Below are positions 1 to 64,000 of a stretch of DNA of 64,000 nucleotides, piece after piece. The stretch comes from Nereocystis luetkeana (lineage: Eukaryota; Sar; Phaeophyceae; Laminariales; Laminariaceae): the NCBI GenBank assembly GCA_031213475.1, contig JARUPZ010000020.1:5009858-5073857 (forward strand), written 5' to 3'. The notes under the pieces were generated by a model, which searched no databases, had not been told where the DNA came from, and saw only the letters and a program-made list of their open reading frames with translations. The number at the start of each line of letters is the position of its first letter. Position 1 is the stretch's first letter. The translations under genes and the position numbers were made by a program.

Positions 1-47
1 TGTGCAGCAGATAGATAGATCATGCACCGCCTCTCACAACGGGAGGG

Positions 48-91
48 TCCAACTAGTTTGTCCCGAAAACGGGACTGCAGTCCTAAGAGGG
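48..91. repeat. MITE family B, half copy
   Basis: Right arm only of the roughly 90-bp foldback element described at 37463-37552. It ends in GGG followed by TTAA at 92-95, the expected boundary and target site. The left arm is missing. Confidence 0.7.
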
Positions 92-249
92 TTAAGCTCG
101 CCACGCTTCCACATTTTTCGCAGCTGTCGCTTTGCCGGTTCTCGTCCTCTACGAGCAACCCCTTGCTTGCATAACTGTTCACCTACCTTTCCTTGCGGGA
201 ACAATGCTACTGATAACCACGCTAGGATGCTTGTTTCCAGTAGGACAAA

Positions 250-760
250 AAAGCTAATCGACCCCCCCCCCCCCCCCTCCCCTCCCCTGCCTCGCCTCCG
301 CGCGTTTGTTTATCGCGATCCTTCAAGTCGAACGCTGGACCATGTGGTGCTCCGCATCGTAGAAGAGCTCATTGACCTGTCTCCCCCCCTCGCCCCGCCT
401 TCCGCTCCGCCTCCGAGGTTCCTGAAACCCCTTTCGGTCCCAAAGCCGGACCGCGTGATAGTTTTTGCGGTATTATGTCAGAAGGGTCGGTCGCCCCCCT
501 CCTGGTCTCCTCTCTCGCGCGTTTTATGTACCACGCACGACTACAGTACTTCGAAAAAGCTGAAGCCGACTTTAGACCACTCCATAGCTTTTTTTCTGCT
601 GTGCAAAAGTGTCAACCGAACCCCCCTCCTCCCCCCCCCGCCCAACCTCGCTCGTTTTAAAATTTGAACTTATCGATGTTTTTTTTGTTTCTCCTCCTCC
701 CCCCCCCCCCCCCCCGCCCCCCCCCCCCCCCCCCCGCTCTCGCCCCGCCTCCGCCTGCAC
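250..760 (+). repeat. C-rich segment with repeated exon-like units
   Basis: Long C homopolymers alternate with segments that each open with a CTCC/CGCGCGTTT-like stretch, near 298, 515 and 763. The first unit can be read as SSRTLDHVVLRIVEELIDL, resembling SRMLDYVLADLVKVEQAG in the exon at 796-974. This suggests degenerate copies of an acceptor-plus-exon module upstream of the retained exon. I could not show that the first two units are spliced into a transcript. Confidence 0.4.
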
Positions 761-795
761 CTCCGCGCGTTTCGTCGATACCCTCTTTGAAAGTC

Positions 796-974
796 GGATG
801 CTGGACTACGTGTTGGCAGATCTTGTAAAGGTGGAGCAGGCGGGCGATGACGTCGAGGCTCTCCGGAGATCACTCGCGCCGGTACGCACGCTGGCTAAGG
901 ACGCCCCCATCGTGACGCGAGCGGCGCACGAGGGAGGGGCGTCGGCGATGCTCCTGCAGTTTGCGCAGGCACAG
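796..974 (+). CDS. Internal exon of an unidentified gene (5' part missing)
   Basis: Encodes about 59 residues, from (S)RMLDYVLADLVKVEQAG through APVRTLAKDAPIVTRAAHEG to MLLQFAQAQ, with a strong GC bias at third codon positions unlike the DNA around it. The upstream acceptor AG at 794-795 lies after about 180 bases of pyrimidine-rich DNA with no other AG. The donor is CAG|GTGCGG at 974/975 and leaves phase 0. Predicted mostly helical, perhaps one helical repeat (ARM/HEAT-like), but I do not recognise a family. Joining it to 2378-2497 keeps the frame and reaches a stop. The 5' exons lie to the left of the window or within 1-790. The exact acceptor is an inference; that the segment is coding is fairly secure. 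Confidence 0.5.
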
Positions 975-1165
975 GTGCGGTGCGGTGCGGTACGGTTCGG
1001 TAGGGTACGGTACACTACGGTGCGGTGCGGTACGGTGCGGTACGTTTCGTTACGGCACGGTAAGGTACGGTTCTGTACGTTTCTGTACAACAACATGCGA
1101 GACGGCACGGTTTAGTCTTGGTACTGTAGGGCACGGTACGGCATCGTACGATACGGTAACAGTGT
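975..1165. repeat. Degenerate period-5 (CGGTA/CGGTG) array
   Basis: Imperfect pentamers of the CGGTA, CGGTG and CGTTA type run for about 190 bp directly after the exon donor. It is intronic if the exon model is right. All ORFs across it are products of the repeat. Confidence 0.8.
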
Positions 1166-1720
1166 ACCATACGCCATAGTACGTTACTTCACGGGACTGT
1201 GCGGTCGATCCGGCTCGGTATCGGGGGGTTACGCGTTGGGCGGTGGGTGATATCGTTGAACTTGCAAGTGGTACGATATAGTGACCAACGCCGTGATCCA
1301 AAAATGTCGGCGTTCACGGTCGGCGCGACAGGAAAGAAGGAAGGTCAACCGGGACAGAGAGGGGGGGGGGCGGGGGCGGGGGCGGGGGGGGGGTACTCAT
1401 TATCATGCAGAGTTAAGGTTCTTCCCGCACAAAAATGATCTAACTCGACCACAAGCCGTGGTGACCGGTGACCGTCCCCCCCCAAAAAAACAATAAAAAA
1501 ACGGTACCCTGCTTGTCTAGCTCACGCAGTGAGAGGCGTGTTTTACAGCATCGTCATCAACCGACACCAACCCACCAGGTATATCACGTAGGGGGGAGGG
1601 GCTGGTGGTGGTGTTGGTGTCTGGTGCTAGCCTTGATTTTGTTGGTGTTGTTGCGTCGTGGTGGGGTAAAATGAACCTATTATCGCCCTGACATGTTTTG
1701 GTTCTGGTTATCGATTATCA

Positions 1721-1833
1721 TTACGGGGGACTACAGTAAATAGGACCTACGGTGCACACAAAAACCTACCAGGTATATATTTACTCACTTTTGCTAACCA
1801 TGTTTGATCCCATTTACTATGTTCCCCCCGTAA
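1721..1833 (+). mobile_element. MITE family A copy carrying TACCAGGTA
   Basis: Terminal inverted repeats TTACGGGGGAC and its complement. The length of 113 fits the 105-bp family unit plus a 7-bp CCAGGTA at 1767-1775 and one extra C in the right arm. It sits in the large intron of the gene at 796-2497. Confidence 0.8.
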
Positions 1834-1878
1834 AATAGTGTGTTGTTCCGTCGTCATGTACAGTTGTTGGCGAGAAGG

Positions 1879-1911
1879 CGTTACTGCTGCTGCTGCTGCT
1901 GCTGCTGTTGT
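1879..1911. repeat. (CTG)n microsatellite
   Basis: About ten TGC/CTG triplets within the putative intron. Confidence 0.8.
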
Positions 1912-2377
1912 TGTGTGCTCTCGTTATATTTGTCGGTGTTGACAGCGATTATCTTGTCGGCGGCGATTGTCTTGTTGGTGTTGTCACTCTTCCGTTCCTG
2001 CTGCATGTTTCGGTGAAGCAGAGGCCTGGTTCAGCATTACCGGCGCACCTCGCGGGCGTACGCAATCGAAAACCATCGCGATTCGGCCTCCCTAAGAGCG
2101 AAAATAACATCACGCCCGCCACAAACAGTAGTGTAATCGTGTTTTTTTTTCTCATGTTTTCCCGTCCAACCCTCTCCCCCCCCGCGCCCCCTCCTTCGTC
2201 ATGCCTCCGGTGGGTCTTGCTTTCTGCTCGCGCTCTTTTCGCTTTCCCATTCACGGAACTGCTCTCGGTAAAAAACGCCGTGCGTTTTCGGGGGGCCGTT
2301 TTTTCCGTTCTCTTACGGGCCATCCGTTTTTGTCTGTGTCGTCTTCACCTGCGCTCATCGGTACGCTGCGCCGAAAG

Positions 2378-2497
2378 ATCGACGACACCGTGAAACAGGG
2401 CTTTTCTGATTGCTCGTTCGCTTCCGTGACCACGGCCATCAAGGCGCGCGGCACGCGCGGCAGTACCAGCGGTAGTGGCAGCGGCGAAGCGCAATGA
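2378..2497 (+). CDS. Terminal exon of the gene begun at 796-974
   Basis: Encodes IDDTVKQGFSDCSFASVTTA, then a basic and Gly/Ser-rich tail ending SGSGEAQ and a TGA stop at 2495-2497. The acceptor AG is at 2376-2377 and follows about 70 bases of T/C-rich DNA free of any other AG. It enters in phase 0, matching the phase-0 donor at 974, so the 1.4-kb intron splices without a frame change. Third-position GC is high. The function is unknown: the tail looks disordered and no motif is recognisable. The link between the two exons is inferred from phase and orientation only. Confidence 0.42.
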   Translation: MDDTVKQGFSDCSFASVTTAIKARGTRGSTSGSGSGEAQ

Positions 2498-2499
2498 TA

Positions 2500-2958
2500 A
2501 GGCGAGGGACAACGCTGTTACTGCAGTAGGGGCAATGACAGGACTAAGGGCATTGCTGAGGCTAAGGCTTTTTAAAGACTAAAGACTGAGGAAAAGGATA
2601 ACGCCAAATGGCCAAGGGTCAGACGAAGGTTGAAAACTTAAGCTTACGGTTCAAAGGATGAAGCTATAGGGGGGGAACCTGAGGGTGGATATAAGGCGGA
2701 AGCTAAGACTAGAGGCTAAGGCTGCGAAGGCTTAGGGATACAGCTGGTAGACCGCAAGGGAGGGCGGTTTTTTTTTTGTTTTGTTTTTTGGGGGAGGGGG
2801 GGGGGTAGATGATGTTAGTGTGAAGGCCCTTGCGAGAGTGGGCTAGGATCGGAGCGGCACGGTTCATGAAGGGACGGAGTGGTCCCCCTTGTCTGCCCTG
2901 TCTGCCTGCCTGGCTGTCTACCCGTCTCTCGGTTCTGCCTGCGTTACTCTCTGTGTTA

Positions 2959-2992
<34 letters not shown>

Positions 2993-3700
2993 TTTGCCTC
3001 ACACTCTGTGTGTTAGTATCCCTGTCTGTCTGTGTTCCTGCCTATGCTGCACGCGCGTGTACGCGCGGACGTCCATGCCTCCTCGTATCGATAGTGGGCG
3101 ATTCTGCTCTCCCGGTAGCCTCTACCTCCGCTACATGCAATACCTTGTACTTTCGTACAAGGTATAAAGGCGTATGTACGTACTTATGATAGCTCGAGGC
3201 GCTTTTTTTCATGTCTATTTGAACCCGTTCACAATCTGATAAACTCGTCCAACTCTAATTCCAAGCATTTCGTTCACGAGGCGCCGGGTGGGTGCTGTTA
3301 AAGAGAGGTAGACGGCATGTTCTCGCGTGTTTTGCTTCTGGCAGAAAGGCGGGAGGGACAGCAAAATAACTAGCCCGCCTCCCGTTTCAGGTGCAATGAT
3401 GCCTCACGCGATTTTTCCAGTTACGGGCCAGACATCTTCTGTCGCCGTTCGCCCAATGGGAGTAATTGCGAGCCGTGTTATCGATTTTCGACCTGGACAA
3501 GCTTCGACAAAGTGGAGCTGAAATACACCTTCGACACCTCGCTTGATGAATGAAGCCTGTAAACCCCAACCTCGTCCGCCTGGAATTTTCTCGGGATGGA
3601 ATTGAAATATGGAGCTTATGCGTCCGCTACGATATCAGCCTTTTTTGGCGCAACTGCTGTGGGCCAAGCCACATACCTGGTATAAGAGTCAACTTACGTA
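2500..3700. other. No supported gene; low-complexity DNA
   Basis: Purine-rich GGCTAAGG-type DNA (2500-2750) is followed by a (GTCT)n run at about 2960-2995. The rest is unremarkable, and no open frame here has coding character. Confidence 0.6.
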
Positions 3701-3705
3701 CTCCT

Positions 3706-3796
3706 CCCTTTCGGGACTGCAGTCTCGTTTTGGGGACAAACCACTTAGAAATGGAGTGATTTCTCCCCAAAACGGGACTACGGTACTAAAAGGATT
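3706..3796. mobile_element. MITE family B copy
   Basis: Foldback element with arms around GGGACTGCAGTC and GGGACTACGGT and the internal GGGGACAAACCACT half. The right end is followed by TTAA. Confidence 0.75.
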
Positions 3797-4169
3797 AAAC
3801 TGTGCTTGGAAGTCCACCCTCTTTGGCGGTGAAGTGGAACCCGCCCACTTGATTGGTCGACTGTTTGTCGACTGCGAACATCGCCGAGATTTAAATGTAG
3901 GGTTCCCCCGTCACAAGGTCGGGAGGAAACGAGACACTCTCGTGTGATTAGATAGTTGATTGTTCAGCTATTTTACTCTTAGCAATATATGGATGGATGT
4001 AGAGTACCAGCTGCAGTAAATGGTTCGAAAAGTTTGTACGTGGAATGCGCTGCAGTCGGTCCCGAGGATACTACAAGCGGGCGACAGTATCGACGAAGAA
4101 AGAACGTGGTAGGCAAGATGAAGCGCTTCGGGCGTTGAAACACTCAGAGACGCACAGCTGGGTGAGCAC

Positions 4170-4910
4170 TCCAGCCACTCGGCGTGTGTGTGGTATGTGC
4201 GTCTATATGTATCGATGTTAATGATGTTGACGAGCATGGCAAAAGGAAAAAGGCGGGGAAGCGCACTCAAAGTGGCAACCAAAATAGGCGCATTTGTTGT
4301 CAGCACGCGCGCCATCCGGCGTGTGTCCTGCTGGATGTGGCGTCTGTAGGTATGCATGCTAATACTGATGTCGGCGACTACTGCAAGGAAGAGGACGACG
4401 CGCATCGAATGTGGCAACCTAGAGGAGGCGCAGCAGTCGGTACTGACGCCACTCGGTGTGTATACGTTGTATGCGCGGTATGCGTGTCTGTCTGTCTGTC
4501 TGTGTTGTCTGTGCTGCTGACGTTGGCGAGGCTGGCAAGCAAGGAAGCCAAACGTGGCAACCTGGTGCTGCTATCAGCGCTTGCGCCACTCGGTGTGTAT
4601 ATGCTACATGTGCCGTATGCGCGTATGTATGTGCTACTGATGTCGACGAAGACGGCAAGCAGGATTGTCCGCATCGTAGAACAGAGGGGCGCAGTGGTCA
4701 CTCGGCTACTGTAGAATATGATGCACGTTCTGCACGTGTTGTGTGTGCGTCTGCATGTACGTGCTGCTGATGATATCGATCAACGAGCGCGCCGAACATG
4801 GCAACCTCTAGGAGGCGCAGTGGTTGCCACTCGGTGTGTATATGTGTGTTGTATGTGCTGTATGTGCGTCCGTCTGTTTTCAAAATAAGCAAGCGGACGC
4901 ACATCAAACG
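4170..4910. repeat. Degenerate tandem repeat, about 138-bp period
   Basis: Six diverged units, each starting near a CCACTCGG-like box (about 4175, 4313, 4450, 4589, 4698 and 4826). Each contains TGTGTAT, a GTATGTGCGT-type stretch, GATGTYGACGA and GGCAAGCA. The first three spacings are 137 to 139, then shorter. ORFs on both strands here are repeat readings, not genes. Confidence 0.65.
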
Positions 4911-5335
4911 TGGCAAGCAACAGTATAGACGACATAGGCAGTGGTATCGATGCCGTTTGGTGTGTACTTCGTACCTGGTATGATATGATGAATATTGTCG
5001 AGTAGCCGGTACCCGTTAGGCAGTACTGTGGTGGGTATATACTCGTACTCGAAGTACAGCAGTAGTACTCCAACACAGTATATAATCGTACCGGTACACA
5101 CAGCAATATATATGTGTATGCTATGTGCATACGTATGAACGTTGTGTGTATGGGTTGAATGTGTTGTATGTGCTGCATGCAGCAAAAACACGGCACGCAT
5201 TCACATTGGGCGTCGACTACTAGCCCGCCAGTTCCTTTGGCCGATAGTAAAGCATCAGCAAAAGTTCTGCCGGCTGTTATTGAGAGAAGATCCAAAAAAA
5301 CTATTTTGGTGCGCGTTTATCGGCGGTATCTACAG

Positions 5336-5408
5336 TATTTACTATGGCCCCCCGTCATACTATACTGATACTGTATCAGTATAGTATGACGGGGGGCCAT
5401 AGTAAATA
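5336..5408. repeat. Perfect 36-bp palindrome with one-base centre
   Basis: Bases 5336-5371 are the exact reverse complement of 5373-5408, with a single T at 5372. Each arm contains the terminus of MITE family A, so two ends face away from each other across the centre. Confidence 0.9.
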
Positions 5409-5494
5409 GGACCTACAGTGGACACAAAAACCTATATGTTTCCCTATTTCTACTTGAAAAAAGGCCCTATTTACTATGGCCCCCCGTATAACGG
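5386..5494 (+). mobile_element. MITE family A copy
   Basis: Starts in the palindrome's right arm (GACGGGGGGCCATAG) and ends ATGGCCCCCCGTATAA. The interior holds the family's CACAAAAACCTATAT stretch. Confidence 0.8.
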
Positions 5495-5579
5495 TTGGCT
5501 TTTGGCCATATGTCTCAGATTTTTTGGGTACTACTGTGTACCAAGGTAATAATTATTATTACCGTTATTATTTCTCTTG

Positions 5580-5650
5580 CCATCCGACAATGTGCAGCAT
5601 GATCTTCAACATTGATCACTCATATAACTTTCCCGAAAGAAGAAAACCTC
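5580..5650 (+). repeat. Dispersed repeat C copy
   Basis: GCCATCCGACAATGTGCAGC, then a TCAACATTGATCACTC stretch and CCCGAAAGAAGAAAACC. Related copies lie at 8220-8283 (inverted), 8890-8970 and, partly, 6455-6520. Confidence 0.7.
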
Positions 5651-5699
5651 GGGAACAACTTATTGTTATTTTTTTCCATTTGCCATCTATCTGACAACG

Positions 5700-6680
5700 T
5701 GCGGCGCTTGATCCAAACAGACCGTGCATCCCCCAAATATGACCACTACCGCAAATTACTGTTGCTACTGTCATGTTTAGTTTCCGTCCGACCAAGTGCA
5801 CCATGAATGAATGAGCTTCACAACGGCAATCACTTCTTATCATGAAATATTTGCTCCCGAAAACATGGGAAGAAAAACCCCAAGGCGAAGGGCGAACCGA
5901 AAAGGAAACCTACTCGTATATACGTATGCACAAGTCAAACCCACAGGTAAGCATGTACCAGTATGTACCAGTACTACAGTTACTGTCGTTTCGACTTGAC
6001 ATTAACCTGCTCCACCCGGCGCCCTATAGCTCCCCCCTCAGATCTCGTCTCTAAATTGTGCTACTCGCGAATGCGTCCGTTGAAGAAGTATATCCTACAA
6101 CAGTTAGTGCATGCTGTCGTTGCAGTATCCCTATAATATCATGTCACAAACGGTAGAATACTTCCAAGAGAGCCAACCATCTGGGGCCTCCGGAATCATG
6201 GGGGGGGGGGAACATTTTTTTTGTGTTGTCCCTCCGTTCGCCCGCCGAATCATCGATCAGCCCACACTCACCGTCAGAGGCTATATGGTAGCATGTAACA
6301 TACATACATGGTGACTCGCGCAAAAGGTTGTTTTCTTCAGAGGAGATCCCTAACACGGTTGGTTGTACACGAGTATATAGCCCAGATGTTATGGTTGCGT
6401 TAGTTTGCCATCCGACAAGTTGTAGTTCATGTTTTGTTATTGTTGCGTTTGCCACCCGACACCCGACAATTTACCGCATGATGAGCTTCAATGTTAATCA
6501 CTGCTAGATATTCTCAGAAAAAAAACAATATACCTCCGTAGCGGGTAAACGTATTAACGACCACGAGGGTTTCGAGCAAGCCGCTGCCTTAAACCCTTTT
6601 ACCACACTGACTCTGTCAAACAACCTCGCCTTATTTCCAAGGGATGCGTATGCCCAAAAACAAATTGGGTGACGCTCTGA
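5700..6680. other. No supported gene
   Basis: Mixed-composition DNA with a diverged repeat C fragment at about 6455-6520. The open frames have no codon bias and no acceptor/donor pairs worth calling. Confidence 0.55.
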
Positions 6681-6689
6681 AGGGATTAA

Positions 6690-6792
6690 CCCTTTTAGGA
6701 CTGCGGTCTCGTTGTGGGGACATACATGTCAAACTACTTGAAACTATATAGAGTGGTTTGCCTCCAAAACGGGGCTGCAGCCCTAATAAGAG
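6690..6792. mobile_element. MITE family B copy
   Basis: Left end TTAA (6686-6689) followed by CCCTTTTAGGACTGCGG. The right arm ends GGGGCTGCAGCCCTAATAAG. The centre carries a small extra insertion. Confidence 0.75.
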
Positions 6793-7293
6793 GCATGCCT
6801 ACAGTGAGCTATCTCCTGACTGAAACACACTTTCTGAGAATAGATAGGCGTGCCTGAAGCACTGTTTTTTGTAGTGCCTCTCGGCTTGCCCGCGGTAGCT
6901 ATACCATATACATATGGCGACAGCACACACGTGTTACGCAAGATAACAGACACCGCCCTCTTTTTTTGAGTTAATTTATGTCCGAGTAGATTTTCTCCAA
7001 AAAAAGCAAGGGGGCGGGGCACACAACGAAAATGGTTGATTTGGAAACTTCGTGCCACAGACAGACGCATCGCTCCCGAGGTATTTGTACAGCAGTGTAC
7101 TATGCTGTATGTACTCTGTCCGCGCTGTCGAGAAAGTTGGCTTGGAATTTCGTCCGAGCCGAGGGTGTGTGTGTGGTGTGTGTAATCTTGCGTGCTGCAC
7201 GGCTGCACAGTGCTCTCCCCCCTACAGCTCGCGGGTTGTCTAGTCTGGCACGTATTTATTTGCAAGAAGAGCTGTCTCGTGGACACGTTTCAT

Positions 7294-7383
7294 GATGATG
7301 TGATGATGGTGATGGTGGTGGTGATGGTGATGCTGACGATGGTGATGATGGTGATGACGATGATGATGATGATGCTGCTGATG

Positions 7384-7436
<53 letters not shown>

Positions 7437-7459
7437 GATGATGATGATGGTGATGGTGG

Positions 7460-7524
<65 letters not shown>

Positions 7525-7600
7525 GTGATGACGATATGTCATGATGGTGGCGATGATGACGAGGATGATGATTATGATGATGATGACGATGAGTATGCTG
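7294..7600. repeat. (ATG/GTG)n trinucleotide microsatellite, about 300 bp
   Basis: Near-continuous GATGAT triplets with scattered GGT and ACG variants. It generates spurious poly-Met and poly-His open frames. Confidence 0.95.
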
Positions 7601-7734
7601 TCACCATCCAACCAATGTCCGGGACTCTCGTCTTGGTCTCATCCTGACACCGCCCCCACTATTTAGTCCTACGAATCCCACAGCCACATCATGCGGAGTC
7701 CCACAACGGGGGTCCCTGAGAACCGGAAGTACTA

Positions 7735-7857
7735 TTACGGAGGACCACATAGTAAATACCTGGTAGGACCTATGGCACAGACGAAACCTCCATATATATT
7801 CAACTATCAGGTACCCTGGTATATTTTTACGAACAATATTTGGTCCTATTTACTATG
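7735..7857 (+). mobile_element. MITE family A copy with TACCTGGTA insertion
   Basis: Left TIR TTACGGAGGACCA. The family's AGTAAATAGGACC is interrupted as AGTAAATACCTGGTAGGACC, with the 9-mer at 7757-7765. The right TIR decays after TTTACTATG. Confidence 0.75.
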
Positions 7858-7859
7858 TA

Positions 7860-9080
7860 TGTACTGGTACGTAATACCACCGCATTTTTGTCTCCCAGCG
7901 ATACAGACAGTGCAGCAATAATATACACATCATAAGGCATTCCAATATATATGCTACCACTCTGTCCCTACAAAAAACGAACGTTATCATACTACTATTC
8001 TATCAAAACGTTTCCAAAAAAAGAGAGTGAGTTCAGACAGTGGTGCGATCATTTTTCAGCGCTCGATGTTCCCAGGACGGGAAGAATAAAAGACAATTGC
8101 TAACACCGAACAAAAACATAAAAAAAGCGTATACCAGTAATAGAGTAGACAAGCCGAAAGTTGGCACGGAAGGGAGGTAGACTTGGTGCATGGGTTTCTT
8201 TTTGTTTCCGGGTTTTCTTCTTTCGGGAAAGTTATGAGTGATCCATGTTGAAGATCGTGCCGCACATCGTAGGATGGCAAGATAAATAATAATGATGATG
8301 TACGAACGGTCCCTCTACAACGAATACAAGGGCAGCAGTAGACAGAGTGGCACCAGGCACCAGGTAAAAGACACACACACGTTAAAGCTCACGTTCATGC
8401 TTGCACAACAAGCGTTTACTCGCTGGGTGAGGCGGTCTATGTCTCTCTGTAGCATCGCTATAACTGTCTACCATCTCTATTATAGTACGGTGTTAAAAAA
8501 AACAAGGTCGGAACGCTCTGTATCCCCGGACAGGAGGCAGTACCGCAACGACTGTATACATACGTTTTGCGGGCGATCGACGAAAAGAAGCGTCCGCGGT
8601 TTGGAGTAAAAGCAGTTAGTTGACTTTTGCGGCGACGGCTGGCTCTCTGTGTCGTTACTATGCAGTACTGTATGCCCTTTTCATAACCTTATTATTTGTA
8701 GTGTGTCTGGTGCTGCAGTAGTAACTGTACCAAGAAGAGTGTATAAAGTAACTGCTGTTGGACGAGTAGCAAATAAATACTCGTTGCGCGCTCCTCAGGT
8801 GTACGCAATGCGAAAGAAAGCTGTGGCAAAGTCATGCCAAAAGTAAAGACGAAGCACGTATGTATGCTGTATACCTGGTATATTCTTAGGCGCTGCCATC
8901 CGACAATGTGCAGCACAATGAGCTCCAACGGTGATCACTCCAAACATTCCTGAAAGAAGAAACCCCCGAAAAACAAAGGAAACCTATATGGACGAGGTCC
9001 AGCTACCTTCTATGCCTACTTCCCGCTATGTTGTATATACGAAGTATATATATAAATGTATATCCGATGTGAATTCAGTA
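7860..9080. other. No supported gene; two repeat C copies
   Basis: Repeat C occurs inverted at about 8220-8283 and direct at about 8890-8970, a gap of about 600 bp. A TACCTGGTA lies near 8871. No coding signal. Confidence 0.55.
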
Positions 9081-9091
9081 CGTAACACTGC

Positions 9092-9293
9092 TGCGGGGGA
9101 CAATAGTTAATAAGACCTACGGTATACATTAACCCCTTCAGCACCGCACTCCCATATGTGGGGACAAAGCACTCTAATTATAAGTGTTTTGTCCCAAAAA
9201 CGGGACTGGGGTCCTAACTCACCAGGTAATACGTATATATTTAACCATTTTTACGAACCCAAGTTTGGTCCTATCAACTATGGCCCCCCGTAA
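9092..9293 (+). mobile_element. MITE family A copy split by a family B element
   Basis: Outer ends CTGCGGGGGACAATAG and TATGGCCCCCCGTAAT. The interior is interrupted after GGTATACAT by a TTAA-flanked family B element at about 9133-9217. Confidence 0.8.
9133..9217. mobile_element. MITE family B copy nested in family A
   Basis: TTAA at 9129-9132, then CCCCTTCAGCACCGCACTCCC and the GTCCCAAAAACGGGACT right half. The terminal GGGTTAA is lost. It post-dates the surrounding family A copy. Confidence 0.75.
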
Positions 9294-9436
9294 TACAACG
9301 CAACCACTTCTCTGCGGGGAAAATTACGGACCGTTCGGATAGTCATATATTATACTGACATCGAAACGGTCCTTCACGTGTTCACAGTGAGCACGAAAAA
9401 AAAACAGCAACACGAGATCACCCCGCCGACTTTGGA

Positions 9437-9697
9437 ATGGATACGAAACAACAATTATTAATAGTAGCTGAACGTTTTTCCGCCTTTTTCGCCCCCGGGA
9501 AACCGCTGCTTGCTGTACAGAGTAGTACTGGTATGTGGCACCCCACCACAGAGAGATATGTCTCGAAACAACAGGTAGCTCAATCGCCTCTCCGGGGAGT
9601 CAATGAACCAACCCCAGAGGCAAACCTAAGAGTGATACTATTAGCGAAAACAACCAAAGAGCCGTGCTACCAAGGTTTCAGCGCGGGTGCTACTTGA
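9437..9697 (+). CDS. Doubtful 86-residue open frame
   Basis: Opens with MDTKQQLLIVAERFSAFFAP and ends YQGFSAGAT. It has no recognisable domain, no clear codon bias and repeats on both sides. It may be a chance frame and is recorded only because it is the longest non-repeat frame in this stretch. Confidence 0.12.
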   Translation: MDTKQQLLIVAERFSAFFAPGKPLLAVQSSTGMWHPTTERYVSKQQVAQSPLRGVNEPTPEANLRVILLAKTTKEPCYQGFSAGAT

Positions 9698-9821
9698 TTA
9701 CAATATAGGCGCGTGCTGCGGCGGCAGGGGGGGGGGCGCCGAAAATCTGATTTTCAGAAGAAAAAAAGAAGAGAAAAAAAAGTGCGAAACCCGACAAACA
9801 AACAAGCGTTAAGCTATTATT

Positions 9822-10025
9822 ATCACGGGGGGCCATAGTAATCAGGACCCATCCCATATACAAAAACCTATATATTCCAATATTTTTATCAACCCTTTTA
9901 GACACCACAGTCCCATTTTGGGGACAAACCACTCGATTTTCAAGTAGTTTGTCCCCAAAACGGGACTGCGGTCCTGTAAGGGTTGAGAGTATTTGGTCCT
10001 GATTACTACTGTACGTTCCCCGGGA
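9822..10025 (+). mobile_element. MITE family A copy split by a family B element
   Basis: Left end TATCACGGGGGGCCATAG and right end TACGTTCCCCGGGAATA, both diverged. It is interrupted at 9893-9983 by family B. Confidence 0.7.
9893..9983. mobile_element. MITE family B copy nested in family A
   Basis: Well-preserved foldback: CCCTTTTAGACACCACAG on the left, GGGACTGCGGTCCTGTAAGG on the right, flanked by TCAA and TTGA. Confidence 0.8.
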
Positions 10026-10073
10026 ATAGAATACGCACACCACGAATAATGCAGTGAAACACTATTGATCCTA

Positions 10074-10183
10074 TTACGGGAGACCATAGTAAATAGGACC
10101 TACGGTACACACAAAAACCCACCATATATGTTTACCTATTTTCACGAATAATATTTGGTCCTATTTACTATGGTCCCCCGTAA
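10074..10183 (+). mobile_element. MITE family A copy
   Basis: TTACGGGAGACCATAG to TATGGTCCCCCGTAA, with TA on the left and TG on the right. 110 bp. Confidence 0.85.
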
Positions 10184-10527
10184 TGCAGTACCTGGTAAAT
10201 GGTAATGGTAATTCCAACAATAATAGTGGGTGAAGGAAACCGGTGAGTCAGAAGTATACGGGGGCAAAAAGTGCCACCTAGATACCCCCCCCCCCCCCTG
10301 TCGTGGCACGCCTCATTACGTTGTAGCCCAAACATTTTCCGCCACACCGAAGGGGCCTCCTCGACTGAGTAGCCATACGAATACCCAGTATACTCGCATC
10401 CGATGTGTACCGCTCAGACCGAGAATACAATCTACGCTTCGAATCTACAGATAGTAATATGAAAATCAAACGAAGCGCATGTTTTCCAGTTGTGGTATTA
10501 TTGCACATTATTAAAAATTACATTATT

Positions 10528-10529
10528 AT

Positions 10530-10600
<71 letters not shown>

Positions 10601-10604
10601 ATAA

Positions 10605-10699
<95 letters not shown>

Positions 10700-10705
10700 C
10701 TAATG

Positions 10706-10772
<67 letters not shown>

Positions 10773-10776
10773 TAAT

Positions 10777-10853
<77 letters not shown>

Positions 10854-10857
10854 TAAC

Positions 10858-10897
<40 letters not shown>

Positions 10898-10913
10898 GTA
10901 GTACTGGTAGTAA

Positions 10914-10948
<35 letters not shown>

Positions 10949-10967
10949 ATAGTAGTAGTAGCAGTAG
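10528..10967. repeat. Compound (AGT)n(AAT)n(AGT)n microsatellite, about 440 bp
   Basis: About 170 bp of AGT, then about 200 bp of AAT with few interruptions, then AGT again: a symmetrical block. All long open frames here encode homopolymers and are artefacts. Confidence 0.95.
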
Positions 10968-11469
10968 TAGTCCCTCTTCTATCGCTCTGAACAGACATGT
11001 ATCCCGTGTTCCCCATCTCTAAGCCCTCTACTGCTTGCACCTCACCTCCCTTGGCAAAAACCCCATTCACCCTGTTCTCCTCGTCAGCGCCGTTCCACCC
11101 CCCCCCCCCCCCCCCGCGTCATTGGCAGCAGTGCTCCGGTTCTTCCCTCCTTTCTCCTAAAGCAGCCTGACGGTCCGGTCCCTCGGTGCACTTTCTTACG
11201 TCCAAACAATTCTTCTTTCAAGTGGCGGAGATATGTCGCGTGCTTAGAAAGAAGCGTACAATGTGTTCTCAAAGTTCGGTAGTTGGGTCGGAAGTTAAGC
11301 TCCTCGCGTGAAAGGAGAGCCCTCGTACATAAATCAGGTGATATCACTATAGTACCACCGTACCATGCGTCCTTCCTGCTTGGATATTGCAGGGAGGGGG
11401 GGGGCGTACTCATTTGTTGCTTGCCTTGGTCATTTGACCATTGACCACGCATCCCTTTCTAGGCCAAGC

Positions 11470-12625
11470 ACCGTTCCTACTCCTGATAGAAACATCTCCA
11501 ACAGTTGGCGTTCATTACGTTGTTTCCATATATTACATGGAAACGTTTCGCTAATATTCTCCCCTTCCTGTTTGGCCGCTGTGGCCACCATCTATCTCCT
11601 AGGATCGCGATCGTTTTCTCGCTTCTATCTAGAGTACCAAACTCCTCCACGTCACATTCGTCTATTTCCCTCATCTCCTCTTCTAACACATCCCGTTCCT
11701 CCTTGTACATTTCACATTCTCCTACTATGTGAGTTCTACTCTCTATTGCTTTGCCACACGGGCACATCTGTGCGTCTATTTCCTCCTCCTCCTCCCGGCT
11801 ATTGGTATACCTCTTTCTTCTTTCTGGCAGGTCCAGGTCACCTAAACGAAAGCTCAGCTTCAGCGTTGTGTCGCGAAGCCCATTGGGCCGCGCAGATACG
11901 TTTTCATTCCTATCCCTTCCCTCAATCTCCCGTATATCTCTAGGTGTTTTTCTGATCCCACCTTGTTTCTTAGCGCTACTCGTAGCCTTTCCCTTTTTTC
12001 TATCCTTCTATTTCTGCCTTGTCTTTCCCAAACTTCCTGGCGGACATCAACTCTTCTTGGTTTCCCCCCTACATTCTTCCAAACTTTCTCAACTACGCTA
12101 CGTTTCCAGCTCGCCTTTTGTTGCTTCTCCCATACAGCTCCATCAGCTACGGCTGACAACGTCTTTTTTGGCATGTTTCTTACTTTATATTGCCCTTTCA
12201 ACTTTCTCACATTTCTGCTCGTAATAGTGTATTACTAGTCGTTTTCGAGCATCTTAGGAGTTTTTTAGCTGCTGCCATCTGTTCTGTTTCCAACTGTTTT
12301 CCCAGCTTCGCACTCCCTCCCAATATTTTTCCTCTACATTCTAGATTTGGGGCTATCACATTCATCAGGATGCATCTCTCAATCCTACTGCAGTGTCCAC
12401 CTGCGAGTCTGTCAGGATCGCATCCTTCTTGTCTACGCGCGCTTTACTCTTTCTCATTACTTTTGCTTTATGTGTATCCCAAGAGCAGTATTTTGATATA
12501 TCTTCGCCAAGGTACGTATACTGGTCTACGATCGGCAATTCATCTTCTCCCCACTTCCAACTGAACTTTGCCGGGCTCAGGTACGGTATTTTCCGTCCGA
12601 CGATGTACAGGAGAAGCTTCAAGGT
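11470..12625 (-). mobile_element. 5'-truncated, frameshifted non-LTR (LINE) reverse transcriptase remnant
   Basis: Reading the minus strand from 12622: a segment with FSWKWGEDELPIVDQYTYLG and SKYCSWDTHKAKV matches the end of a LINE reverse transcriptase (the YLG thumb-side motif). Near 12350 the frame shifts to ILMNVIAPNLEC and LETEQMAAAKKLLRC, then to a basic region (VWEKQQKASWKRSVVEKVWK, RIEKRERLRVALRNKVGSEK). The remnant ends with a C-terminal zinc-knuckle-like CPCGKAIESRTHIVGECEMY and ILGDRWWP at 11477-11767. At least two frameshifts and a stop near 12190 break it, so it is dead. It starts abruptly near 12625 with no catalytic FADD box, as expected for 5' truncation by target-primed insertion. 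The family assignment rests on general LINE architecture. Confidence 0.8.
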
Positions 12626-12838
12626 TAGTCGCCCTTAATCGTTCCCAGAAGGAAAATCGAAGAAACCCAAGCGAAACGAAAAGAAGGACACGCCTACGGA
12701 CAGCGAAGGCTAACTAACTCCCTTCGGCACCTTCTTCCGGCATAGCATCGACCGATATGCTCGGAACACCACCCCCGCCGCCCTTACTCCTTCCTTTCTC
12801 AGCACACGCCTCTCTACCTTCTGCTCTTGAATCACTAA

Positions 12839-12920
12839 CCCTTTTAGGACCGCGGTCCCGTTTAGGGAACACACCAGTCAAATTCTAAGTACTTTGCCCC
12901 CAAAACTGGGCTGCAGTTAA
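12839..12920. mobile_element. MITE family B copy, 3' end damaged
   Basis: CCCTTTTAGGACCGCGGTCCC on the left and TGGGCTGCAG on the right, running into TTAAAG without the full right arm. Confidence 0.7.
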
Positions 12921-12929
12921 AGAAAGGTC

Positions 12930-14450
12930 AGGCCGCTTACTCTACTCTGAATTCAAGTGGATTCTCCCCGAATCCTGAGTGCGGATCCAGCAAAGTTTCG
13001 GCATTTATTTCGTGTTAATATTTGCACCCACGGTCCTCACGTCTCCGGGCAGATTGGCACGACACAGCAAACCTGCATGCTCCGTTGGTATCGTCTATCG
13101 GGGCCCCGGGTCACCAGATCCTTGCTCACGTTTCTCTCCCTCCGACCGTCAACAAGGGTCCCCCGTTTCCCGCGTGTTGGGGTGCTTCGCGCCGCCTCGC
13201 AGTGCGAGGTGTCGCATGAAGCAGCGCGCCTGGCGCTGCTTCGTCTGTGCTTCCCGCTCAGGGGGCATATTCACGCCGCGTCGCGTGTCCATGCCCACTT
13301 CGGTACACGGCAGGAGCACGTTGTATTAGCGCCGCGTGCTCCTCGGTGCCGAACATTTTTCTGATCGTGCCGACGAGCTCCGACGCTGGAAAAGGCTCGA
13401 AGGGGTCGGTCCGATAGCCCCGCCCAAAGGCAGGCAGTGAGCCACTTGAGCAGGCTGGTAGGCAATCCTCCCAACCGAAAGGATATACATGCGTGGGTTC
13501 GATTCTCGGCGATCATCACTTTCCAAGGCGGAAAAAAAACGAGAGGCGAGTGTGCATTTCCTCTATTCTGACCAGCAGCAAGCTGCGCTTAGCAAGGGGT
13601 CCGTCCGGGCCTTGAAGATCAATGCCGAGACCGATTCGAATTCACAAATGTAGATACATATGTTGGGCATAATAAGGGATTTTGCCTACTGGCCCACTTT
13701 AGTCACCTGAGTGAGTCGTCTACTAACTCCTTCGGGAGCCCCCCAAGGTATCGACAAAAAAAAAAAATGGTTGGTAACTTTTAGTGTTGTCAACCATCTA
13801 CGAGCAGCAGCGTGAGCGGCCAGCAGTATACGGGTAGGGAGGGCCATGTCGCTTGCGCCCGCGCGGTGCGACTCCTTGCGTTTTAGTCCGGGCACCAACC
13901 ATTGTGTCACCCTCCAATCAGGCAGTGGCCGTCGTTTTTTTACTCTGTGAAGTCCGAAGAGGGTTAACGGTAGGACATCCCTCCTCCTGATCAAGTTATC
14001 GCCCCTTGGTAGGCTCCTGTGACCGGCCTTGGCCAAGGCTCTGTCTCGCCTCTCTCCTTCCGAACGGGTAGTCCGGGGTTCTGGGTGGGGATTGCCGTCT
14101 CAGCCCGCCCAGGGCAGCGGCGAGCGCAGCGTGACGGGTACGGTTAACCACATTTCCTAGCCGCCGTTGGTGCTGGCGAGCGGATTTGCAGCCCTGGCGT
14201 CGTGCACACCGCAAGCACATCAATTTCCGGAGGCCTTGGGTCGGCGTCCTCTTCCACGCTAAGACTCCCCACTCCAGCCAGGATTCGGGGACTATGGCGG
14301 GCATAAGTCCTAGTGTAACGCCGCCACATGTCGCAGGTCTCCCGCCGGCTACTACTGCTTTCGAACCTGTAGGTGATTCCCGATTGAGGCACTGTAGCCC
14401 ATCTTCGCTCGGTCTCCCGAAGGGCTGGTCGGCGAAGGCCACCAGAACGT
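12930..14450. other. GC-rich stretch without a defensible gene model
   Basis: Many overlapping frames are open on both strands, but none shows consistent third-position bias with splice sites. A GGGTTCGATTCTC box near 13495 resembles a tRNA B box, but its T-stem does not pair, so no tRNA is called. Confidence 0.4.
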
Positions 14451-14452
14451 CC

Positions 14453-14584
14453 GGTAAGCTTCTAACCCTGCTCCCAACACGGAGCGGTAAGCTCCTAACC
14501 CTGCTCCCAACACGGAGCGGTAAGCTCCTAACCCTGCTCCCAACACGGAGCGGTAAGCTCCTAACCCTGCTCCCAACACGGAGC
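14453..14584. repeat. 33-bp tandem repeat, four units
   Basis: Four contiguous 33-bp units beginning GGTAAGCTYCTAACCCTG, differing at one position in the first unit. The period is a multiple of three, so both strands stay open (SGKLLTLLPTR on +). Each unit begins with GGTAAG, a donor-like hexamer. Confidence 0.9.
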
Positions 14585-14909
14585 GGACACCCTCCTCGCC
14601 GCTGGAGAAGGCGACCCCAGCCCCCCTGCCTCCTATCGACAGGCGCACCTACGCCGGTTGCTGGGGCCCAAACCGTCTGCCGATATCGCCCGGACATCCC
14701 TCCTCCAAGAACGACTGCTCCTTGGCGACTCCCGATATAGTTTGAGCATGTTGCTCACATGCCCGCCGCGCCAAGGGTGTCGGTCCTCCTCCTGGTCATG
14801 CTCCGAGGGATCTAGCCGCGTCCATGACGAGCTCGATGTAGCTGGTTCTCCATCCGAGAGATTCGATGGCAAGAAAAGCGCCCGCTTGTGTTTTCTAGCT
14901 TGCCTGCTA

Positions 14910-15006
14910 CTACGGGGGGCCATATTAAATAGGATAAACAAAAACCTATATATTTCACTATTTTTACTAACAATATTTGGTCCTATTTACTACGGTCCCC
15001 CGTAGT
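14910..15006 (+). mobile_element. MITE family A copy with internal deletion
   Basis: TACGGGGGGCCATATTAAATAGG to TACTACGGTCCCCCGTAGTA. About ten interior bases, including the CTACGGTACAC stretch, are missing. Confidence 0.8.
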
Positions 15007-15231
15007 AAAGAACGCGCCGGGAAACCCGCGCCTCCGTCCCACATCGCGCTTTATACGACGTATTCTTCGGTACCGATCGGGACGCCCACCACCGTCACCG
15101 TCACCCCTCCCTCTCCCGCGATTCGGACGTCGACACTTGCCAGGAGCGGAATGTCTTCCGTTCATCGGAACGCGCCTGTTCAGAGTTAGCGCCATGGCCT
15201 TGGCGGGATTTCGACGAACGATGTCGTTTCC

Positions 15232-15695
15232 GTGAAGCTCGCGCCGAAGAAAGGTCGTGGTTATTGCCTTACCAGGTATGTGTTTGCCGTGAGAACGATA
15301 CTGGCCTTGTTGGTGAAGGCTTCGACTCCTTTTACCTTCAAGATGCACAGGGAAACGATTCAGCCCCGGTCGCGAGGGTCGCGAGGGTTCATCGCGGCAT
15401 CGCCGGTCCCACAGGACCCTCTTGCTGCGCCCCCTTCGGAGCACGTGGTCGTCCGGTGCTCCCCCAAGTCCACCGGAAAAAAGATCAACATCAGCTGGTT
15501 TCTCGCCGGACAGCACCTGGCCAAAGAAGGCGTGAACGCCGTCGCGCAGGTGTCCCCCCCCCCCCGCCGCTGCACAAGCACACAGCCGTCCAGTTGACCG
15601 AGTTGAACGCGTTGGAGAAAGCAGTCCCCGAGAACGAGCCAGTGGGTGAAGACCCGCGGCCGGAGCGAAATAATAGTAACATCGGGAAAAAGTGA
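15232..15695 (+). pseudogene. Broken or homopolymer-frameshifted coding segment, unknown product
   Basis: The frame from 15232 reads through SEHVVVRCSPKSTG, KKINISWFLAGQHLAKEG and VNAVAQ with strong third-position GC. At the C tract beginning about 15555 this frame soon stops. The adjacent frame then reads LHKHTAVQLTELNALEKAV, PENEPVGEDPRPERNNSN and IGKK with a TGA at 15693-15695, again coding-like. A one-base change in the C run would join them. The sequence between would be a 38-base intron at most, which is too short, so a frameshift (real or an assembly error) is the simpler reading. Upstream of about 15400 a different frame (GLVGEGFDSFYLQDAQGND) also looks protein-like, so more than one break is possible. 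No family recognised. Confidence 0.4.
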
Positions 15696-15879
15696 ATTTG
15701 GTTCGTCCCATGTAGTGCGTGAAACCCTCAGCCCCAAAAAGTTCTCGACTCCCCCGGGCACGGCGATCTCAAGCTTCCTCGCGTCTCGCTTGACCCCCCC
15801 CAGTCGCGCGGTCTGTACTATCGTATTGATCCTGTGAAAATGTGAGCCTGCTCGACGTCGTCAAGCCGACGCAAATCGC

Positions 15880-17960
15880 CCCCCCCCCCCCCCTGCCACC
15901 CCCCCCGAGCTTGGTGGGGCTAGTCTGCATGATAAAGATTTTCTAGAACTCTGGTGGAGACGTGTCAGGATTATTGGCGACACAATGCTCCGCCAGAAGG
16001 CTAATAATTGTCGTAATATGCGCTCGCGCGTACAAAACCTCGCCTGGTGTTGGTGTGGATGATGGGTTGGAGGTGCGCGAAGCGTTAGCCGTCGTTTGTC
16101 GGGGCCGATAGAGCGTTGCGGGAGCTGATATTGATGACGAAGAGCACTTAGAGGAGTCGCCCTCTTACGGTACTCGTCGTCCGAGCGCCTCGGCGGGAGG
16201 AACCCCCTTCCTTTTTTCCCTGCCTCCGGTGGCTCTCACCAACACCGCCGCTTTTTGAAAGCCAACGCTTATCTCGCTTGGAATTTGGAACACAGCGTAG
16301 CGGTGCTGTCGTGGGATACGGCATCATGAGCGAGTGCGCCGATCTGTCCTGTTTTCGTTGTTTTCGTTATTTTTTGTTTCAATCGTTTGGCCGATTGGTA
16401 AAAACAAAGCTTGAGCTCACCACTCTTCCACGTTCAGAGTACGTGTCGTGTGTCAGCTCAACCCGTAGCTCTCGTTGCAACAACAGAGCAGGCTGTGATT
16501 TGCTATACCAATGGCGCTTGGGCATGTTGACCCGAACTGACCCCCGAGAGGGCCGGGTGCGCCGGTGGAGACAGCCACCGGGGAGAGTCACGTCCTCCGG
16601 GTAGTAGTGTAAGACTCGCGCGCGAGGTCACCGACTATTAAAAACCTAGGCTATGAGACCCGCCACCCGGACTTGGTCCAGTTACGGTCCACCCTATCTC
16701 CCGTTGGGGTGTTGACCCCGCCCTTATCCCACCCTGATCCTTTCCTGCTGTTAAGTACGACCAATATATACTCTAGCACTGTGTAGTACGAGGTACAGTA
16801 CTACTGTATTAATAGTATTATTAGTAGGTGCGGTGGAGATAGTAATCAGAGAGCGGGTATGAGTGGAAGTGTGTTATTATACTCGTGGTACCACAGGTGT
16901 TGTAATAATACAACAAAAAAAGTCAATTAATTAATCTGAACGCGAACCAATCAGTCAGGGAAAATTGGGCCGAAAACTATTATTAATAGTGAGTGTAAAA
17001 AAGGGTACTTATTATATACCCTGGTATGTTACGTTTCCTTTCTTTCTTCAATACTCGTATACATACATACCCACCCACACCTGTACGCTTGCGCGCATAC
17101 AAACACACACATCGTACCATTATTGTCAAAACACACATCGTACCATTGCCAGCCGCCAGCCACATTCCACATATACATATATGCACGTATCCACACCCAA
17201 CAGACAGGTAGCCTGGTACAAAAGAGCTTACTTACTGATCTCCTCGCTCCTCCTCCCTCCTCCCGTGGTGCGTACGGTATTATGGGGGTATTTCATGTTG
17301 TTGGTAATAAGAGTTTTGGGTAAAACAAGTTTCAAGTACTACTATAGAAGGTACCTCGTAGTTTATTACTACTGCTGTGTAGGTTGTTGTACAGCAGTAC
17401 TAGTAATGATAGTAGTACCGGGTATATATGTGTTGTTGTCGCGTATACCAGGCAGGATCATACGAGGTACCTGGTACACACGCATATATATACGTACGTC
17501 ATCATCATCAGTAACAAAATATTTTAAAATAGCAGATTTTCTTTGAAAAAGTGTAGAATACGCGCACGCGTGTGCAAGTCTTTTATCTAGACGCAAGGAC
17601 CACACCATCATCGCCAACAACAGCACATGACATGACAACAACAGCAAGCACCACCGCTAGACCATAAAGTATCTGCATACATATCGGAATTTCAAACCGC
17701 ACCGCAACAAACACAAGACACAAGACCCAACAGCATGTTCGTCATCCTTCCACCTTTTTTTGTGGTCTTTTTAAAAATAAAAAACGAACAAACGAACGAA
17801 TTTTTTGCAACAGACATCTGGACATTTTGATTTTTGGAAAATTGTACCGAACCCCAATCCCCTACTTTGGGGTTTATATTGTATGTAGGCCTCTATGGAG
17901 TAAAAAAATGTGGGTTTGTTGTTGGTCAAACAGACCCAGAGCTTTTTGGTACGAGATAGC
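15880..17960. other. No supported gene
   Basis: GC-rich up to about 16700, then AT-rich with CA-rich short repeats. The motif TACCTGGTA appears near 17468 and TACAGCAGTA near 17392. No exon with bias and splice sites was found. Confidence 0.5.
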
Positions 17961-17963
17961 CGA

Positions 17964-18083
17964 ATGAACTTGAAGGCGTGCTGCGGCCTGCTGACCAACA
18001 AGGAAGACGAGGACTATGACTACGACGACATAGAGCAGGAGCCGCTGCCGAAGCCGCAGATGGGCCTGGAGACGCGCAAGAAG
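17964..18083 (+). CDS. Isolated exon, probably first coding exon, unknown product
   Basis: Forty codons in AT-rich surroundings with near-uniform C/G at third positions, which is hard to explain except as coding. It reads MNLKACCGLLTNKEDEDYDY, then DDIEQEPLPKPQMGLETRKK. Features are a Cys-Cys pair close to the start, a strongly acidic Asp/Glu/Tyr stretch and a basic end. The donor AAG|GTCAGA at 18083/18084 leaves phase 0. The ATG at 17964 is the first in frame with the bias, but an acceptor AG at 17958-17959 means it could be an internal exon. I found no convincing partner exon downstream, so it may belong to a gene with very long introns or be a displaced fragment. Confidence 0.5.
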
Positions 18084-18099
18084 GTCAGAGGGAGCAAAC

Positions 18100-20330
18100 A
18101 GCACAGCGAGTATATATTCATTCTATTCCCGGATCACAAATCTCAAATATCTCTCTCTGCTGTACGCGGGAGTCCCAAAAATATAATTGTCGGGCCTATC
18201 TTTTTGCGCTGTGCTCTCGTGAGCAAGCCCGTCGGTGCCCTAGTCCGGCCACATTGTTGCACCCTCTTTCACCGCTGTTGCACACGGGCGAGCCGGGCTT
18301 CCGCAAGAAGGCTGGCACCGCACGAGCGGAAGCACCGCGAAAACGTCAATTTTCCGCACCACAAAAACGAGACCTTTTTCTGGTACCTGGTATGTTTTAT
18401 CTTTTGCACCGGGTGGAGACTGGAGACATCTGACATCTCCCACCCAGTACCTGTATGGCATGATTTTATACCCTCAGCGTTGCCTTCGTGCCATACATTA
18501 GCTACGTACATACACAGGGCAACTTGGTGCTCACAGGTCAGCACCGGCAGCAGTCGGTCCGTCATTCCGCACGACTTGTCGGTGTGTACTGCTGTACACA
18601 CGGAGTAGATCCAGTACATATCTGTGCTATACTTTCGAGGGAGGGCCGCACATCTACGAATTCGAAAATGCTCCCCCCATTTGGTGTCTATTATATCGCC
18701 TGCTGTATGTACAAGCAGTGTATAGATTTGTTTGATTTCATATGGCATACCTGATCTATTTGGTTTCGGTGCGCTCCTCGTTTTATATCTTGCGTTTTAT
18801 GTTATGAGAGAAACAGACAGGACGAAGCAACAAAATGCGTTCTCTTTTTGAATGGTACTGGTATGAAGTACAGCGTACACGTAGACCAATACCAGTATGC
18901 AGCAGGCTGCTGTTTGTTCGTGCTGCTTTTTACTTTTATTCTATTTTTTTAATACATACAAATGGAATAGGATTTGTGATGGAGACTTTCGCCAACAGCC
19001 AAGCTCTACGATACCGTATTTAATACCACCGGCCGTACGTACCAGGCAGCGGCAGGTACCTGGTATGGTACTTCAAACTGCATGCGTATAGTTTTCACAC
19101 GTATGATACACCACCTGTTACATGTTTTTTGGAACGAGCATCTTCCCAACTCCCAACGGCTATGAACGCGATTTTCTTTAACATTTTTAGAGCAAGCTGC
19201 CTCTTGAAATTTTCCACTCTCTCAAACCAAGTGTAGGTAGATATCTACCGTATCTACTGCTGTATTACATGTGGGATCGTAGTAGGCACGCCAGTGCTGC
19301 TGTATGTAGCACGTCCTTTCTCCTTGCACTTGGGTCTCTCCCTCACATGCATGTGAGAAGACGCTGTCCTCTAGCATGAATTGCATGTGAGAAGACGCTG
19401 TCCTCCAGCATGAATGCCTTACGTGTATCCGGTGGTCTATGTTTTCATCGCCTGCCTCGCTCTTCCCTTCTCGCACGACGAGCCGAAACATACCCCTGTA
19501 ATAATATAGCAACGAAAAAAAAATGAAAAAAAAAACGTACCGTACCAGGTACCTCGTACTGCTGTACGTACCGGGTATGTGGAGGCTATATAATAGAGAT
19601 CAAACATTTTACTTGTACTTTTTTTTTGTTATGCGTCGCTGGACCACAACAGCGGCTGCAACAGCTGCAGCAGCATTGCCTTATATACCTGGTACCTTGT
19701 ACTCGGTCCGAGGAACATGTAGACATACACAGGTATGCCGCAACAGCAGTAAACAGGGTATCCATATTTGCAAGATACCAGGAGGGTAGGTCTTATCTCT
19801 CTCACGCGTCTACATTGCGATAGAATTTCCTTCCTTTTTTAGATGTATTTATTCCTTCGAGACGTCAGGTGTTCATATGTTCCATACCAGGTACCTGGTT
19901 CATGATAAGAAGCGAAGATGTGAAAATGTTGATGAGTTGGCCAGAACCTATCTAATGGTGGCTGTCTATGGGAACCCCCGCCTGGAGGCTGTGGCCACGA
20001 CAATTTCGACGTTCCGTTCTGCTCGGCGACGAGGGCAGGGTCCGCGCAGCACTCCAGGATGGTCGAAACGCTTTTCATGTTCCGCGATGCGAAGACTGAA
20101 GAAAGCGAGCAAAGCAAGAACAGAGGAAGCAACACAGGCAAAGCACAACAACACGCAAGCTCACGAGCAAGCCGACCATCCGCGAGAAAATACGACAACC
20201 GGATACTGGCTGTCGTACTCGGAACGATGAGATGTGCAAGTATCACAGGGGAGATCAGCAGCAGTACGTGGTGCATTTTGGTCATTTCATTGACGACCTG
20301 CGTTCCTCTCGGCCCACAAAACCACAGAGT
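18100..20330. other. No supported gene; motif-rich DNA
   Basis: Holds at least five TACCWGGTA 9-mers (near 18383, 19062, 19545, 19685 and 19886) and TACTGCTGTA near 18590, 19257 and 19558. The open frames lack bias. Confidence 0.5.
19349..19416. repeat. 34-bp tandem duplication
   Basis: Two adjacent 34-bp units starting GCATGTGAGAAGACGCTGTC with one or two differences. Confidence 0.9.
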
Positions 20331-20333
20331 GCA

Positions 20334-20336
<3 letters not shown>

Positions 20337-20368
<32 letters not shown>

Positions 20369-20692
20369 CTTCCCATTCATTATCTTCGCACATCTTCTTC
20401 TCTCTCTCCTTCCAACTCGTAACTCAGATCCGGGGTCACATAGCAGGCTCTTCTCCCCCCTTCCCGCTACGGTACGTGCCTTCATTTTTATCGCGAGAAG
20501 ATTTCAGCCTTTTCTTCCCTCGTCGACTCGCATCGAATTGTGCCTACCCACGCTGCAAGGCGCTCTCAACAATTGAATCCCTTTTTTTATTTTTGCAAAT
20601 AAAGTCAAAGTCCGACCCTCCTGGGGCTCGAACCCAGGACTCAAACAAGTAGAATTCGAGGTTAACCACTTGAACCACCGGGGCGACCATGG
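20337..20692 (-). mobile_element. Full-length tRNA-derived SINE (SINE-1)
   Basis: On the minus strand the 5' head is tRNA-like. It has an A box (TGGTTCAAGTGG), a B box (GGTTCGAGCCC) and a perfect 7-bp T-stem around TTCGAGC. A body of about 250 bp follows, ending in a 30-base A tail (T run at 20337-20368). Truncated relatives lie at 25605, 25952 and 26225. The acceptor stem does not pair well, so this is a SINE head rather than a working tRNA gene. Confidence 0.8.
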
Positions 20693-20699
20693 CCCAGTA

Positions 20700-22290
20700 T
20701 GAATACCAGTAACATAGATGGATGTATGCTGTAATACGAAGTTGTTCATCGGGAGTCAGTGGTGGCCTGTTTCCTTCCTGCCTCAAGTGGCGATGCTCCA
20801 AACCAAACCAAAACTATACATGGTAGGTGACATCATATATATGAATCAGAACCAGTGCCAGTTACCAACCAATACCCAGCACCCTGCACTTCCACTCCAG
20901 AGATGAAAACACTTGCCTTGTGACCGTGGAGTGCGTTACGGCGATGACTTATATAATAGTATCAACCACAAAAACAGTTGGTCCAATGTAAGGACAAAAA
21001 CAGCCTGGGAGCCTGGGTTATGCCAGTAACATAATACGCAAACGACAGCAGTGAAACGTGATCATATTAATACTACGGATGTACGGATGTATGTAATCTA
21101 GTTGCCAATTTCAGCTGCAGTTTCGTTTTTTTAGAACTGCACCGCTTCTGCTGTTGTACGAAATCTGAAGGTGTATGGTACCTGGTATCGTATAAGACTC
21201 TGTAATTCCAAGTAATTTGTACCTGCGGTCCTAAAAAGAACAAACAAGTAAACTCCCTTCTGGAAACAAGAGCAGAAGAGCAGTAAAGCTGGTGGCCCTC
21301 AGCCTGCTTCCGACTACCAGGTACCAGGTATATAATACGTATTTCGATTTTTGTTGTTCATAATAAATGTACTACTCGTATCAATAAATAGTCGAGTGCT
21401 GTGATAATAACCGATGCAACCGTCGACGGGGTCGCAGAGGATGACCCGCCGCGACCGCGACCGCTGTCGTCGACTGTCGACAGCGCAGTGCAGCACCAGA
21501 GGCACCAGAGGCAGCAGTATGAACCCATACCCTGTACTTTTGTATGCTTTGTGTCCGTTGTCGGTTGTTCCTGTTTTTCCTCCCACTCTGCTTCCTCCCT
21601 GCTGCCTATTTTGCAGGCTATGATACACCCGCGACGTATTCTCCGTCTGACCCTGCATACCAGGGCGTAAAATAGGTGACAAAACGTCGCGGTGGTGCAC
21701 TTTTTCCCCGTGAAATCCGTTTTTTCGCTCTTCACCACGAGCCGTACGCGTGGTGCGGCTCGCCCGCACCACGCCTTGTTTTGTGTGCCTTTTTGCGTGC
21801 CGCACCGAAAAGAACAGTGCGGCGTTTTTATTTTTGGGGTGGGGGGGGGGGGTTAATTTCGCCGCAGGCAAATTTTTTCAAGGAAGGGTGTTTGTTCCTC
21901 GCAAAAAAATGTCTCCCCGTTGCCGTTTCACGTGTTCATTGGTCGTCATTCATAAAATAGTGCCACTCGATTTGATAATTTCGATACGTTCAAGGCCAGC
22001 CGGCGGCACCATGTCTAAGCGCGTACTTCGTATGACGCACATTTTGATCGTGTATACCTGGTGCACATACCTGGCACATACCAGGTATTGAAAAAACGAA
22101 AAACGACCTACGGCGGCCGCTCCGGGGGGCCTCTGGGTGCCCTCAGGGGGCGTACCTCGCTACGGCTTAGCGCACCACGAAATGGACGCCGATTACACGC
22201 CCTAGTTGGAACCGAAATCTCGATACGGAGCACACATTGTATGTTGTACGATTGCGTCCTCCCGAATTTGTCCCTGAACCGTCGGTATAC
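20700..22290. other. No supported gene
   Basis: Contains tandem TACCAGGTACCAGGTA near 21316, a TACCAGGTA near 22078 and a G run at about 21840. Frames here are short and unbiased. Confidence 0.5.
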
Positions 22291-22295
22291 GTTAA

Positions 22296-22389
22296 CTCTT
22301 GTAGGACCGCAGTCCCGTTTTATTTTGGGGACAAACTACTTAAAAATTGAAGGGTTTGTCCCCAAAACGGGACTGCGGTTCTAAAAGTG
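22296..22389. mobile_element. MITE family B copy
   Basis: TTAA at 22292-22295, then CTCTTGTAGGACCGCAGTCCC. The right arm is GGGACTGCGGTTCTAAAAG. Confidence 0.8.
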
Positions 22390-22399
22390 TATTATAAAA

Positions 22400-23530
22400 G
22401 TGGAAAGAAGACGTGTTCGTACAGTTTATTTACACGTACAAGAAAAAAAGGCGATGTGCTTGTAAATTACGTGCCGTACATGCTGGAACTCCTGGTATCG
22501 TAACACATTTGCTTGTTTGACGAACGAGCACGGATCGTTATCCTTGCACGCAAAACTGCACAGATGCTCATACATAGTGGTCGAGAGTTCCGTCAAGTAT
22601 TTTCGGGGGGCGGGGATATTACGAGTACTCTCAATATGAATAGCACTATCTCGGGGTTCAATTCTCTGAGTACTTCGAAGTATTTCGGATGTTTTTTCCT
22701 GTGGATACTTGATGCTATACGACGTAGGAAGTACGTACCTACTGCTGTAGTAGTGTAGTAGGCGTAGTCTTCAATTCTGCTTCTCGTAGCCAATGCGTTT
22801 GGCATTGCATCTGGGCTCCTTGCATTCATCTGCAATTCGAGTTTCCTGCCTCGTACGACATAGTTCGCGATATATGACCGCAGAGTTTGTGCCTAGAATA
22901 CCTTGATACCTGATATCTTGATGCTACCGGTACTATACTATAGTAAAATGGCCCCTCCATTGTGCCGGTTGAATGCTGGCTGCCCGCTTGATGGAGCCTG
23001 AAACCGCTCGGCACGATGGGAGTAGTTATTGATCACCGTGGCAGTGTGCTGAGTATTGCCGGTTGCCGCCATTATCGTGCGGGTAGTTTGTTCGCTGGTG
23101 CATATCGTATTATTGTCGTCATACCGGTATACCAGTGCCTGGTTTATCATAGGATGAAGAGTCGCCATGGATGCACTGGGTGGTGCTGGATGTCAAGGCC
23201 CATAGAACATCATAGAATATACTGGTAGACGTACTTTTCGGTTTCATGTGAAGAACACCCACATACACACATACCGCCGTGTCATCTTGCGCGTACTGGT
23301 TTAAGTGACGTGCTCGAGGGAAATGTATTCTCCTCCGTCTTGTTAGCCGGAGCTGAGCGAGAGGAACAGGCCGGACGAATCAGGAGGAAAAATGAAGCGA
23401 GGAAAAGAGAACTACGTCAAACATATAACCGAGATATAGCTATTGATAGTAATGTCACCCCTCGTGACTATTATACTTATTCTAGTAATAACAAAACAGC
23501 AATACCTACGGTTGGTTGCATGTAAACTGC
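22400..23530. other. No supported gene; dispersed repeat D fragment
   Basis: A GGTGCTGGATGTCAAGG stretch near 23180 belongs to dispersed repeat D (see 27868). Otherwise nothing recognisable. Confidence 0.45.
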
Positions 23531-23535
23531 TATTA

Positions 23536-23632
23536 TTACTGGGGACCATAGTAAATACCTGGTAGGACCTCCCGTATACCCAAAAACCTATATATTTACC
23601 TGTTTTTACCAACAATATTTGGTCCTATTTAC
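23536..23632 (+). mobile_element. MITE family A copy, right end lost, with TACCTGGTA insertion
   Basis: TTACTGGGGACCATAG, with the AGTAAATAGGACC stretch split by the 9-mer at 23556-23564. The right arm stops after GGTCCTATTTAC. Confidence 0.75.
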
Positions 23633-23664
23633 ATACCATACTTTTTTCTTTTGTTTCGATCACT

Positions 23665-24005
23665 TTTACTTTCCACCCTAACTCGTAGGGGGTTTTCCCC
23701 TACGCGATCTTCTGGACAAGCCGTGGGCGCAGGTGTCGTCCCTTCTCCCCCCGGTACTTGCCTTCATTTTTTGTTGCGCAAAAGGTTCAGCATTACCACT
23801 GCTCGTCGTTTTTCATCGAATGTAGCTATAACTCACGCTCTTGCGCTTTCCGCTATTAATAGTCATTTTTCTGGAAGAAAAAAATTCTGGAAGAAAAAGT
23901 TCCTATATACGAGCATGCACTTGGTCAGACTCAAACCGACGACATTGATCTTGATAGACACGCGGACCACCTACCAAGCCACCGGGGACGCCGGCTTGGT
24001 CCCCC
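23665..24005 (-). mobile_element. tRNA-derived SINE, second family (SINE-2)
   Basis: About 340 bp, alignable along its length with 53250-53575. The right end is the tRNA-like head on the minus strand (GCGTCCCCGGTGGCTTGG and a GGTTTGAGTCTG B-box relic). The body carries CGACGAGCAGTGGTAATGC and CCTACGAGTTAGGG when read on that strand. Confidence 0.65.
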
Positions 24006-24229
24006 GTGTAACAGTAGGTAGGTTTTAAGTGGCTTGAGTCATGAAAGGAGAGAAGAGAGGGTGCCTCTGATTGCAGCACCGCCGTGTAGCAAGTCTATTC
24101 GTGCAGCACCTTTTGCTCAAATTCTATCTTGCACGTCGGCCCAGACCCGACCCGTCCCAACCCTATGATAGCGCTACCCCGTACGTAACCGTTTTAGTAC
24201 TGACTGCACTACAACGTGTGCTTGCGTTA

Positions 24230-24305
24230 TTCACGTGACACCGTCATTTCTAACCGTCGACATCCAGCACACCCAGTGTCCTTGCCGATAATTCGTCCTA
24301 GAGAC
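24230..24305 (+). repeat. Dispersed repeat D copy
   Basis: TTTCTAACCGTCGACATCCA, CACACCCAGTGTCC, GCCGATAATTCGTCCTAGAG. Relatives at 27868-27945 (inverted), 56215-56292 and about 45370-45432 (inverted). Confidence 0.7.
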
Positions 24306-24520
24306 AGCAGTACGCACGTAAAGAGAAACACCGGTACACGCTATGTGGTCAGGAAACAACGACAGAGGGATACTGCCATATACCTACGGTCTGCTGTACA
24401 TCGTCAAAGCAGCAACCGAACAGCAGTGGAGTAGACAACGCGATTCCATGCCATTTGTACTGGATACGAGAGGCGTACGTTAATATGACTGACGCCACGT
24501 CTGTGTTGTATCAATAGTAA

Positions 24521-24575
24521 TTCCAAGTGTTTTGTCCCCGCAACTGGAAAAACAGTCCTGAAGGACTCTTAAACC
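24521..24575. repeat. MITE family B half copy
   Basis: Only the right half: TTCCAAGTGTTTTGTCCCCG, diverged arm and CTTAA. Confidence 0.55.
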
Positions 24576-24905
24576 CGGCCATTTTTACAATCTTTCGGCA
24601 GGGACGGTTGCGCGACTCCGCCGCCGCTTGTTCGTCGTTGGTGTTTTCCCAAGATGTAATGGGCGGCCGAAAGGCCAGCCTCTAGCAATCAGACAGCAGT
24701 TGTGGTGACAACAGGAATGAGCTACGAGTTTCTCTATACCTGGTATCTATCCGCTGTGCACGACTTCTTCTTTTTTTCAGGTGGTGTTCTTACTCATGAA
24801 TAGTCTGTAGTAAAAAAAAAAAAAAAAAAAAGTCACTGAACAGAAACATCAATCTGACTCTAATCTGAATATAGATTGTCCTCAACACGTGAGTGCATTC
24901 CTTGA

Positions 24906-25072
24906 CCCTTTTAGAACTGCAATCCGGTTTTGGGAACAAAGCACTCAAATTCTACCAGGTACATAGTTTGTCCCCGAAGCGAGACGTCAGTCCCAGGGCG
25001 GCTGCTGCGGTCAGTCCCGTTTTGGGGACAAACCACTCAAATTCCAAATAGTTTTGTCCCCGAGACTGGAAC
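24906..25072. mobile_element. Two adjacent MITE family B copies
   Basis: First copy about 24906-24997, with TACCAGGTA (24954-24962) in its loop where other copies read TCTAAGTAG. A second partial copy spans about 25010-25072. Confidence 0.7.
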
Positions 25073-25079
25073 TACCGCA

Positions 25080-25600
25080 CGCGCAACAGATAAGTCCTTC
25101 AAGAGTTGAGGCGTCTCGAGGAGGAGCGGAGGAAAAAAAACAGTGCGCTACTCGTACTCCTCCTAAACGTGCCCGTTCATTCCAACATGGTATGTATGAT
25201 TACAGCAGTAGCACTATGATACGCCACGTATGTACACGTATGTTGCGGGTGCACACGGGTTACCGTGCACGGTATGTTATATACTGTTAATACCAGGTAA
25301 TTAATATTACTGCAGTTGTTTTCATCTTATTGTATAACGTGGTAAAATTGTAAGTGATCCGTCCGTACCACTCTGTCCGTAAATATAAATACGTTTTTGT
25401 ATACTACCTGGTAATACTCAATCAATACGGCCCTTATGTAAGGACAAAGTGATGCTAGTAATTCATGATAATATTATTGTACTGATTTTCGACTTGGACA
25501 GTAGTACGTACGTATGATACGTATCGTTATGGTATATTTTGTATATCCTGTTTCCATTCCGACAATGTTCGGAATTGACGAACAACATTTACGTCGATCC
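25080..25600. other. No supported gene
   Basis: AT-rich, with TACAGCAGTA near 25203 and TACCWGGTA near 25290 and 25403. Confidence 0.5.
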
Positions 25601-25604
25601 ATGA

Positions 25605-25712
25605 CTACCGTAGCGGGAAGGGGGGAGAAGAGCCTGCTATGTGACCCCGGATCTGAGTTACGAGTTGGAAGGAGAGAGAGAAGAAGATGTGCGAAGATAA
25701 TGAATGGGATGG

Positions 25713-25753
<41 letters not shown>
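25605..25753 (+). mobile_element. SINE-1, 5'-truncated
   Basis: Begins CTACCGTAGCGGGAAGG, matches the 3' part of SINE-1 and ends in a run of more than 40 A. Confidence 0.85.
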
Positions 25754-25755
<2 letters not shown>

Positions 25756-25812
25756 ACTATAAAAACATGTGTGTGATACTGCTTGCACGTATTATACGAG
25801 TACGAAAGATAT

Positions 25813-25951
25813 TATATAGAAACATCTGATCGATTGAGTGTTTCAGTCGATATAGATTTTAGATTCCTATGTTTGAGATCCGAAATTCAAGGTTCAAGGT
25901 CTGGAAAATTTCCCTTAGCAGTGGATGGACCCAACATCCAAGTTGATCCAA
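25813..25951 (+). repeat. 139-bp direct repeat, copy 1
   Basis: TATATAGAAACATCTGATCG through CCAAGTTGATCCAAT. Copy 2 is at 26079-26221; the inverted SINE-1 fragment fills the gap between them. Confidence 0.9.
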
Positions 25952-26078
25952 TTTTTTTTTTTTTTTTTTTCTCATCCCATTCATTATCTTCGCACACCTT
26001 CTTCTCTCTCTCCTTCCAACTCGTAACTCAGATCCGGGGTCACATAGCAGGCTCTTCTCCCCCCTTCCCCGCTACGGT
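25952..26078 (-). mobile_element. SINE-1, 5'-truncated, inverted
   Basis: T run (tail on the minus strand), then the SINE-1 3' part ending in GCTACGGTA. That is within a few bases of the truncation point of the copy at 25605. Confidence 0.85.
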
Positions 26079-26221
26079 ATATATAGAAACATCTGATCGA
26101 TTGAGTGTTTCAGTCGATATAGATTTTAGATTTCTATGTTTTGAGATCCGAAATTTCAAGGTTCAAGGTTTGGAAAATTTACCTTAGCAGTGGATGGACC
26201 GAACATCCAAGTTGATCCAAT
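26079..26221 (+). repeat. 139-bp direct repeat, copy 2
   Basis: About 95 percent like 25813-25951, differing by a few substitutions and one-base indels. Confidence 0.9.
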
Positions 26222-26224
26222 CCT

Positions 26225-26443
26225 CTCCCCTCGACCTTAGCACAATTCGATGCGAGTCGACGAGGGAAGAAAATGCTGAAATCTTCTCGCGATAAAAATG
26301 AAGGCACGTACCGTAGCGGGAAGGGGGGAGAAGAGCCTGCTATGTGACCCCGGATCTGAGTTACGAGTGGGAAGGAGAGAGAGAAGAAGATGTGCGAGGG
26401 TAATGAATGGGGTGAGAAAAAAAAGAAGAAAAAAAAAGAAGGA
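26225..26443 (+). mobile_element. SINE-1, longer 5'-truncated copy
   Basis: Includes GCACAATTCGATGCGAGTCG and the shared 3' body, with an A-rich, G-interrupted tail. Confidence 0.8.
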
Positions 26444-26489
26444 GAACCGGTATGCCTTTCGCGAGCGCCGATTGACTCGCCATTTCTTG

Positions 26490-26662
26490 ACCTTTTAGAA
26501 CCGCAGTCCCGATTTTGGGGACAAAGTACTCGGAATTCGAGAGGTTTGTCCCCAAAATGGGACTGCTGTCGTCCTGTTTCTAGAACCGCAGTCCCGTTTT
26601 GGGAACAAAGTACTTGAAATTTGAGTGGTTTGTCCCCCAAAACAGGGCTGCAGTTCCAAAAG
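26490..26662. mobile_element. Two tandem MITE family B copies
   Basis: Copies at about 26490-26573 and 26577-26662, each with GGGACAAAGTACT on the left and GTTTGTCCCC on the right. Confidence 0.75.
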
Positions 26663-27103
26663 GTGCAGCAGTGCCTATCATATCTTGAGCATCGTGGACG
26701 ATATCGGGCTGCTATTATGTCTACCAGCTACAGACAGTCGTAGCAGATGTGTAGTGGGGGTGCAGGCGACGAGAATGACGCAAGTATAATACCGCTGTAA
26801 AAAGATTGATGGTTGTGCCATTTTTAAATTACGTTGTATATACACTGGTATCATACATCGGTACGAACTGAGTGACGCTGGTTGAAGTTGACAGGGTTGA
26901 ACCCGCGCGAGCTAAACAGCTGCGGTAGACGGGTGCCCGAAATAAGAGCGTCCGGCAGCAGTCGTAAGTAGAAGAGGATACGGACTCGAGAACCGTAAGC
27001 TGGAGTACTTGGCACGGAAACTTGGAACCTCCGGGTTTCTCGCCCGCCTTATCCCTCTTGACGAGCTTGTGAGCCGTTCGAGCAGAAACATATCCCGATT
27101 TAA

Positions 27104-27192
27104 CCCCTTTAGAACCGCAGTCCCGTTTGGGGACAAAACTACTTGAAATTTGACTGGTTTGTCCCCAGAACTGGACTGCGGTTCTAAAAGGG
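27104..27192. mobile_element. MITE family B copy with intact TTAA site
   Basis: 89 bp between TTAA at 27100-27103 and TTAA at 27193-27196. Ends CCCCTTTAGAACCGCAG and CTGCGGTTCTAAAAGGG. Confidence 0.9.
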
Positions 27193-27199
27193 TTAAGAG

Positions 27200-28160
27200 G
27201 CACTGCTGTCGCTGTTGTGTATCCGTTGATTGCATCGAATCGCTCTTATTACACGGGGATACGAGCGGTTCGGAGATGAGAGCAGTCGTAACGCTGGCCT
27301 GTTCTGAAAGTCTCTCGAAACGGATACACAACTGGAACCCGCGTATAACAAAGCAAGTGACAGACGTGAGTTGAAGTTGGTGCGGTTGAATCAGCGGTTA
27401 GCTGGACTCAACGGGTTCAACGTTCACCAGGTTTGCGGCTTTGTGGGACCGGCGTGGAAGTTAGAAGGTACCTGGTATGTAGTTTCGTACTCGGTACCCG
27501 GTACCTGAATTGCAGTACCGGTACTGCAATTGCGGACATCCGTACTCGTATAGTACGTGTACCTTATTGTAAGGAGGTTTCGCCTATTAGTATGAAGTCC
27601 AAACTGCTGTACCTGTGTTTCGGGACAAACTTGGTGTATACCAGGTATCAATCTTATTATTATAATAGTTACTTTACTTGGAGCGAGCGCAAGATCCGCA
27701 CTATAGGTAATATCCTGGTATACATGTAGTTCATACGAGCCAATGTATGTCGTGCCTGTCGTATCCAGTACGATGATGACGTGGCATTGCGTTGTCTACT
27801 CTGCTTACTGCATGATAACATACAATGATGTAGTGTCTCTGTATCTTAGTTTTTGGTTACCACAAAGCTTGTATCTCTTCTAGGATTGAAGAATCGGCAC
27901 GGACACTGGTTGTGCTGGATGTCAACGGGTAGAAACAAAGTTTTAGTGTCAAGAACACGCACACATGTGGGCACAAGCCACGTACGAGAAGAATACCTGG
28001 CATACTGCTGTCATTATACGGTCGCAGCTAGGTTCATCGTTCCAGTCTCTCACATTTATCGTGGAAGCTACGTTCGTACGTCGTTGTTTTTGACCTCTCA
28101 GCAGTAGCCGGTAGCCTCGAACCTTTTACAGCGGTAGCACTTCACCGACTGTACAGAAAC
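27200..28160. other. No supported gene; repeat D at 27868-27945
   Basis: The inverted repeat D copy reads AGGATTGAAGAATCGGCACG, then GGTTGTGCTGGATGTCAACG. TACCTGGTA lies near 27470 and TACCAGGTA near 27637. Confidence 0.5.
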
Positions 28161-28169
28161 ACGTATTTG

Positions 28170-28214
28170 ACTCTAATTCCAAGATATTTGTCCCAAAAGC
28201 GGGACTGCAGGTAA
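28170..28214. repeat. MITE family B half copy
   Basis: CTCTAATTCCAAGATATTTG, then GCGGGACTGCAG. The left half is absent. Confidence 0.6.
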
Positions 28215-28534
28215 GGCCTGTAGGGGTGAACCTGGCCCCGTGATTACGAAAAGGCACAAGGCACAAGGAGTATGTGCGGTAACAGCGTACGTGCGGTAAC
28301 TGTGGCGCCCGAGGGGCCACAGGTCTGACTATATTCGAGTTCTGTGTGTTGCCATTGCCCTGTCGTGCCGCCTCGAGTCAAGACATCGAGCAAGCCCGAA
28401 GGGCCCTGGATGCGTCTCATATTTAGACAGTGTCAAGTGTTTTTTGCTACCGGCATCATAGAGGGGCCATTTCCGTGGCGGAAACATGATAGGCCCTGAA
28501 ATATTTAACCTGAGAAGGGGAATCGGCGGTTTAA

Positions 28535-28633
28535 CCCCTTTAGAACTCCAGTCCCGTTTTGGGGACAAGGCACTCAAATTCCAAGTAATTTGTCCCCAAT
28601 TGTCCCCAAAACGAGACTGCAGTCCTAAAAGGG
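28535..28633. mobile_element. MITE family B copy with intact TTAA site
   Basis: 99 bp between TTAA at 28531 and 28634. It carries a short internal duplication (TGTCCCCAAT twice), shared with the copy at 30724, so the two define a subfamily. Confidence 0.9.
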
Positions 28634-28659
28634 TTAACCGATGAGCGAGAGGCCATCTA

Positions 28660-28835
28660 CACGTCGGACAGATAGATAGGTCGGGTAGATAAGCTACAAA
28701 TATATCGGATAATCTACATGTAGATCAGATATTATTAGACCATCTACAGATATATCAGGTGGATCATCTTTACAGATAGATCAGATAGCTTTTATACAGA
28801 TAGATCATCTACAGATAGATCCTAGCCTGCTGCTA
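28660..28835. repeat. Degenerate GATAGATCATCTACA-type tandem repeat
   Basis: Loose repetition of ATCTACAGATAGATCA and related words. Confidence 0.7.
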
Positions 28836-28974
28836 GAACAGGCTTGTCCAGGACCTGTACATTACAGATCCAACCCCCAGGAAATACGTATGCCCTGCAG
28901 TAGATTATCCAGGCTACAAGGCTCTTACCCGGCAACATGAGCGCGATCATACAGATCAAACAGATCATCTGCCG

Positions 28975-29100
28975 AGCGCTTGAAGTTCGTCGAACATCGA
29001 TGAGCAGTGGGAATGCTGAACCCTACGCGCGATAAAAACCGAGGCATGAACCGGGGTGAGGGGGGGGGGGGGTAGAAGGGAAGACAGCTACCCCTGACAC
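28975..29100 (+). mobile_element. SINE-2 fragment
   Basis: GTCGAACATCGATGAGCAGT and GGGAATGCTGAACCCTACGC match the reverse complement of 53340-53400, so this copy points the other way. Confidence 0.6.
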
Positions 29101-29109
29101 AACTCCGGC

Positions 29110-29664
29110 GTATCGAGAACGTCAAGCAATGAAAAAAACGGGCGAGATGAGCTGGGCATACGGCACAACAGATGACCAAGGTTTTTTCCAAAAAAGCGAC
29201 TATGTATAGTGCCGAAAGGAAGGAAGGAAGGAAGGAGGGAAAGCACGGCGGTCAGTGCCTGACTATCCTTAGACTATCCTTCGCAGACGGCCACACGGGT
29301 CAATCCCATCCGGTGCCATGGGATGTCACAGGGCACTACAGCGGGCAGCCGGCACTACTGCTGTATGTCTGATCAGTTTGGTGTCCAAGAGTTAGAGGCA
29401 TGTTTCGTCTACAGGAGAGTCTGGTTCCTCGGGGATTCGATTCCCCCGACTTTTGGGTAGTCAGGGGTGACGGACGGTCGACCGGTGTCGGTTGGACTAC
29501 CAGCTACCGGTACCTGCTACCCAACCCCCCTGCCCGCCTGCCTGCCTGCCTGCCTGCCGGTGTCACTCAAGACAGCGGCGGTGTTGTTCCGTTTGGGTTC
29601 CGCCGCCCTCGATGTACCGCGTCGTTTGTCGATGCTGCGTGCGATACGGCTGCATTGGGCTCTC

Positions 29665-29706
<42 letters not shown>

Positions 29707-30185
29707 ATGGAGGCTGTTGGGAGTCCAGAGGGGAAAGTTTGTTGGACTGAAGCCGTAACGAGAAGCAGTTGATGTGCCCTGCCAGGTATTTATATACGAG
29801 TAATTGTGGTATTAATAGTAGTCATGGAGATCGAGCGAGAATCGAGCTCGACGAGATACACAGATACGCTGCCATGAAACGAAAAATTGAGATCGATACG
29901 GTATAGCGTAACGGCCAAATCGACACTGCTGTATCGTACCGGTCGATATATCGATTTTTTAAGTTCCGACAAGATACCACACAACCCAGCACTATTTTTG
30001 CATTTACTTGCCATATTTATACGAATTAATGTACCGCGTACGAATCAGCGTACACGAACACTTCCGGTATACGTTATGTGGCGCCGGGTGTATGTCCCAC
30101 CGCACCCATGACATTTGACCTCCCCCGTCGGCCCAATGGACCGATAAGCCCGTGCAGCGTGGGCCCCTCGATCGCAGTAGTGTGT
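29110..30185. other. No supported gene; (GCT)n at 29668-29706
   Basis: The triplet run makes poly-Cys, poly-Leu and poly-Ala frames. A GGGGATTCGATTCCCC hairpin near 29430 looks like a T-arm but has no tRNA around it. Confidence 0.5.
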
Positions 30186-30190
30186 ACTGA

Positions 30191-30278
30191 CCTCCAAGAA
30201 CTGCAGTCCCGTTTTGGGGACGAACCACTTTGGATTTGACTGGTTTGTCCCCAAAATGGGACTGCGGTTCTAACAGGG
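30191..30278. mobile_element. MITE family B copy
   Basis: Left arm CCAAGAACTGCAGTCCCG and right arm ATGGGACTGCGGTTCTAACAG. Confidence 0.75.
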
Positions 30279-30723
30279 TTACGTGGTTTTCTACAACTTC
30301 TTGACCAGTAAACGCGACTTGGTCCAGCTTCGTACGGTGCTCGTTCCCAGGCGGCGGGGGTTGTGGTTAGGGTGGCATGGCGCAGGGTTTATAGTGAGGT
30401 ACATATTACCAGGTATACCGGTATACCTGGTACCAGTATGTATTGTGTGTACCGCTTTTCTGTCGCTGGCCGGTATATATATATCAATTGTTTTTTTAGC
30501 TACAGCAGTACATGCATATCGGTTTCCTGTCGCTGGTCGTTTTGTCGATTCTTTTTTTGGCATGTATATCTGTATATCTAGGCTTTGAAAATTGCTATGG
30601 TTGGTGGGCCTCTCTTTTTTTCCAGCTCCACTAAACGTCATGGGAGTTCACCTTGTGTCGCCCCACGTCCAAACACCTCTTTTCCGAAGGAGAACTTTGT
30701 AAATTTCAACCATGTGTGGAAGT

Positions 30724-30820
30724 TCCTTTTAGACTTCCAGTCCCGTTTTGGGGACAAAAAACTCAAATTCCAAGTAATTTTTCCCCAATTGTCCCCAAAA
30801 CGAGACTGCAGTGCTAAAAG
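30724..30820. mobile_element. MITE family B copy (subfamily with doubled TGTCCCCAAT)
   Basis: CCTTTTAGACTTCCAGTCCC to CGAGACTGCAGTGCTAAAAG. Confidence 0.75.
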
Positions 30821-30829
30821 CTCTACCTG

Positions 30830-32230
30830 GTACGATTATACAGCCCTCGGACCAAGGTCTATTCTATTTAGCCTGCAGCCCTTCTCCGTGGACCCCTCGG
30901 TCCAATGGATCGATCTATTCGTGAACCCTTGGCTCCTTGGTCGTGATATGTAAAGGATAAACTGAAGAAGAGAAGAGGCTATATACGACGATTGAAATCG
31001 AAAAAGGGCGACGACAGGTCGGCACACCTTCGATCGCTTCGAATATTTTGGCCTCTGTCTGCGTTATGTCTTGTTTTTCGATGCTTTCTCCATATATATA
31101 CCAGGTATATATATCCGGAGAGACGAAACTATTAATAGTTGTACCAGGTATGGTTTTTTTTTTTGATAATATGGTACCTGGTATCGTATACCGGGGCATA
31201 TCGTGTCGGATATCATATTGTAGACTTGGTGTTGGACGAGTGACGAGTCTACAGCAGTAGCATGCATTACATAGAGGAGCACCCATACTCGATGTACCAT
31301 GATGATATGATGATACACCAGGCATCTGATGCCGGTACGTTTTTCAGTTCCGCATTTACGTTCCCTTTTTTTATCCTCTCTACTTGGAACATTTTCAACA
31401 AGAATATATTCTCTTCGTGGGTGTTATTTTTCCTTGAATTTTTGAGAATTATATAATTTTATGCACCTCTTTTCTCTCTTTTTTGTTTTCGTTTTGGGGC
31501 TTGTTTTTGTTCTTTTTGTTATTTTTTGTTCTTTTTTTTCTTTTTGTACTCACCGCCGGTGGGTGGTGGATGTTTTTTTTTTTGGCCCGAGTTTGTCTTC
31601 GCGCTCCTCGACAGCCCTTGGCTCTGTTTGTGTGCGCTTCTTGTTATAAACATAATTCAGAAATTATTTGTATGTATATACCGGAACGACCTCTTTCAAC
31701 TGTTAACCCACCGTCCAACCACCCACCCACCGTCTAATCACCCACCCCCAGAGGGACAACATCTGTCTTCGCTTAGATGGATCATTGGTGTAACCTTTAT
31801 TAAAAGTGACTTGTTTTTTTTGGAATACGTAAAGAATCATGCCTGGCGTGCTGCTGTAACGTGCGATGGTGTCCTCCCTTCTACTGGAAGGGTGCACCTG
31901 GTACACGTTCGTATGAGAGTCTAATTTGAGTAACCTGGAGTCGGGGGGGGGTCTTTTGTGCTCTGCTCTTTTTCCGACGACGTCCTGTCCGTCTGTTGTG
32001 TTCTGCTCCCGTCATCTAGACCGAGAAAATTAACCCTCTGTTGCCCTTCCAAGAGGGAAAGATTGAGGATATTGTACCGATTGACGACTGCAGCGGCGGC
32101 CACTACGTGATTAGGGGGGTGGATGATTGAAGTTGGTGTGTGATGGACTCCCTGCTTTTTGTAGAGTTCCAAAGGTCCAAGGTGACGTGCTGGCTCTGAC
32201 CTGCTATCGAAGGCGACACGTTTCCTTTCT
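30830..32230. other. No supported gene; cluster of TACCWGGTA
   Basis: Copies near 30831, 31099, 31142 and 31172, plus TACAGCAGTA near 31250. T-rich DNA at 31440-31560 holds short frames with no bias. Confidence 0.5.
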
Positions 32231-32235
32231 TCTAG

Positions 32236-32360
32236 TTACGGCAAGGAGAGAGCCCTCCACGTTGGGTCAGCAGCTTGGAGAAGAGACAGATCGAGAGAGT
32301 GAAGGTCGGACGGGAAAAACAAGGCCCGTCTCGACTTTCAAGGAGGCTCGGGTTACCTAG
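32236..32360 (+). CDS. Doubtful terminal exon
   Basis: It follows an unusually good acceptor (TTTCCTTTCTTCTAG). One frame stays open to a TAG at 32358-32360 and reads ARREPSTLGQQLGEETDRES, then EGRTGKTRPVSTFKEARVT. No upstream partner exon was found and the codon bias is weak, so this may be chance. Confidence 0.18.
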
Positions 32361-32646
32361 CCGAGTTCTCCCGGTTCTCGGAAAGATTCTCAGATGTGAT
32401 GCGTGCGACGCCTGGTGTATCTTCCACGGGTACATACGTCTGTGATGACCGTTCTACGGACCTTTCCCAGAATCTGTCCTCGACGAGTGTCATGAGTAAC
32501 GACGCAACAAGTTCGTGAGGCATAGGCGCAACATGGACCCTCCCGTGCTGCTGCTGGCCGCTCACACTGCTCGTAGATGGTTGATAGTACTAAATTTTAC
32601 CAACCAGTGTTCTGGTCGCTGTCTAGGGCATCCTCAGAGAGGTCAA

Positions 32647-32735
32647 CCCTTTTAGTGCCGCGGTCCCTTTTAGGGGACAAATTGCTTGGAAATTGACTGG
32701 TTTGTCCCCGAAACGGGACTGCGGTAGTAAAAGGG
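32647..32735. mobile_element. MITE family B copy
   Basis: 89 bp. CCCTTTTAGTGCCGCGG to CTGCGGTAGTAAAAGGG, flanked by TCAA (32643-32646) and TTAA (32736-32739). Confidence 0.85.
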
Positions 32736-32739
32736 TTAA

Positions 32740-33780
32740 GCTGGTCGTGATGTCTTCCACCTGAACGGAACAACACACACGACAGGCTGGCGCAGTTTGC
32801 GAAGAGCTGGCGGAACTGGCGCTCTAAATTTTTGCCAGCCTTCCTTTGCGCAAGCAAGGCCGAGTTATCGGATCGTGTACGAGTGGAGTACGCGAGTGCG
32901 TGTCCAGAAAACCGTAGGTGGTAATTTATTTCACGATTCTCTTCGAGCGAGCGAGAAGAGTGTGGTTTCTCTCTTTCAGCGCCGGTCTGTAGGTCTGAAC
33001 GCTAAATTACCATCCGCGGCATTTGCTCCTTGCCTGCTAAGGCACGATCCTTGCCATTTCTGTCCGCAATCGTTGTTGCTGTTGCGTTGAGGTACCGAAA
33101 AACTCCCCAAGGTAACACCCTCTGCGGCGAGTTTCCGTAGCCGGGCTTCTCCAAAGCAAGGGCGGGCACACACAACTGAACTGAGGGCTATGAAACGACG
33201 TCGATGATGTTATCGTTCCAGAGACGCATCGCTCGGCGTTAACACCTTGTGCCCCCCCGTCGAAAAAACAGCTTCGAAATTCGTCCCAAGGGGTTGGTTA
33301 GTTGTCGCTAGCGTGTTACATATTCGGTTAGTATGTGGTCTTCTCGGTTTTTGTGGCGACTAGTACAGCGTACCGCATGCATCCGATACGTACTCGCGCG
33401 GACCTCCTTCTCCCATGTCTTGTCTGAGGTGTAGATGTGCTTCAGTCATCGTGTGTACTACTCTTTGCTTGTTTCATTTTTTTCACCAAGGTATTTCTTC
33501 CACTCCAGAGTTATTGGAGCCTGTCCTGCGACCACAGCCTGCACTGTATTGTGGCGATGAGTTAATGTGAAAACAACCAACAACAATATTCGGTATCTGG
33601 ACGAGACTTGTGCGGGGGGGGGGGTTTCCCACCCCGTCGGTAGGCTTTTTTTCCGGCGTCGGCATTCGGCGGCCACCACCGCCGTGGCCACGCCAACGGG
33701 GAACCCCTACCCTATCCCTGACCCTAACCAGAGGCCTGCCTGGTTGGTGTTATTTGGGAAGACCATCGCGGAGGGGCATG
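32740..33780. other. No supported gene
   Basis: Mixed composition. A few frames of 60 to 110 codons on both strands show no bias or motif. Confidence 0.45.
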
Positions 33781-33785
33781 CAGTA

Positions 33786-33905
33786 TTACGGGGGACCATT
33801 CTTGATACCAACTACCTGGTAGGACCTACGGTGCACACAAAAACCTATATATTTCCCTATTTTCCACCAACAATAGTTGGTCCTATTTGCTACGGTCCCC
33901 CGTAA
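33786..33905 (+). mobile_element. MITE family A copy with TACCTGGTA insertion
   Basis: TTACGGGGGACCATT to TACGGTCCCCCGTAA between TA at 33784-33785 and TA at 33906-33907. The 9-mer lies at 33813-33821, directly before GGACC. Confidence 0.85.
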
Positions 33906-34016
33906 TAGTTAGTAATCATGACCAGAAATGGCGTGTAGAGTTATAGGGGGATCCCTGTTTTTTTTGGGGGGTCGAGGGTTTGGATTATGATTGCAATTGC
34001 CGCCCGCCTTAATTAA

Positions 34017-34106
34017 CCCTTTTGGAACCGCATTCCCATCAGTGGGGACAAAACACTTTAATTATAAGTAGTTTGTCCCCAAAACGGGACTGCGGTACTA
34101 AAAGGG
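34017..34106. mobile_element. MITE family B copy
   Basis: 90 bp, TTAA at 34013-34016. A second, heavily decayed relative (GTCCTGTTTAGGGGAC) follows at about 34137-34230. Confidence 0.85.
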
Positions 34107-34321
34107 TTGACCCCTTTTCACAGTATTCATGGTGCTGCAGTCCTGTTTAGGGGACGTTTTGGGGGCAATCCATTCAAATTTCAATCAGTTTCACAAACTG
34201 GAAGTACTAATACTGCATTACTACTAGAAGGGTTGAAGGTCGCTGTGCGGGCGCAAACTGCGAAACCCCTGCCTGCGGGGGCAGAGTCGCCACGCAGCTG
34301 TGCTTAATAAATTGCGCTCTT

Positions 34322-34519
34322 GTACCAGGTACCTGGCACCTGATAGGCTGTATGCACCAGGCATAGTATTGCGTAGGTGGCATAGCTTGTACCAGGTACC
34401 TGGTACCTGATAGGCTGTATACACCAGGCATAGTATTGCGTAGGTGGCATAGCTTGTACCAGGTACCTGGTACCTGATAGGCTGTATACACCAGGCATAG
34501 TATTGCGTAGGTGGCATAG
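34322..34519. repeat. 67-bp tandem repeat, three units, built around the TACCWGGTA motif
   Basis: Units start at 34322, 34389 and 34456. Each opens GTACCAGGTACCTGG and continues CTGATAGGCTGTAT, CCAGGCATAGTATTGCG, TAGGTGGCATAGCTT. Unit 1 differs at two positions and the last unit is slightly cut. Five exact 9-mers fall in the array. Confidence 0.95.
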
Positions 34520-34645
34520 TATTATTTGGTCAGATTCCACGATGGACCCGAAAAAGTGCTGCTGTAACCCCCCCCCCTACTCTTGTTGTATTTGTTGTTG
34601 TGGTAGCCACTCTAGACGGAAATGTAAGGGCCCTTTAGTCTTGAT

Positions 34646-35137
34646 ATGAGTGTCTACGTGTTGCCTATATTTTCGGTCGGGAGAGGTACACGAGTATTGA
34701 TACTGTACTTGCTCGTTGGGTTTTTTTGGTTCGCGCCGTTTGAGTGCAACAGCCGACGGCCTCTGAACGACAGGCCGGAGCGCAAAGACGCGGGGTGTTT
34801 ACGGCCCACTTTTGCCTGGTTGGGGTTGTTCTCGATCGCCCTCTCACTTGAATACAGTACCTGTACTGATAACTTGGCATGCAAAAGCCTAGCAAACACC
34901 GTCGGTAACTTGACACAACCGTTTTCCAGAATACCGCCGGTTACTTGGAACAACAACAGCCAGGGGCGGGGGAGAAGGAGAGACACCTGTGACCACGGTT
35001 TTTTGTCCAGGATGTCGCTGAGGGTACAAAGCTCCGACGAGTTGAGCTGGAAAGTAAATGTGACGCAGTGCAGGAACAATCGTATTTTGTACCGAGAAAG
35101 TGAGCAGTCGGAAAGGGAGGCTGAGATTTTGCAGTAG
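34646..35137 (+). CDS. Doubtful 163-residue open frame with N-terminal hydrophobic segment
   Basis: Begins MSVYVLPIFSVGRGTRVLIL, then YLLVGFFWFAPF, which could act as a signal peptide or anchor. The rest has three N-glycosylation-type sequons (NLT, NNS, NVT) and a charged end. Against it: the opposite strand is also open (34654-35079), third-position bias is weak and no family is recognised. Confidence 0.2.
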   Translation: MSVYVLPIFSVGRGTRVLILYLLVGFFWFAPFECNSRRPLNDRPERKDAGCLRPTFAWLGLFSIALSLEYSTCTDNLACKSLANTVGNLTQPFSRIPPVTWNNNSQGRGRRRDTCDHGFLSRMSLRVQSSDELSWKVNVTQCRNNRILYRESEQSEREAEILQ

Positions 35138-35493
35138 CATGAGAAATTCGGAAGCAGTATTACTGAAATTAAGTGTGCAACTCGTCGTTTCCCAGGCGAG
35201 ACATCCAGCCTGGTCCCCCCAACAGTACTCTTCGTTGATTACTTGTTTTTTGTGTCCTGTCCTGCTGGTATAAGTTACCGTCATGCACCAGGTATATGCA
35301 AACAAGTTCGATACGGTAGACTTGATTCTGCCTTCCGAGGTAGGGTACTGGTTCACGTGTATATGTCTGTACCACGTCTATTCTACCAGTGCTGGCATTG
35401 TTCTGGTACGAGCGCTGGCATTGTTCTTGTTCGAGATCTGCGGGTGGTTTTTCAGGAGTATGCGTTACGAGGCGTCAGGTACAGCTGTAGTGC

Positions 35494-35641
35494 CGGTCCC
35501 TCTATAGTGCCTGTGAAGTCGCTTGGCACAGATGGGATCAACCAGTGGGCAAGCGTGCGGAGGGAATATTGCCGGTTGGCGCTATAGTGCCGGGGTGTTG
35601 GCTGCCGCATAGGAAACCGGCACTATACAGGGACAGGGACC
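35494..35641 (+). mobile_element. Foldback element, third MITE family (C)
   Basis: Ends GGTCCCTCTATAGTGCC and CCGGCACTATACAGGGAC are inverted, and the interior has TCGCTTGGCACAGATGGG. A second copy at 35829-36135 shares the ends and interior. Confidence 0.6.
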
Positions 35642-35676
35642 GCTACTACTGCATACCATGGTATCGCACAACACTA

Positions 35677-35786
35677 TTATGGGGGACATTATTAATAGTA
35701 AATAGCACCAAATATTGTTAGTAAAAATAGGTAAATATATAGGTTTTTGTGTATACCATAGTCCTATTAACTATGGTCCCCCGTAA
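35677..35786 (-). mobile_element. MITE family A copy
   Basis: TTATGGGGGACATT to TATGGTCCCCCGTAA with TA on both sides (35675-35676 and 35787-35788). Confidence 0.85.
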
Positions 35787-35828
35787 TAGTTTTGGTTTTG
35801 CAGTAGGACTTTGATAATTCAGTACATA

Positions 35829-36135
35829 AGTGGTCCCTCTATAGTGCGGATTGAGTAGTGCCGACTGCCCGCTGTGCATGTCTCTGTGGAATCGCTTGGC
35901 ACAGATGGGCTTAACCCTTTTAGAACCGCAGTCCCGTTTTGGGGACAAACCACTCCAACTTCAAGTAGTTTGTCCCCAAAATGGGACTGCGGTTCTAAAG
36001 GGGTTAACTTAACCTACCAGGTATGTGGCAGTGTGCGGAGTGAATAGTGCCGGTTGGCGCTATATATATAGTGCCGGTATTTCATTGGCTGGCGCATACC
36101 ATATGGGCACTATATAGGCATTATAGAGGGGCCGG
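35829..36135 (+). mobile_element. MITE family C, second copy, interrupted by family B
   Basis: GGTCCCTCTATAGTGCGG to CATTATAGAGGGGCC. The shared CGCTTGGCACAGATGGG is followed by the TTAA-flanked family B element at 35915-36003, then by TACCAGGTA near 36013. Confidence 0.6.
35915..36003. mobile_element. MITE family B copy with intact TTAA site
   Basis: 89 bp between TTAA at 35911-35914 and 36004-36007; arms nearly perfect, so probably recent. Confidence 0.9.
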
Positions 36136-36139
36136 CACA

Positions 36140-36750
36140 ACTGTGATTGCAGACATCTTGATAACACATAGATGCCACCAATGGCTGCGACACAGTTAAC
36201 GTTCATTTTGGCGATGACTTAAAAACGTAAATAAATGTCGGTGTGTTTGGCACAGTAACTGCTGGCCAGCTGCTAGCAGAAGAAGACGAAGGATCGTCTG
36301 TTCGCGTGTTCTACCGGCCTGCCAGCACCGGTGCATCCACTCGATAGTCACGCCTACCGCGGGTACCCGATCAACCGAACAAAGGGTACCATTCAGGACA
36401 AATCTCACACACGTGTGAACCAGCACGTAGGCCTCACGTTTCTCTTGTGAACAAAAAAAAAAAACGGAATATTGTAGGAAGGTTGAGGTTTCCCGTGTCT
36501 AAAAAAAAAACTCCTTCTTCTACTCGTGCTGCAAACGTTATCCTACTTACTCTCAATCTAAATCGTTTCGGATCCTACACGCGGGTGAATTATAAAACAG
36601 CAAAATCAAATCCGTGTAAAAAACGTATTGCCCCTCTGTTGTCAAGTTGTTTTAACCCGAAACCGTAGGCGTATTTCTAACCGCCACCTGCTCAGTACGA
36701 GAAAATATCAGTCCCACACTATTATTAGGAGCACATACTCCTCTACCAGG
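36140..36750. other. No supported gene
   Basis: AT-rich with poly-A runs; frames unbiased. Confidence 0.5.
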
Positions 36751-36758
36751 CATTGCTA

Positions 36759-36877
36759 TTTCGGGGGACCATAGTAAATAGGACCAAATATTGTTAGTAA
36801 AAATAGTGAAATATATACCTGGTAGGTTTTTGTGTACCTGGTATACCGTAGGTTTTATTTAATATGGTCCCCCGTAA
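36759..36877 (-). mobile_element. MITE family A copy with two TACCTGGTA insertions
   Basis: 119 bp between TA at 36757-36758 and TA at 36878-36879, exactly the 105-bp unit plus 14. The 9-mers lie at 36816-36824 (in ATATAGGTTTTTG) and 36835-36843 (in GTGTATACCGTAGG). Removing one CCTGGTA from each restores the family sequence. Confidence 0.9.
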
Positions 36878-37462
36878 TAGGGCTATGTAGGTGCTGAGGT
36901 AGTAACAGGAACGCGGTTTCAGGCTGGAGTTCTTGTTTTTGGACAGGGATGCCTCCTTTGCTAACTTTGGCATCACAGCTCCGGAAGTTGTTGCTTTCCC
37001 TGCAAGTAACACCCTGGCGTTATAGGTCCTCCGCGCAGTAGGTATCATATCATGTACCAGGTATGCTGTCTAGGATGAAATGGCATACGAGGTATGACGT
37101 GACGGGCAGGGCAGCCGGCCATTCCATTTCACGCGAGCGAGGCCTAACGGGTTGCCTATTTATGATATACCCCGAGCGGCGCCTTTTTTCTGCGCGTCGT
37201 GTGAGCGATCGCCGCTGCGTGGTAATACTCGTTTTCAGTCCGTTGTTTGCTGGGGTCGCGGCGGTCTATTCCTTCGGCGTCTACGAGATATCTCTTTACT
37301 TGCATCTCACTTGACAAGATACCAAGATACCACTGCCGTATCTCCATGGTGATATCTCGACATGCCAAGTACGAGATATCTGTATTTATCCTCTACGAAC
37401 GTTAGCAACAGCAGCAGAAGAACCAGCGCGTGGCGCCACCACGTGGAGGAGATTTATGTTAA

Positions 37463-37552
37463 CCCTTTTAGGACTGCAGTCCCGTTGCTGGGGACAAACC
37501 AGTCAAATTCTAAGTAGTTTGTCCCCACAACGGGACTGCAGTCCTATACGGG
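37463..37552. mobile_element. MITE family B, reference copy (piggyBac-like signature)
   Basis: 90 bp between TTAA at 37459-37462 and 37553-37556. Ends CCCTTTTAGGACTGCAG and CTGCAGTCCTATACGGG; the whole element folds into one hairpin. TTAA targets with CCC...GGG ends are the hallmark of the piggyBac superfamily, so these are probably its non-autonomous derivatives. Confidence 0.9.
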
Positions 37553-37559
37553 TTAAGTC

Positions 37560-38430
37560 ATCCGTAAAGGTCATACCTGAACGTACTGTAGATAACTCGT
37601 ACGTACGGGCTACTACTGAAACATGCCTGGTATGGTACGTGTTATAATAGCGGCAGTGTTTCATGCGTGTATCATGCGTAGAGTACATTCTTGATGCCTT
37701 TTGAGGCTGGCTTCCCTCTCACCACTCGATGTTGGTATTCAACGCTTGCACTGAAATGCTACCGAGTTATCAATAGGTGCAGCAGTAATACACCCCACCC
37801 CGTGCGATTATTTTCACACACACACACACACTCGCCTCGTCGGTGAAAACCCGACATGCTCCGTCCCGGCATTGTAAGGGTGCGAGGGTCTATGGTCGTA
37901 CGACTACGGCCATGCATGCTATCGAGTGCATGTCTCCTATCGAGTACACCCCCCCCCCCTCCCTCTCATGACTCGATGTTCCTATCAACATTGCACGGGT
38001 GGTCGTCAAAAGTATATCCGTATGTGAAGTATGTGTTTCTGGAGAGTACACCGTGCGATTATTTTCCAGTCCCACACGAGTTCGATTTTTAGTACTCGAC
38101 AATGACAGCGGTAGTTTCAATGAATGGTGTGGTTGTGTTTCGCTTGCCGAGTGTACAAATATTTCGAGACACCTTGGCAACGGCGGCCACGTTCGTTTGC
38201 GGACAGTGACAGACTACTTACTGACTCTATACATGACGTGTATATAATCTGACATTACCAGGTGCCAGGTGTACTCGTGTAGCCTTTTTTGTAGTACAGT
38301 CACGGTCCAGAAACTATCGCCTCTACTTCCGAGCAAGGCTTGTACCCGAATTCATGGGGGGGGGTACGGGTATCATGGGCTACCCCTTGTTCTATCTGGG
38401 GGGGGGGGGAGGGGGGACACTTGGAATGTA
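37560..38430. other. No supported gene; internally duplicated stretch
   Basis: Near 37690-38060 two related segments with ACTCGATGTT and GTGCGATTATTTT are repeated at about 260-bp spacing, one side of a short CA run. Nothing coding. Confidence 0.45.
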
Positions 38431-38436
38431 CTGGTG

Positions 38437-38541
38437 ATACGGGGGGCCATAGTTGATAGGACCTACGGTATCCATAAAAACCTATATTTGACCATTTTTA
38501 CTAACAATATTTGGTCCTATTAACTGTGGTCCCCCGTAATA
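38437..38541 (+). mobile_element. MITE family A copy
   Basis: ATACGGGGGGCCATAGTTGATAGG to AACTGTGGTCCCCCGTAATA. Confidence 0.85.
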
Positions 38542-38683
38542 GTGCAGTGCTCAGAACCGGCGATGGACCCCAACCCATGGTGCGCGTCACGACAGTACCG
38601 AGAGTTCCGTCCGCGAAGTAGCCAGCGGTGGTGATCGGGGTTGTTTTCACGCGGCTCTCCTGGTTCCTGCCCTTCCTGCCCTT

Positions 38684-38825
38684 CCTTCCTTCCTTCCTTC
38701 CTTCCTTCCTTCCTTCCTTCCTTCCTTCCTTCCTTCCTTCCTTCCTTCCTTCCTTCCTTCCTTCCTTCCTTCCTTCCTTCCTTCCTTCCTTCCTTCCTTC
38801 CTTCCTTCCTTCCTTCCTTCCTTCC
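38684..38825. repeat. (CCTT)n microsatellite, about 140 bp
   Basis: Pure TTCC repeats. They lie about 150 bp upstream of the candidate start at 38972. Confidence 0.97.
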
Positions 38826-38971
38826 GCCCTGCCCCTGCCCCCTTCTGATATGCTGCTGCTGGTTTGGGGGAAGTGATATCGTGTTCACATCGCTCTTCTT
38901 GCTCCTGCCCTTGCTCCTGCCCTGCCCCTTCCGCTGTGCTGCTATGCTACTGCTTTATCTCCTGCCTGGTC

Positions 38972-39103
38972 ATGTGCGACTGCCGGCGGCGAACCCTCGT
39001 CCCCCTCGTCCTTGTCCTCGTGGTCGCCGTCGCCTTCTTCCGGCCCGCCGCGAAACAGATGGGGGGGTCGAACGTCTACGCCAACGCTGGTTATTCGGCC
39101 AAG
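38972..39103 (+). CDS. First coding exon of a candidate small membrane-anchored protein
   Basis: Forty-four codons: MCDCRRRT, then a hydrophobic stretch LVPLVLVLVVAVAFF (about residues 9 to 23), then RPAAKQMGGSNVYANAGYSAK. A short basic head followed by one hydrophobic helix is the layout of a signal anchor (type II orientation by the positive-inside rule). Third positions are strongly C/G. The donor AAG|GTGAAC at 39103/39104 is good and leaves phase 0. The ATG at 38972 is chosen because the bias and the basic head begin there; the same frame is open upstream. No family recognised. It may pair with the short terminal exon at 39422. Confidence 0.45.
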
Positions 39104-39240
39104 GTGAACCGTACTGCCACTGCCTGCTGCGCGCTGCCTGCAAAACCTGCCGCCTGCACCCTACCCCCCGTGTACCCTGCTGCCTGCGCCCTACCGCCTG
39201 TTCCCTACCTCCTGCAACCTACCGCCTGCAACTCGGCTCG
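39104..39240. repeat. CCTGCAACCTACCG-type minisatellite
   Basis: Degenerate units of about 14 bp, repeated again at about 39795-39870. The first block begins at the exon donor. Confidence 0.7.
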
Positions 39241-39421
39241 GCGGCGGAGAAAATTCACGTGTATGCTAGGCTAGCTATAATAGTCGGATTGGCGCGTAAT
39301 TTTTTTCAATACGGATGTGTGTGTAGCAGGAGTTGTTGTCGAAATGTGTAGCCTACAGGGAACCTAATCGGATCAGGGTGCCCAGATGGGGCCACGCAAA
39401 ATAAATTAGTCGGATTTTTAG

Positions 39422-39496
39422 CGTGACGGACATGATGGCACCAGAGACCGGCACAGTCGTTCCACCTTTGACCGTGCTTGGGCCGGAGCTGCGTGA
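39422..39496 (+). CDS. Possible terminal exon for the protein begun at 38972
   Basis: A good acceptor (GGATTTTTAG, AG at 39420-39421) followed in phase 0 by RDGHDGTRDRHSRSTFDRAW, AGAA and TGA at 39494-39496. The phase matches the donor at 39103; the intron would be 318 bp. Against it: a different + frame (MAPETGTVVPPLTVLGPELR) and a minus-strand frame are also open here, so the reading is not certain. Confidence 0.25.
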   Translation, partial: RDGHDGTRDRHSRSTFDRAWAGAA

Positions 39497-39499
39497 AAC

Positions 39500-40300
39500 G
39501 GCGCGTAGGTGTGACACGTTCGACTTTGTGGGCGTTGATTTTGGCATAAGCACGCTTTACGGCGGCATCGTGGGCTGCGTCACTCTCTGCTGCGACAGCT
39601 GTGGCGGTAGCGTAAACAATACGGGCGCTCCGCGGGCTTCCAGCGGCTCCTACGGAGGGCTGATTGTATCTCTGGACCACGAACTTGGAACAGGGTACCA
39701 GGGGGTGAAAAAAACCCCCGTCCAAACCTACACAGCTTTGCACGTACGTACATACGTACGTACATACATCCGTATATACGTCCAAGTTCTCTGCTGGTAC
39801 CTGCTGCAACCTACCGCCTGCAACCCTACCGCCTGCGACCTACTGCCTGCAACCTACCGCCAGCCGCCATTCTGCCCTTTCAACGCAGTGTGGGGTCACG
39901 CCCCTCCCCCCTCCGTCGCCGTCTATTCTCAGCTGTGCCGGTGGTGTTGGGGTTGGAGTTGGAGCTACATGGCAAGGAATAATAGCGTTCGCAGTTTGCA
40001 GAGAATAGTTCACCCGTTTTAGGTAAACTGCCTGGGCGGAACAACTGGGTCGGGGTTTAAGGCGGGGCTGTAAATTGGCTTGACTATTATTGGTTGTATA
40101 GTTGGCTAGATGTTATTATGAATAGTATTAGTAGTCAGTTAGTTGCCACGGCGATTTGCTGAATTCTGCGTCTTTGCATCTGACGGGCGCTTTGTGTCGT
40201 ACGTACTGCATTGTGTTTTTTTTTTTTTTGTGGTTGGAAGATGCGGGAGGGGGGGGCGGGGGGGTGTCAGAATATTTGACGCAGTTTGCTACGTCCAACT
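39500..40300. other. No firm gene; open on both strands
   Basis: The plus-strand frame from 39423 and the minus-strand frame from 39809 both look mildly protein-like. Neither has supporting splice sites at both ends. Confidence 0.35.
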
Positions 40301-40302
40301 AT

Positions 40303-40445
40303 TTTACGGGGGACCATAGTAAATAGGACCAAATGTTGTTGGTGACAATAGGGAAACTCAAATTCTTGGGGGTACCAAAAGAGCGAAGAAGCCCGGAAGT
40401 TCTTGTGTGTACCGTAGGTCCTATTTACTATGGCCCCAGTAAATA
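40303..40445 (-). mobile_element. MITE family A copy with unrelated interior insertion
   Basis: TTTTACGGGGGACCATAG to TATGGCCCCAGTAA. About 40 bases (from CTCAAATTCTTGGGGGTACC to CGAAGAAGCCCGG) replace part of the ATATATAGG stretch. Confidence 0.75.
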
Positions 40446-40449
40446 TAAC

Positions 40450-41005
40450 AACTAGCCGTACATTGTTCCATCCAGCTCGCAGACCTAGCTAGGGTAGGCG
40501 TTGATAGTACTTGTGCCATTTTTCAGATACAGTATCGTCAGGTTAATTGCGCGGATGGGTCAGTCACGTCTACTATACGTTGCGCGCTGGTTTTCGATGC
40601 TGCCAGACACCTGGTACAGCAGTACGTGCTCGAAAAGTTTTTGCTGCCGTACAAGCCGTGTCGGAGCACACAAAGAAGGTAATGCGTAGTGTGGAGTTGT
40701 TCCGAACCGCCGTGGACTACTGTTGTGCGGGGGGATAGTTGCGCCGCCACAGGCATGTGTGTGTTCTTCACATTAAACCGTTCTGACCGACATCAAAATA
40801 ATGACATCCAAATAACGCCTTTTTTCCGCGGGGTACGATTACGATGGGACGTGGTAGATCTGGGTTTCGTCGAGCGGGGTTGGGTGGATCTTGGACACTT
40901 ACTTGCGGAAGGCATGTAATAGTTCCAGATTCAGCCTTACCTCTCTGTTCCGGAAATCAAGGGCTCTTTGGATTCAATATTATTAATACTTCGAAGTAAT
41001 ATATT
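40450..41005. other. No supported gene; repeat D edge
   Basis: GTGTTCTTCACATTAAACCG near 40758 matches a stretch near 56985. No coding signal. Confidence 0.45.
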
Positions 41006-41009
41006 AACA

Positions 41010-41122
41010 TTACGGGGGACCATATTAAAATAGGACCTACGGTACATGCAAAGACCTACCAGGTATATATTTCGCTATTTTTTCTAACAATATTTGGTCC
41101 TATTTAGTATGGTCCCCCGTAG
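41010..41122 (+). mobile_element. MITE family A copy with TACCAGGTA insertion
   Basis: 113 bp = 105 + 7 (CCAGGTA in CCTATATATTT) + one extra A in the left arm. TTACGGGGGACCATATT to TATGGTCCCCCGTAG, followed by TA. Confidence 0.85.
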
Positions 41123-41129
41123 TAGTATA

Positions 41130-42780
41130 CCTGGTACAAACTACCTGGTTTGTATCTTCTTCGAGATGGTGCTATTTCGAGATAGTTTGGTGTATTATGT
41201 ATGACCCACGGGTGGGTAGGTGGGTGCCTCCAGCACCTCCTTGACTCAGAGCCAGTCCCTTTTGAGGAATATTGAATATTAATAGATCGGCAACGGCGCA
41301 TCCAGGCAGCGGTCGACAAGGCTATGAGTAAGGCGTGCCTCGGCTGGACTTGACGGCTGCTTTTTTTTCCGTGTGGTTGGGTCACAAAAGTAGGTCAACC
41401 AAATGGCTAACGTAGTCTTCGTTATTAACAAACCCAGCGAGCGAGCCACAAAGCCAGCCAGGTGCAAAGAGTACAGAACTCCGTCCGCAAACTGCCGCGC
41501 ATTATTGTGATGACCACTGCTGTACAGTAATAACCTAGCCAACTACTATTTTTAGTAGTCTAATAACTTCGTCAGCGACTTGAAATCAGCCAACTCACAA
41601 CCCCGTCTAATTCGACCTCTTACGCTCTCGATTCCGACAGCACACCGGACAGTAGGCTTTTCTTGCCGTGCTTTCAACCCACAAAACACACGGGGCACCA
41701 GGTACCAGGTCAAAAGTGTTCTACAGATGTATTCTATTAATATGTACGTACCACAAATGTGACCACGGGTACTTCCGTTTCGAGGCGGTCCGCACATTTT
41801 TATTTTTATTTTTTCCCAGGAAATTCAAAGCGTGTGGCACCCCCGCGCTCGGGTCGGATATATGTGGCATGTGTGTAGCCTACAGCGGTAGGTAAGGAAG
41901 GGTGGAGTTGGGTTGATGGTATGTGTAGTGATTCGCGAGAAATAATCAATACTGCGGAGAACAAAACAATACAAAAAAACTTGCGCGCGAGAACCGTACT
42001 TGGTATGTGTGTCGTACGTGTGTCAGATAATAGTTGGTGTTTGGGGCCTGCTCTATTATTAAGCATAGGTATGTTTTTGTGTGCCACTATGTAGTGCTAT
42101 AATCGCCCCTCTATGGACAGAAGGCGTTTTCCCACATTATCATGATTTATAGTACTAAGCGAATACCCTGTGGTACTCTGTATACCAATTATAGCATTCC
42201 GGTACAAAAAAATACTTGAGGTTTTCCGTATAATACATACCAGGTACCAGGTACCTGGTAGGTATAATATGCCAGTCAAGCATTCCGGTATGCTGTGTAT
42301 CCAGGTAAATATCTCCGGTACGCCCGTATAATGTTCCGATTTACCTCCTGGTGCCTGGTATCGGACGTGTCCGTTTTTTTCGTGTATATATATTTTTTCT
42401 TCGTCTTTTTGGTATTTTTCGATATTTTTTTCAACTGAAAAGCGCAGCTCGATGGAGGCCGACGCGTGGAGGGGATGCACCGAACCCAATCATGACGTGG
42501 TGGGACGGTTCTGAAGGGACGGAGGGAAGGGAGGGAACGTGCGCTGCTACGATGAACGGCAGCAGTGGTGTGGCATGTGACCTGTGATCCCCTTGGCCTG
42601 TGGCCTGTGATCCCCTTGGCGCTTGACATCGAGCATGCCGACTTGCGACGCCGACTTGAAACCTATTATTATTGCGAGGAGTAGAGTGTTTGTTTTAGTG
42701 GTGTACGAAGTATATTATTAATTTTGTTTTAAAGGTGTACCATATCGTACCTGGTATTAATTTTTGTTTTATTGGTGTAT
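41130..42780. other. No supported gene; triple TACCWGGTA array at 42238
   Basis: At 42238-42260 three motifs are chained through shared TA dinucleotides. Frames in this stretch are unbiased. Confidence 0.5.
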
Positions 42781-42825
42781 CATATTATTACGGGGGACCA
42801 TAGTTAATAGGACCAAATATTGTTA

Positions 42826-42930
42826 TTACGGGGGACCATAGTTAATAGGACCTATGGTATACATAAAAACCTATATATTTAACCATTTTTACCATCAATA
42901 TTTGGTCTTATCAACTATGGTCCCCCGTAA
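42826..42930 (+). mobile_element. Nested MITE family A copy 1 (exactly 105 bp)
   Basis: Inserted in the outer copy's ATTGTTAGTAAAA, with TA at 42824-42825 duplicated at 42931-42932. It defines the element as TTACGGGGG...CCCCCGTAA with a TA target site. Confidence 0.95.
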
Positions 42931-42993
42931 TAGTAAAAATGGGTAAATAAACAGGATTTTATGTACAACATACCTGGTAGGTCCTATTAACTA

Positions 42994-43098
42994 TTACGGG
43001 GGACCATAGTTAATAGGACCAAATATTGTTAGTAAAAATGGTTAAATATATAGGTTTTTATGTGTACCATAGGTCCTATTAACTATGGTCCCCCGTAA
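42994..43098 (-). mobile_element. Nested MITE family A copy 2 (exactly 105 bp)
   Basis: Inserted in the outer copy's right terminal repeat (AACTATGG) with TA duplicated at 42992-42993 and 43099-43100. Confidence 0.95.
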
Positions 43099-43489
43099 TA
43101 TGATCCCCCGTAATAGTAGATGTTGCTGTCGTTGGCATGGCTGTCTGTTTCGTGAACCCGTTCTCTCCTAAATGCCGACTTTTGATGTCGACTTAACTGA
43201 TACCTGGTATGAACTACCAGTCGACTTATAAAGTACCAAGTAGTGAGTGAATGAAGTGTTGATGCCGTTCTGCTGTTGTCGTTGGTGCTGTTGATTGTCT
43301 TTTCCTTCAAGACGTTGTCTACGCATCGGCATCCAGCATCCCAACACACCCAGGGTTAGGGTTCCTACTCCGCACCGTGCTGATTATCTGCCCTATATAT
43401 TGAGAGATACCTGGTACGAGCTGTCCCGTCTGGGACTATTAATAGTGTACGCACCCCATGTTGTGTACGACTTAGAGATACTATTAATA

Positions 43490-43613
43490 TTGCGGGGGAC
43501 CATAGTAAATAGGACCTACGGTAGACACAAAAATGTACATATTTCCCTTTTTTTTTACCCATTTTTACTATTAATAACATTATTTGGTCCTATTTACTAT
43601 GATCCCCCCGTGA
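43490..43613 (+). mobile_element. MITE family A copy, expanded interior
   Basis: TTGCGGGGGACCATAG to TATGATCCCCCCGTGA, with TA on both sides (43488-43489 and 43614-43615). 124 bp, with a T run and TATTAATAA insert. Confidence 0.85.
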
Positions 43614-43996
43614 TACAAAACTGTAACATACAGGGCAGATAAAAACAGACGAGCAAATGTCATGACAAACGTACTGGGTAAAAAAAGGCGGAGCAAAAAG
43701 TAGTACGTGGACATTGCCTCGTACCTGGTGTATACCAATACTTGTATATATACCGGTATATATTATGTCACATGAAAAAAAGTAAAAAGAAAGGCCAGTC
43801 TACCACCTACTGTATGCCTGATACGTACACAGGCAGTAGTATACGTGGGCCGTGCAGGAAGCAAAAATATACCGGCACATTATACAAGAAGAGGCAGGAC
43901 GGGAGTGGAGACGGGAAAAGAAGAGCGCAAGCACAAAAACCGCTCAACGAAAGAGACACTGCACACACAGGGGGGGAAGAGAGAAGGATTACACTA

Positions 43997-44101
43997 TTAC
44001 GGGGGACCATAGTTAATAGGACCAAATATTGTTAGTAAAAATGGTTAAATATATAGGTTTTTATGTATACCATAGGTCCTATTAACTATGGTCCCCCGTA
44101 A
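43997..44101 (-). mobile_element. MITE family A, reference copy (exactly 105 bp)
   Basis: TTACGGGGGACCATAG to CTATGGTCCCCCGTAA, with TA at 43995-43996 and 44102-44103. Very like the nested copies, so this subfamily was recently active. Confidence 0.95.
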
Positions 44102-44109
44102 TATTTCGT

Positions 44110-45874
44110 CCTGGCAGGAGTAGGCGCCATTCCTAACCCACAAAAAAAAAAAAACACGATCCGTGAGGGTTGGTGTCATCGATCGTGATTTTTTTTGTTT
44201 TGTCACGATTCACGACAAAAAAACTCACACGATCTATATATATATGACGGGCGTTTTTTTTAGCTTTCCCCTACCAAGAACGAAACTACGATTCGTGACT
44301 TCTTTTTTTTTTTTTTATGATTGGCTCGAAGTACGCCTGATGAAGGCACTACGAAACCCACCAACGGTGCCCGAAAGGTAGGCATGGCAGACTCTGCTTC
44401 GTACGCCGGTTGTGGGCAACGGGCGGCTCCCCAAAGACACCGTTGGGCGTGGGCTAACGAGCACATTGTCGCCTCGAAAACTCGAGGACCAGGAGCCACA
44501 GCGCGAAGAAAAAGCGAAAAAAAAAAAAATCGCCAGTCTCACGGACTGGGCCGACGGCCGGTGAGACCGGAACCTCGCAGGCTGGGTCAGGCTTCGGTCC
44601 ATGATTTTTAACATATCACGGCCCGGGCCTGGCGCGGCCAGCCCGGCCCGGTGTGGCCGTACCCCACCCGCGAGAGTTGGCCCTACAACCCGCAAAAACG
44701 GTTGGATTTTGAAAATGCCTGATTTTTTTCAATTAGAAAAATACCACGAAAAAAACGTGTGACATTTTCCAGCTTTTTTTGTTCGAGAAATTGAAATGTC
44801 ACGGATCGTGATCTTTTATCGTGTGCCCAAAAGTCTCGAATCGATGTTTGTTTCCGATTCGTTTCGAAACATGGGAAGAGGAAGAAAAAGCGCGTACATA
44901 TCACAGCAACAGATACAAGCACAAAAGCTGAAGAGCGATCGAGGCAGCAGCAGCAGCTTAAGTTCCGCCCATCTGAGCCCGTGCTGCCCACTCTGCGGTC
45001 TCCTTTCTCTCGTCGACGCCGGTGTCCATCAAGACCCCTTCTGCTGCCGCCTCCCCCCCTCCTCTTTTTCCTACTACCCTGGATTTTGTTCGCTGGCTCT
45101 GCGTGATCCCGCGGGCTCCTCTCCGCCTCCCCGTACGAACTCCACCTGAAAATGTAGTTTTTTTAGTCTGTGTCGGAGAGACCCCCCGATGTAGACGGGT
45201 TGCTGGCGTGTGCATATGTTGTGTTTGTGTGTGTTTGTAGTTGCGATGGCATGGCATTGCATGGTCTGCTCTTCCTTGCCGCGTCACGATGTAGCATCGC
45301 TGCTGTGTCGTAGTGTTGTTGTACCGCGTGACCACAGAGCGAGAGTTTTACCTCTCCCTTCAGTGGGATGGGAGAATCGGCACGGATGTTGGGTGTGCTG
45401 GCTATCATGGCTGTCGACCGGTAGAAAGAGCCGTTCAACGTGAATGGGACACACGCAGACACACATGCATGCACACCTTGCCCCCCTTTTCTGGCCGAGC
45501 CGCGCCTACGACTTTGGACGAATTGGTTGAAAAATCCCTTTACCCTAACCGCACCAGGTGCCAGGTATTAACTAGTCCCGGACCGTCGGGGCTAAAAAGC
45601 CTTCTACGCTAGCGAAACCCCGACTACCCTGGAAATTACTCGGGACTATGCTGTAGCGAGGAGGTAGTGCGCGCCTCGTGTAAGGACGTTTGTCGAGGTG
45701 TGTCGGGTGGGCGCTGGGCTTTGAGGAGCCTTGAGACCCGAAGCAAACATTGGCCTGATTTTGTGCTATCATGACCCTTTTCTGTGTTGCTGTACGTCGA
45801 GACTGCTGTGTTGAAAAGCATGTTGTGTTATGTCGACGCTTTGTTGTGTGCGCGTTGTGTGATTTTCTCCACGC

Positions 45875-45924
<50 letters not shown>

Positions 45925-46490
45925 TTTTTGTTATTGCCCTGTATAGCAGGTAATTTCTCGACACTACTCTCTATGTGTGTGTTTTGTTTTTTCGGTTTTT
46001 GTCATTTCGGTACCGGTAGTTCTGTGTGATCTTCATGTTGTGCCATCGTTACTGCTGTGCGTTATCTTTCTTCTGCTATGATACCAGGTACTGATATATC
46101 TTGAGCTGTGCTACCTTCGCACGGTGTTGTTGCACATTGTACGTACACGTATGTTTTCTCTGCCCGACGACATCCAGCGGGAAAGTCACCGGGTCAGTGA
46201 TCTATCTCCCATGCCGAACTTGACGAACATCCACTCCACTCGCGCTTCGACCTTAGCACGCTCACGCTCCCTTCCCCCTTCCCCCGATCCCCGCCCCGAT
46301 CGTGTTTGCCTCAACAGCGAAGCAACAGCAACGAACCCTTTTGTATATATTTTTCATTTTCCTCCCCCCCGCCCCCCCCGCCGCCGCCGCTATAAACGTG
46401 ACAACAACAACAATAACGCCCTTGACATTTTCATCATCCCCCTCCCCCCCCCCCCCCCTCCCCTCCCTCCCGCCGACTCTAAAACCCGCC
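44110..46490. other. No supported gene
   Basis: Holds a repeat D copy (about 45370-45432, inverted), a (CTG)n run at 45878-45909 and C/T-rich DNA near 46260-46480. A promoter or 5' exon for the PH-domain gene probably lies at the right end but cannot be placed. Confidence 0.45.
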
Positions 46491-46517
46491 TTTAAAAAAA
46501 AAAAAAAAAGAAGGCAG

Positions 46518-47374
46518 TAGCCCGCGCCGAGTCAAATACCGTTTCCACGGAACGGGATACAGACAGAGCGGTTCAGAAGGCTGCATGGGAGGCAGGAGCG
46601 GCGTCGGCGTTATCGTCCACCACGCAGACGGCGAAGCAGAAGCAGTGGCCCAGCCCCCCCGGCGGCGGAACGGGGGCGGCCGCCGGTGGCCGTGTCCGCG
46701 GCACCCCCTTGGCCAGCCGAGGAGGGGACTCGCGCGCGAGGGGTGGCAGCGGCCGCGGCAGCCCTAACGATGCGATACGCCCCAGACCGAAAGGCGCTGT
46801 GGGGGGGACAGGCCCGGCGACGACGGGTGCGAAGGAAGGGAGCTTCAGGGAGCATGGGGGGGCGGGGGTCGGGGCTGGGGCCGGGGTCGGGAGCTCTGCG
46901 AGAGCTGGGACGACCGCGGTAGCGTCGGCGGCATCAGCAGCGGCGGCGGCGGCGGCGGTGGCTGAAACAGAAAAAGCGGAAAAGGCGGCGGCTTCTAGAG
47001 CTAGAGCCAGGGCTAGGGCAAAGGCAAACGCGGCGACCGCAGCGACAGGAGGGGCGGTAACGGTAACAGCCACCACCACGACCTCGACGAAGACACCAAG
47101 CGCGACGTCGCAGGCGCAGGCAGCCCAGGCGGCGGCGGCGGCGGCGGTGGCGTCCTTCGACCTGGCCGGGTTCGTGGGGAAGCTGGACGGCGGGCTGATC
47201 GTGACGAAGATCAACCGGCAGGGGAGGGCGAAGGTGCGCACGCTGTTCTACGACGAGCAGAACAAGTTGCTCTGGTGGAACGAGCCCGGGGGAAGGCCGC
47301 ACAGAAGTCGGTCCTCCTCGTCGCTGCTGTCCCTCAGGAAGGAGCAGCCGCTACCGTTGACATCGCTCATCAAG
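46518..47374 (+). CDS. PH-domain protein, large exon (start not resolved)
   Basis: Open from at least 46511. The first part (about 210 residues) is disordered: Gly/Ser/Arg-rich, then Ala-rich with short Lys/Glu stretches. From about 47156 the exon encodes the first half of a pleckstrin homology fold: FDLAGFVGKLDGGLIVTKIN, QGRAKVRTLFYDEQNKLLWW and PLPLTSLIK. These match the first strands (a GG..K start and a basic-aromatic pattern ending in W) and the strand before the variable loop. The donor AAG|GTGCGT at 47374/47375 leaves phase 0. PH domains typically bind phosphoinositides or proteins at membranes; ligand specificity cannot be read here. The left limit is taken at an AG in GGCAG (46516-46517), but with little pyrimidine tract, so the start is uncertain. 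Frames on the minus strand here are shadows. Confidence 0.75.
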
Positions 47375-48072
47375 GTGCGTGTTGGGGGTAGGGAGGGGGG
47401 AGGGAGGGGGGGCGAGTGGGGTTCGGGCGGGGCGGGTGGGGCGGGTGGGGTTCGGGGGCGCGGGGGGGGGGGTGTAGTGATGTCATGCGTGGCCGTGGTC
47501 GTATGGGGGGGGGGGGGGGGGGGTGAGTGGGGGGGATAAGAGGGTGGTGGGGGACGTACGTTGATCGGAGCTTGCGCGTTAAGACTTGGCCGTGTTTGCT
47601 TGCTTCTTACGTCCGAGGCCGTGTGTTGCCGCCATCTGTAGCTTGCGGCGTGCGTACTATCGAATTTCTCATTTGTAGTGGTTGCTGTTCCTGATCATCT
47701 TGCCGTGTGCGCCTGCTCGTTTTGGGGGTGGCGTTTTTCGAGGGAAGGAAGCTCTTTCTGCTCTTTTTTTTCTCGCTATTATAGAGTACTTTGCATCCTC
47801 CTGTACTCGGAAATATTCCTTTTTTGGTCCTCTCTCTATACCCGTTTTGGGGGGTGAAAACAAAAAATGGGAATTGATGTAGAAAGCATGTTTCTGTTCA
47901 ATGCACTCGCAATAGCAATATTGATTGTTACCCTCTTTAGGACCTTGTTCCCGTTTAATAGTCGATATGTTTGTTTCTGTACAGTATATAGTACAGTTGT
48001 AAAAGGGTTAAGCCGCCACCCCTCGGGACCCCCCCCCCCCTCTCGGGACCCCCCCCCCCCGTCCCGTGACAG
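47375..48072 (+). other. Intron 1 of the PH-domain gene (698 bp)
   Basis: GTGCGT donor, CCGTGACAG acceptor. It contains G runs at 47395-47540, a C-rich run just before the acceptor and a decayed family B element at about 47933-48008 (CCCTCTTTAGGACC ... TAAAAGGGTTAA). Confidence 0.75.
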
Positions 48073-48216
48073 GTGAAGATGGCGTCGCAGCTGGACGAGC
48101 CTTTCTGCTTCGATGGTGACGTTGACAAGAGTTTCCAGCTCGTCTTTCCCGCGAGGACGGTCGACCTTATCGCGAAGGATGCTGACGAGGCGATCCTCTT
48201 GGCGAGGGGTTTCCAG
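48073..48216 (+). CDS. PH-domain protein, second-to-last exon
   Basis: 144 bp, phase 0 at both ends. It reads VKMASQLDEPFCFDGDVDKS, FQLVFPARTVDLIAKDADEA and ILLARGFQ. This is the second half of a PH domain: the strand pattern SFQLVF...TVDLIAKDADEA leads into the C-terminal helix. The acceptor is CCGTGACAG and the donor CAG|GTGCGT, the same donor word as exon 1. It joins to 47374 in frame, giving the expected PH order. Confidence 0.8.
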
Positions 48217-49269
48217 GTGCGTGTGCGTTCTTCCCCCCCTGGGGGAGGGGGGGGGGGGGGGGGCGGAAACTGAGTTGACTCTACTCGCGTTTTGAGAGGT
48301 GGCTCACCGTGCCACCGTGCTCTGCAATCAAGGGAGTCGGTATATGTCTATATTTCGCATTCGATGCAATCCGCGTACTGCACAGGACCCCTCCCACAAC
48401 ACGTAGTACGAAGCTGCGGAGGCGGCATGGCTTGCTGGCTTGGGTGAGAAGCTTGTATCGATTAAAGTACGAGCAAAAAATGTTGGTGTTTTTTTCTGCT
48501 CTCAGAAAGTCGAGTCACCGATAGTTGTTGATGTTGTTGCAGCAACGGGACTACTTTTAGTTTTTATTATATCGGGAATCGAGATTCTAGTGTCGATAGA
48601 AGCAGGGTACGACTAACAGGGCTTTCCCGCAGCCAACCCCGCATATATAAGACGCAACCCCCCCCCCCCCCCCTTATCTCACGCCTACCCAAACACGACT
48701 TCGCGTTTTCTCTCCTCTCCCTCCCGCATGCCTGCAGAGTAGCTACTGTATATAGACCTTTGACCCCACCTGGACGAAATGGTTGAATCATACTTGACGT
48801 GAAACACTTATCCCTGATCCCGACCCCGACAGCCCGGAAATTTTCTCGGAATGTTTTCTATCGATAGGGTACCACGAGGAGTTAAGTTTGGACTATCAAA
48901 ATCAACCATTTTGTCAAAGCTGGGCCAAATCGTAAGCACTGCTTTTACCTTGATCCCGACCCCGACCGCCCGGAAAAATTCTCGGAATGTTCTATCCATA
49001 GGATACAACGAACACTCAGTGTGGACTATCAAATCAACCATGTTATCAAAGCTGGTCCGAGTCGTGAACACTATTTTACTCTGATCCCGACCCCGACCGC
49101 CCCGAAAATTTCTCGGAATATTATCTGTCGATAGGATGCAACGAAGACTTATCAATAGTGCGGAACATCAAATCAACCATGCTATCAAAGCTGGGCCAAG
49201 TCGTACTAAAAACAAAAACACTGCTGCTCCTTCCCCCGCACCCTCTTTTTTATTTGTATTTTTTTTCAG
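48217..49269 (+). other. Intron 2 of the PH-domain gene (1053 bp)
   Basis: GTGCGT donor; TTTTTTTTCAG acceptor with a long T tract. It carries a G run at 48241-48262, a C run near 48660 and the 130-bp tandem repeat at 48815-49207. Confidence 0.75.
48815..49207. repeat. Tandem repeat, about 132-bp period, three units
   Basis: Units start at 48815, 48951 and 49082 with TGATCCCGACCCCGAC, then CTCGGAATRTT, GGACTATCAAAATCAACC and TCAAAGCTGG. Spacings are 136 and 131. Wholly intronic. Confidence 0.9.
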
Positions 49270-49299
49270 GAGCTCAAGGCGTCCGTGGCGTGGGTGTAA
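49270..49299 (+). CDS. PH-domain protein, terminal mini-exon
   Basis: Ten codons: ELKASVAWV and a TAA stop at 49297-49299. It continues the C-terminal helix of the PH domain (ARGFQ|ELKASVAWV), which normally carries a conserved Trp; the Trp at the next-to-last residue but one fits. The acceptor is strong and the phase is 0. The protein therefore ends right at the end of its PH domain. Only nine residues long, it would be missed by ORF-based calling. Confidence 0.7.
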   Translation, partial: ELKASVAWV

Positions 49300-52200
49300 C
49301 TCGCCCCACCAAAAGGCCAGCTAAGCCGCCACCGCGACGACGGTACAAATTTTGTGATTGAAGGCGTGGATGTGCGGGGGTATGATCGTGTGTGGTAAAA
49401 TCGGGGAGAGGAGGGAGGGAGCTGGGGGGGGGGGGGAGGGGGGGTCGGTTGGGGGTGGGAGGGGGTGCGGGGGGGGGGGGGGGGGCACGATTGTAGATGA
49501 GTGGTAGATGAGCCGAAGGCGGAAGTTTTTTTTCGTGCACTTCAGGGTGTGCTTCCTGTTCGGGCTTTTCTCACGAAGCAAGATTAACGCGGGCGAGACG
49601 GGGGTGGGTGGGTACCCACGGGGGATAGCACTCGCGAATGTACCGAAGTCAGGAAATCGGCATAGGGTTTGAATGGACGGTTGGAGGCTGGGGGGAGGGG
49701 ACGGGGACGGGGGTGGGCGTGGAGGTTGGGTTGGTCAGGAAGGAAGCGACCGCTGGAACTCCGAGCCGCGAGAGAAAAAAAAGGAACCGACGAAGGGCCG
49801 CTGCCGGTGATTGTTGTAATTTGCGGGTTGATTTTTGGCGCTTCGGGTTCGGATTTGGTGGCACGGTGGCATCTTCTCCGTTGAAGATGGTTATTGCATC
49901 GTCGAAAAAACGTACCTGGTACGTGTTTGTTCGTGGCAGCTGTCGGTGACCGAAACATGGTATTCGTTGGCGACTATTGCGCCCGTTGCCAACGGACGAA
50001 ACATCGTATTTCACGTTCAGCTCGTTTTTCCAACGGCCGAAGCATCGTGTCTCTTGTTCCATGTGTCAGTTTCCCCTGACCGCTTTGCGCCGGCTTGCGC
50101 AGTTTTTTTTTGTTCCTCCTCTCAATGAACGGAGCGGAGGGAGGCCGGACGGGGCCAGGCTAGAGACCAAACAGGGCGCGGGGCGAGCTGGGGTTATAGA
50201 CTGATGGGTTTGTTTTTTACGCGACGCACGCGCGCGCGCGCGCACGCCTTTCGTCCACCGTCACGTACGGATCGATAGTTGCTGCTGCTCAAATATTGGG
50301 AGTGGGAGGCGGGGAATCTCTCGACGCGCCACGTTTTGTTTTTTTTTCTTCACGTTGTATGGACGATATCCTCTCCGTCCCTCTCTAGCTATAGCTACAG
50401 AGGGAGGGAGAGGCAGAGTTGGAGGAGAGATAGAGCGGCAAGAGAGAGGGAGGAGTAGGTCGATGGCAGGCATGAGAGACGGATGGAGAGCGCTCGGTGT
50501 GTTACGTGTTGGTGCGTGTGAGTGAAATCGGCAGTGCTCTGTTCCCTTCTCTCTTCGCACCCCTGTGGTCATAGTATAGGGTTGGGGTTTTGTTTTGGCA
50601 CACGGGCTGTTGTTGTTGCTGCTGCTGTTCTCGTTGCTGTTTTTGTGGTTTCCTGTTTATTAGTACAGCAATAGCAGCAGGAAGCATGCAAGCTCTCAGT
50701 CTTCCCCGTACCATTATGGCCGCTCCTCGCGCTTCGATGGCGAGAGGTGGGGCTGGTGGATGTGTGGCGGGTGTGTTGGTCTGCCAGCCTTGCCGCGTGC
50801 CTGCCTTGCGCTTTCGCTGTTTTGTTTTTCGGTGGGTTGTCGTTCGGTTTCGGTTTGTTTGGTTTTCGGTGATTTATGATTTCATGGTGGTTTTGGTTTC
50901 CGTTGTTCTGATTTTCGTTGGTTTGCCCTCGCTTCGCTTTTTGCCCTGCCTGGTCTCGCCTTGCCTTGCTCAGCTATGCCTACGCTTTGCTTTGTATGGC
51001 GGTCTTCGCTTTGCCTTTCTGTAGCTGCCCGTTTTGGCGAAGACACAAAGTGGCCATGTTTTGGTCTTTTGGTTAAGGCGCCGGGAAACGGAATGGAAAA
51101 TCGAGAAACTGGAAAGCTGCGAGCGCAAATTTCCTTCCTCCCTGTTTGTGCGTACAAGAAGTATAGGCCACAGCGGGTAGAGAGCTGAAAAGCCCGTCCT
51201 AAAAGGCACAGCCACCTCCGCCCCCTGCCATTTGCTGGAACTTAAGATAAAAAGCCTGGGGGGAAAGCGCGCGGGGCGGGGGGAGGGGGGGGGGGGGGGG
51301 GGGGGGGTAAGCGGGTGTTTGCGAATTCAATTACTGCCCCCCTGTCTATCGTCGACGCGATGATCGCTGTACGATAGTATTTTGTGTGATTGTTGGTAAG
51401 TGTTCGCTGCTCAATGTAATGTTCAGAGCTGCGCATTTGGTTGCATTTTGTTGTTGTTTTTGTCAAATTGTGTTGGACGCATGAATACCTCCTCGTTTTT
51501 GTCCTTCCCTCCTCCTCCTCCTCCCCCTACTTTTATTTATGTTTTTGTTTTGTTTTGTTTTGCTGATGCGTTTGGTTTTTCGTTCACATCTTTCTATGCC
51601 GATGGGTCGTATTGTTTGTTTTTGGCTCCGCTTTTTGGCCGTCGCTGTGCTTGTGATTTCTCGGCACCCAGCCGATCGTGGTGCAGGAGTAAATTCTTCT
51701 GTCGCGATGTGAAGTTGTGTGTTGCCGCGTGCTAGCGCTGTCCGAATTCAACGATGCCTCCTGCAAGAAATCGCGCGGCAAGCGGACCTCTCAGGCGAAA
51801 AATACCCGTAGGCGTGCGCTGCGCGTTCAAGGGAAGAGCAGGGCGCGGGGGCAGGCGAGAAGAGAGGGGGTAATTGTTGTGTCCGTCTGTGTTTTCGGGG
51901 TTTTTTTATTAGCTTCCTGTTTGTTTTTATACGGCGTGCTGCTGGTGGGACTGAGAGTCCGAGAGACCCTCAGCCCCCTATAGAGGTTTTTGAGGTTTAA
52001 GTTCGTTCATCTTTTTAATCGTGGGGGTGGGCGGCTGGCTGGCTGGCTGTATGGATTTATTTACGTTTTGTTTTGTTTTTGTTTTTTTGTTTGCGAGGTT
52101 TCGAGCTGCCGGCGCGTATGTTTTTATCCTCTTCAATTTTTTATGGTTTGCGCCTCGCTCGAAGACAGCCCAGCAGCGGCAGTAGGCAGGCGTTTCTTTG

Positions 52201-53240
52201 CTTGCGAAAGAGGAGGTTATGTGAGTAGAATAGTCTTCGATTGGTCCCCTTCCCCCCTCCCGCATGCATGCGCCCTTGTATTCCTAATTGCAGACGAGGT
52301 CGAGCAGAAAACTACACGCGGGCAGGGAAAGGGTACGGTCTTGTGCTAGCTGTAAGGTCGGTTTCGTCGGTTAGGAAACAACTCGAGACGGAAGGCTAGC
52401 GAGGGGGGAAAGAAAAAAAAACGTAAAGATGTAGGGAGAAATGTTCGGAAGAAAACGCATTTCCCACGGGTTTTTTTTTTACTCATTTTTTTTGTCCCGT
52501 TTATTCTATGGTGGTTCGTTTTTTTAGTCGATCGAGCTTTAGCGCGCGTGGTGTATATGGGAAACCACTGACTTGACTGACTGGCTGACTGACTGGCTGC
52601 TGCTGCGCGTTTTGTTTGTTTGTTTGTTTGTTTTGGTTTTTGGTGATCTTATCTATCGTTGTACCCGTAGTTTGTTCTGTTTTTTTGTACCAGTGTTTGT
52701 AGGACTCGCTCTCAGGCTCCCTGGATTATTTGTATCGGCTTTCCCTGTCTGTGTAAGGTAGCGCGGGGGTAGGTCTTCCCCGCGTGTTTGGTTCTTTCCT
52801 TCTTCCTTCCTCGTTCTTGTAATCCGGTACTGCTGCTGCTATATTGCGACGGCGGTCGTTTGGTGTAATTGAGGCTTAGCACCCTTTTGGAATCATCCAC
52901 ACAATGGACTGAGGGCGATCTAGTAGTACAGTAACTACTTACTGTGCTACGGGTAGATATTCTGGATCCCATATTTTTTATGCCCTCACGAAACTTTCGG
53001 GCCCAAGATCCGTGTCGTCCAGATCGAACCCACCCGTCAAGAGCATGTATGTGCGCAAGGACCGCAACGCCCATGTATATATGTATACAAATCCCACCCG
53101 CGGCACACATGATCTGGGTCGCTGGGTTCGTGCAGATCATCTGACCTAACTCAGGGGTCTTACCTATCTAATCGTCTTCTGCCCACACCGGAACATCTAC
53201 AGATTGTGGCTTCTTGTTTTTTCTTATTATTATTATCACT
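49300..53240. other. No supported gene; probable 3' UTR then low-complexity DNA
   Basis: Long G runs (49425-49485, 51270-51310), a CG/AC run at 50225-50246 and T-rich spacer. Many frames are open but reflect skewed composition. Only one TACCWGGTA (near 49914) occurs in almost 4 kb. Confidence 0.5.
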
Positions 53241-53249
53241 CTTACCTTC

Positions 53250-53575
53250 CAGTCTTACTCGTAGGAGGTTCTGCCCTCAGCGGTCTTCTGGATAGGCCGT
53301 GGTCACAGGTAGGTGTCGTCCCTTGTCCCTCCCGGTACGTGCCTTTTATTTTTTGTCGCGCATAGCGTTCAGCATCCCCACTGCTCGTCGATTTTCGTCG
53401 AATGTTGGAATGTAACTATTAATAATAACTCACACTCTCCTCGCGCTTTCCGCTGATCAATTTTATGCAAGAAAAAGTCCCTACCGAGCATGCACTCGGT
53501 GAGACTCGAACCCACGAAAACGATCTTGATAGGCACGCGGACTAACTGCCAAGCCACCGGGGACGCCGGCGATGA
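53250..53575 (-). mobile_element. tRNA-derived SINE-2
   Basis: Head on the minus strand: GGCGTCCCCGGTGGCTTGGC, B box GGGTTCGAGTCTC, then a body matching 23665-24005. The other end has a T/TTA-rich run in place of an A tail. Confidence 0.7.
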
Positions 53576-53908
53576 TATACGGGGGTCTGGTGTCTGCGAG
53601 AGAAGTCTTTCTCGTCACACCTTTTTGCGTACACTACCTCAAGACATACCATAAACAATTTATTCGGCCTCTCGTACTACTACCACCGTGGATCGTTTTC
53701 TTTAACGTACAGCATTGGATTCGATTAGGCCTGCGGCGCCGGCAGGGGGTCGTCGCCTGACCAGGTGTGGTATACCAGGTATGGTATGTGTATGTATATC
53801 CCACCGCGCTGAGCGGAAGCTTGGCTGGTGCATCGTACATACTCCGCGCGCGGTTACCACCTACCTACCTGCAAAACGATCTGGGTGCGAAAAACCTACC
53901 AGGTATTG

Positions 53909-53910
53909 AG

Positions 53911-53948
<38 letters not shown>

Positions 53949-54014
53949 TACTACTACTACTACTGCTACTACTACTACTACTACTACTACTACTATTAAT
54001 ACTACTACTGCTGC
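53909..54014. repeat. (TAC)n microsatellite
   Basis: About 35 triplets with a few interruptions, starting just after a TACCAGGTA at 53896. Confidence 0.95.
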
Positions 54015-54019
54015 TGCTG

Positions 54020-55250
54020 GGTGGATGGGATGGCCTCAAGAATTTCGTGACCAACTCTTTTTGTGTTTCGTGCTCACGAGCTTTTTTTTCGTTAGTTAGC
54101 GAAGAGAAGAGAATAATGAATCTCTCTGGGACACCAATTCTACGGCGGTGATGAGACCAGTATTTTATTATTTTGATCGAATCCATCCGTGGTATGTTTC
54201 GATGCGTAATATGCACGGATTTCGACCTTTCGTTCGCGTTGATTGGGGTCGCAGATAGATCCGAAAAAAGTCCCCAGAGCGCCGGGCATCCATTCCCCGT
54301 GGTTACGACTGAGAGTGTAGCCACGGGGCCCGTCTACCTCTTTCCTCCCAGCCCGTATATGACGGCCACCATCTGCAAGCAAGCCCGTTTGATGGCAGCA
54401 GGCGGCTGCCGAGCCCCATCACTCCCATGACGTATATATACATACCCCTTTTGCGTGGGAGGCTGCCTCAGCACAAAAGGGTGGCCGGGACGGCGGTGGA
54501 CGAGTCGCAGACCCTACAGGTCCCCTTTTCGACGCATGCTACTATACTGCTTGCTCCAGAGGCGCACCAATATATTTTTAGAGTCACAAGACAGTCTCCT
54601 CACATACATGACCTTAAGGAGCTCGCTATAACTCACTCAAAATCTGTTTGTTTTTTTGGAGGAAAGTGTACCGAAAAAAGAAGATTCTTAGAATCTTGAC
54701 GAACTTTCATAATAATAACAAAAAAAACATTATTTTCAACTTGATTTTAGTATACGGTACAACGCCTTTATTTCAGAGTCTATCGACGATGCCCCCTATA
54801 TTTCCTTTCGCCTATACCCCCCAAATTCCATATATTTATTTTTTCGTGCATTATGATTATTATGCTTGCCTTCCGATAATATAGCGTAGATGCCATTCCG
54901 ACATAAACCGAATACCCTTCCGTAAATCAGCAGTATTCCTCATCATGCGCTTCTCTGCCAGCGTTATCCAATTTCCATTCCCCACATCATTTCATCTTAG
55001 CTCTATATATCCTACCAGGTATTCGTCATCAACATTATTACATCCCCAGGTCATCCGCCGCATTCCTCCGCCTTCTATTTCCCTCCCCCTAGCGGCCTGG
55101 TTCATTCTATTAATAATACTATTTTTCCCTCTATGATAAAAAAATGACGGCATAAAACGTGCCCCGAATAAAACTTTCCGGTCAACTATTATTAGAAAAA
55201 TAAGTAGACTGACGTCAACACCCACGGCCAATTTTCCATTTTATTTTATT
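54020..55250. other. No firm gene
   Basis: Frames such as GRLPQHKRVAGTAVDESQTL (+, near 54450) and NQAARGREIEGGGMRRMTWG (-, near 55090) look mildly protein-like and could be decayed transposon coding. Neither shows a recognisable motif. Confidence 0.35.
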
Positions 55251-55256
55251 TTTCCA

Positions 55257-55517
55257 AAAAGTGACGTCACGATTCCGGGTGACGACTACAGTAATGTCTA
55301 CCAAGGGTTTTCCACCAATAAAAAAATCCGACCTACAAAAATTGACCAATCAATCAGAAAACTGCGGGCACGAAAACCTTTCCCGAAAAAAAATCCCACA
55401 AAGTGACGTCACGATTCCGGGTGACGACTAATAATGTCGACCAAGGATTTTCCTCCAATAAAAAAATCAAACCTACAAAAATTGACCAGTCAGAAAACTG
55501 CGGGCACGAAATCCTTT
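55257..55517. repeat. Two-unit tandem repeat, about 142-bp spacing, with TGACGTCA
   Basis: Units at about 55257-55381 and 55399-55517. Each starts AAAGTGACGTCACGATTCCG and ends AAAACTGCGGGCACGAAA. TGACGTCA is the full palindromic CRE/bZIP site; whether it acts as one here is unknown. Confidence 0.85.
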
Positions 55518-55523
55518 TCTCTC

Positions 55524-55551
55524 TAACCCTAACCCTAATCCTAACCCTAAA
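55524..55551. repeat. Short interstitial telomere-type array
   Basis: TAACCCTAACCCTAATCC followed by TAACCCTAAA: four and a half CCCTAA (TTAGGG) units with one variant, abutting the end of the tandem repeat. Confidence 0.75.
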
Positions 55552-55967
55552 TCCTTTCCTCTGTTCAGTGCTACATTATATTATTGCCCTCGATGAAATG
55601 CATTCGAGCGCTGTTCTCAGTTTGACTGCATTTTTTTATGAAGTCGCAGTTAGTTGGAGTTGATGAGAGTGACGGGAGAGAGAACAGTCGGGACCGGCAC
55701 CGACGGCACTCCATAGCAGGCGGGGTTTGGCTGAGACTGGGCGTCCACACTGTCTCTCGCTCTCTGAAATATTATACCGAAATCACTACTATTACGTGGT
55801 TGTTATGAGGCTTAGATTGGGTAGGCGATTGGTTAATCTTTTACCTTTAGCCCAACGGACTAAGACCCTCACAAAAAATGGCGTCGTCGCAGAGTGTTAT
55901 GAGGCTTAGACTGGGTAGTAGGCGATTGATTAACCTTTTACCTTTAGCCCAACGGACTAAGACCTTA

Positions 55968-56077
55968 TTCACTGGGGACCATAGTTAATAGGACCAAATA
56001 TTGTTAGCAAAAATGGTTAAATATATAGGTTGTTTATTATGTGTACTGTAGGTCCTATTAACTATGGTCCCCCGTAA
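55968..56077 (-). mobile_element. MITE family A copy
   Basis: TTCACTGGGGACCATAG to TATGGTCCCCCGTAA, with TA at 55966-55967 and 56078-56079. Inserted at the end of a repeat G copy. Confidence 0.85.
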
Positions 56078-56204
56078 TAATAAATAAATAGTACACACGA
56101 CACATAGTATCTGCCACAGAACCATTAATTCATTCAATCAAGCTCGACGCACTCTTGCATAGTGTGAAACATATTTTGTTCGGCACCTACCTGGTGCTCA
56201 GTGT

Positions 56205-56300
56205 TTGTGTTCTTCACACATAGAACCGTTATTTCTACACGTCGACATGCAGCACAACCAGTGTCCGCACCGATTCTTCAATAATCCTAGAGAGTTCAAG
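56205..56300 (+). repeat. Dispersed repeat D copy
   Basis: GTGTTCTTCACACATAGAACC, GTCGACATGCAGCACAACC and CGATTCTTCAATAATCCTAG. Confidence 0.7.
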
Positions 56301-57514
56301 TAGGCTTGTTATTTTTTACCAGGTATATACTACATTTTTAGCGGTCCTTACTTTGACGGACACGGTCGTACAGAAGTAAATGGCTCATGTGCCACCTGTG
56401 TACTTTGTTTGGTGGTATTCAGAGTGATGCATAGGATACAAACACACACGTCAACATCCAGCACAGACAGCAGTGAGCAGTGTACCTCCGTTCGTGCTCA
56501 ACCGTCATGCTACCCTTCTTCTATTATTTGTTATAAGGCTTATAGATTGGGTAGGCGATCGGTTAACCTTTTTTGCCTTTTAAATTAGCCCAACGGACTA
56601 CTAATAAGATCTTCACAAATGGCGACGACGGCAGAACATAGCTGGGTCGTTGTGGTCGTGCGAGTTCGAATCTCACGTCCACCATGGTATCGCTTTTTGA
56701 AGAAAAGCGAGTTTCCTCATGCAAGCATGTCAAGAATCTGAAAAATGCTCCTGGATCTCCAGAAATTGGAACCGCGTGTGGTGGCGCGTCGACTCGTAAA
56801 ATCCGGTCCGTTCGAGGGGGGGAGAGTGTTATGAGGCTTAGATTGGGTAGGCGATTGGTTAACCTTTTACCTTTATAGCCCAACGAACTAAGACCTTCAC
56901 ATATATATTCCCGCACCATATTGCATACTCTGAAAAACATATTTAATATATTACCAGGTACGTGATACCTGGTACCCTGGTGAGTGTGCTCTTCACATTA
57001 AACCGTCCGTCCGTACAGGTTATTAAGATGGGATACAGCGGGCCTCACTTTGCCCGACGTACTACGAGAGTGTTGCATTATTCTGCCCGACGTACTACGT
57101 CACACCTCATATATCACCTCATCACCTTGTAGTACGGTTTGGTCCTGTGGTGCCGCTGTTGTTCTTCGGGGCGATCGTCGCATGCGCTTAGCGGACCCAC
57201 TTTGTCCTGCTGCCGCTGTTGCAGACCCCCTCATATGTTACCTCACCACCGACCTTGTACTACGGTTTTATATACAGGATGTGATATGATATGGTATGTT
57301 GGCGGTATGGTAAAACATTGGTGGTATGGTGTATGGGAACAACATGGGATGCGGTATGGCATTTTGGTTGTATGGTGTCGTGGATGTATTCTATGGTTAA
57401 ACTTGCCTGGTGGTACGGTATGAGTCAGTATATAAGGTCCGTAAGGGTTCAATACGTCGTACGAATATCGTAGGTAACGACTTTGTATGTCGACCGTTCG
57501 AAAATATGAGCCAA

Positions 57515-57609
57515 ACAGACAGACAGACAGACCGAAAGACAGACAGACAGACAGACATACAGACAGAAAGACAGGCACACAGACAGACAGACAGACAGAC
57601 AGACAGAAG

Positions 57610-57647
<38 letters not shown>

Positions 57648-57652
57648 TTCGC
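57515..57652. repeat. (CAGA)n microsatellite
   Basis: About 33 CAGA/GACA units with variants. It makes Cys/Leu/Val and Asp/Arg/Gln repeat frames. Confidence 0.95.
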
Positions 57653-57659
57653 AATAATT

Positions 57660-60100
57660 AGCGCAGCTGACACTCAGTTTTACATACATACTGAGAATAT
57701 ACCCGATGGACTCTCTCATGACCCAAGTAAAGCATACAAATAAAAATACCACGAACACACGTATGAATAAAAATAAAATTCCGACGGTTTGGGTTATAGG
57801 GATCGCCGTCACTCAGAAAAAAATCTGCCGAAAAGTGCTATCTTTATGATATCGTAGCTCAAAAAACCGCGGTCGAGAAATGAAGAGAGTTTTTTTTCTT
57901 TCAGTGGGAGGCAGAAACTACACCCTGGAGGCATGTTGAATAGAACATATATAGACACGCCTAAGGCATACGAGAGGAGTGACGGGACCGACTGACGGAC
58001 AACATTCCTTTTCTGCTGACAGAATCCCCCGTGTAAATTAACACCCGGGAATTGTTCCGCCACACCTGGGTCTCAAAAGCTCAAAGTAAGCTCAAAAGGG
58101 ACACATCCTCGTAGGGTTCTACAACCTGCATTGTAATTGGGGGGGGGGGGGGGGGGGGGGCACAGAATACAGGGCTTTTAAGCGGTGATTGGAGAGCGGC
58201 TTTTTCGCGACAACCTTGACAAACAAAAAAGTTCCGAGTACCGCAACTCAACCAACTTTTGTTTGGTGCCACCGTAAGCAGAGCTGCTCCTGCCTTGCCA
58301 CAGGCAGAACGTAGAACCAAAACGCCACATTGATCAAACAAAACCCTACCTGCTGAGGAGGGCGCCCATAATTGCATACCACCGGATCTGTGTGAACCTC
58401 TCTCTGCAGACCTTCGCATGTTTAGCTTGTTATTTGCCACCCCCATGCTTCTTGTTTTCTTCGGGGGGATGATACAACTCTAACCCCTATGAGCCTGATC
58501 CTAACCTTGAATCTCCCGATACACACCAGACCCGTATCTTAGCAATACACCTCGGGAGGCATTCGGGGTGTGCAGAGGACCATTTGCACACCAGAGGTGC
58601 AATTGGGTGTCACCGTCTGCTGATATCTGTCCCACATATTTTGTACTTCACGGCCAAGCTCTTCTTATCGTCAACGAGCCCACCTATCCACAACAGCTAG
58701 CTGCCAGAGCATAGGGAAACCCTCTGGTACGACGCAACAACAATGTTCGAGCCTTGTCAGAGCGCAGAACACATCAACCATCATCACTATTGTTTTCTTA
58801 CCCTTTCAGCCTCGGAATTGGGTACTTCAAGCGTGATCACAGCAGTATTGCAGTAGACGAAGGGTGACCCTCGGGAGCGACCTATATTGGGGTCCGGACG
58901 GGGGGCAAGGACAAAAGCCCCGCCTGTGCACCAGGGAAGGGGGTGGGGGGAGGGCGTGGGAGGGCGGGGGGGCGCGAGACGGGGGGGGGGGGGGGGGTTC
59001 TAGACCTACCGCGAAATGACGCGAACGCAGGACAGCAACGAACGTCCCCAGCACCACACCGCAAAAACGAAAATCGAAAACGAAACCGCCGCTGCAAAGC
59101 CCTTTGTCTTAGCTATTTACTTCCCTCCGCATCCTGTCGCGTTCCCTCCTCCTCCTGCTTTTTCCCCAGTCGTATCCCACTGCATGCTCTTATGTCGCTA
59201 TGACCCCCCGCCCCCCCCCCCACCCCCACCCCCACCCTCCCCCGCCAGCCGCGAGACCCTCTTGAAAACAAAATATTAACCATATTTAGTGGCCAGGTCA
59301 TCGACTCATTGAAGCGAGATATCACCCCCCCCCCCCCCCCCGACTCCCCCCCCCCCCCGACCCGCTCCCCTCCCCTGGAATGGGTCTACCTCGAGTAGTT
59401 TCCCCTGCGCTTGGCGAGCAGGATCGCACCAACTCTATAACAACAGCAAAAAACCAGCAAAATCCCGGCAGAGTCGATTTCGATCGTGACCAGTATTGTC
59501 TAGGGGAAGAAACCCAGAAAAGGAAGAAAACAGCAATGAAGAATCGTAAAACAAATGTGGGAGAGACGGAGGGAGGGAGGGAGGGAGGGGGGGGGAGGGG
59601 TACGATCGACCATCCGATCCGTGCCGAGAGCGCCACGACCAAAACCCAGAACCAAAAGCACATTTTGCTATTTTGCCGCACGAAGACTTCAACCGACCCC
59701 ACGCTTTCGCTTTGTTGTCTGATAAACGAAACTAGAAAAAAAAAAAAACGAAACGAAACGAAACGAAACGAAACGAAACGCAAAATAAAGGAATTAAGCA
59801 ACTTACTGTATGCAGCACAAGCAGTCACCAAAAAAAAAAAAAACAAGACACATAATACCGACCCCTTTCTTTGCCCTTTTCCTTATCTTTCATCTCTCTT
59901 GTTTTTCCAAAAAATCACCAACAACTATTAATTTGCCCAGTTGTATCGGCACAAACAAGATGGGAGCGACCCATTCAGGCCTGGCTTTTCTTGTACTCCC
60001 TCCCCCTCCCTTTCTCCCTCTCTGGAAGGACAAGAAGAGGAAAGAAAAGTAGGATGGAGTGGGGGTGGTGGTGGGCAGTGACGACGGCGCTCGTGATGGA
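57660..60100. other. No supported gene
   Basis: G run at 58140-58160, C/G runs near 58925-59000 and 59210-59360, (GAAAC)n at 59750-59780. No exon with splice sites was found. Confidence 0.5.
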
Positions 60101-60111
60101 AAGGGAGGAGA

Positions 60112-60270
60112 GGAAGCAAGAGGAGCAGGAGGAACAGGAGGAGGAACAGGAGGAGGAGGAGGAGGAGGAGGAGGAGGAGGAGGAGGAGGAGGAGGAGGAG
60201 GAGGAGGAGGAGGAGGAGGAGGAGGAGGAGGAGGAGGAGGAGGAGGAGGAGGAGGAGGAGGAGGAGGAGG
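60112..60270. repeat. (GGA)n microsatellite, about 155 bp
   Basis: Near-perfect GGA repeats. Poly-Glu, poly-Gly, poly-Pro, poly-Ser and poly-Leu frames over it are artefacts. Confidence 0.97.
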
Positions 60271-60774
60271 GGCGGCGAACCTCTGCCATGGGGCAAGCGC
60301 GCCGCTCGATTCCCTGCAACCCAACAAAAGCAGCGAGCACTATTCAGCCAGGCCCACTGAGCCATCAACGCACTTCGCAGCCGACGGCAGCAGTAGCAGC
60401 AGTAGCAGCAACATCAACCAAGTATCGCTGCTGGCCACAATAGAAATGAACCGTGTTGTACGCGATAGGCCTGCGGTGTACCCATGCACCCGGTCCCCCC
60501 CCCCCGGCCATCACGCCTCCGTTAGAAATATAAGCTTAGCACGCACAATATTACCACTACCATGCTACAGGTGTCCAGAACCCCACGTCTCTGTTCCCCC
60601 CATCCCCGCCCCCACGCCTTGCGTCCACCCACAACGACGGCCGGAGACAAAAACGGGAAACAAAACAAGAAAAATAAAATAAAAAATTGCCCGCGCGGTT
60701 CTAGGAAAAGCTGTGGCAAGGAAAGGAAGGGTAGTACAGATACTTCGAAGTATTATACTACGAGCAGCCGACGA

Positions 60775-60955
60775 ACCGAACAGCACCGAACCGAACCGAA
60801 CCGAATCAAACCGAACCGGATCGGACCGGACGGAACCAAACCGAGTCGAATCGAGCCGAGCTTAGCAGAAGTGAGCCGGACCGAGTCGAGTCGAACCGAA
60901 CCGAACCGAATCAAACCGAACGAACCCGAACCGAGCCGAGTCGAGCCAAGCGGCA
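60775..60955. repeat. Degenerate period-5 (ACCGA/TCGAG) array
   Basis: Pentamers of the ACCGA, ATCGG and GTCGA type. Same period and a complementary core to the array at 975-1165. Confidence 0.85.
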
Positions 60956-61179
60956 CAACAATGAGCCGATTAGGGAAGGCACGAATGGACGAATGCGTGG
61001 AAGGACAAATTAACGAACCGAGTCTTTACGCTACGCTACTCCCGCTGTAAATACCCACAAATTGGCCCCTCCCCGCCTCGCCCCGCCTTCCTTCCTTCCT
61101 CGCCGGAACGTCATGGAACCATCTACCGGTGCTCCTGTCCGGTCTATCCTGCTGCTTCACGCCCAGAGGCAATCAACCG

Positions 61180-61447
61180 ATCAGTCAACCCACGGACCAA
61201 TCAATCAATCAATCATCGCACCATTTGGTCAATGAGCCGACAAATAGATCAACCGATTAATCAATGAACCAATGGACCGATCAGTCAACCAACGGAATCA
61301 ACCAACCAGCCAGTCAGCCAATGAAATACACCAACCAGCCAGTCAATCAATCAATTAACCCGCCAGTCCCCAACCACCAGCCAGTCAAGCAACCACCTTT
61401 TCAATCAAGCAACCACTCAACCAACCAATCAACCAATCAAATAACCG

Positions 61448-61481
<34 letters not shown>

Positions 61482-61500
61482 TTCTCAGCCAACCCAACAA
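61180..61500. repeat. Degenerate (CAAT/CAAC)n tetramer array
   Basis: CAATCAATCAAC and CCAACCAGCCAGTCA words over about 320 bp. Confidence 0.85.
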
Positions 61501-61509
61501 GAAAACAAA

Positions 61510-62320
61510 TGAAAACCCTCGCCCCCCACCCTCAGTCCCTCGAGACTCCCACCTCGATAATCCACGCCGCCCCCCAAGCCCCCCCCCTTATGCCTCCCAA
61601 GGTTTGCGCGCGATCGTCTTCTCTCGCCGAAACCAGGGGACGCCCCCCCCCCCCCCCCCCCCCCCTACCCCCTCCCCCCTCCGTCCGTTGCCCCCACCGC
61701 CTCCACTACCACCAGGTTTCACACCCGGACCCCGCGATTGGCTAAACCATCACCTCGTTATCGCTTTTTCTACCACTACCACGACCCCTACTGCCACTAC
61801 TACAATACGTACTACTACTACTACTGCAGGAATTATTCAACTACTTCGTGCAACTCCAAGCAGTCTGTCCCCCAGAACCCGAGTCCAGTCGTATACCGGT
61901 CATACGGCGGCGGCAGCGGCGGCGGCCGTTCCGAAAAATAAAACACGTGGTCTTAACCTAGCGAGAGAGAAAGGAACAACAGAAAGAAAACGAAAACAAA
62001 AAACACTATAGATAGATACGTAGAGGTTCCGCGGGCGGGCCGCAGGCCGGTCTCTAAAACGTGTACGTCTAAGCAAAATAAACACGCAGGCGAATGGGGG
62101 AAGGAGGGTCGCCCCCAAGCCCCCCCTCCCCCTCTCCCCTCCTCCCTCCACCCTGCCTTCCCCCCCCCTTCCCCACCCCTTTCCGGTCCTCCTTCCCCTC
62201 CTCCGACTCCGGTCTCTTCCCTCTTTCTACCTCTCCCTGCCTGTGGATGGTCCTATCTGTCGGTAGTGGAGTGGTTTCAATCGATTTTTTGGCGCTTTGG
62301 GGAAGACATTGACATGTTGA
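61510..62320. other. No supported gene
   Basis: C runs, (TAC)n-like at 61800-61825 and C/T-rich DNA. It may include the 3' UTR of the minus-strand gene to the right. Confidence 0.5.
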
Positions 62321-62380
62321 CATCGTTGTCATCGTCCCACGTCTCCAGCCGCCGCGAAGTCGTCGTCGAAGTCGGCGTCG

Positions 62381-62431
62381 TCATTGTCTTCGGGGTTCCA
62401 GTGAGCCGTCAGACCAATTCGCGTCGGTAAT
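62381..62431 (-). CDS. Candidate terminal exon of the Gly/Pro-rich protein
   Basis: Minus strand: acceptor GCGCTTCCAG, then in phase 0 ITDANWSDGSLEPRRQ and TGA. The phase agrees with the donor at 62867, giving an intron of 435 bp. The neighbouring frame over the same DNA is also striking: LPTRIGLTAHWNPEDNDDAD, FDDDFAAAGDVGR, stop at 62329-62331. That is an acidic tail with high third-position GC, but it would need a donor or acceptor in another phase. Which frame is used is open. Confidence 0.4.
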   Translation of the reverse strand: MTDANWSDGSLEPRRQ

Positions 62432-62639
62432 CTGGAAGCGCCATTCGGAAGCGAGGGGAAGTCGGGATGGCAGGGGGGGATGAGGCGGGGGGGATACTCA
62501 TGTCATGCATGGCCGTAGTCGTATGACCTGTCGATAGACCCTCGCATTCCTAAAATGTCGGGACGGGAGTACGTCGGGTTGACACTGACCAGGCAGACAA
62601 TGCTTGCGCCGAGCGTGAGGCGCCGTGAGATAATTCGCG

Positions 62640-62685
62640 AGTCACAATGGGGAGGGGGGGGGGGGGTGGGGGGGGGGCGTATTCA
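62640..62685. repeat. G homopolymer within the candidate intron
   Basis: Broken G run between the two candidate exons, typical of introns in this window. Confidence 0.7.
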
Positions 62686-62866
62686 ACACAAGCAAAAAAT
62701 GAGATAACCTGAACAAGACAAGACAGCGTAATATACGATAAGACAAGGCAAGCAAAATATCACATCTGGTGTGTCAGAGAAAGGTCAGAGTAGAAAATAA
62801 TTTTGAAAAGCGAACATACCAGCCCGATCCTAACCCTAAAAAGAGGACGGCTTAAAAACGCAGTAC

Positions 62867-64000
62867 CTTCGAAGTGAGCACAAAGCTCCCTCCTTCGCCG
62901 GCCGCTCCGAGCGTCGGCGGCGGCGGTGGCGGAGGCGGTACGGCCGTCGCCAAACCCTCCTCGTCTCCGCCATTCTCTCCCCCTCCTCTCTTGCCGCCGC
63001 CTCCGCCCCCCTCCCTCCCAATTCCCCCCAGCATCACCGCCCCCCCCCGTTCAGCTGCCGCCCGGGCCCCCCCCGGCGGCGGCGGCGGCGGAGGTGGCGA
63101 GCCGAACCCCAACGACTGCGACCGCGGCAACTGTGGCATGTGAAGATGCCCGCCATCGCCACCTCCACCCCCACCACCAACACCCCCCTGCAACCCTCCG
63201 CCGCCGTTCCCGCCTAGGCCTCCCCTCTGATCCCCGCGCCCGGCGGGGCCTCCGGGACCCCCCGGACCTCCCGGACCCCCCGGACCCCCCGGACCTCCGG
63301 GACCCCCCGGACCTCCGGGACCCCCGGGCCTTCCGGGACCCCCGGGCCCTCCAGGCCCGAGCCCGGGCGCCGGCCATCGCTCGTGCCCAAGCCCCGTCGC
63401 CTCCTGTCCGAGCGCCACACCAGGGGCTCCCCCCGGTGGCCCCGGGTGCCATCGCCCATGCCCCGGTGGCGGCGGAGGGCCCTGACCACCCGCTCGCCCC
63501 TGCATTCCCGGCGACCCTTCCCGAGCTCCCATGTCCGGCTGCCCCATCCCTGGTGCCATCCCTGGCGCCATTCCTGCCATTATTCCCGGTCCCATTGCCC
63601 CGCCGCCGCCGCCGCCGCCGCCGCTACGTGGCGGTGGCGGAGGCGGCGGGAAAGTCCCGGCCTGTTGTTGCCCTGGCGGACCTCTGCTGGGTGGGCCTCC
63701 CTGCCCCGGCCCCATGCCCACCCCTCCCAACGAACCGTGCCCTTGTCCTTGCTCTTGCCCCTGCCAGTGAGGTGGTCGCCCCTGTCCTCCTTGCTGCTGC
63801 TGCTGGCCGGGTCCACCAGGCATCCCAGGCCCTCCTGGCCCTCCGGGCATCCCAGCCCCCCCGGACATCCCAGGCCCCCCGGACATCCCAGGCCCCCCGG
63901 ACACCCCAGCCCCCCCCGACATCCCAGCCCCCCCCGACATCCCAGGGGACATCCCAAGCCCCCCGGGCATCCCAGGCCCGCCGGACACCCCAGGTCCCCC
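62867..64000 (-). CDS. Gly/Pro/Met-rich low-complexity protein, 3' part (5' end beyond the window)
   Basis: The minus strand is open from the window edge to a donor AAG|GTACTG at 62867/62866. From the N side: GGPGMSGGPGMSGGAGMP-type repeats (63850-64000), a Gln-rich patch, PPPPPPP followed by a Gly run, MAPGMAPGMGQPDMG, then about fifteen GGP triplets (63235-63345) that resemble a collagen-type Gly-X-Y run. Next come HLHMPQLPRSQSLGFG, a second Pro run and GGSFVLTSK. The last 25 residues before the donor are less repetitive. Such proteins often act in RNA binding, cytoskeletal (Pro-run/profilin) or extracellular-matrix roles; no folded domain is visible to choose between them. There is no in-frame stop over 1.1 kb, and the composition matches exons of the PH gene, so it is probably real. 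Confidence 0.55.

What the first reader, a model, noticed from the sequence alone, without database searches (positions are those of the whole stretch)
36759..36877. TACCWGGTA is a 7-bp insertion (CCWGGTA) into TA dinucleotides
Seen directly: this MITE family A copy is 119 bp, against 105 bp for copies at 42826, 42994 and 43997. It differs by two CCTGGTA insertions, each between a TA and a new TA (36816-36824, 36835-36843). The outer copy at 42788 is 112 bp after removing nested elements, and also has one CCTGGTA (42971-42979). Further family A copies carry the 9-mer at 1767, 7757, 23556, 33813 and 41057, at several different positions of the element. So the palindrome is gained after the MITE inserts, always at TA. 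Inference: either excision footprints of a TA-targeting (Tc1/mariner-like) element with CC...GG ends, or an ultra-short mobile unit. Family A itself ends in TT...AA, so it is not the source.
Basis: seen in the sequence. Interest (0 to 1): 0.92.

Follow-up and report, generated by a model that had tools for sequence, protein, structure and literature searches.

The report
Dense 7-bp scars at TA sites
A stretch of what looks like eukaryotic DNA carries dozens of copies of one 7-base insertion, nearly always at a TA step, which look like the scars left each time a jumping gene cut itself out, although no such jumping gene was found in the stretch.

Summary
TACCWGGTA occurs 57 times in 64 kb against 0.61 expected; the centre is 27 A and 30 T, with 3 C/G forms. 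Repeat copies show a clean 7-bp gain (CCWGGTA) at a TA: eight units at four positions of MITE family A and one in an unrelated TTAA-type MITE; eight of these nine have a clean plain-TA paralogue. CCWGG outside the 9-mer is not enriched (135 against 150). Sites show a symmetrical target preference, including TA 7 bp outward, and a minor class flanked by CA or TG on both sides, Sleeping Beauty's favourite non-TA sites too (PMC5801840, passages). Best reading: excision footprints of a TA-targeting Tc1/mariner-like transposon whose ends begin CCWGG and which leaves 5-nt overhangs that pair around one A:A or T:T mismatch. Not shown: the source element. None was found in the window (about 87 scars to 0 elements) and the genome could not be searched (12 of 12 attempts unanswered). 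That ratio, the uniform scar and the 5-nt stagger are the odd parts.

The parts
36759..36877 (+). MITE family A copy (TTACGGGGGACC-type ends, TA on both sides) carrying two CCTGGTA units
   Evidence: 119 bp, 105 bp without the two units; flanks
36816..36824 (.). TACCTGGTA at aaatataTA|ggtttt of family A; same position filled at 1767 and 41057
36835..36843 (.). TACCTGGTA at gtgTA|taccg of family A
42971..42979 (.). TACCTGGTA in the outer nested family A copy (42788), at acaTA|ggtcc
   Evidence: 112 bp, 105 bp without the unit; empty site
1767..1775 (.). TACCAGGTA in family A copy 1721-1833
7757..7765 (.). TACCTGGTA in family A copy 7735-7868, at ggtccTA|tttacta (read on the other strand)
23556..23564 (.). 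TACCTGGTA in family A copy 23536-23652, same element position as 7757
33813..33821 (.). TACCTGGTA in family A copy 33786-33905, same element position as 7757; sequence on one side diverged
41057..41065 (.). TACCAGGTA in family A copy 41010-41122
24953..24961 (.). TACCAGGTA inside an unrelated TTAA-type MITE; the paralogue at 37459-37544 has the plain TA (AAATTCTAAGTAG)
42238..42260 (.). Three units in tandem (centres A, A, T), period 7
34319..34519 (+). 67-bp tandem repeat, 3 copies, whose unit contains tandem TACCWGG units
30407..30432 (.). TACCAGGTATACCGGTATACCTGGTA: two units symmetric about TACCGGTA
42994..43098 (+). Family A copy without the unit (empty-site reference, 105 bp)

Best explanation
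TACCWGGTA is the excision footprint of a DNA transposon that inserts at TA. The element, with ends 5'-TA-CCWGG...CCWGG-TA-3', inserts at a TA and duplicates it. On leaving, the non-transferred strand is cut 5 nt inside each end, so both flanks keep a 3' overhang CCWGG. The two overhangs pair through four G:C pairs around one A:A or T:T mismatch, the mismatch is repaired to A or T, and a uniform TACC(A/T)GGTA remains. This is the logic of the Sleeping Beauty footprint with a 5-nt instead of a 3-nt overhang. Shown: a precise 7-bp gain at TA, the A/T centre, the target preference. Inferred: that a longer element came and went, the 5-nt stagger, the Tc1/mariner kinship.
For: 57 copies against 0.61 expected. 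Clean plain-TA paralogues for 8 of the 57 sites, in two unrelated MITE families. Centre 27 A / 30 T with 3 C/G forms, as an A:A or T:T mismatch would give. Symmetrical target preference: TA 7 bp outward in 45 of 114 flanks against 10.4; 13 of 58 against 4.1 after dropping family A sites, one copy of the 67-bp repeat, tandem neighbours and CCWGG-like flanks, with T next to the TA in 35 of 58 against 19.9. CA...CA plus TG...TG forms 8 against about 1.0, six if the 67-bp repeat counts once; CA/TG are also Sleeping Beauty's favourite non-TA sites (PMC5801840, passages). Adjacent units differ in centre base in 6 of 10 listed pairs outside the 67-bp repeat, so slippage cannot explain all tandems. 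Loss of just the central base (TACCGGTA) 8 against 1.1, as if the mismatch were sometimes removed. SB and mariner cut 3 nt inside, and the SB footprint equals the overhang (PMC7827188, passages). SB footprints are reported mostly canonical in some cell types (PMC3770610, passages). The Mos1 5' end reads CCAGGTGTAC (PMC3419177, passages).
Against: No donor: the 33 CCWGG with a TA on one side only show no shared extension by eye, and 21 of them have TG or CA on the other side, as decayed units would. A scan for TA-bounded inverted ends (first four letters exact, up to 12 kb, best 25 CC-starting pairs listed) gave no CCWGG pair that is not built from 9-mer copies or their decayed forms. About 87 scars to 0 elements is extreme. 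Footprints of related elements are often variable (PMC1925063, PMC3770610, passages), whereas here one form dominates. Known mariner staggers are 2-3 nt (PMC2642840, passages). The CA/TG class is larger here (six or eight beside 57) than in SB, where non-TA sites of all kinds are about 1.4%. The tandem pair evidence includes pairs with the same centre (4 of 10 outside the repeat), and some listed neighbours may be chance.
Confidence: 0.6

Rival explanations
1. A stand-alone ultra-short insertion: a transposase-like or repair enzyme cuts at TA and leaves CCWGGTA directly, without a long element ever having been there, for example by joining in bare transposon-end fragments or by a fixed fill-in.
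For: Very uniform product, no donor found in 64 kb, roughly 2% of the 3861 TA steps marked; tandem growth in steps of 7.
Against: I know of no enzyme that does this, and five base pairs are too few for specific transposase binding (recalled knowledge). The A/T-only centre is explained by overhang pairing without any new mechanism.
Confidence: 0.15
2. Programmed or near-complete excision: elements like ciliate internal eliminated sequences, or a domesticated excisionase, remove every copy, so the assembled genome shows only scars.
For: Extreme scar to element ratio and uniform scar. Paramecium eliminated sequences are a precedent; that they are TA-bounded and Tc1/mariner-related is recalled (PMC3464196 seen only as a search listing with its abstract start).
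Against: Paramecium elimination leaves a single TA, not a 5-bp scar (recalled). The window looks like gene-poor nuclear DNA with MITEs and microsatellites. No germline sequence available.
Confidence: 0.08
3. The 9-mer is an old part of the repeats or a selected binding motif, spread with MITEs or kept by function, not an insertion.
For: Palindromic motif; same position and same centre base in three copies at two MITE positions, and AU tests do not reject common descent.
Against: 13 of 20 family A rows carry no exact 9-mer, four positions are hit, a second MITE family is hit, and 41 of 49 clusters lie outside family A after one copy of the 67-bp repeat is dropped; for most of these one search found no convincing paralogue in the window.
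Confidence: 0.05
4. Replication slippage or minisatellite growth of TACCWGG units.
For: Tandem period-7 arrays (42238-42260, 21315-21330) and a 67-bp tandem repeat; of four exact tandem pairs (repeat counted once) two have the same centre; viral contigs L032 and L109 show a 14-bp TACCAGGTAAATGC minisatellite.
Against: Most copies are solitary; adjacent units with different centres are common; isolated gains at TA in MITEs cannot arise by slippage.
Confidence: 0.03

Closest known systems
Sleeping Beauty / Tc1-type excision footprint, TAC(A/T)GTA (footprint letters recalled; stagger from PMC7827188, passages)
   Same: TA target and 2-bp duplication, odd palindrome with an A/T centre, footprint equal to the 3' overhang, CA/TG as second-choice targets (PMC5801840, passages).
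   Different: 5-bp CCWGG instead of 3-bp CWG; far denser than any footprint I know of; no donor element seen.
mariner (Mos1 group), ends CCAGGTGTAC or TCAGGTGTAC (PMC3419177, passages)
   Same: The first five letters of one Mos1 end, CCAGG, and the TA target.
   Different: Known mariner stagger is 2-3 nt (PMC2642840, passages); no shared extension beyond CCWGG is seen here (by eye); no transposase domain in the 91 ORFs scanned.
Stowaway MITE footprints in grasses (PMC1925063, passages)
   Different: The grass scars are of several forms and some sites still hold elements; here one form and no element.
Paramecium internal eliminated sequences (PMC3464196, search listing with abstract start only)
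   Same: TA-bounded, Tc1/mariner-related, total removal (recalled).
   Different: Leave one TA and no 5-bp scar (recalled).

Membership tests
Excision footprint of a TA-targeting (Tc1/mariner-like) transposon | Short insertion at TA with the TA duplicated, relative to an empty site | tested here: met
   8 of 57 sites have a clean plain-TA paralogue: seven in family A and one in the TTAA-type MITE; a ninth (33813) on one side only
Excision footprint of a TA-targeting (Tc1/mariner-like) transposon | Scar letters equal the terminal letters of an identified element | tested here: inconclusive
   No element with CCWGG ends found in the 64-kb window; genome not searchable
Excision footprint of a TA-targeting (Tc1/mariner-like) transposon | Symmetrical target preference around TA, CA/TG as minor targets | tested here: met
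   SB comparison from passages of PMC5801840
Excision footprint of a TA-targeting (Tc1/mariner-like) transposon | Overhang of 2-3 nt | tested here: not met
   The scar is 5 bp; CCATGG between TAs (the 3+3 fill-in product of CCA ends) is seen once, 0.07 expected
Excision footprint of a TA-targeting (Tc1/mariner-like) transposon | Canonical plus some non-canonical scars | tested here: inconclusive
   TACCGGTA 8 against 1.1; loss of one C or G 13 against 6.2, largest of 30 simulations 12
Footprint of MITE family A | Scar derived from TTACGGGGG ends | tested here: not met
   Family A ends are TTACGGGGGACC...GGTCCCCCGTAA
Mos1-group mariner | DD34D transposase and 28-bp ends | not tested
   No transposase domain in 91 selected window ORFs, but the source element need not lie in the window
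Paramecium-type eliminated sequences | Elements present in germline, absent in soma | not testable with these tools
   One assembly window, no reads

The most novel reading that the evidence does not exclude
A genome marked at roughly 2% of its TA steps by one uniform 7-bp scar, made either by near-total (perhaps programmed) removal of a transposon with a 5-nt self-complementary overhang, or by an enzyme that inserts a 7-bp unit with no longer element at all; each scar makes a new, better target (TA-n5-TA), so scars seed tandem scars.
Probability: 0.22. Interest if true: 0.88.

Novelty: new variant of a known kind. Interest (0 to 1): 0.64.

Why it matters
Known footprints are, as far as I know, sparse and often variable. 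Here one clean scar occurs about once per 1.1 kb in the window. If this holds genome-wide it would be a fossil record of transposon excision, a readout of the stagger and target preference of a transposase known only by its scars, and a source of frequent 7-bp (frame-shifting) insertions. It would also give a natural test of how a single mismatched overhang is repaired, since the centre base would record each outcome.

Tried and rejected
Rejected: chance; a general excess of CCWGG (135 outside the 9-mer against 150 expected in all); slippage as the sole cause; family A as source; a 3-nt stagger with CCA ends, which predicts TACCATGGTA, seen once. Not found: longer elements with CCWGG ends in the window.

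Mended on re-check: I first took one-letter decay to fall mainly on the TA letters. That is true of transitions only (excess 18.4 on TA letters against 3.9 on CC/GG). With transversions (TA letters 3 seen, 5.4 expected; CC/GG 13 seen, 4.6 expected) the totals are alike, about 16 and 12.

Led nowhere: Pfam on 9 + 82 selected window ORFs (131 passed the filter; two weak single-member matches); Rfam at gathering scores (none); a protein search with the ORF 11480-12007, 538 hits, source 'ena' and no name among the 120 listed; related loci of that ORF in viral contigs (none confirmed); exact patterns of the two MITE families in viral and prokaryote genome contigs (0 hits each; the tool says records near the window's genome may be left out). 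Of the 129 loci counted, six exceed the window's density: five are short stretches of 1.0-2.4 kb with 2-5 copies (contexts of L018 and L089 not looked at) and L109 is a tandem array. Literature searches for the 9-mers hit 119 and 109 papers; the 20 and 10 titles listed concern other subjects. Six topical searches (listings of 20, 12, 12, 1, 1 and 2 papers) showed nothing describing this scar. That is not proof that it is unpublished. Passages of PMC3271037 held nothing on footprints.

Full report
What is there. The window appears eukaryotic (GC 0.50, microsatellites, long C runs, MITEs, and only 13 listed ORFs of 200 aa or more, largely of low complexity); the organism was not identified. TACCWGGTA is present 57 times, 0.61 expected from 100 shuffles with a maximum of 3. 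Words with one mismatch total 46 against 15.7 expected, with two mismatches 135 against 149. The centre is A 27 and T 30 times and C or G three times. Among all TA-N5-TA words the other strong ones (GGACC, GTTAA, GTAAA) are letters of family A, so there is one dominant unit. CCWGG outside the 9-mer is not in excess (135 against 150).

It is an insertion. Family A is a MITE with ends TTACGGGGGACC; 8 of the 17 copies printed have TA directly on both sides. Twenty rows were aligned, among them partial or composite ones (9091, 9823, 23536, 42788). Seven rows carry an exact unit, eight units in all, at four positions: aaatataTA|gg (1767, 36816, 41057), gtgTA|tacc (36835), TA|ggtcc (42971) and ggtccTA|ttta (7757, 23556, 33813). 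Removing 7 bp per unit brings 119 to 105 and 112 to 105; the other carriers keep further indels (106, 106, 110, 113, 127 bp). Of 57 flank-joined queries, 21 had some hit across the junction. I accept eight as clean empty sites: seven in family A and 24953 in the TTAA-type MITE, where the copy at 37459-37544 reads AAATTCTAAGTAG. At 33813 only one side matches the family. The remaining hits are weak or consist of the units themselves. The copy at 7735 also holds what look like two decayed units (TACCAGGGTACCTGATA on the element strand).

Independence. The two positions filled three times each need three changes on the family A tree (18 rows), but no branch reaches both support marks and a single origin is not rejected (AU p 0.086 and 0.146). 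The centre base is the same within each triple. So inheritance of a scar by MITE transposition remains possible there. Separate events are clearest for the different positions, the second MITE family and the many sites without a paralogue.

Target preference. Outward from the TA of the 57 units, letters 6-7 are TA in 45 of 114 flanks (10.4 expected from all TA in the window) and letter 6 is T in 72 (30 expected). Part of this is family A and tandem units. With only flanks more than two mismatches from CCWGG it is 20 of 75 against about 5.3. With family A sites also dropped, tandem clusters collapsed and one copy of the 67-bp repeat dropped, it is 13 of 58 against 4.1 (p 2e-4 before correction for 15 positions), and T directly after TA is 35 of 58 against 19.9; TA at letter 4 is also raised (13 against 5.2). 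So the target is symmetrical and AT-rich, and the preference is weaker than the raw logo suggests. Units like CCWGG (up to one mismatch) followed by TA flank the 9-mer in 15 of 114 flanks, against 158 of 7718 flanks of all TA. Each insertion creates a TA 7 bp from the next, which the logo favours, so tandem growth may follow from target preference (inference). Of the 15 adjacent pairs listed, five belong to the 34319-34519 repeat; of the other ten, six differ in centre base. Some of these neighbours may be chance, and of four exact pairs (repeat counted once) two differ.

CA/TG class. CCWGG flanked by CA on both sides or TG on both sides is seen 8 times against about 1.0; three of the eight are copies of one tandem repeat and one (63814) lies in a GC-rich repetitive stretch; other dinucleotide duplications are at chance. 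This supports a 2-bp duplication of the target rather than a TA carried by the unit, and matches the preference of Sleeping Beauty among non-TA sites, though there non-TA sites are only about 1.4% (PMC5801840, passages). Double decay of TA is an alternative.

How it most likely works. Shown: gain of 7 bp at TA, one dominant product, A/T centre, target preference. Inferred: an element with CCWGG ends inserts at TA, leaves with a 5-nt stagger, and its overhangs anneal around one mismatch. SB and mariner transposases cut 3 nt inside and leave 3-nt 3' overhangs, and the SB footprint is identical to the overhang (PMC7827188, passages); the SB footprint letters TAC(A/T)GTA are recalled. In the same geometry a CCWGG overhang gives exactly TACC(A/T)GGTA. 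TACCGGTA, the form without the mismatched base, is raised (8 against 1.1, largest of 30 simulations 4), loss of a C or G less so (13 against 6.2, largest 12). That is suggestive, not proof.

What does not fit. No donor was found: 33 CCWGG have TA on one side only, 21 of these have TG or CA on the other side and look like decayed units, and by eye none share an extension. TA-bounded inverted ends starting CCWGG, among the pairs listed, are built from 9-mer copies or decayed ones. Taking 57 exact plus about 30 excess one-mismatch forms, there are some 87 scars to no element. Footprints elsewhere are often more variable (PMC1925063, PMC3770610, passages), although SB scars are mostly canonical in some cells (PMC3770610), and known mariner staggers are shorter (PMC2642840, passages). 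One-letter decay is alike in amount on TA and CC/GG letters (excess about 16 and 12) but differs in kind: nearly all transitions on TA, more transversions on CC/GG. I have no explanation for that.

Scope. Everything rests on one 64-kb window. No genome search could be made (genome search did not complete). The viral and prokaryote collections hold no exact match to the two MITE patterns tried. Among the 129 viral loci fetched by pattern, no locus over 4 kb reaches the window's density except a tandem array. A claim of novelty beyond 'new variant' would need the donor search and strain comparison listed under next steps.

Noticed in passing
window, e.g. 9890-9986, 27100-27196, 32643-32739, 35911-36007, 37460-37556: A second MITE family of about 95 bp with near-palindromic ends TTAACCC.TTTAGAACCGC...GCGGTTCTAAAAGGGTTAA, probably TTAA-targeting (piggyBac-like by recalled resemblance); 11 and 12 copies in the repeat finder families D10 and D12.
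   Followed up: partly
window 42788-43113: Nested family A MITEs: one copy split by two others, each followed by a TA duplication.
   Followed up: yes
window 11480-12007 (-): ORF with 538 protein relatives at E <= 0.001, no name among the 120 listed; looks like the end of a non-LTR retrotransposon protein, by eye only.
   Followed up: partly
window, 8 places incl. 22925, 23122, 27516, 30416, 43751: TACCGGTA is enriched (8 against 1.1), perhaps the scar without its central base.
   Followed up: partly
window 34319-34519: 67-bp tandem repeat, 3 copies, containing tandem TACCWGG units and a CACCAGGCA.
   Followed up: partly
L109 2348-2566, L032 14-134: 14-bp minisatellite TACCAGGTAAATGC in two viral contigs; tandem, not dispersed.
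   Followed up: partly
window 1-64000: One-letter variants of the 9-mer: nearly only transitions at the outer TA letters, more transversions at the inner CC/GG letters.
   Followed up: partly
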